Of a stretch of 23,926 nucleotides of DNA, positions 1 to 23,926 are shown piece by piece. The stretch's first letter is position 1, and every line of letters begins with the position of its first letter. Both the position numbers and the translations under genes were made by a program. A model generated the notes under the pieces. That model was given only the letters and a program-made list of their open reading frames with translations, was not told where the DNA came from and did no database searches. The stretch comes from a virus: IMG/VR virus record IMGVR_UViG_3300006332_000143, positions 1 to 23,926 of that record; one strand, written 5' to 3'.

Positions 1-107
1 GCTTCAATACCATTAGTTAATCTAACTCTTGCAACCTTTCTTAATGCAGAATTAGGCTTTTTAGGTGTAGTAGTGTATACACGGGTACACACACCCCTCT
101 TTTGAGG
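1..107 (-). pseudogene. rpsL: Internal fragment of ribosomal protein S12 gene, joined to the phage primase gene
   Basis: The reverse strand from 107 to 1 encodes 35 residues of the most conserved part of ribosomal protein S12, including the segments [20 protein letters not shown] and [15 protein letters not shown]. The fragment has neither the S12 start nor its end, because the window stops here. It is in a different reading frame from the phage primase gene, which runs into it. The PQKR and NGIE spellings and the AT-rich codons look more like an alphaproteobacterial S12 than a cyanobacterial one; that is judged from memory. The join falls at a short CTCAAAAGAGGGG stretch that could be coded by either partner. 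A chimeric assembly or illegitimate recombination is more likely than a functional gene. Confidence 0.85.
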
Positions 108-2632
108 ACTGTTCTCCAGTCATTAGCCCATGGAGTGCCTTTTAATATTCGTTTAAGACTTGGGTGGGTGTTGGAGATTAGGAGCGTTGTTGGTGCTCCA
201 ATTCCTCCCTCTATTTTAAGACCCAAATTCTGCAAATAGTCATGAGCGATATTTTGTGTGATATCTGGCGAATGTTCCTTGCCTCTTACTATGTCGATCA
301 AAACTCCTAACGAGGTGTCTGGTAAAGATGGAAGTTTTGCGGTTGTGGTAAGTAAGGTGTCGAATAACCTTTGATGATCGGCTGAGGCTCTTGATGGCTC
401 CAGATGCTCTTCGAGCTGAAAAGCTTGAAAAAATTTCGCAGCCATTTCCTCAGTTGCTTCCTCGTCAGAAATTAATGAAAAAGCTCCAGCCAATAAAAAA
501 CCAAACTGATCGCCGAGACGTTGAGAGGAAAGTTGTTTGGAAGCTGCTATGGAAAAAGTTTCAACATTCTTTCTAATGGTTGGCAAAAGTTGAACAGATC
601 GAGCCAACAAGCGGCGGCCCATTTCTGTGTTGACTTTTGCAAGTCTTGGTTTTAATTCTTTCCAGTGATCGGTTATATCTGTTGTTTCGTGTCCTTGTAA
701 TTGAAGCAAAGCAAACCGAGTTTTGTCTGACCCTTGCTTTAATGACGAGGTTATGGAAGATAAGAGGAAGGCCGAGCGAATCTGATACTCGTTGGACGCT
801 CCGGATGAACTGCCTTTGAAAGTCTTGGCTCCGTCGGTTTCACTAGAACTCAAACGAGCGAGTTCTAAGATCCCCTGAATCCGATTCTCATCCGTGAAAG
901 CGTTTGCGTTCTCGGCCTCATCTATGACAAGCGGAATCGCATCAGATTGTAAGTGTTGTCTCAGCCCTGCCTCTGTTGATGATCCTAAGGCAAAAGTAAT
1001 AAAGCCACCTAGTAATGGTTTCACAAAGTCACTTAAAACAGTTGATTTTCCTGACCCAGCTCCACCGACTAGCCAAGCATGAGGACGCCACCTTAGAGCA
1101 CCGCAAATTGGAGCAAGAACAATCCAACCGCATAAAAGAGCGGCTGAGGCGGGTTGCTCCCATCTCATGAGTTTTGCTGTATCAATTAAATATCTTGTTT
1201 CTTCAGTTGATAATGGTTGATCAGATGGACCAATTAATCTTGGACCTCTTTCATATATAAACTCACTTTTAAAACCGCCGACCTCAAATTTTTCTGAGCC
1301 TAAATAAATACGATCTCCAAGATGGCAAACAATTCTATCTCCATCAATCCAAAGACCTCGACCTCTAATTCTTGACGGATCATAAACACCTTGAGAATGA
1401 CTTTTTTGGTAAAGGAAGTCTAAGGCGTCTGACCAGTCAATATTTATTTCACCTGTCTTTTGATTTGGCTTTGGAAAATGTCTAGTCCACCAATTTTTTG
1501 GGGCAATAGATAAAAGATGTCTTTCTGTATGTTTTGCGGCTGTTAATGCAATTACCTGTTTTTGTCCTCTAGGTAAATAAAAATAAGTTTCTTTGTGATA
1601 ACCCAAACAAACAAAAACTTGGTCGTCAGCAATCACCTCCTCATTTTGAATGTTTGGAATATCTTTTCGGCCTCCAAGTAGTCTTTGGAAATTATGTCTC
1701 TTTTGTAGAGCTGCAACACAATTTTCTAATTTGTCATCACTAAGGCAAGGTCTAGGATTTTGTTTAATAGCTGATTGCCAAGTCCTTTTGGCTTCAATTT
1801 CAGAAAGAGGTGGAGAACATCTTAAAACGAAATCATCAAACAAATTACTGGGGCTTCCTTCTGTCCTTAACCCTTTATGGTTTGCCCATTCTGCAACGCC
1901 TAAAAGATCAACAGCTAAACGAAAAGCCGAGTCATTTCTCCCGCCCTCGGCAACTCCATCCTTTATCCAATCCCGATGTTCTCTACTTAGTAAAGCAGTT
2001 AAAGGGATGATCTCATCTTGATTTGATTTACTATTAGCGGGGTGCAGTTCGCTTTGGTGGGTGGCTGCATTGGTGCTTGCTGGAGACTCTTTGAGCATTG
2101 CATCAACTAGAGCTTGGGGAGCTGAGGCGATGTCAGTTTCCTCAGGCCCTAGCCCATCAATCCATTTATAAGAGCCCGTCATTGGGTGGTAGCCACAGCA
2201 AATCGATTGTGTTCCTGACCACCTCAATTCCAAATGCTCTTGTTTGTTATCGTCTCCCTTTTTTCCAGTTCCAAGTTTTGTTGTCTCAATATCTTTCCAG
2301 AATTTTTGATCAACTTTATAGAAAGCGGAATATCTTCCACGACGTCCTGATGTAACTTGAACAGTTTTTGGAAGTTCATCAAGATTGAATTTGTCTTTTA
2401 ATAATTCAGAGGCACTTTCACCATCAACATCTACAACTAAAAGACCATTAGAAGGCTCCCCGCATAGGACACCAACGGCCTTGCATTTTGTAACAGGGCG
2501 GGACAATTCGATTTCAATATCTTCTTTAGTGAGTCTTTTTTTCTGCCAACTTTTCTGATAAGGGCCTTTGTTATCTCCAACAGGAACAAGTCGCCAATCG
2601 TCAGGAAGATTTTGGATGAGTTTACTTAGCAT
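41..2632 (-). CDS. Phage primase-polymerase / P-loop helicase, C-terminus replaced by rpsL-derived residues
   Basis: This 863-residue protein is probably the replication initiator, priming and unwinding phage DNA. The N-terminus looks like a bifunctional primase-polymerase domain: a [10 protein letters not shown] turn leads into a VVDVDG strand, with D68 and D70 as probable metal ligands. A linker follows, then a P-loop ATPase domain with Walker [10 protein letters not shown] near residue 522 and Walker B VIDEAEN near residue 568. The native end reads like the common phage form ending in WRTVLKR. After that, about 20 residues come from the rpsL sequence read out of frame, so the true C-terminus is missing. 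The start ATG lies within the end of the upstream 74-residue gene, implying translational coupling in the same minus-strand operon. Confidence 0.8.
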
Positions 2633-2846
2633 TTATCAAGCTCCTTAAATGTCTAATTTTTGCGACTACTTGTTCCGCATGTTTGAACGTCCATGAATAA
2701 AACCTGATGCGATGTTCTGCAAGTTTTTCAGGATTTTTCAGAAAGGAATCGAAACAATCTTTTGGAATGCGTCCTTGCCAATATTTGTGATATTGACGGA
2801 AAAGCTTCTCAGCCTCGGCTAAGGCTTGGTGTTGAGTGGGATTCAT
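2622..2846 (-). CDS. Small helical protein of unknown function between nuclease and primase
   Basis: This 74-residue protein is not recognised. It is charged and mostly helical in appearance, with several aromatic residues (YHKYWQGRIP, FYSWTFKH), and has no signal peptide or membrane segment. It sits 14 bases after the VRR-NUC gene and overlaps the primase start by 11 bases, so it is almost certainly co-transcribed and coupled to both. A role as an accessory to replication or recombination is only inferred from this position. The ATG at 2846 has no strong Shine-Dalgarno sequence upstream. Confidence 0.65.
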   Translation of the reverse strand: MNPTQHQALAEAEKLFRQYHKYWQGRIPKDCFDSFLKNPEKLAEHRIRFYSWTFKHAEQVVAKIRHLRSLINAK

Positions 2847-2860
2847 TTTTTCTTAGAGAA

Positions 2861-3232
2861 TTATTTTTTGCCTAATAAGGCGAGAGCGTCAGTAATTGAT
2901 TTTGCTATCCCTGCGATTCCTCCAGCTCCTCTGACTGCGTTGATGAATTTTGTTTGTTGGTCTGTTGCTTTGCCTTTGTCCTTTACCTCTATGGCCACAA
3001 ATTGTGCAATGGATTTTCCGACGTCTGCACTTGAAATAGTAATCGTCTTCCAACCAATCAAATCTGAAGAACCGGGAGCCAATCCGAATTTAACAAGGCG
3101 ACCGTTTTGGTCCATGAGGGCTCCAGTGTTATTTCTGAAAAGTCGAGTATCACCCTTTGAGCATCCGAGGCGGATCTGATTCTGTTTGAGCTGTTCATTG
3201 CTCCCACCTCTGGAATTTGCTTTTGAGTGCAT
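2861..3232 (-). CDS. VRR-NUC domain nuclease
   Basis: This 123-residue protein matches the stand-alone phage VRR-NUC family of PD-(D/E)XK nucleases, which act on branched or nicked DNA in replication and recombination. Visible landmarks are LFRNNTG at residues 31-37, FGLAPGSSDLIGW at 49-61 with the catalytic aspartate D57, and the E82-V-K84 pair of the active site, followed by the QQ/FINAV helix near 92-100. The length is normal for the phage form. The ATG at 3232 overlaps the end of the helicase gene by 38 bases. Its placement between an SF2 helicase and a primase-helicase fits the common phage nuclease-helicase arrangement. Confidence 0.85.
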   Translation of the reverse strand: MHSKANSRGGSNEQLKQNQIRLGCSKGDTRLFRNNTGALMDQNGRLVKFGLAPGSSDLIGWKTITISSADVGKSIAQFVAIEVKDKGKATDQQTKFINAVRGAGGIAGIAKSITDALALLGKK

Positions 3233-4679
3233 TCCTTCTTTCTCTGGACTGATAAACGTGATATGCCCAGCCCTGAGAGTAGCCTCTTTCTTTTGCTATT
3301 TCAAACAGTTGCTTAAGCGTTCGAGCTTGACCAACCTCTGATCTTTTTTGTTTGCGTCGGTGTCTTTCCCGAGCTGCCATTTGTCTCATCTCTTCCTGAT
3401 GAGCTGTTGGACTTAATTCAATTAGTTCTCCTTTTTCTTGTTTAATTAATTGATTAACTGAAAACTCATGTCCACATTCGGGGCAAATTTTTTCACTTGA
3501 TTCAACAGTACAAAAACAAGTAGGACAACATTTCACAGAGAGCTTTTCTTTGGCCTCTCTTTTCTGTCTAACTTTTTTGCCATCTAATGACCAAAATCTT
3601 TTTGTAGTAGGGAGCCCATGCTCTTTTACGTTGCCAGCATGATCAAGAATAATTGCATTTTCTTTTCCTTCTACAGGTCGCAAACAACGCCCGACTTGTT
3701 GAAGATATAGGCTCAAACTTTTTGTTGGCCTGAGCATTAAACAGCCACCAACTGAGGGGATGTCTGTTCCTTCAGAGATGACCATGCAAGAACAAATTAT
3801 CTGAACTTTTCCTGTTCCTAAATCCTCGATCATTTCCGCTCTTTCATTCTCTGGAGTTTTTGCATGAAGTATTTTTGATTTAATTCCAGATTGAATAAAA
3901 GCCTCATTGACTATTTCCGCATGTCTAACAGTGCAACAAAAAGCAATGGCAGTTTTTGGGTCTAAATATTTTTTGTAATGAGCAACAGCATCACCAATTA
4001 ATTTTCTATCGGACATCGGCTTGTCAATTTCTTCGATGCGATAATCTCCAGCCCGAACCTTTAGGGCGTTTCGATCAATATTATTTGGAGGAACAAAAAC
4101 TCTTGCCTTTGATAAATATCCAAGGTCTGTGAGTTGTTGAGTGTCTGGCCCTTCAACCATTTCTGAAAAAACATTTTTTAATCCTTTTCCGTCGAGCCGT
4201 TCAGGTGTTCCAGTACACCCCAAAATTTTTGCTGTATGAAAATGATTTAAGATTCTTTGCCATGCTCCGCTAGTCGCATGATGAGCCTCATCTACGACAA
4301 TGAGATCAAAATGATTTTCTGGTAGCCGTTCAAGTCTTCGAGCTAATGTCATTACTGAACAAACTTGAATCAGATCATTAGAAATATTTTTCTGGCCAGC
4401 AATTATTGTTCCATGTTTTACATCAATCAATTTCAAGGCGTCGCATGTTTGGCGGACTAATTCTTGACGGTGAACAAGTATGGCTACTTTTTTATTTTTA
4501 GCCGCTGCGAGTTCTGTAATAGCAGAAAACACAACAGTCTTTCCGCCGCCAGTTGGCAAGACATAAAGCAAGGATCTATGGCCTTTTTGAAACGCTCTCC
4601 TGAGAGTCTCAAGGCCGTCCAATTGGTACTCACGCAAAGACAGACGCAAACGAATAAAGACATATCTGGGAACATACAA
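3195..4679 (-). CDS. DEAH-box superfamily 2 helicase with C-terminal zinc ribbon
   Basis: This protein of up to 494 residues is an ATP-dependent DNA helicase of the SSL2/type III restriction-like SF2 class found in many phages. Visible motifs are Walker A PTGGGKT at 42-48, DEAH at 130-133, motif III-like GCTGTP at 154-159, and motif VI QQVGRCLRP at 327-335. A four-cysteine zinc ribbon follows (C385, C388, C399, C402). The reading frame has no ATG near its 5' end; it opens with TTG at 4679. A predicted promoter overlaps that position, so translation may start at a downstream TTG (4649 or 4637), just before the conserved LREYQ that usually lies close to the N-terminus. It is the first gene of the minus-strand operon. 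Confidence 0.88.
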   Translation of the reverse strand: MYVPRYVFIRLRLSLREYQLDGLETLRRAFQKGHRSLLYVLPTGGGKTVVFSAITELAAAKNKKVAILVHRQELVRQTCDALKLIDVKHGTIIAGQKNISNDLIQVCSVMTLARRLERLPENHFDLIVVDEAHHATSGAWQRILNHFHTAKILGCTGTPERLDGKGLKNVFSEMVEGPDTQQLTDLGYLSKARVFVPPNNIDRNALKVRAGDYRIEEIDKPMSDRKLIGDAVAHYKKYLDPKTAIAFCCTVRHAEIVNEAFIQSGIKSKILHAKTPENERAEMIEDLGTGKVQIICSCMVISEGTDIPSVGGCLMLRPTKSLSLYLQQVGRCLRPVEGKENAIILDHAGNVKEHGLPTTKRFWSLDGKKVRQKREAKEKLSVKCCPTCFCTVESSEKICPECGHEFSVNQLIKQEKGELIELSPTAHQEEMRQMAARERHRRKQKRSEVGQARTLKQLFEIAKERGYSQGWAYHVYQSRERRNALKSKFQRWEQ

Positions 4680-4731
4680 ACGTAGGTTGACGAGGGTGTC
4701 AAGTACGTTATGTTCAAAACGTCAAAAGACG
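4674..4731. promoter_or_regulatory. Divergent promoter/operator region between helicase and RecE-like operons
   Basis: The space between the two divergent operons holds a perfect inverted repeat, TTGAC (4687-4691) and GTCAA (4698-4702), with a six-base spacer. The left arm starts a plus-strand -35 candidate TTGACG, followed after 16 bases by TATGTT. The right arm is part of a minus-strand -35 TTGACA (4702-4697), with a weak -10 about 17 bases on. A second perfect palindrome, CGTC-AAAA-GACG, lies at 4720-4731, just ahead of the nuclease start codon. Both arms sit on -35 boxes, so a protein bound here could control both operons together. Promoter assignment is by eye. Confidence 0.5.
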
Positions 4732-4736
4732 ATTTT

Positions 4737-5573
4737 ATGCCAATTCCATTCGACGACTATTTGGCGATCAAAGCGGTTAATTGTTCCTTTTTAAAAGATT
4801 TTGAAAGGAGCCCCGCTCATGCTTACGCTAAAAATCTAGACCCAAAAAGAGAGCCACCCTCTCCAGTAATGCAAGCCGCATTTGATTATGGAACAGGCGT
4901 CCATTGTTATTTGTTAGAAGGTGAAAAAACATATCAAGAGGACATTGTTGTTCGACCTGAATTTTCAAGAACAAAAGCTGACCAAGAAAAAAAGAAAGCT
5001 TTTGAAAAATCCGTTGGTAAAAATCAAACGGTAATATCTTCAACTCAAAATGAAGAAATTTTGGCTTGTTGCAATAGTGCTTTAAAAGTAAGCACTGTTG
5101 AAAAATTATGTAGACAATACGAGGGACAATCTGAGGAAACAATTCAATGGGTTGATGAAGTGACAAGGGTGGCATGTAAAGGCCGCCTTGATCGCCTTGT
5201 AACTATTGATGGAAGGCTTTGGATCATAGATGTAAAAACAACACAGGATGCTCGACCCGATGCTTTTCAAAGATCCATCAACAATTTCTTATACCACTGG
5301 CAAGCCGCTTTTTATCTCGATGGCCTCAGGGCTGCTGGCTACGGCGAGCCTCTTGGTTTTCTCTGGATCGTCATCGAAAAGAAAAAACCGTATGGAGTCA
5401 AAATCTATAAAGCCTCGGACGCATGCATCGCACATGGTCGGGATGGATACCGCTCAGCCCTTAGGAAATATCTTGAATGCTCAACGAAACCATTTGAAGA
5501 CTGGCCAATCTACGAATCCGAGATTGAAGAAATTGACCTCCCTCGATGGGCTAAAACGACCCCCAGTGTGTGA
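4737..5573 (+). CDS. RecE-like PD-(D/E)XK exonuclease
   Basis: This 278-residue protein resembles the PDDEXK-like family related to the RecE nuclease domain, which resects double-stranded DNA ends for a partner annealing protein. Landmarks counted from the ATG at 4737 are GTGVH at 52-56, the aspartate in GRLDRL (D152), the IIDVKTT strand with D165 and K167, and the YHWQAAFYLDGL helix with Q189. An upstream in-frame ATG at 4710 would add nine residues but lies inside the predicted -10 box, so 4737 is preferred. The next gene, recT-like, starts three bases after the stop, which is the classic nuclease/annealase pairing. Confidence 0.85.
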   Translation: MPIPFDDYLAIKAVNCSFLKDFERSPAHAYAKNLDPKREPPSPVMQAAFDYGTGVHCYLLEGEKTYQEDIVVRPEFSRTKADQEKKKAFEKSVGKNQTVISSTQNEEILACCNSALKVSTVEKLCRQYEGQSEETIQWVDEVTRVACKGRLDRLVTIDGRLWIIDVKTTQDARPDAFQRSINNFLYHWQAAFYLDGLRAAGYGEPLGFLWIVIEKKKPYGVKIYKASDACIAHGRDGYRSALRKYLECSTKPFEDWPIYESEIEEIDLPRWAKTTPSV

Positions 5574-5576
5574 ACC

Positions 5577-6284
5577 ATGAATCAAGAATCAAACATCGTT
5601 GAAGCTCCAACAATTCAAGAGACAAGCATTGCTGGAACCGATACCCCATTCCACCCAGAAAAATTTGATGACCTTTGGCGATGGGCCAAAGCGTTTTCAA
5701 CTTCAAGTCTTGTTCCTCCCCATTTCAGGCAAAAGCCAGAGGATTGTTTTGTAGCCCTTCAAATGGCCTACTCCTTAAAAATAAATCCTCTTACATGTCT
5801 ACAAAATATTTTTGTTATTCATGGCCGCCCCGGAATGAGTTCGAGTTTGGCAATTGCCTTGGCCAATGCGTCAGGTGCATTCGCTGGCCCTATTCGATAC
5901 AGGATTGAGGGCACTGGAGCTAATCTATCAGTTACTGCTTACGCTCCAACTTATGACGGCGAAATTGTAGAGAACACCGTGACCATGGCTATGGCCATGA
6001 AAGAAGGATGGACAAAAAATTCAAAATATAAATCCATTCCTGAACAGATGCTCAGATTTAGAGCGGCTAAATGGTTGATCAATACAACATGCCCTCAAGT
6101 TTTATTTGGGTTAGACATAAGCCCGCCGGGGTCCAAGTCTGACGCCGCCCCTCCAGTGATGGTCGAAACTGCGGGGCCTTCAACTCATGTTGAAATTTCT
6201 CCTCTAACTTCTTTAAATGAATCTTTAAAAGATGACCTCCCCATTTCTGACAGCAACCGAGTTGGCGAGGCGTTGGAGGACTAA
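5577..6284 (+). CDS. RecT-family single-strand annealing protein
   Basis: This 235-residue protein matches the RecT family, which coats single-stranded DNA and anneals or exchanges strands in phage recombination. Recognisable segments are ALQMAYSLKINPLTCLQNIF, then IHGRPGMSSSLAIALANASG, and the C-terminal core segment SIPEQMLRFRAAKWLI followed by CPQVLFGL. The last 60 or so residues are low in complexity and probably disordered. The ATG lies three bases after the stop of the RecE-like nuclease, so the two are probably coupled. With the SSB just downstream, the phage has a complete recombination module. Confidence 0.88.
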   Translation: MNQESNIVEAPTIQETSIAGTDTPFHPEKFDDLWRWAKAFSTSSLVPPHFRQKPEDCFVALQMAYSLKINPLTCLQNIFVIHGRPGMSSSLAIALANASGAFAGPIRYRIEGTGANLSVTAYAPTYDGEIVENTVTMAMAMKEGWTKNSKYKSIPEQMLRFRAAKWLINTTCPQVLFGLDISPPGSKSDAAPPVMVETAGPSTHVEISPLTSLNESLKDDLPISDSNRVGEALED

Positions 6285-6414
6285 TCTCCAATCGCTCCGA
6301 AATCAACGGTTTAAAAAACAGGGGCCGCCCTATACAAAAATCGGAAATCGTATCCTCTACAAAAGAGAGGATATTGAAACCTTTGAAATTCAAAATCAAA
6401 CATCCACCAAATGA
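6232..6414 (+). CDS. Small helix-turn-helix DNA-binding protein (excisionase/AlpA-like)
   Basis: This 60-residue protein has the look of a MerR/excisionase-type winged helix: FLTATELARRW forms the first two helices, RNQRFKKQGPPYTKIGNRI is the recognition helix and wing, and LYKREDIETF closes the fold. Such proteins bind DNA as excisionase-like architectural factors or as small regulators. The gene overlaps the recT-like gene end by 53 bases and shares an ATGA overlap with ssb, so it belongs to the recombination operon. It is a candidate, though unproven, for binding one of the palindromes in this window. Confidence 0.7.
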   Translation: MTSPFLTATELARRWRTNLQSLRNQRFKKQGPPYTKIGNRILYKREDIETFEIQNQTSTK

Positions 6415-6854
6415 AATCAATTCCAACAATCCAAGCATTCGGCAGAGTAGTTGCAGAGCCGGAGGCTAGATATTTTGAAAACGGAAATTCTGTTTGCAAA
6501 ATTGTTATCTACCTAAACCAAAAATCCAAAAAAGATGATCAAGGAAATTGGGTTGAGACTCCACCTTTAAAAGCTCGGGCGTCGGTCTGGGGTAAACAAA
6601 TGGAGTCAGTTGTTAACACTGTCAAAAAAGGAGACGCCGTTTTTGTTTCTGGAAATCTTGAACAAGAATATTGGAACGACAAAAAGACAGGCGAATTAAG
6701 GACGGCTCTTGCCATTAACTCAGCGTCAGTTGTTGCAGTAGAAGCAAAAAAAGCTGGCCAAACTCCACCGCCTCCAGCTCAACAACCTCAAGCATCAGGA
6801 ACAAATTGGCAATCTTCGCCAGTTGTTCCAAGTAACAGTGATATTCCTTTTTAA
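6411..6854 (+). CDS. ssb: Single-stranded DNA-binding protein
   Basis: This 147-residue protein is a typical SSB. An OB-fold occupies roughly residues 5-112, with landmarks GRVVAEPEARYFENG, VWGKQMESV, VKKGDAVFVSGNLEQEYW and the closing strand ending in INSASVV. A proline- and glutamine-rich linker follows (QTPPPPAQQPQ), and the protein ends in NSDIPF, the acidic-hydrophobic tip through which SSBs recruit partner proteins. The start ATG overlaps the stop of the HTH gene (ATGA). It protects single-stranded DNA during replication and works with the RecT-like annealing protein upstream. A terminator-like hairpin follows. Confidence 0.92.
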   Translation: MKSIPTIQAFGRVVAEPEARYFENGNSVCKIVIYLNQKSKKDDQGNWVETPPLKARASVWGKQMESVVNTVKKGDAVFVSGNLEQEYWNDKKTGELRTALAINSASVVAVEAKKAGQTPPPPAQQPQASGTNWQSSPVVPSNSDIPF

Positions 6855-6910
6855 ATAAAACACGCTAAAAATAGATAGGGCGTTGCACCGTCCTACTCCT
6901 CACACTTCAT

Positions 6911-6939
6911 GGCCCCACCCCATAGGGGCCTCTCTTTTT
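6911..6939 (+). terminator. Intrinsic terminator after ssb
   Basis: GGCCCC (6911-6916) pairs with GGGGCC (6925-6930), followed by TCTC and five Ts. The following gene starts only eight bases after the T-tract, with ACCCACC in between, so this hairpin may also act as an attenuator or leader structure for that gene. No convincing separate promoter is seen between it and the start codon. The rest of the stretch from 6855 holds nothing else I can identify. Confidence 0.75.
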
Positions 6940-6946
6940 ACCCACC

Positions 6947-7213
6947 ATGAAAAAAATTGTTCCAATCGTCTTGGCTGTTAATTCCGTTTTTCTTTTAGGA
7001 ATTATTGGCGGCGGTTTTTTTGGTTATAGATATATTACTAATCCAAAAACTCAAGAAAAACTGATTAAAGAAATTGGTGAAAAAGTTTTGGGTGGAATCA
7101 ATATTCCAAAGGTTCCATCATTTAGCGGTGGAGCAATAGTGCCTGATACTAAAGCGGGGCAAGCAGCGGGCCAAGGATCAACAATCCCGCCGATGGCCGT
7201 CCCTAGATTCTGA
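6947..7213 (+). CDS. Small membrane-anchored protein, function unknown
   Basis: This 88-residue protein has one N-terminal hydrophobic segment (about residues 4-28, rich in glycine at its end), followed by a charged helix and a flexible tail of Gly, Ala and Pro ending in PPMAVPRF. It probably sits in the inner membrane with its tail exposed. I do not recognise a specific family. The start codon is directly preceded by ACCCACC, itself directly after the ssb terminator. It could be a lysis accessory or a superinfection-related protein, but no sequence evidence decides this. Confidence 0.6.
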   Translation: MKKIVPIVLAVNSVFLLGIIGGGFFGYRYITNPKTQEKLIKEIGEKVLGGINIPKVPSFSGGAIVPDTKAGQAAGQGSTIPPMAVPRF

Positions 7214-7237
7214 TTGTTTCATTTCGTTAAGATTGAC

Positions 7238-7274
7238 GGAATGCCCTAGACCTCAAGCATTACATATTTAATAT
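7238..7274 (+). promoter_or_regulatory. Copy 7 of the palindromic operator-promoter element
   Basis: This is the only plus-strand copy of the 26-bp palindrome found at 13-16 kb. The arms are GGAATGCC (7238-7245) and, at the far end, GCATTAC (7257-7263). A -10 candidate TAATAT (7269-7274) sits at the same distance from the palindrome as TATATT does in the other six copies. TAGACC (7247-7252) could act as a poor -35, 16 bases away. The downstream gene is the 53-residue protein at 7299. The -35 is weaker than in most other copies, so promoter activity is less certain than the operator match. Confidence 0.6.
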
Positions 7275-7298
7275 GTGGAGGTCTTTCCAATTATTTTC

Positions 7299-7460
7299 AT
7301 GGAATTAATCACATTGAAAGGTAAAAACGGAGCCGCTCTTAGAACAGCCGCACTCAGCAACCAAAAGACACTTGAACAAAGAGTGACCAATCTCGAAGAA
7401 GAAATGAGAACTCTTTTCTGGATCGTCTCTTTGCTATCAGTCTTTACCCTTCTCACCTAA
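7299..7460 (+). CDS. Small coiled-coil protein with C-terminal membrane segment
   Basis: This 53-residue protein has a heptad-like stretch (LSNQKTLEQRVTNLEEEM) followed by a hydrophobic C-terminal segment (LFWIVSLLSVFTLL). The pattern recalls the small XhlA-type lysis or holin-associated proteins, but this is by architecture only. An in-frame ATG at 7275 would add eight residues; it abuts the predicted -10 box, so the ATG at 7299 is preferred, with GGAGGT some 16 bases upstream. It has its own predicted promoter and a strong terminator immediately after the stop, so it is a single-gene unit. Confidence 0.55.
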   Translation: MELITLKGKNGAALRTAALSNQKTLEQRVTNLEEEMRTLFWIVSLLSVFTLLT

Positions 7461-7467
7461 ATTAAAC

Positions 7468-7494
7468 GCCCTCACTTGAGGGCTCTTTTTTTTT
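7468..7494 (+). terminator. Intrinsic terminator after the 53-residue gene
   Basis: GCCCTC (7468-7473) and GAGGGC (7478-7483) form a six-base-pair stem with a four-base loop. It is followed by TC and a run of nine Ts. This is a strong rho-independent terminator for plus-strand transcription. Confidence 0.85.
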
Positions 7495-7506
7495 GTCTAT
7501 TATTAA

Positions 7507-8043
7507 ATGGGCTGGGATGGAAAGACGGCCCACCCCTTTGGCGAGGCAAAGCCGTCAGAGGGGCCAAAATTTTATGGTGAACTTATGGGATCTCTACAAC
7601 CTCCTAGCCGTTTGAGTTGCTGGAATTATTTAATTGAGTCAGTTGATCGAGTAGTTGATGGAGATACTATTGACATCACAATCAATCTTGGATTTTCGCT
7701 TTGGACGAGGCAACGAGTCAGAATTGCTGGGGTGGACACGCCGGAAAAAAGGACAAGAGATCCAAAAGAAAAAGAACTTGGCATCGATGCGACCAATTGG
7801 CTAAAAAGAAAACTGGATGAAGCCAAGGCAGAAAAAAAACCTCTTTATGTGAGAACCGAATTGGGTAGAGGATCGACAGGAAAATATGGAAGGCTTATTG
7901 GTTGGCTTTATGTAAATGATTCACCGATTTCTATTAATGAGGAAATGATTGCTGAGGGTTACGCTTGGGAATATGACGGCGGAACTAAGAACAAGAATTT
8001 TGAAGAATTAAAATTTATAAGACGTCAAAAAGGAACTTTATAA
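7507..8043 (+). CDS. Thermonuclease-family (SNase-like) nuclease
   Basis: This protein of up to 178 residues belongs to the staphylococcal nuclease family, calcium-dependent enzymes that cut DNA and RNA. The active-site pattern is intact: DGDT at 51-54, R72 eight residues before E80 in RIAGVDTPE, and R129 in KYGRL. The conserved GYAW motif follows at 151-154. There is no signal peptide, so it probably works inside the infected cell, perhaps degrading host nucleic acid. The first 26 residues precede the fold and their DNA is rich in short inverted repeats; the ATG at 7585 is an alternative start. The next gene begins directly at the stop codon, so the two are coupled. Confidence 0.85.
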   Translation: MGWDGKTAHPFGEAKPSEGPKFYGELMGSLQPPSRLSCWNYLIESVDRVVDGDTIDITINLGFSLWTRQRVRIAGVDTPEKRTRDPKEKELGIDATNWLKRKLDEAKAEKKPLYVRTELGRGSTGKYGRLIGWLYVNDSPISINEEMIAEGYAWEYDGGTKNKNFEELKFIRRQKGTL

Positions 8044-8859
8044 ATGGCCGAGGAACCGATAATCAAAGAGCCAATAATATTCCAGCCAAGTATTGTCGAG
8101 CCAAGAATTTCTGATCCTGTAATTTTAGAACCTCCAATAATCCTTCCAGATCCAATTTCAAGAGATCTTCCTTTTGGTCTTGATCCATTGGTGATTGAAA
8201 TGCCCGGATGTGTTGAAGCTCGGGACTCATCCACAGGTCGGGGCTCGGATCATTTCTCGACAGACGAATCCTCAAATTTAGTTTTGTGTGATTATTCAAT
8301 GCCAATATTTTCTCCGCTAGATGCGAGAGCGGCGGAAAAAGTTCAAGTTGTTGGAGAGGTCCAGAGGCCGAAACTTACCGAGAACGAGGGAACAAAAAAA
8401 AATCAAAATGTTACACCTCCACCAACAACAGCAATCCGACAAGACAATCCACCGCCTCCGCAAAATTGTCCTCCAATTTCAGCTCCGCCAATTGGGAGCA
8501 TCGGAAAATATGGAAGGGGCAAAATAATTAATTATCGTTTAGATCTTTTCACTGGAGAATGTGTCACCGAATATGAGCCAATAAAAATTATTGAAACTAT
8601 TGATCACTACACGCCGCCGCCAGCCCTTGTCTGTGGCGTCATGGTCACAGCTCTCTTTGGAGCCTCATCAGCTCTCTTGGCCGCTCCATTAACTGAGCTT
8701 ATAAAAAAAAGGACCAAACCCCTACAGAAAAAAATTATCAAATTTGTTAAAAAGAAATTAGGCAAAAAAGATAAGCCACTTTCAAGAGGTGAAAAGATAA
8801 GAGCTCAAAGGGAAAAAAATAAAGTTAATCTTCTTTGGCGTTCACTTCTGAAGAAATAG
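8044..8859 (+). CDS. Proline-rich protein with C-terminal membrane segment and basic tail
   Basis: This 271-residue protein has three parts. Residues 1-40 repeat short units of the type EP-I-I or DP-V-I (EEPIIKEPIIFQPSIVEP). The middle is hydrophilic and proline-rich, with PPPP runs and several cysteines. Near residues 193-218 there is a probable membrane segment (VCGVMVTALFGASSALLAAP). It ends in a very basic tail (KKIIKFVKKKLGKKDKPLSR). Similar basic-tailed proteins occur in marine cyanophages as far as I recall, where they are of unknown function. Its 3' end overlaps the convergent gene at 8825 by 35 bases. It could be a virion or membrane-associated protein. Confidence 0.6.
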   Translation: MAEEPIIKEPIIFQPSIVEPRISDPVILEPPIILPDPISRDLPFGLDPLVIEMPGCVEARDSSTGRGSDHFSTDESSNLVLCDYSMPIFSPLDARAAEKVQVVGEVQRPKLTENEGTKKNQNVTPPPTTAIRQDNPPPPQNCPPISAPPIGSIGKYGRGKIINYRLDLFTGECVTEYEPIKIIETIDHYTPPPALVCGVMVTALFGASSALLAAPLTELIKKRTKPLQKKIIKFVKKKLGKKDKPLSRGEKIRAQREKNKVNLLWRSLLKK

Positions 8860-9541
8860 TGTGAACATGATTTGGCAAAGTATTAGTGACCATAGTGTTC
8901 ACAATTTCAACATCTTGACAAAGTAATTCATATTTACTTCCGGGCTTAAATCTTATATTGGCTTTAAATAATTCCCCGCATTTCTGAAGTCTTCCCATTT
9001 CTAAGGCAAGCCGCTTATCATTCAAATCTAATTCAATTAGTTCAACAATTTTGGCTGCCCCTTCCCTGCACTTTCTAACAGCTCGGCGGTCCAGATTAAT
9101 ATTCCAGCTCAGGCTGATTCCCGGCGAGATTGCCACATTCGATTTTTGATTTAGCTCTACTGTTTTATAACCAAGGATCGCACCGGGATTGTCTGGGGCT
9201 CCGTCTGGACCATCAACTTGGTTCCCATTATCGTCTGTAGTTATTAAACCTGTTAAATCTCTTTCATCATAAATTGGCTCTAATTTCACATCTTTATGAG
9301 GTGTCTGATAACTGAGGTTAGAGGTAACAAATGGCTGGATCACCAAAGTGTCAGACTGACATTGCAATTGTTGGGTACTGTAAAGATTTGTAAACTGTCT
9401 ACTCGGTACGTTTTGTACGGCCATATTCGTCACACTGCCGGATGATGAAGCTGATGGCGAATTTGTCATGGAAACGCCGTTACTTAATGCGGGTGATTGA
9501 ACGGCTAAAGAAAGAAATAATGTCGATAATATTTTTTTCAT
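8825..9541 (-). CDS. Exported cyanophage-type protein, function unknown
   Basis: This 238-residue protein starts with a clear signal peptide (MKKILSTLFLSLAVQSPALS). The next part contains SGSVTNMAVQNVPSRQF, then QCQSDTLVIQPFV. The second half has a predicted helical segment with conserved-looking cysteines (AVRKCREGAAKIVELIELDL, LQKCGELF, LLCQDV). I recognise this order as a family common in T4-like marine cyanophages and some Synechococcus genomes, with no known function; this is from memory. It overlaps the preceding gene by four bases (ATGA), so it is translated from the same message as the two exported proteins upstream. Confidence 0.7.
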   Translation of the reverse strand: MKKILSTLFLSLAVQSPALSNGVSMTNSPSASSSGSVTNMAVQNVPSRQFTNLYSTQQLQCQSDTLVIQPFVTSNLSYQTPHKDVKLEPIYDERDLTGLITTDDNGNQVDGPDGAPDNPGAILGYKTVELNQKSNVAISPGISLSWNINLDRRAVRKCREGAAKIVELIELDLNDKRLALEMGRLQKCGELFKANIRFKPGSKYELLCQDVEIVNTMVTNTLPNHVHTISSEVNAKED

Positions 9542-9978
9542 TGACTAAATATTGAAGTGGATTCAGTCAAACTTTTTGTGGTAGTTTCTCTTTCTATGTG
9601 AACATATTCAGCAAGGCCGGGTCCGATCAAACTTTCTGTGTATTGTGTCGGGGCTCCTATAACATGTTGCCCCATTGTTGGCTTACTATTTAAGTTTATA
9701 TTTGTCCAAGTGCTAGAGATACCGTTGACGGTCTGGGTCTGAGTGTTCGCCGTTGTTGGTGTTAAAGATGACCCATTTAAAACTTTTAAATTGCTGCCGG
9801 ACTGTGAAAAAGTATAGCCGGTATTATAGTGCCAACTTTGTATAATCTCCTTCTGAGTGCTTTCAGTTTCGGTCCTCGAAGAAACACTTCCGGCTCCGAA
9901 ATTTGGGACCACCGGAACGGCCAAAGAGGGCAATGGAAATATTAAAAAAATGCCTGTGGCGATGATTAGGCGATTCAT
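9538..9978 (-). CDS. Exported cyanophage-type protein (VVPNF family)
   Basis: This 146-residue protein has an N-terminal signal peptide ending near SLAVP. The mature start VPVVPNFGAGSVSSRTETES is followed by NTGYTFSQSGSNLKVLNG. The rest is serine- and threonine-rich, beta-like in appearance and without cysteines. From memory, this PVVPNF-TG-S pattern marks a family in marine cyanophages that usually sits beside relatives of the two flanking genes. Function is unknown; a surface or virion-associated role is an inference from the signal peptide. It starts six bases after the stop of the 176-residue gene. Confidence 0.7.
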   Translation of the reverse strand: MNRLIIATGIFLIFPLPSLAVPVVPNFGAGSVSSRTETESTQKEIIQSWHYNTGYTFSQSGSNLKVLNGSSLTPTTANTQTQTVNGISSTWTNINLNSKPTMGQHVIGAPTQYTESLIGPGLAEYVHIERETTTKSLTESTSIFSQ

Positions 9979-9983
9979 TCAAA

Positions 9984-10514
9984 TTATTGGCCGATTTCGA
10001 TAATCGAACTTATGCTCCCCGAAACCGTTGTCCCAGAGCCACCGGGAGTGAGTGAAATTGCACCCGCCTGAGTAAGGGCAACGGCCATCGAATTCTTATG
10101 GCCACCCGCCACGGTCACAGTGTCTCCAAGAGTTAACAAGGTTGCCGTTGCTCCTGTGGTACTTGATACGGCTACCCCTGTTTGAGCTGGCGTTGTATCT
10201 CCTTGAGTAAACGATTCTGTTAAGGAAGCTGAGCCGGTCCCACTGTGCGAAAAAGTATTAGTGCCATAAGTGGCAGCAACTCCGGTCAAAGATCCATCAG
10301 AGCTGGCTGGGGCCGTCAATCCACCAAGGGCTGAAATGGTCAATCCATCCGAACTGAAACTATAGGTAGACCCCACCCGCTTGGCGTGAGTGTAGGCAGC
10401 GTCTAAAGTTCCTGAGACAACTGTTTTGAGTTCATGCTTGTAGCCAGCCGCCGCTGGTAGGCATGACGACCCAGCCAACAGCAAACCAGCAACCGCTAAT
10501 ATTTTAAATTTCAT
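9984..10514 (-). CDS. Exported Ser/Thr/Gly-rich cyanophage-type protein
   Basis: This 176-residue protein has a signal peptide with a lipobox-like LAGSSC, followed by AAAGYKHEL, so it may be cut by signal peptidase I or be lipid-modified at C18. The remainder is poor in charge and rich in Ser, Thr, Gly and Ala, with segments such as RVGSTYSFSSDGL and GGLTAPAS, consistent with a beta-rich extracellular protein. It is the first gene of the three-gene exported set and is related by type to proteins I recall from T4-like cyanophages. The upstream 57-base gap carries an inverted repeat. Confidence 0.68.
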   Translation of the reverse strand: MKFKILAVAGLLLAGSSCLPAAAGYKHELKTVVSGTLDAAYTHAKRVGSTYSFSSDGLTISALGGLTAPASSDGSLTGVAATYGTNTFSHSGTGSASLTESFTQGDTTPAQTGVAVSSTTGATATLLTLGDTVTVAGGHKNSMAVALTQAGAISLTPGGSGTTVSGSISSIIEIGQ

Positions 10515-10541
10515 TAAGTGGATGTTGCTTGCCTTTCTACT

Positions 10542-10557
10542 TTACCAATCTAGGTAA
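10542..10557. promoter_or_regulatory. Inverted repeat upstream of the exported-protein genes
   Basis: TTACC (10542-10546) and GGTAA (10553-10557) form a perfect inverted repeat with a six-base spacer, the same geometry as the TTGAC/GTCAA repeat at 4687. It lies in the 57-base gap ahead of the signal-peptide genes. No clear promoter could be assigned around it. It may be an operator, or chance. Confidence 0.3.
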
Positions 10558-10571
10558 TTTTTGCTATGTGC

Positions 10572-10784
10572 TCAGAGGTACGCTTTGCTTATCTGGGCCA
10601 AAAGGCCGAGGATCGCCAAGATCGCCGCCGAGATTGCCCCTGCTTGAAAGACTCTTTTTTCTAGTTGTCTTACTCGTTCTTCGAGGTCGTCGTTTCGTTC
10701 TTTAAGCCTAGAAACTCGCATATCTAAAACGACTATTCTTGTTTCCTGAGTTGCATCAAGGCTGAGGCTGCTGTCCGTCATCAT
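10572..10784 (-). CDS. Coiled-coil protein with C-terminal membrane segment (XhlA-like layout)
   Basis: This 70-residue protein has a long heptad-patterned helix (VVLDMRVSRLKERNDDLEER, then VRQLEKRV) and one C-terminal membrane helix (AGAISAAILAILGLLAQI). The arrangement matches XhlA/haemolysin-type phage accessory proteins that accompany holins. That function is inferred from layout, not from a conserved motif. Two ATG codons stand in a row at the start (10784 and 10781). The gene overlaps the end of the upstream 169-residue gene by 29 bases. Confidence 0.6.
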   Translation of the reverse strand: MMTDSSLSLDATQETRIVVLDMRVSRLKERNDDLEERVRQLEKRVFQAGAISAAILAILGLLAQISKAYL

Positions 10785-11265
10785 TTAATTTTTTTGGTGG
10801 CTCTTCTGTTTTATCGGTGTCTAAAAGAATTACACCGTCAGGCGTTACAAATTGAATTGGAACTTTGAACTTTACAACGTGACCATCTGCGGTTCCTCCA
10901 TTGCCTCCATTGCCTCCATTGCCTTCAACTTTTTCTTTATTTTGTTGCTCTACTTTGTAGGTTCCATCGTCTCTTTTTTTTGCTGATTTCTCTAATCCAA
11001 AACTACTTAATGCGGACGCCAAAAGACTGGCTGGAAAAGTGATGTCCTGTTTTTCTCCTGACGAGATCCCCGGAATTTTTGGGAGGTAGTTTAATGTAAC
11101 CAGACTTCCGCTCCAGACCACTATGAGCAGCCGGACAAAAATTGATATGAAGTTACTTAGCATATCAAATTCATCCTCGTCTACATGCACTTTCTCTTTC
11201 ATCTTTTGAAATAAATTCTTCTTTTTTTCTTCTGTTTCTTTTGGTGTTTCGTTGGTGGGTTCCAT
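10756..11265 (-). CDS. Cyanophage-type membrane protein, possibly holin-like
   Basis: This 169-residue protein begins with a charged region (KKKNLFQKMKEKVHVDEDEF), followed by a hydrophobic segment at about residues 38-62 containing VWSGSLVTLNYLP. A second weakly hydrophobic stretch includes TFPASLLASALSSFGLEK. The tail is hydrophilic, with a short GGNGGNGG repeat and a Pro- and Gln-rich end. The VWSG and TF-AS-ASFG pattern is one I recall from conserved small membrane proteins of marine cyanophages and cyanobacteria, sometimes suspected as holins. It is the first gene of its operon and starts 14 bases from the divergent gene at 11280. Confidence 0.6.
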   Translation of the reverse strand: MEPTNETPKETEEKKKNLFQKMKEKVHVDEDEFDMLSNFISIFVRLLIVVWSGSLVTLNYLPKIPGISSGEKQDITFPASLLASALSSFGLEKSAKKRDDGTYKVEQQNKEKVEGNGGNGGNGGTADGHVVKFKVPIQFVTPDGVILLDTDKTEEPPKKLNDDGQQPQP

Positions 11266-11279
11266 TTTAAAATTTGGTA

Positions 11280-11645
11280 ATGATTAATAAAAATCTACTC
11301 CAAACCGAGATGGTATGGAAAATAGACCGCTTAAAGCTCAATGCTCTTATTGAGATTCATTTCGGCGAGCAAGTCAGCCCCACAGAGGTCAACTCTGTCA
11401 TGAACGAGATCGAGAGCAATGCAAGCTGGGTAGGAAAGTTGGACCCTGTTCGCCAGACAGTATTGATTGACTTGGCGATTCATCAAGGGTTTGATTTGTT
11501 TCTCAACATCGAAATTGTTGAGGCGTTCAGGAATCATAAATTTGAAGATCTAGCTGCTTTTATTTTAATGGAGTCATCAAGTGATAGAGCATACAGGTTG
11601 GCAGAGATGGCCTTAACAGGTGCTTATTGTTTAGAAATTCGATAG
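11280..11645 (+). CDS. Lysozyme-like (GH24 C-terminal half) protein lacking the catalytic part
   Basis: This 121-residue protein aligns by eye with the helical C-terminal lobe of T4-type phage lysozymes: KLDPVRQTVLIDLAIHQGFD corresponds to the usual VR-VLINMAF-G helix, with DLAAFILMESS and AYRLAEMALTG following. The N-terminal hairpin that carries the catalytic glutamate is absent, and the DNA upstream is the divergent gene, so it was not simply missed. It could be a decayed endolysin or a protein reusing the fold as a binding or inhibitor domain. The ATG at 11280 is preferred over the TTG two codons earlier. Confidence 0.5.
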   Translation: MINKNLLQTEMVWKIDRLKLNALIEIHFGEQVSPTEVNSVMNEIESNASWVGKLDPVRQTVLIDLAIHQGFDLFLNIEIVEAFRNHKFEDLAAFILMESSSDRAYRLAEMALTGAYCLEIR

Positions 11646-11671
11646 TCTGTAAAAGTAGCCAACAATTTCTC

Positions 11672-11920
11672 ATGGAGAATCTATGGCTTAATTTGGACAT
11701 TCCGCCTGAGAGCCAATTCCGTCTGGAGCTAATGCAAAGGACAATCAGAGGACCTTTCACACCCGCCGAACTAACTGAACAGTTTGACGAGTGCTTGGCT
11801 CATCTTGTCCACAAGGAATGGTATTTAAAGCAGTGCATAAAATATATTGCTGAACTTGAGGGACAACAGCGGGCGGGCTATCCATTCGACGGCCTCTCTG
11901 ATGCCCCTATAAAGCGTTAG
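11672..11920 (+). CDS. Small helical protein, possible NblA-like phycobilisome degradation adaptor
   Basis: This 82-residue protein has two predicted helices. The first part, LDIPPESQFRLELMQRTIRG, resembles the LSLEQ-F-LR opening of NblA; the second, FTPAELTEQFDECLAHLVHK, followed by EWYLKQCIKYI, resembles the NblA pattern of a helix ending in a short basic, aromatic C-terminus. NblA marks phycobilisomes for Clp degradation, and phage-encoded NblA is known from cyanophages. The match is by pattern only, several NblA consensus positions differ, and there is an extra C-terminal tail of about 20 residues. The ATG at 11672 is the first in frame that fits. Confidence 0.4.
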   Translation: MENLWLNLDIPPESQFRLELMQRTIRGPFTPAELTEQFDECLAHLVHKEWYLKQCIKYIAELEGQQRAGYPFDGLSDAPIKR

Positions 11921-12435
11921 TCAACGTAATGGATATATCCAAGGACAATTAATTTTTCACCGCCTCCTGATTCCTCCGCTCGCATCCATGGCCAGCTAGA
12001 AGGGTAAACAACACACCCAGACTCTTGAGGTTCAATTTTTTGCTGGAATTTTACAAATACAGTTTCCCCTCTTGTCTCAGGTTTATTGATATAAAACACA
12101 AAAGACAAGATCCTCCGAGATGTTCCGAGATCTTTTACATCCACATCAGGGAGTGTGAAATTCTCCCCTGTATATTTCCGCATTTTTAATTCTTCTATTC
12201 CGTGAGCCTCGGGAAACATTTCCTTATAAAGTTGATTATTTTCCACATAGCGAACAAACAATTGCTGCTGTAAGGCTGCTAATTGCTCCGCTATGCGTGG
12301 GTGTAACGTGGTCACGTTCCATTCGTCGAAAGATTCATTTGATGAATCAGGCGGCGTTGTAGCTAATTTTTTGAGGCTTGAAATTTGTTCTTCATTTAGA
12401 ACTTTTTCAAATGGAGTAATTAAAAAATTTTGCAT
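11917..12435 (-). CDS. 2OG-Fe(II) oxygenase-fold protein with apparently lost iron ligands
   Basis: This 172-residue protein follows the prolyl-hydroxylase-like double-stranded beta-helix pattern: MRKYTGENF, then RRILSFVFYINKPETRGETV, VYPSSWPWM and GGGEKLIVLGYI. In active members, the first ligand motif is H-x-D and a distal H follows the FPS-type strand. Here the H-x-D position reads D-V-D (LPDVDVKD) and the distal position reads M (WPWMRA), so both histidines seem to be replaced. The final 2OG-binding basic residue (K in GEKL) is kept. It may be a non-catalytic relative. The start is the ATG at 12435, two bases after the preceding stop. Confidence 0.65.
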   Translation of the reverse strand: MQNFLITPFEKVLNEEQISSLKKLATTPPDSSNESFDEWNVTTLHPRIAEQLAALQQQLFVRYVENNQLYKEMFPEAHGIEELKMRKYTGENFTLPDVDVKDLGTSRRILSFVFYINKPETRGETVFVKFQQKIEPQESGCVVYPSSWPWMRAEESGGGEKLIVLGYIHYVD

Positions 12436-12437
12436 GA

Positions 12438-12857
12438 TTAAGAACAAAGAATCCAGTTGTCATTTTTCCAAAGATGAGGGCGGAAGCGTTCGAGCCGATC
12501 ATCAGGGGACCATGGCCGACCTCTAGGAATTGGCATCCCTAGCCAACCAATAGCGGTTCTGTTGGGAGCCTCTCTTGGCGTCTCAGCGGATAGTTGAGTC
12601 ATGTCTTTCCTTTCATCCAGACCGACTAAAACAAGCCCGCCGTGAGGTGCGTTCTCTATCTGTGAAGGTGAAAAGAATCTGTCCTGATTTCCAGCTAAAG
12701 AAATAAATTCAGCGGCGTCATCTGGAAGTATGCAAAAGCTCCCAGTAATAGGAAGACGCACCGAGACGGTAATTCCTTTTAAAGATTGAGGCTTTGCAAA
12801 TTCTCTGAGGATTAACCGCACTCGGTCCCTTGTTTGGCGTTTAGAAAAAAATTCCAT
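12438..12857 (-). CDS. Hypothetical protein upstream of the oxygenase-fold gene
   Basis: This 139-residue protein is not recognised. It has no signal peptide or membrane segment. The N-terminus is basic (SKRQTRDRVRLILREF), the middle contains SVRLPITGSFCILPDDAAEF, and the C-terminus is rich in proline, arginine and tryptophan (WLGMPIPRGRPWSPDDRLER, ending HLWKNDNWILCS). It begins three bases after a small exported peptide gene and ends two bases before the oxygenase-fold gene, so the three form one operon from the operator-promoter at 13016. A link in function with the oxygenase-like protein is plausible but not shown. Confidence 0.55.
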   Translation of the reverse strand: MEFFSKRQTRDRVRLILREFAKPQSLKGITVSVRLPITGSFCILPDDAAEFISLAGNQDRFFSPSQIENAPHGGLVLVGLDERKDMTQLSAETPREAPNRTAIGWLGMPIPRGRPWSPDDRLERFRPHLWKNDNWILCS

Positions 12858-12860
12858 GAA

Positions 12861-12986
12861 TCAAAATTTTTGGCATTGGATAGGAGAATGAGAGCAACTC
12901 TCAACAGCGTTCATTTCATCAGGTCCATTAAGGAGGGCCGCTCCGCCGATTGTGAGGACTGCGATAATGAGAGGAAAAAGTTTCAT
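12861..12986 (-). CDS. Small 41-residue peptide with signal-type N-terminus
   Basis: The reading frame from the ATG at 12986 encodes MKLFPLIIAVLTIGGAALL followed by a short polar part with two cysteines (ESCSHSPIQC) and the end QKF. The N-terminus is a good signal peptide or membrane anchor. The two cysteines could form a disulphide outside the cytoplasm. It lies about 24 bases downstream of the predicted transcription start of the operator-promoter at 13016-13052 and three bases before the 139-residue gene. Its leader contains ACCCACCAAG. The support is position and signal peptide; no family is recognised. Confidence 0.55.
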   Translation of the reverse strand: MKLFPLIIAVLTIGGAALLNGPDEMNAVESCSHSPIQCQKF

Positions 12987-13015
12987 TTGCTTTTAGGCTT
13001 GGTGGGTATGTATTA

Positions 13016-13052
13016 AATATATATACGGAAAGCTTAGAAGTCAAGGCATTCC
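13016..13052 (-). promoter_or_regulatory. Copy 1 of the palindromic operator-promoter element
   Basis: Read on the minus strand, the 26-bp palindrome (13052-13027) has arms GGAATGCC and AGCTTTCC. It contains the -35 box TTGACT, and 17 bases on is the -10 box TATATT (13021-13016). It drives the operon of the 41-residue peptide, the 139-residue protein and the oxygenase-fold protein. The divergent gene at 13076 lies on its other side, so regulator binding could affect both directions. Confidence 0.75.
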
Positions 13053-13075
13053 AAAATTATTCACATTAGGCAACC

Positions 13076-13400
13076 ATGGAAAATTCCTACGAATTCGGTA
13101 CAAAGGGATGGCTCAGGGAAAATGAACGCCGCCAAAAGCTTATGGACATTTGGTATATCGAATGCGGGCGGCACTTAAAAGACTCTGAGGGAAATCCCAC
13201 CCACCCTCAACATGCGACGTTTACAGGATTGGCAAAAGAAGCGAATTGCAAACTCTCTCAGAATCTCCATGGAGGAACTAGAGAGACGGATTGTTCTACA
13301 GGAAATAATTAACACAGTTGGATATGACCCCGAGACTGTGAAAGAGGCTCAGAGGCAATGGATACGGCTTCAAATGCGTTCAAACAATCGCTCCATATAA
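13076..13400 (+). CDS. Small unknown protein interrupted by a +1 frameshift
   Basis: The frame starting at 13076 encodes MENSYEFGTKGWLRENERRQ and, further on, HPQHATFTGLAKE, then reads through 20 unconvincing residues to a stop at 13312. The +1 frame from about 13240 continues with a helical segment (RIANSLRISMEELERRIVLQ, EIINTVGYDPETVKEAQRQW) to the stop at 13400. Removing one A from the run in GGCAAAAGAAG (13230-13240) joins the two into a protein of about 107 residues with a coherent HP-x4-FTGL helical character. This may be an indel in the sequence, a real inactivating mutation or a programmed shift. Function is unknown. The end overlaps the convergent gene at 13370. Confidence 0.5.
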
Positions 13401-13555
13401 ACAGGGTTGGCCCAGAATTCGGCCTCCCCTGAACCGCCCCTGATTCTTACCATTCGATAAAGAATCCAGCCTGTCGTGTCTGATTGTTCAACACATCGCC
13501 AAGTCGTCTTGTCGGTCTTGTGGGTGAATGTTTGGCCGATGTATTCAGAAAACAT
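13370..13555 (-). CDS. Small beta-rich protein, function unknown
   Basis: This 61-residue protein has alternating polar and hydrophobic strands (TWRCVEQSDTTGWILYRMVR, then EAEFWANPVYM) and resembles the many short phage proteins with a single small beta barrel. The ATG at 13555 is chosen over 13582 because GGGAGGA lies eight to nine bases upstream of it, the best Shine-Dalgarno sequence in this area. It overlaps the end of the 67-residue gene by 11 bases, implying coupling. Confidence 0.6.
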   Translation of the reverse strand: MFSEYIGQTFTHKTDKTTWRCVEQSDTTGWILYRMVRIRGGSGEAEFWANPVYMERLFERI

Positions 13556-13748
13556 TGGCTTGTCCTCCCAAAAAAGAGTCATTATTAATTCGCTCCAAAG
13601 TGATTGATATTTCTTTTTTTAAATAAGGGATTCTTTCATTTTCTTTTTCTGGGAGCATTATAAAAATATCTCTTTTTGCAATTTGGCAAAGATAGTTAAG
13701 GATGAATTCCAGATGCTCTTGTGTGGTTGCCTGAGGGTTGATATACAT
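13545..13748 (-). CDS. Small helical protein, function unknown
   Basis: This 67-residue protein appears helical (EHLEFILNYLCQIAKRDIFI, LKKEISITLERIN) with no signal peptide. It is not recognised. It lies directly downstream of the terminator of the next gene, and its leader contains ACCCACC twice before the ATG. There is no own operator-promoter, so expression needs read-through of that terminator or an unseen promoter. It is coupled to the 61-residue gene downstream. Confidence 0.5.
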   Translation of the reverse strand: MYINPQATTQEHLEFILNYLCQIAKRDIFIMLPEKENERIPYLKKEISITLERINNDSFLGGQANVF

Positions 13749-13770
13749 TTTTTTGGTGGGTTAGGTGGGT

Positions 13771-13800
13771 AAAGAAAAAACCGCTGTTTAAGCAGCGGTT
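13771..13800 (-). terminator. Intrinsic terminator of the 61-residue gene at 13788
   Basis: On the minus strand, AACCGCTG (13800-13793) and CAGCGGTT (13786-13779) form an eight-base-pair stem with a six-base loop, followed by TTTTTC and TTT. The stop codon of the gene lies in the loop. Confidence 0.85.
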
Positions 13801-13973
13801 GAGAATGTGCCGTTTTCATATCCAACGATGTTGAATAGAACCTTGCCTCTAGGCTTGCGGCAAGTGAAGACGACTCTTTCATTTCCTTTGTGTGTGTAAG
13901 GCTTAGCAGAGAGAACTGTGTATGTGTAGCCTTTTGCACATTTGATTGTTTGGAGTGAAGTTGATGGAGTCAT
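13788..13973 (-). CDS. Small accessory protein in its own promoter-terminator cassette
   Basis: This 61-residue protein is basic and beta-like (KGYTYTVLSAKPYTHKGNER, VVFTCRKPRGKVLFNIVGYE). No family is recognised. It has its own operator-promoter (13998-14034), an AAAGGA ribosome-binding stretch about ten bases before the ATG, and a strong terminator that begins inside the coding sequence. Its leader and cassette layout match those of the 83-residue gene at 14995, suggesting cassette duplication with unrelated cargo. Confidence 0.6.
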   Translation of the reverse strand: MTPSTSLQTIKCAKGYTYTVLSAKPYTHKGNERVVFTCRKPRGKVLFNIVGYENGTFSTAA

Positions 13974-13997
13974 TTGTGTTTCCTTTGGTATGTATTA

Positions 13998-14034
13998 AAT
14001 ATATATCGGGAATGCCTAAGTTGGCAAGCTTTAC
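13998..14034 (-). promoter_or_regulatory. Copy 2 of the palindromic operator-promoter element
   Basis: The 26-bp palindrome (14034-14009) has arms GTAAAGCT and GGCATTCC. The -10 box TATATT lies at 14003-13998. The -35 is TTGCCA with an 18-base spacer, weaker than in copies 1 and 3. The AT-rich stretch upstream (TTAATTAAATGT) could be an UP element. It drives the gene at 13973. Confidence 0.72.
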
Positions 14035-14062
14035 ACATTTAATTAACATTCTGTTGTAAAGC

Positions 14063-14088
14063 AAAAAAAAAAGAGCCTTGCGGCTCTT
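14063..14088 (-). terminator. Intrinsic terminator of the gene at 14087
   Basis: On the minus strand, AAGAGCC and GGCTCTT pair with a GCAA loop (14088-14071), followed by a run of about ten Ts. The stop codon overlaps the stem. Confidence 0.88.
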
Positions 14089-14425
14089 AGTCGTATGTGT
14101 CAAAACTTACTGGCTGGCCTGTCCAAGGTTCAATAGAACCTCTGTAACTCATGTAAGCGGTTTGACCATGTAGCTCATCATTTTGAATCTTCAATCTGAA
14201 CTCTTGTCCTCTTTTTTCGGTTTTTAAATCAGGAAGTTTTGTCCCTGCCTGACCATAACCATCATGAGAATGAACAATGCTTGGAACTTTTTTGAACCAT
14301 ACAGTTTTTGCTGTTGTGCGTGTTACCTCATAAAAATCAACAAGAGTTTGAGTTGCTCCCCATTGCATTTGGCAGATCAAACCTTTTGTGAAAGTTTGAG
14401 TTTTAGTTGCTGGAGTTGAAGTCAT
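14087..14425 (-). CDS. Phage/plasmid-type small protein (WG-QT-DFY signature), function unknown
   Basis: This 112-residue protein has the segment LICQMQWGATQTLVDFYEVT followed by AKTVWFKKV. I recall a similar W-G-x-x-QT-x-x-DFY-x-V pattern in short proteins of many phages and plasmids, where the function is unknown. The second half is hydrophilic, with SIVHSHDGYGQAG and SYRGSIEPWTG. It occupies a complete cassette: operator-promoter at 14454-14490, a leader with CCACCAAGG, and a terminator starting at its stop codon. No signal peptide is present. Confidence 0.65.
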   Translation of the reverse strand: MTSTPATKTQTFTKGLICQMQWGATQTLVDFYEVTRTTAKTVWFKKVPSIVHSHDGYGQAGTKLPDLKTEKRGQEFRLKIQNDELHGQTAYMSYRGSIEPWTGQPVSFDTYD

Positions 14426-14453
14426 TTTTAAAGCCTTGGTGGATTACTTTTTT

Positions 14454-14490
14454 AATATAAAAGCGGAACGCCTAAAAGTCAAGGCATTCC
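14454..14490 (-). promoter_or_regulatory. Copy 3 of the palindromic operator-promoter element (best match)
   Basis: The palindrome (14490-14465) has arms GGAATGCC and GGCGTTCC, differing at one position from a perfect inverted repeat. The -35 TTGACT and -10 TATATT (14459-14454) are separated by 17 bases. This is a near-consensus sigma-70-type promoter whose -35 is buried in the palindrome. It drives the 112-residue gene. Confidence 0.8.
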
Positions 14491-14514
14491 GCATTTATTT
14501 ACATTGTGTTGTAA

Positions 14515-14706
14515 TTACTTTTTTTTAGGCTCATAAAGCGGGACTTCATAATCGAAGTCACATTCTTTAAAATCAACTTTTGGCTGTTTGCTCAAAAGTT
14601 TTTCATAAAAAGGAATTAAATCTCGACGGCTTGGGAGGTTGCATCCAACCAACTCAATTAATTCCATCAATTCGTTTTCGTTAACTTCAAGGCGAAATTT
14701 GTTCAT
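14515..14706 (-). CDS. Small acidic protein downstream of a terminator hairpin
   Basis: This 63-residue protein starts MNKFRLEVNENELMELIELV and ends with PLYEPKKK; it contains CNLPSRRDLIPFYEKLL and looks like a helical, acidic cytoplasmic protein. It is not recognised. Longer upstream frames exist but would run through the coding end and terminator of the previous gene, so the ATG at 14706 is used. The leader is TTTTTACCCACCAAAAAATC directly after that terminator. It has no operator-promoter of its own and may depend on read-through. Confidence 0.55.
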   Translation of the reverse strand: MNKFRLEVNENELMELIELVGCNLPSRRDLIPFYEKLLSKQPKVDFKECDFDYEVPLYEPKKK

Positions 14707-14721
14707 GATTTTTTGGTGGGT

Positions 14722-14761
14722 AAAAAGAAAAAATCTCTGAGCTTTAAACTTGCTCAGAGAT
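14722..14761 (-). terminator. Intrinsic terminator of the gene at 14744
   Basis: On the minus strand, ATCTCTGAGC (14761-14752) pairs with GCTCAGAGAT (14742-14733), a ten-base-pair stem with a nine-base loop, followed by TTTTTTC and five Ts. The stop codon is in the loop. Confidence 0.88.
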
Positions 14762-14995
14762 AACTTGACGGATTGCTTTTTTAACTGTTGCTCTTTTGTA
14801 AGAGTCAAGAGCTTGAATTAAGCAGTCTTCACCGTGGAAGACTTTCCCGAAAGGTAGGTTGCGTCCGCCAACTGTTTTTGTTGAAACGGTGCAATGTGGA
14901 AAGCGACCTGAATTAACAACAACACAGAGATTTTGTTTTGCTGAGATCTGGATTGTGTATCCAGTGATTGTTTCAGATGCGTTTGAGATTTCCAT
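14744..14995 (-). CDS. Small accessory protein, function unknown
   Basis: This 83-residue protein has a beta-like N-terminal half (ETITGYTIQISAKQNLCVVV, NSGRFPHCTVSTK) and a helical C-terminus (LIQALDSYKRATVKKAIRQV). It has no signal or membrane segment. No family is recognised with certainty. Its cassette is complete: operator-promoter at 15020-15056, AAAGGAA before the ATG, and a terminator overlapping the stop codon. Confidence 0.6.
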   Translation of the reverse strand: MEISNASETITGYTIQISAKQNLCVVVNSGRFPHCTVSTKTVGGRNLPFGKVFHGEDCLIQALDSYKRATVKKAIRQVISEQV

Positions 14996-15019
14996 TTGAA
15001 GTTCCTTTGGTATGTTTTA

Positions 15020-15056
15020 AATATAAACCCGAATTGCCCGAAAGTAAAGGCATTAC
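15020..15056 (-). promoter_or_regulatory. Copy 4 of the palindromic operator-promoter element
   Basis: The palindrome (15056-15031) has arms GTAATGCC and GGCAATTC. The -35 TTTACT and -10 TATATT (15025-15020) are 17 bases apart. An AT-rich TTAATTAAATAT lies just upstream. It drives the 83-residue gene. Confidence 0.75.
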
Positions 15057-15083
15057 ATATTTAATTAATAATTAGTAACAAAC

Positions 15084-15111
15084 AAAAAAAAAGAGGTGGT
15101 TAACCTCTTTT
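15084..15111 (-). terminator. Intrinsic terminator of the gene at 15100
   Basis: On the minus strand, AAAGAGGT (15110-15103) pairs with ACCTCTTT (15097-15090) around a five-base loop, followed by a further run of Ts. The stop codon TAA is in the loop and stem edge. Confidence 0.85.
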
Positions 15112-15372
15112 GCTTTTTCTGTAGTTAGAAACAAAACCTTTTGTTTCTAATGCGGTCAATGGAGCAACATGATCTGGGTTTCTGTGATCAATGAGTTTTA
15201 AGTATTCCTCAACGGTGAAATTCTTTACAAGGAAATTAATCCAAGTTTTGTAATTTTTGCGGCCATACTTAAAGCGAGCAATAAAGTCTCTGTTGTCTCC
15301 ATAGGTCAGATACATTCCATCCCATACAAATTTTTCTTTCTGAAAGGAATGCTGAGCGATTACAAGTGTCAT
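15100..15372 (-). CDS. Small accessory protein (FIARFKY / NFTVEEY family), function unknown
   Basis: This 90-residue protein contains FIARFKYGRKNYKTWINFLV, then KNFTVEEYLKLID and PLTALETKGFVSNY. I recall this combination of an ARFKY strand, a K-NFT-EEY helix and an LE-KG(F/Y) strand from a short family seen in various bacteria and phages, with no assigned function. It is cytoplasmic by sequence. The cassette has its operator-promoter at 15397-15433, a leader with CTCACCAAAG, and a terminator that starts within the coding end. Confidence 0.65.
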   Translation of the reverse strand: MTLVIAQHSFQKEKFVWDGMYLTYGDNRDFIARFKYGRKNYKTWINFLVKNFTVEEYLKLIDHRNPDHVAPLTALETKGFVSNYRKSKRG

Positions 15373-15396
15373 GAGCCTTTGGTGAGTGACTCCTTT

Positions 15397-15433
15397 AATA
15401 TAAACACGGAAAGCCTAAAAGCAAAAGCTTTTC
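15397..15433 (-). promoter_or_regulatory. Copy 5 of the palindromic operator-promoter element
   Basis: The palindrome (15433-15408) has arms GAAAAGCT and GGCTTTCC. The -10 TATATT is at 15402-15397; the -35 region reads TTTGCT. AAAGGAG follows the -10 box directly. It drives the 90-residue gene. Confidence 0.72.
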
Positions 15434-15448
15434 ATATTTAATTAACAA

Positions 15449-15562
15449 TTAGTTATAAAGGTCTTCATCTTCACAGTCTCCCATGAGCCAATGGTCATCT
15501 CTTACATACTGATAGTCCTCTTTTTCTTCTTTGTTTTTTTCTTTGTCGAGCTCTTTGTCCAT
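15449..15562 (-). CDS. Putative 37-residue acidic peptide
   Basis: The frame from the ATG at 15562 encodes a very charged peptide: MDKELDKEKNKEEKEDYQYV, then RDDHWLMGDCEDEDLYN. It lies between the terminator at 15603 and the operator-promoter at 15397. No clear promoter or Shine-Dalgarno sequence is seen, so it may depend on read-through. The length is too short for confidence, but the start, stop and position between two regulatory signals make it possible. Confidence 0.35.
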   Translation of the reverse strand: MDKELDKEKNKEEKEDYQYVRDDHWLMGDCEDEDLYN

Positions 15563-15602
15563 TTCGGCATGACCTTTTTATCTCTGTCTACATCATGCCA
15601 TT

Positions 15603-15630
15603 AAAAAAGCCTCCTGATTAGGGAGGCTTT
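15603..15630 (-). terminator. Intrinsic terminator of the copy-6 transcript
   Basis: On the minus strand, AAAGCCTCC (15630-15622) and GGAGGCTTT (15614-15606) form a nine-base-pair stem with a seven-base loop, followed by a T-tract to 15603. It ends the short transcript that starts near 15797. Confidence 0.9.
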
Positions 15631-15631
15631 C

Positions 15632-15730
15632 TCACTCTGGAAGTGCCGATGCGTTGCGGTCCTGAAGTAGTAGGAAACGTCTTTTTGAACCCTCAAAAAG
15701 AATAAAAGAGGGGATTTGATCGCAGCTCAT
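15632..15730 (-). CDS. Putative 32-residue peptide, or part of a small RNA
   Basis: The ATG at 15730 opens MSCDQIPSFILFEGSKRRFL, then LLQDRNASALPE, ending at a TGA two bases before the terminator stem. The peptide has a beta-hairpin-like pattern and a purine stretch AGGGA just upstream of the ATG, though the spacing is short. It is the only sensible open frame in the transcript from the copy-6 promoter, whose leader of about 70 bases has several short inverted repeats. The unit could instead be a non-coding RNA of about 195 bases. No family is recognised. Confidence 0.45.
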   Translation of the reverse strand: MSCDQIPSFILFEGSKRRFLLLQDRNASALPE

Positions 15731-15803
15731 ATCCCTGAAAGGCTGACACTTATCTTGTCCAGTGCAGAGGAATCACGCCCGATATGTGACTTAAGGCTCC
15801 CTT

Positions 15804-15841
15804 AATATAAACACGGAATGCCTAGAATGAAACAGCATTAC
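15804..15841 (-). promoter_or_regulatory. Copy 6 of the palindromic operator-promoter element
   Basis: The palindrome (15841-15815) has arms GTAATGCT and GGCATTCC and is one base longer than in the other copies. The -10 TATATT is at 15809-15804, and TTTCAT lies 17 bases upstream as a poor -35. Predicted transcription starts near 15797. It lies directly downstream of the tail operon, with no terminator seen between them. Confidence 0.7.
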
Positions 15842-15865
15842 AGTATTCTTAACAAATTGAAACAA

Positions 15866-16024
15866 TTAATCATCTTCCTCTGGAGGTTCAAAAATTGTTT
15901 GGTCAAAAATTGATTTGAAAATTTGTTGATCTGTCTTGCTTATGCGTCCCTCAAGAAAGGCGAATGCTTGTTCCTGATGTGGGTCGCCAGTGTAACTTTT
16001 CAATGCTTCCTGTAAGAAAGTCAT
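15866..16024 (-). CDS. Small protein at the end of the tail operon
   Basis: This 52-residue protein starts MTFLQEALKSYTGDPHQEQA and ends in an acidic tail (FEPPEEDD). The Y-x-G-x-PHQ-x-x-A-x-x-FLE segment resembles a short motif I recall at the C-termini of cyanobacterial and cyanophage lysozyme-like or peptidase-like proteins; here it stands alone. The ATG at 16024 is preceded at six bases by GGGAGGT, an excellent Shine-Dalgarno sequence, so longer starts are rejected. It overlaps the upstream 118-residue gene in another frame by 74 bases. Confidence 0.6.
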   Translation of the reverse strand: MTFLQEALKSYTGDPHQEQAFAFLEGRISKTDQQIFKSIFDQTIFEPPEEDD

Positions 16025-16307
16025 CGCTAGACCTCCCGATTGTTGTTTGTTTTGTCGTCTCAAAATTGCTTTTTCTAAAGTCGCCTAAAAGTTGCATGGC
16101 TAAGGGAAGAATTACTGAACAAGCAATTGCAATCCCAACGGCTTTAGATACGCTCTTTTCTAGCTCAGATATGCGTCCAAATGCAACGCCTAGATCATCG
16201 CTTTTTGAATTAATCACAGAATGCAAGGAATCAACTTTCCCCTCCAATACCCCAATGGCCCGATAAATATCGGACTGACTAACTGTGTCGGGATCTCTTC
16301 GGTTCAT
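15951..16307 (-). CDS. Coiled-coil protein with one membrane segment (XhlA-like layout)
   Basis: This 118-residue protein has an N-terminal helix with heptads (AIGVLEGKVDSLHSVI, LGVAFGRISELEKSVSKAV) followed by a membrane segment (GIAIACSVILPLAMQLLG) and a polar tail. The layout resembles XhlA-like lysis accessory proteins. It starts immediately after the gpD stop codon (TAGATG), so it is translationally coupled to the tail hub gene and expressed late, which fits a lysis role. The last third overlaps another gene in a different frame and may be less constrained. Confidence 0.55.
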   Translation of the reverse strand: MNRRDPDTVSQSDIYRAIGVLEGKVDSLHSVINSKSDDLGVAFGRISELEKSVSKAVGIAIACSVILPLAMQLLGDFRKSNFETTKQTTIGRSSDDFLTGSIEKLHWRPTSGTSIRLS

Positions 16308-17324
16308 CTATCCTCCACCGTCCGAGCTTTCTTTTTCAGATACTGCGGGAGCTTTCTCGGAACAGTTCACCTGTGTTGTATATCCCGCCGCACTTAGTTT
16401 ATGTGATACAGACCTAATTGGTAATTGTTTTCCATTGATCGGTGTACGGAATCCCGAGAATGAAACCTGACCCTCTGCAAAAATTGTTGGATCTCCAGTC
16501 GCCAATGTGAAATCTACAGATAACTTCCCTTGAGTCATTTCCTTTAATTTTGAAGTTGCCGCTTCTTTTGCCTCCGCTCTAGTAGGAAACAATTTTTTTT
16601 CTTTGTAGCTTTGCCCTGTTGTTGAATCATTAGCTACGACCAACCATTCTTCTAATCCTGTTTCATGGTTCATCCACTTGGCTTGGACCTCTTTGTAGTC
16701 ACTTCGCTCTGTCAAAGTGGCTTTCCAATCTTTTGTGTCTGTAGCCAAAACTTTTAAAACTGGCTTAGTTGCTCCAGACGCTGTTGCTTCAGAATCTTTC
16801 TCATGAAAAAGCAATTTATCATTTGCGGGTTTTGCGACCGCTGAATATTCCTTGGCTAAGCGGGTGAGGAAATGGGCGTCAGACTCTTCAACTTGGTCTA
16901 TGTGTGTTATCAGGTCAGACGCAAATTTTGAATCTACTAAGGGCGTTAATCCGTGACGAGCTGCAATTGTCTCCACGATCTCTTTGACATTTGTTTCATC
17001 AAAAGAAAAAGTATGAGGTGATTTATAACCGGGAGCTGTTTCGCTTGCCTTTGCTCGGATCGTCATTGTTTTGGCGTTGCCTTTTAAACCGATTTCATCA
17101 ATGACGTACGTGCCCATATATTCAGGGCTACCCCAACCAAGCCACACTTTCAAAATTCCTTTAGCTGGAGGGATAGGACATTCATAATCTCGGTCATCCA
17201 ATTGCAAATCCATTGTGTCGGATTTCATCCCAGCCTCATCTTTTAAATTCAAACTCAAAAGACGATCTCTCAGTTTGTCTGTTATATCGGAATCATTGCA
17301 AGTAATTTTCCAAACAGGTTTCAT
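16308..17324 (-). CDS. P2 gpD-like tail hub / baseplate protein
   Basis: This 338-residue protein matches the P2 gpD (late control D) family, the baseplate hub related to T4 gp27 and T6SS VgrG. Typical segments are WKITCNDSDITDKLRDRLLS at the start, MGTYVIDEIGLKG, FDETNVKEIVETIAARHGL, and the DLITHIDQVEESDAHFLTRL motif near residues 137-156, which is diagnostic. The C-terminus is rich in serine, glutamate and glycine. It follows the PAAR gene with a TGATAG-type junction, forming a hub plus tip pair. Confidence 0.9.
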   Translation of the reverse strand: MKPVWKITCNDSDITDKLRDRLLSLNLKDEAGMKSDTMDLQLDDRDYECPIPPAKGILKVWLGWGSPEYMGTYVIDEIGLKGNAKTMTIRAKASETAPGYKSPHTFSFDETNVKEIVETIAARHGLTPLVDSKFASDLITHIDQVEESDAHFLTRLAKEYSAVAKPANDKLLFHEKDSEATASGATKPVLKVLATDTKDWKATLTERSDYKEVQAKWMNHETGLEEWLVVANDSTTGQSYKEKKLFPTRAEAKEAATSKLKEMTQGKLSVDFTLATGDPTIFAEGQVSFSGFRTPINGKQLPIRSVSHKLSAAGYTTQVNCSEKAPAVSEKESSDGGG

Positions 17325-17327
17325 CTA

Positions 17328-17612
17328 TCAACCTCCACAAAAAACATCTGGACTGCCGGCAGCTACAGATGTACAAGTCGGGTCCCCGACCCGGCCAGCC
17401 TGTTTGCCATTTACATAAACACTAGAGGACCCCGAGGAAATAGGAGCTGCATGACCGGGGCAAATAGGAGCGGGCAGCAAATGGCCTGTGTTGTTGTCTC
17501 CCTGCCTTGACCATCCAATGCCATTCACAAAGACGTCGCCGCTTCCCTGAGCCCTCGTCATCCCCGAGCAATGAGGAACATCTGCATCCCCGATTCTAGT
17601 TACGGCTGGCAT
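17328..17612 (-). CDS. PAAR-domain spike tip protein
   Basis: This 94-residue protein is a stand-alone PAAR-repeat protein that would cap the membrane-piercing spike of the contractile tail. Visible features are the N-terminal MPAVTRIGDAD, HCSGM, the glycine-rich strands FVNGIGWSRQGD and VYVNGKQAGRVGD, and histidine/cysteine positions suited to metal binding (H14, C15, C51, H54, C79). Such proteins sharpen phage and T6SS tips. In P2 itself the tip is formed by gpV; here a separate tip gene lies next to the hub gene. Confidence 0.88.
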   Translation of the reverse strand: MPAVTRIGDADVPHCSGMTRAQGSGDVFVNGIGWSRQGDNNTGHLLPAPICPGHAAPISSGSSSVYVNGKQAGRVGDPTCTSVAAGSPDVFCGG

Positions 17613-17829
17613 GATTTTTTTCTATCTCCATTAGTTCTTTGAATTTATCGTGCATCTTTCCTAGATGTTCATGGTCTTCATCTGTATGAGGTGGAGGTGG
17701 GCATATTGGAGCGAATTTGATTAAGTGTTCAAAATCGTCTGGGATGTCTTTTGTGTTTGTAAACGTGAGAATTTGATTGTCAATTCTGACTGCAAAATCG
17801 CCGTCATAATGTGTTCCATTTATGACCAT
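17596..17829 (-). CDS. Small protein between gpX-like and PAAR genes, function unknown
   Basis: This 77-residue protein begins with a beta-type stretch (MVINGTHYDGDFAVRIDNQI, LTFTNTKDIP) and ends in an acidic, histidine-rich helix (PPPPHTDEDHEHLGKMHDKF). It is not recognised. It overlaps the gpX-like gene by ten bases and the PAAR gene by 17, so it is tightly embedded in the baseplate genes. A part in tip loading or assembly is possible from position only. Confidence 0.6.
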   Translation of the reverse strand: MVINGTHYDGDFAVRIDNQILTFTNTKDIPDDFEHLIKFAPICPPPPHTDEDHEHLGKMHDKFKELMEIEKNHASRN

Positions 17830-18038
17830 AATTTCACCGCCGCTGGCGTCTCTGGAGCTTCACTTGGCAACTCTGGAAGAATGATTGTTTGCCCCTCTGG
17901 AATCAATGGAAGATATTTAGCCAACTCTCTATTGGCATCTAGCACCGATTCAACTGTTCCCCTCGTTTTCCCATAAAACTGGAAACAAATAGCGTCCAAT
18001 TCGTCGTCTTGTTTTGTGATGTATTTAAAACTACTCAT
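17820..18038 (-). CDS. P2 gpX-like tail protein (LysM-like)
   Basis: This 72-residue protein matches the small P2 GpX family, which contains a LysM-like fold and is needed for tail assembly. The landmarks are KYITKQDDELDAICFQFYGK, then TVESVLDANRELAKYLPLIP and the closing EGQTIILPEL. Its length is typical. The start overlaps the gpU stop by four bases (ATGA), so the two are coupled. Confidence 0.88.
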   Translation of the reverse strand: MSSFKYITKQDDELDAICFQFYGKTRGTVESVLDANRELAKYLPLIPEGQTIILPELPSEAPETPAAVKLWS

Positions 18039-18484
18039 GCTATAGCCGTTGTAGACAATACAATTGGAGTTCCAGAATACCCAGCGGCGGAACCCTCAAC
18101 AGTTTCTGATCCATATTTTACTAGAGATAAATCAAAAGTCTGTTTCCTTGCAATTCCATTTTTATGAAAAACAGTCCCTGTTTCTTTTACTGATTTAATA
18201 CAATATTTCCCAAATAAATTTCCGAGTCCATCTACATAAGTCAACGGCTCTCCTTTTTCGGCTGATGCTCTCATTGCGTCAAGCTGTCCGATTCCACCCT
18301 TAAAGCTTGGATAGATTGTCCCTTTTAAACTTATTGTTTCTGTTCCTTTGCCCATGTATTGCTGAGCGGGTTCTCTCCCTAATCTCTCTTGTTGTTTCCA
18401 ACGATAATCAACCGACCTTGAATAATCGTCAAAGGCCGCCGTATTTACTTCAAATCTATATGAGCCGAGAGTTGATAATGTCAT
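18035..18484 (-). CDS. P2 gpU-like tail protein
   Basis: This 149-residue protein matches the P2 GpU family, a tail terminator or completion protein. Visible landmarks are LGSYRFEVNTAAFDDYSRSV, WKQQERLGREPAQQYMGKG, then ISLKGTIYPSFKGG and LDAMRASAEKGEPLTYVDGL. The length is normal. It begins within the tape-measure stop (TAATGA context) and overlaps the gpX-like gene, so all three genes are coupled. Confidence 0.88.
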   Translation of the reverse strand: MTLSTLGSYRFEVNTAAFDDYSRSVDYRWKQQERLGREPAQQYMGKGTETISLKGTIYPSFKGGIGQLDAMRASAEKGEPLTYVDGLGNLFGKYCIKSVKETGTVFHKNGIARKQTFDLSLVKYGSETVEGSAAGYSGTPIVLSTTAIA

Positions 18485-21393
18485 TAATCATTTAGGAAAG
18501 AACGAGCCCCAGCCTGAGCCTCTTCAACAATGTCATTAAACACCGTTCTAACTTGCTCCGCTATGGCCTGAGCGTCACCGCTAGACCCATTGATGTTAAA
18601 TGTTGCCGTGATATTTTGCCCGCCCATTGACGCCCCAGCGGTTGCCAAAGCGGGCTGAGGTTGAGCCGCTGGAATTAATCCATCCAAGGAAACTGGAGCT
18701 GGAACATTAGTTGGATTAAGTAAACCGCCAAGATTTAAAAAACTTGGTTCTGGAGCTGGAGCTTTTTGATTTTGTTCTGTACTTCCTAAGGCTGGAGCTG
18801 GAGCCCCTTGAGGTGTGGCCGCTTGCCCCTGAGCCGAGCCCTGAGGGTTAGGCAATAGGAAATTAGAGATAGCCCCAGCAATCCCGCCAAGAGCTTGCCT
18901 CACGCCTCCGAGGATGTCTCCATCTTTTGCAAGTTGAATTCCTTTCCCTAATGTATCCATCATCATTTTTCCGCTTGCGGTTAGATCAGCCAATGGGCCT
19001 TCTTTAGCGTCACTAAATGGAAGCATATTTCGGATTTTTCCAAACACCCCAGTAACTGCATTCCATAGCCCTTGGGCAGCCGATAAAATACCCTCTTTAA
19101 TTGCATTAACAAAATCGGCTCCAGCCTGTAACGCATTAGAGCCAAGATTGGAGAACCAAGAGCCAATGGTTGATGTGAAATTAGAAAGTGCCTGAGCCGC
19201 TCCAGTAAGGCCCCTCATTAGGCCATCTCTTATTGGCTGCCCTAGATTCCATAGCCAAGATAATCCGGGCATTACAACGCCTTTGAGAACTGCCCCCATT
19301 CCTCTCAATGGAGCGGTCGCAATATTTACAATTCCGCTTCCGATTCCCTTTAATGCTCCACCAATAAGATTTGGAATTGCTTTGAAAGCTGGAACAATTA
19401 CCTTTCCTAAAAGAGCTTTTAATCCTCTGAATGGGGCAAGGATAATATTTAAAATTAAAGTTCCTAGACCTTTTAATAAACCTGTCAAAAGATTTCCAAC
19501 GCCGCTGATCAACTTTGGAATTCCATTTTTTAATCCATTCCAGAGTGGAAGGATGACCGCCTTGTGTATCCAGCCAAGGCCAAATATATTAACTACCAAT
19601 TTATAAAGAAGATACAAACTCCCTTTGACTAAATTGAAAACTAATTTGAAAAGATTTTGAATTCCCCAAATAACGGTTTTAATAATTGTTCCGACTATTT
19701 GGAAAGGTAGAAGAATTATAAATTTGGCAATCCTTAAAACAGCACCAAGAATATTTCCAAAGAATCCTTGGAAGCCTTTCCATAAATTTGATAAAGCTGT
19801 ATCAATTAATTTTGTGTTCCCTGTAACTAGACCGCCGATGAGCTGGAAAAATCCTTTAACCATATTCCACGCCCCTCGAAAAATTCCAAAAATTGAATTG
19901 AATATCTGAGTTATTCCATTTCTAAACCAGTCACATTTTTTCCATAGCAATACGACCCCAGCAACAACAGCGGCGATTCCAGCAATTGCCAAACCAATTG
20001 GGCCTGTAGCAGCGGCCCACATAGCTGTAAATTTGACAGATGAAATACTTGCCCACAAAGAAGCAAGCTTCATATTGCCAACCATTGTTCCCAGACCCGC
20101 ATTCCATAATCCGACGGAATAGAAAATGAAAGGAAGGGCAGCGGTTAAAGCGGCAAAAGCTCCACTCAATAAAAAGACTGCCTCACCAAGACCGGGGATT
20201 TTTTCAAATAACCAAGCAACACCACCAACAACTTTTGCAAGTCCATCCGTTAATTTCGTCAGGATTCCTGTTAAGTCTCCGCCCATGGAATGCTGTAAAC
20301 CTTCCCACGCCGATTGGAGCCTTTTAAAAGCACCCGCCAAGTTATCGTTCATCTTCTTAGCAGTCTTTGAAGCGTGACCTTCGCTATCTGCTAATAACTC
20401 AATTTGTTTTTGAAGTTCTCCAGTTGCTGCCTTTTCTTGGAGAATCATTCCAGTCGTCGCCGCTCGCATTCCGAACAGATCTTTTTGCATTGCGATTGCG
20501 GCCTGACCAGTAATGTTTTGATCACGCATGGCTTTATCTATTTCTGCCAATAGATCGGCCATTGGTTTCATTTGACCGTTGGCATCTTTTACAGAAACAC
20601 CCAACTCATTCAACGCACCGTCCGCCTGTCCTGATGCCATTCGGAGCATCATGGCCCTTAAGTGAGTTCCAGCCTCTGAGCCTTGAACGCCAGCATTTCC
20701 GAGAATATCAAGTGAAGCGGCTAACGATTCAATTGATTGACCAGCATTTTTAAATGGTGGTCCTGCTTTTGCGAAAGCCTCTCCCAACATTGTCACGTCT
20801 ACGTTACCTGAGACGGATGCCTTACTTAAGAGGTCTACAACTTTTGAAGTTTCAGAGGCTTGCATACCAAAGCCACCCAAAACATTCGAGGCAATATCCG
20901 CCGCCTCGGCCAGTTCCATTTTTCCAACTGTGGCCAGATCTAAAAGACCGGGTGTTGCGTCCAATATTTGATTCGTTTTATATCCAGCCTGAGCGAGGAA
21001 CTCCATCGCAGCGGCTGATTCCTGAGCGGTGTATTTCGTTGTACGTCCTAATTCTTTAGCAAGGTTGGTGAGGCTTGCTTGTTGTGCCGCTGTAGAATCT
21101 CCGACCTTCGCAAACACGGCGTCCATGGTTTGCTCGAAACCAGCCACCACTTTCATGGTGTCAACCATGGCCAAGCCAATACCTGTGGAAGCAACAGCCG
21201 CCGCTCTCCAAGCGGGGTTGTTAACCACATTCATCATCCCCTGCTGACCCGCTGCAAAGCCGTCGTTGAGGTTTCTGCTGACCGTTGTGCTCATGCCTCG
21301 AACTGAGGCATTAGCTTGTTTTATTGATTTATTGAGGGACCCGAGGACTTGCCCACCAATCTTCAAAATTATGTGGGATTGCCCCTTGGCCAT
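18484..21393 (-). CDS. Tail tape measure protein (P2 gpT-like)
   Basis: This 969-residue protein is the tape measure that sets tail length and is expelled on infection. The N-terminal part carries the TP901-type core: FEQTMDAVFAKVGDSTAAQQ, followed by LAKELGRTTKYTAQESAAAM and EFLAQAGY, and later NVLGGFGMQASETSKVVDLL. The middle, about residues 385-490, has several hydrophobic segments, and the region up to about 750 is a long run of glycine- and leucine-rich amphipathic repeats. The C-terminus is rich in Ala, Pro and Gln, ending in a polar helix. It follows the E' frame without a gap. Its length would suggest a tail somewhat longer than that of P2. Confidence 0.92.
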   Translation of the reverse strand: MAKGQSHIILKIGGQVLGSLNKSIKQANASVRGMSTTVSRNLNDGFAAGQQGMMNVVNNPAWRAAAVASTGIGLAMVDTMKVVAGFEQTMDAVFAKVGDSTAAQQASLTNLAKELGRTTKYTAQESAAAMEFLAQAGYKTNQILDATPGLLDLATVGKMELAEAADIASNVLGGFGMQASETSKVVDLLSKASVSGNVDVTMLGEAFAKAGPPFKNAGQSIESLAASLDILGNAGVQGSEAGTHLRAMMLRMASGQADGALNELGVSVKDANGQMKPMADLLAEIDKAMRDQNITGQAAIAMQKDLFGMRAATTGMILQEKAATGELQKQIELLADSEGHASKTAKKMNDNLAGAFKRLQSAWEGLQHSMGGDLTGILTKLTDGLAKVVGGVAWLFEKIPGLGEAVFLLSGAFAALTAALPFIFYSVGLWNAGLGTMVGNMKLASLWASISSVKFTAMWAAATGPIGLAIAGIAAVVAGVVLLWKKCDWFRNGITQIFNSIFGIFRGAWNMVKGFFQLIGGLVTGNTKLIDTALSNLWKGFQGFFGNILGAVLRIAKFIILLPFQIVGTIIKTVIWGIQNLFKLVFNLVKGSLYLLYKLVVNIFGLGWIHKAVILPLWNGLKNGIPKLISGVGNLLTGLLKGLGTLILNIILAPFRGLKALLGKVIVPAFKAIPNLIGGALKGIGSGIVNIATAPLRGMGAVLKGVVMPGLSWLWNLGQPIRDGLMRGLTGAAQALSNFTSTIGSWFSNLGSNALQAGADFVNAIKEGILSAAQGLWNAVTGVFGKIRNMLPFSDAKEGPLADLTASGKMMMDTLGKGIQLAKDGDILGGVRQALGGIAGAISNFLLPNPQGSAQGQAATPQGAPAPALGSTEQNQKAPAPEPSFLNLGGLLNPTNVPAPVSLDGLIPAAQPQPALATAGASMGGQNITATFNINGSSGDAQAIAEQVRTVFNDIVEEAQAGARSFLND

Positions 21394-21585
21394 TTACTTC
21401 CTCCGAAATGCTTTTTTGGTTTCTTTGGCGACCTCGGCTTCTAGTTTCTGAGCGGCCTTAAGCCATTCATAAATTTCAGTCACTGTTTCATCGAGGATTT
21501 CGCTAAGGCCCCATCCTGTTAATTTTGACAGGATCAGGACGGCTCTTCTGAACTCTCCGATTTCTGGCCGCCCGACTGGGTAAAA
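21394..21585 (-). CDS. gpE' frame, expressed as a -1 frameshift extension of gpE
   Basis: The -1 frame relative to gpE is open from a stop just upstream of 21590 to the TAA at 21394. It encodes 63 residues including LSKLTGWGLSEILDETVTEI followed by YEWLKAAQKLEAEVAKETKK. The helical EILDETVTEIYEWL part resembles P2 gpE'. There is no good independent start. At 21582-21585 the gpE frame reads ACT TTT ACC, where the tRNA on TTT can slip back one base onto TTT, giving a simple shift site. As in P2 and many tailed phages, a gpE-gpE' fusion would serve as tail assembly chaperone. Confidence 0.7.
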   Translation of the reverse strand, partial: FYPVGRPEIGEFRRAVLILSKLTGWGLSEILDETVTEIYEWLKAAQKLEAEVAKETKKAFRRK

Positions 21586-21860
21586 GTTGCGATCATCTCA
21601 CTTAGTCGAGTTAGATCTGAGACGTCTAATTCATCCAAAGTTTCTGGACCACACTCGCAAAGGTTTTGCAACATGGTCTTAGTTCTTTGAGCTTCCGACA
21701 CGCCCTTGGCTTCCTGTTCTTGCATAGCGAACAAGTCCCGACCTTTAGGCCGACGCACCGTTAAATAGCTAACAGTGGCCCCAGCAATTGTGATTGGATA
21801 ATCGAGGTCAACATGGACGGTGGGAGACTTACCCGCCGTTGTTGTTTTCTTGGTGGTCAT
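21534..21860 (-). CDS. P2 gpE-like tail assembly chaperone
   Basis: This 108-residue protein matches the P2 gpE family (tail assembly chaperone, Mu gp41-like): DLDYPITIAGATVSYLTVRR at residues 18-37 is characteristic, followed by RPKGRDLFAMQEQE, and the C-terminal part is acidic and helical (LDELDVSDLTRLSEMIATF). It ends in a polar tail read only without frameshifting. The leader contains CCCACCAAAC directly before the ATG. It lies between the tube and tape-measure genes, the standard position. Confidence 0.85.
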   Translation of the reverse strand: MTTKKTTTAGKSPTVHVDLDYPITIAGATVSYLTVRRPKGRDLFAMQEQEAKGVSEAQRTKTMLQNLCECGPETLDELDVSDLTRLSEMIATFTQSGGQKSESSEEPS

Positions 21861-21878
21861 GTTTGGTGGGTTTTAGTT

Positions 21879-22382
21879 TTAGATACCGAGAGCGGTTCTC
21901 ATAGATGCGAGCTGATCAGTACCGCCGATTAAGCGAGTCATGTTCTCTATGTCAATTTCGATGAGATTTGTTCCACCGATTTCAACTCGATAATATGAAA
22001 CACCCATTGTGAAATTGCACTCTGTCAATTCTCCAGACTGGAAAGATCCCATGTCTAGTTCCTTGATGCAACCTCTGAGGTTGATAACAATCGCCACAGC
22101 ATCTTCACCGGGTCGCTGCATTGCTCCCCTAGCGGTCAACTGAACGGCGTTTGTATCTTGAAGGCCCCATTGCTGTATGAGTGCCTCGTTGTATTCAGAA
22201 ACAGTGAACTCGGCCTCCATGGCCTCGGAGCCCATGTCGATGTAATAAGGGGCATCCATTCCGCCGGCTCTGTACTCCTCAGATTTAGTTGAGAGAGTAG
22301 GAGGTGTTAACTCAGTAACCCTCCCCGCATACCCGACACCATCGACGGATAATTGAAAGTTTTTTAAAGTTCTTGGAAGCAT
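21879..22382 (-). CDS. P2 FII-like major tail tube protein
   Basis: This 167-residue protein matches the P2 FII tail tube family. Landmarks are MLPRTLKNFQLSVDGVGYAG, then LTPPTLSTKSEEYRAGGMDA and the IDMGSEAMEAEFTVSEYN segment, with YYRVEIGGTNLIEIDIENM near the end. The length is typical. It forms the inner tube of the contractile tail and is 10 bases from the sheath gene. Confidence 0.92.
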   Translation of the reverse strand: MLPRTLKNFQLSVDGVGYAGRVTELTPPTLSTKSEEYRAGGMDAPYYIDMGSEAMEAEFTVSEYNEALIQQWGLQDTNAVQLTARGAMQRPGEDAVAIVINLRGCIKELDMGSFQSGELTECNFTMGVSYYRVEIGGTNLIEIDIENMTRLIGGTDQLASMRTALGI

Positions 22383-22392
22383 GAATTAATCC

Positions 22393-23799
22393 TCAATCAA
22401 ATAGGGCTGATGTGATGTAGCCATTAGTTAATTGACTACGGAAAGTAACTCTCTCGGCTGGATAGCAAGGAGTGAAATCAAAATCAAAAGTGACCTTGCC
22501 CGCTGCAATATCGGCTGGAGTGTTTTGCTCAGGATCAACCCAACACTTACCTCCAAGAATTGCTCCCTTAGCAATGAGCGTTCTTAGATACGCATCAACT
22601 CCCTCTTTTACATCTTGAAGATAGGTTCTATTAATACATCTATCAACAGCCCACAGATGGGCCTCAAGAATAGATTGGTTGATCATGTCAGCGGTTCTCC
22701 TTACAGAAAGGAAAGCCCACTTAGAATCATTTGAAGTGGATCTATTACCCCAAAGTCTGTATCCATCTTGACGGATTATGACTCCAACTTTATTTTCGTT
22801 CAATAAATTCGCTGCACTTGTCGAGGAACCAAGTTGGAAAGGAACAGTCCTAGCAACTCCAGAAATTCCTGAAAGAGTTTGATTGGAAGGACTCCACCAA
22901 AAACCTTTCTCCTCGTCAGTCTTAGCAATCAAGCCAGCAACTCTGGAAGACGCTGGAAGATTTACATAAGTGCTAGACGCTGTGTCGTAAACCCTAACGT
23001 GTGGATCAATTACATAAATCCTTGGGTTTGAATGCAAGGCTGCATAAGCCTGAGCAGCGGCGTCTGTAGTGTTTGGACCGTCCGCAATAATAACGGCGGC
23101 CAATTGATCAGCGATTCCTTCGAGCTCAGCCACTACAGGATTTTTCAAAGTTCCTGTGTTTGCTGTAGCTGCTGCTGATGATCCACCACCACCTGAGAAT
23201 GAAACTGTAGGAGCTGATGAATATCCATTACCTCCATCGGTAACAGTTACAGCGGTAACAACTCCAGAGGCATTAACTGTTGCTGTTGCTGTTGCACCGT
23301 TTCCGCCGCCGCCTGAGATTGAAACGCTAGGAGCTGATGTATAACCAGAGCCCGGAGTCGTGACGTTAATTGAAGTTATTCCGTCTGTTACTTGGCTTGA
23401 TGTAAAGCCGGGAGCAATAAGAATTTTTGGATCAAATCCAACTTCCATTTTTGCTGCTAGAAGTGCATGGCATCCTGTGTATCCAGTAGACGAGCCGATG
23501 ACATTGCTCAAAACCTGAGCGTCTGTTCCTGTGCTATCAACACGGATTACGACTACAACAGCCCCAGCGGAATCAAATATCCCGTCCATTGCGGCGGGTA
23601 GTGTTCCAGTAGTTCCAAGCTTGCCAGCCTTAGTTCTGTCCCCTGCAACTAGTACAGGTGTATCAAGCGGGAAAATTGTTGCGTCGGCGGTTGGAGCTGT
23701 TCCGACTAAGCCAATGACCCCAGAGCGAACTGTTTTTATGGGTCTTAAGCCTGTGTCGATCTCCAACACCTCGACGCCATGAAGAAATGATGTGCTCAT
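22393..23799 (-). CDS. P2 FI-like tail sheath protein with an inserted glycine-rich repeat domain
   Basis: This 468-residue protein is the contractile tail sheath. The N-terminus (FLHGVEVLEIDTGLRPIKTV), the LVGTAP strand and the C-terminal region (WAFLSVRRTADMINQSILEA; FDFDFTPCYPAERVTFRSQL) are typical of P2 FI. It is about 70 residues longer than P2 FI, as I recall that length. The extra part is a glycine-rich insert at residues 141-217 with two 40-residue repeats, sitting between the N-terminal domain and the KNPVVAELEGIADQLAAVII helix, at a place where sheath proteins often carry surface domains. Confidence 0.92.
   Translation of the reverse strand: MSTSFLHGVEVLEIDTGLRPIKTVRSGVIGLVGTAPTADATIFPLDTPVLVAGDRTKAGKLGTTGTLPAAMDGIFDSAGAVVVVIRVDSTGTDAQVLSNVIGSSTGYTGCHALLAAKMEVGFDPKILIAPGFTSSQVTDGITSINVTTPGSGYTSAPSVSISGGGGNGATATATVNASGVVTAVTVTDGGNGYSSAPTVSFSGGGGSSAAATANTGTLKNPVVAELEGIADQLAAVIIADGPNTTDAAAQAYAALHSNPRIYVIDPHVRVYDTASSTYVNLPASSRVAGLIAKTDEEKGFWWSPSNQTLSGISGVARTVPFQLGSSTSAANLLNENKVGVIIRQDGYRLWGNRSTSNDSKWAFLSVRRTADMINQSILEAHLWAVDRCINRTYLQDVKEGVDAYLRTLIAKGAILGGKCWVDPEQNTPADIAAGKVTFDFDFTPCYPAERVTFRSQLTNGYITSALFD
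23149..23379 (-). repeat. Two 40-residue Gly-rich repeats inserted in the sheath gene
   Basis: The sheath insert contains PGSGYTSAPSVSISGGGGNG and, 40 residues later, GGNGYSSAPTVSFSGGGGSS, each followed by an alanine- and threonine-rich strand. This G-x-GY-x-x-x-P-x-V-x-x-x-GGGG pattern is a known type of beta repeat in many phage and bacterial surface proteins. The repeats differ at several positions, so the duplication is not recent. They would be displayed on the outside of the tail. Confidence 0.75.
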
Positions 23800-23818
23800 A
23801 GTGCGAGTTGAAAATTAC

Positions 23819-23841
23819 CTCGATGTTGACATGTTATCGAG
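23819..23841. promoter_or_regulatory. Inverted repeat upstream of the sheath gene
   Basis: CTCGAT (23819-23824) and ATCGAG (23836-23841) are perfect inverted arms with an 11-base spacer containing TTGACATG. It lies in the 78 bases between a terminator-like hairpin and the sheath start codon, so it is a candidate operator or activator site for tail gene expression. A convincing promoter could not be assigned. Confidence 0.4.
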
Positions 23842-23851
23842 ACACGGCGTT

Positions 23852-23876
23852 AAAAGAAACAGCCGCTGTTGTCTTT
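23852..23876 (-). terminator. Possible intrinsic terminator upstream of the sheath gene
   Basis: On the minus strand, AAAGACAACAG and CTGTTTCTTT pair with a single bulged C and a three-base loop, followed by a short T-rich end (TTTT to 23852). The stem is AT-rich at its base, so it is weaker than the others in this window. It directly follows the stop codon at 23878. Confidence 0.4.
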
Positions 23877-23877
23877 C

Positions 23878-23926
23878 CTATTGTATCCGCAATTCGGGAG
23901 GACTAGGAAAAACCATATTAAAAGAC
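23878..23926 (-). CDS. Possible 3' end of an upstream tail gene (partial)
   Basis: The minus-strand frame entering the window at 23925 encodes SFNMVFPSPPELRIQ and then stops at TAG (23880-23878), just before a terminator-like hairpin. The other two frames are less convincing: one stops at once, the other reads a hydrophobic then cysteine-containing end. The position, immediately before the sheath gene in the same direction, suits the last gene of the preceding structural block. Too little is visible to name it. Confidence 0.4.
   Translation of the reverse strand, partial: SFNMVFPSPPELRIQ

Follow-up and report, generated by a model that had tools for sequence, protein, structure and literature searches.

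The stretch of DNA analysed here (the window) is a 23.9-kb virus record, IMGVR_UViG_3300006332_000143, positions 1 to 23,926, whose genes encode a tail sheath, a tape measure and further tail proteins together with a primase, a helicase, an exonuclease, RecT and a single-strand DNA-binding protein (SSB). Megablast of the window against 50,697 phage records gave no match; a single window protein had matches in 409 records, nearly all of which bear cyanophage names. The close relatives (L002, L003, L015, L018 and others) are IMG/VR contigs with about 85–95% DNA identity over long stretches.

At three loci in the window, a hairpin is followed in direct succession by a T-rich tract, ACCCACC and an ATG: 6911–6947 on the plus strand (locus A), 13800–13748 on the minus strand (locus B) and 14761–14706 on the minus strand (locus C). 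The preliminary description had reported this succession and its recurrence on both strands, and both were confirmed in the sequence. Its view of the hairpins as terminator-like also held. The hairpins of A, B and C folded at −13.8, −12.2 and −15.2 kcal/mol and all three folded better than dinucleotide shuffles (z −3.1, −4.2 and −3.6, respectively); the T-tracts are broken by C (TCTCTTTTT, TTTTCTTT and TTTTTTCTTTTT). At each locus a co-directional gene begins about 16–31 nt past the stem with no visible promoter, and a consensus scan listed no sigma-70-like site between hairpin and start at any of the three, in agreement with the earlier statement that the gap leaves no room for a promoter.

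A Yfr1-like element at locus A and its counterparts in other phages

Locus A lies downstream of the SSB gene (6411–6854, plus strand; phrog_44, E 1.7e-22; leader ATCCACCAA-ATG) and upstream of an 88-aa gene (6947–7213, plus strand) that encodes a small membrane-protein-like product, is related to phrog_568 by profile comparison and has no promoter of its own that we could see; the ACCCACC leader of this gene occupies 6940–6946. Between the two genes we found an unannotated Yfr1-like small RNA (6876–6939, plus strand). It consists of a 5′ stem-loop, UAGGGCG-UUGCAC-CGUCCUA (6876–6895), an exact copy of the Yfr1 hallmark ACUCCUCACAC (6895–6905; as defined in the accessible part of PMC2190773), a 3′ hairpin recognized by folding and by a terminator scan (6911–6930) and an interrupted U-tract, UCUCUUUUU (6931–6939). 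According to the accessible text of PMC2190773, Yfr1 has a 5′ stem-loop, 16–20 unpaired nucleotides containing ACUCCUCACAC, a 3′ GC hairpin, a U-tail and a length of 54–69 nt. In the window, the 5′ stem has 6 bp strictly before the motif and 7 when the A of the motif is included (6–10 bp in Yfr1), the unpaired stretch between the hairpins (6895–6910) measures 16 nt, the 3′ hairpin has six pairs, all G-C (6–9 bp and GC-rich in Yfr1), and the RNA would be about 62–64 nt long, assuming that it starts near 6877 and includes the whole U-tract. The tail UCUCUUUUU fails a strict NUU rule and passes a relaxed one (5 T of 9).

When the published Yfr1 description was applied through our own implementation with the relaxed tail, only the window, L002 and L003 passed among 1.36 Mb of phage loci, as did 8/8 host Yfr1 loci; in a chance control, planting the 11-mer at random in the phage loci yielded a pass at 46 of 20,000 places. 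The hallmark is exact in the window and in these two close relatives, which retain the RNA, and L003 differs from the window by a compensatory double change, one G-C pair of the 5′ stem having become A-U. The more distant L014 has GCUCCUCACAC, with a mismatch at the first base, and failed our descriptor even with one mismatch allowed.

An Rfam scan of the window at the gathering threshold found nothing, and a permissive scan of 6840–6960 placed RF01116 (Yfr1) at 6877–6932 with 23.5 bits. Since an all-family scan (E up to 1) of L002, L003, L013 and L014 listed nothing, RF01116 had to be queried by itself. In a search of 20 records, it scored 23.5 bits in the window record (E 2.0e-4), 23.5 in L002, 19.5 in L003 and 24.6 in the L014 contig (E 9e-5 to 1.4e-3 over the four), 57–72 bits in 8/10 host genomes and not at all in six further virus records; all phage scores thus lie under the gathering score of 38. 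Upstream of the RNA, a putative −10 region, CGCTAAAAAT (6863–6872, plus strand), was recognized by eye through comparison with the upstream region of a Prochlorococcus yfr1 (L192, CGCTAAAATT): CGCTAAAA is common to both and begins 33 and 36 nt before CTCCTCACAC. Also by eye, CGCTAAAAATAGATAG upstream of the window element resembles CGCTAAAATTAATTAG before Prochlorococcus yfr1, at a nearly equal distance from the hallmark. A blastn search with the window element returned two chance-level Microbacterium phage matches only. Together, these sequence features indicate that locus A is an intergenic, predicted RNA gene with the anatomy of the host small RNA Yfr1, and that the hairpin noticed first is its putative 3′ terminator. 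We found no report of a phage-encoded Yfr1 in the literature on Yfr1 and phages, most subscription journals being outside the coverage, nor in the accessible parts of PMC2518516, PMC6778093, PMC6202907, PMC7368042, PMC1242208 and PMC10811720.

Counterparts of this arrangement occur in other phages. L013 and L014 encode homologues of the 88-aa protein at 37–39% identity, each directly preceded by a terminator hairpin unlike that of the window and without ACCCACC; the L013 contig begins inside the region in front of the homologue, and L014 also has the RNA with GCUCCUCACAC. L094 has two homologues, with no such RNA seen before them. IMG/VR was also scanned for CTCCTCACAC followed by GGGBTTTT, a search that made no use of the 88-aa protein and gave, without a shuffled control, 119 stretches, from which 101 loci were clustered. 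We treated 63 of the 101 as Yfr1/Yfr10-like (38 of type c1, 19 of c2, 4 of c5 and 2 of c8, one c8 locus, L224, being the L014 contig); the other 38 (c6 with 4 loci, small clusters, singletons, some of them coding-like) may be chance matches. As the clusters were picked by motif, its conservation within them follows from the selection, whereas that of the neighbouring gene does not. The start of the 88-aa protein family follows the RNA in 38/44 loci of types c1, c5 and c8 (32/38, 4/4 and 2/2, respectively); profile comparison links the 88-aa protein to the c1/c5 protein family (probability 97.5, E 5.1e-12), and relatives match phrog_568. In 41 of the 44 loci an ORF is found no more than 120 nt upstream, and in 40 of these 41 it is 112–126 aa long. 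In L014 it is a cyanophage outer membrane protein (PF24653, E 6.3e-33), and a c1 fragment matches phrog_417 (E 1.3e-5); this Phage_OMP family is found in 458 phage records, whose names are all cyanophage, Synechococcus, Prochlorococcus, marine or uncultured. Judged from sequence and gene order, then, distant phages carry putative Yfr1-motif RNAs at the same place before a phrog_568 homologue, often behind a Phage_OMP beta-barrel gene.

The RNA takes different forms in these phages. In c1, the motif lies in a stem-loop in which two stem pairs show two-sided changes (6 cells, a value reached by 2/500 shuffles) and the outer pair is unpaired in 10 of the 20 aligned sequences, the alignment holding 20 of 21 distinct elements. 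The c2 form (19 loci) precedes other genes and carries an exact ACUCCUCACAC in a loop closed by an 8-bp stem. Searches by blastn with c1 and c2 elements gave no matches, and CTCCTCACAC followed by a T-run occurred in 0/14 named cyanophage records. Among the c2 loci (e.g. L215, L218, L231 and L248), a gene start of one type follows directly in 11/19, and the product of this gene resembles, by eye, that of window 10756–11265. We considered whether the RNA regulates the OMP gene of its own phage, which is not general: a Yfr1-complementary site at the OMP start was present in 2/41 loci, both c8, and there it overlaps a Shine-Dalgarno-like sequence. Sequences at the Phage_OMP start in L014 (4774; TGTGAGGAG) and L289 (GTGAGGAG) combine a perfect Yfr1-seed match with a Shine-Dalgarno-like sequence.

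In several phage lineages the element immediately precedes the same gene family, a position that would also fit a 5′ regulatory leader of the 88-aa gene. The two hairpins and CUCCUCACAC would then form an attenuator that either terminates transcription or lets it through, and the resemblance to Yfr1 would have arisen by convergence on an anti-Shine-Dalgarno-like sequence. The motif CUCCU is similar to the 16S rRNA 3′ end, and the Rfam score under the cut-off agrees with such an origin. We nevertheless regard this reading as unlikely: the exact 11-nt hallmark sits at the Yfr1 position between two hairpins, the −10 region is host-like, another gene follows the RNA in 6/38 c1 loci, and the c2 form, with its motif in a stem-loop, precedes an unrelated gene family at 19 loci.

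Terminators in front of start codons

Hairpins B and C have a different context from the Yfr1-like element. Hairpin B (13779–13800, minus strand; terminator scan and fold) contains in its loop the stop codon of a 61-aa ORF (13788–13973, minus strand), and hairpin C (14733–14761, minus strand; likewise) that of an 83-aa ORF (14744–14995, minus strand); from this placement of the stop codons we conclude that B and C are the terminators of those ORFs. Hairpin B is retained in L095 and hairpin C in L018. Downstream of B, two ACCCACC copies (13755–13770, minus strand; the first is ACCCATC in L095) lead a 67-aa gene (13545–13748, minus strand) that has no visible promoter of its own and a 94% identical homologue in L095. 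Downstream of C, ACCCACC at 14715–14721 (minus strand) leads a 63-aa gene (14515–14706, minus strand). In L015, which is otherwise collinear, this gene and its ACCCACC are missing together and the terminator and the next promoter are still present, so that the 63-aa gene came or went as a block without either. The three loci are therefore not one thing: A is the terminator of a predicted small RNA, and B and C are ordinary gene terminators. A contrast in U-tract purity between these two groups of terminators was dropped because L015 retains an interrupted tract in front of a promoter.

The surroundings of B and C hold further elements. At 13000–15450 (minus strand), with copies in L015 and L018, small genes are repeatedly preceded by a promoter-like module, in which a TTGACT-type −35 surrounded by an inverted repeat (GGAATGCC..GGCGTTCC and variants) is followed by TATATT and the leader ACATACCAAAGGA; the arrangement has the appearance of a phage regulon whose operator covers the −35. 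A candidate non-coding RNA of about 190 nt with a GC terminator at its end lies at 15600–15800 (minus strand); it has no Rfam match at the gathering score, and about 60 nt of it are 86–92% identical in the otherwise much more distant L009 and L012. In the same position, L018 (9660–9960) has a different putative RNA and terminator, after which come ACCCACC and a new ORF.

Since no promoter is seen in the gap, read-through of the terminator is the simplest account of downstream expression, and the genes downstream of A, B and C probably depend on it. Attenuation, one of the purposes proposed in the preliminary description, thus survives as partial termination with read-through, the likeliest route to downstream expression; of the antitermination, or processing at the hairpin to leave a defined 5′ end, proposed beside it we found no sign. 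Transcription of the three downstream genes from independent promoters, situated in the upstream genes or the T-tracts, appears distinctly unlikely, as no −10-like hexamer was seen between stem and start at the three loci, even though the consensus scan is blind to some promoter types.

A terminator abutting a start codon is a common cyanophage layout. The window has a fourth case, without ACCCACC, at 7468–7483 (plus strand) before the endonuclease gene at 7507. We counted starts within 40 nt of a terminator stem in named phages, using strict scan rules that in the window recover only C and the 7468 terminator (plus one promoter hairpin) and miss A and B. Such starts follow 2/5 terminators in P-SSP7 (including one that separates genes 10 and 11), 6/22 in P-SS2 and 5/10 in S-CBS2 (first 50 kb of each), 2/6 in S-P4 and 2/4 in P-SSM2 (50 kb), 0/5 in Syn5 and 0/4 in S-H1. 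In P-SS2 (L180), near-identical terminators at 9480, 10132 and 10784 stand 28 nt before three tandem transcriptional-regulator genes. Between the 88-aa and endonuclease genes of the window, an inverted repeat with a promoter-like module (7220–7300, plus strand) may be part of another small RNA, whose 3′ end would be the 7468 terminator.

The ACCCACC leader

The window contains 10 copies of ACCCACC, whereas dinucleotide shuffles predict 1.69, and 0/100 shuffles reached 10. Six of the copies lie at most 16 nt upstream of a gene start, preceding five genes, and a seventh precedes an uncertain plus-strand ORF at 13212. We also counted CCACC within 18 nt of starts, with ORFs called by a simple longest-ATG rule and homologues retained save in a non-redundant set of 86. 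It was present at 20/186 ORFs of the clade vs 3/186, 0/186 and 0/186 in control stretches further upstream, at 6/892 ORFs of other phage contigs and at 1/61 ORFs of the more distant relatives L009–L012; P-SS2 (6/70), S-H1 (6/59) and Syn5 (7/52) showed a weak tendency. A host origin of the leader was rejected: Synechococcus/Cyanobium had CCACC near 12/390 starts vs 17, 14 and 21 of 390 in control stretches and Prochlorococcus near 0/63, and the motif, not being enriched before host starts, is therefore not a general host start signal.

Nine leaders were compared with those of close orthologues. Seven are kept in all close orthologues found, namely those of the SSB, 88-aa, 70-aa and 41-aa genes (2/2 each), the 67-aa gene (1/1, second copy), the 63-aa gene (1/1) and a tail-region gene (5/5); the leader variant of the 90-aa gene changes in L015, and the 112-aa gene has no orthologue. 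The three starts behind hairpins have no GGAG, GAGG or AGGA nearby. Shine-Dalgarno sequences are not significantly scarcer in CCACC-led genes (2/11) than in other genes (22/75; Fisher p 0.72). Pairing of ACCCACC with a phage RNA was discarded as an idea, the sole candidate complement seen (13199) being kept in neither L003 nor L095.

The same order of elements at three loci, and a fourth in L018 with about 20 nt in between, could suggest that hairpin, T-tract and ACCCACC act jointly, through processing or antitermination, to leave a defined 5′ end. Such a joint mechanism, which we consider very improbable, is largely refuted by the separation of the elements: no terminator stands before the ACCCACC-led starts at 13007 (which follows a promoter-like site) and 21871 and no hairpin before those at L002:1185 and L003:1597, hairpins occur without ACCCACC at 7468 and in L013 and L014, and the leader differs in c1, c5 and c8. 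Exact TTTTTACCCACCATGA occurs in 25 IMG/VR stretches, of which only one is a leader (in L076, which is the L002 contig). Of the single shared purpose proposed at the outset, the recurrence stands and the joint function of hairpin and ACCCACC does not, given that A is the 3′ end of a predicted small RNA and ACCCACC is also found away from terminators. Comparison with other cyanophage contigs, suggested there as a check, likewise gave a divided result, the arrangement being kept in close relatives and the distant L013 and L014 having the terminator without ACCCACC. As read from the sequences, ACCCACC is separate from the hairpin, a clade-specific, start-proximal motif and putative leader that is replaced in distant orthologues.

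The motif might instead play no part in translation and be nothing more than a relic of common descent or a seam at which small-gene cassettes recombined, a possibility raised by the repeated promoter-leader cassettes at 13–15.5 kb and by the block absence of the 63-aa gene with its leader from L015, where comparison of L015:19795–19830 with window 14515–14733 shows TTAC at both ends. We hold this to be somewhat unlikely, as genes that do not belong to the cassettes (SSB at 6411 and the tail-region gene at 21534) have the motif as well, with unrelated flanks, and it always lies near a start. C/A-rich motifs are translation enhancers in enteric bacteria (accessible part of PMC3879156), and the preferred reading of ACCCACC is a short, unstructured, C/A-rich leader that would recruit ribosomes in place of a Shine-Dalgarno sequence.

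Possible roles and comparison with known systems

It is likely, in our assessment, that the window combines a Yfr1-like RNA gene at locus A, ORF terminators at B and C, read-through into the downstream genes and ACCCACC as a ribosome-recruiting leader. Partial read-through would keep expression of the downstream genes lower than that of the upstream product, the effect that Tphi has on T7 gene 11. The phage RNA would be made from a host-type promoter during infection and may pair via ACUCCUCACAC with RNAs of the host Yfr1 network, that is, porin and envelope mRNAs or Yfr2, thereby adding to or competing with host Yfr1. In the accessible parts of the respective papers, Prochlorococcus porins are targets of host Yfr1, whose motif also pairs with Yfr2 (PMC6778093), and envelope genes are repressed by Yfr1 in Nostoc (PMC6974561); most likely, the phage RNA acts through the same motif on the same partners. 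The case appears evenly balanced for the wider proposal that several cyanophage lineages carry their own versions of the near-universal host RNA Yfr1 (two-hairpin) or of Yfr10 (loop) in a conserved module of OMP and small membrane-protein genes, and that in infected cells ACUCCUCACAC serves to take over the Yfr1/Yfr2 network through which the host controls porin and envelope mRNAs.

Yfr1 is among the most conserved cyanobacterial small RNAs and represses porins in Prochlorococcus and cell-wall genes in Nostoc. If the proposal is true, a phage Yfr1 beside a phage OMP would be a testable instance of a virus using its host's small-RNA code, the cell surface would possibly be changed during infection, and there would be an explanation for why diverse phages have a terminator abutting a gene start at this position. 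ACCCACC would add a second, clade-specific start motif for studying initiation without a Shine-Dalgarno sequence.

The window element shares with Yfr1 (RF01116) two stem-loops around an unpaired, exact ACUCCUCACAC, a length of about 63 nt, a GC-rich 3′ hairpin with a U-rich tail and a −10 region of similar sequence and spacing. It differs in being phage-borne, under the Rfam cut-off and interrupted in its U-tail, and in its location, which is not between guaB and trxA; the phage RNAs are flanked by SSB (or Phage_OMP) on one side and a phrog_568-type gene on the other. Elements of types c1 and c2 are closer to Yfr10 as described in the accessible part of PMC6778093, holding CUCCUCACAC in a stem-loop followed by a terminator, whereas the window motif lies between two hairpins and not in a loop (the Yfr1 layout), and the c1 motif differs from Yfr10 in beginning UCUCCU in most copies.

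As for the terminators, the closest parallel is Tphi and gene 11 of T7 (24210 and 24228 in the T7 record), where the terminator separates an abundant product from a promoterless gene that begins about 18 nt later and depends on read-through; in the window loci, too, an intrinsic terminator immediately precedes a gene and the gap contains no visible promoter. T7 gene 11 has a Shine-Dalgarno leader and T7 RNA polymerase transcribes it, whereas the window has ACCCACC, presumably the host polymerase, and a small RNA or small ORFs upstream. The alternation of terminators and promoters between small genes at 13–15.5 kb, with blocks that come and go, recalls the PeSL cassettes of T4-type phages (accessible part of PMC4503421), from which the three loci differ in having a stem-loop without a promoter. 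Finally, ACCCACC resembles the ACA/CA-rich enhancers described in the accessible part of PMC3879156, which are short C/A motifs near starts that raise translation; those act upstream of a Shine-Dalgarno sequence in enteric bacteria, whereas the window motif mostly stands without one and would have an analogous role.
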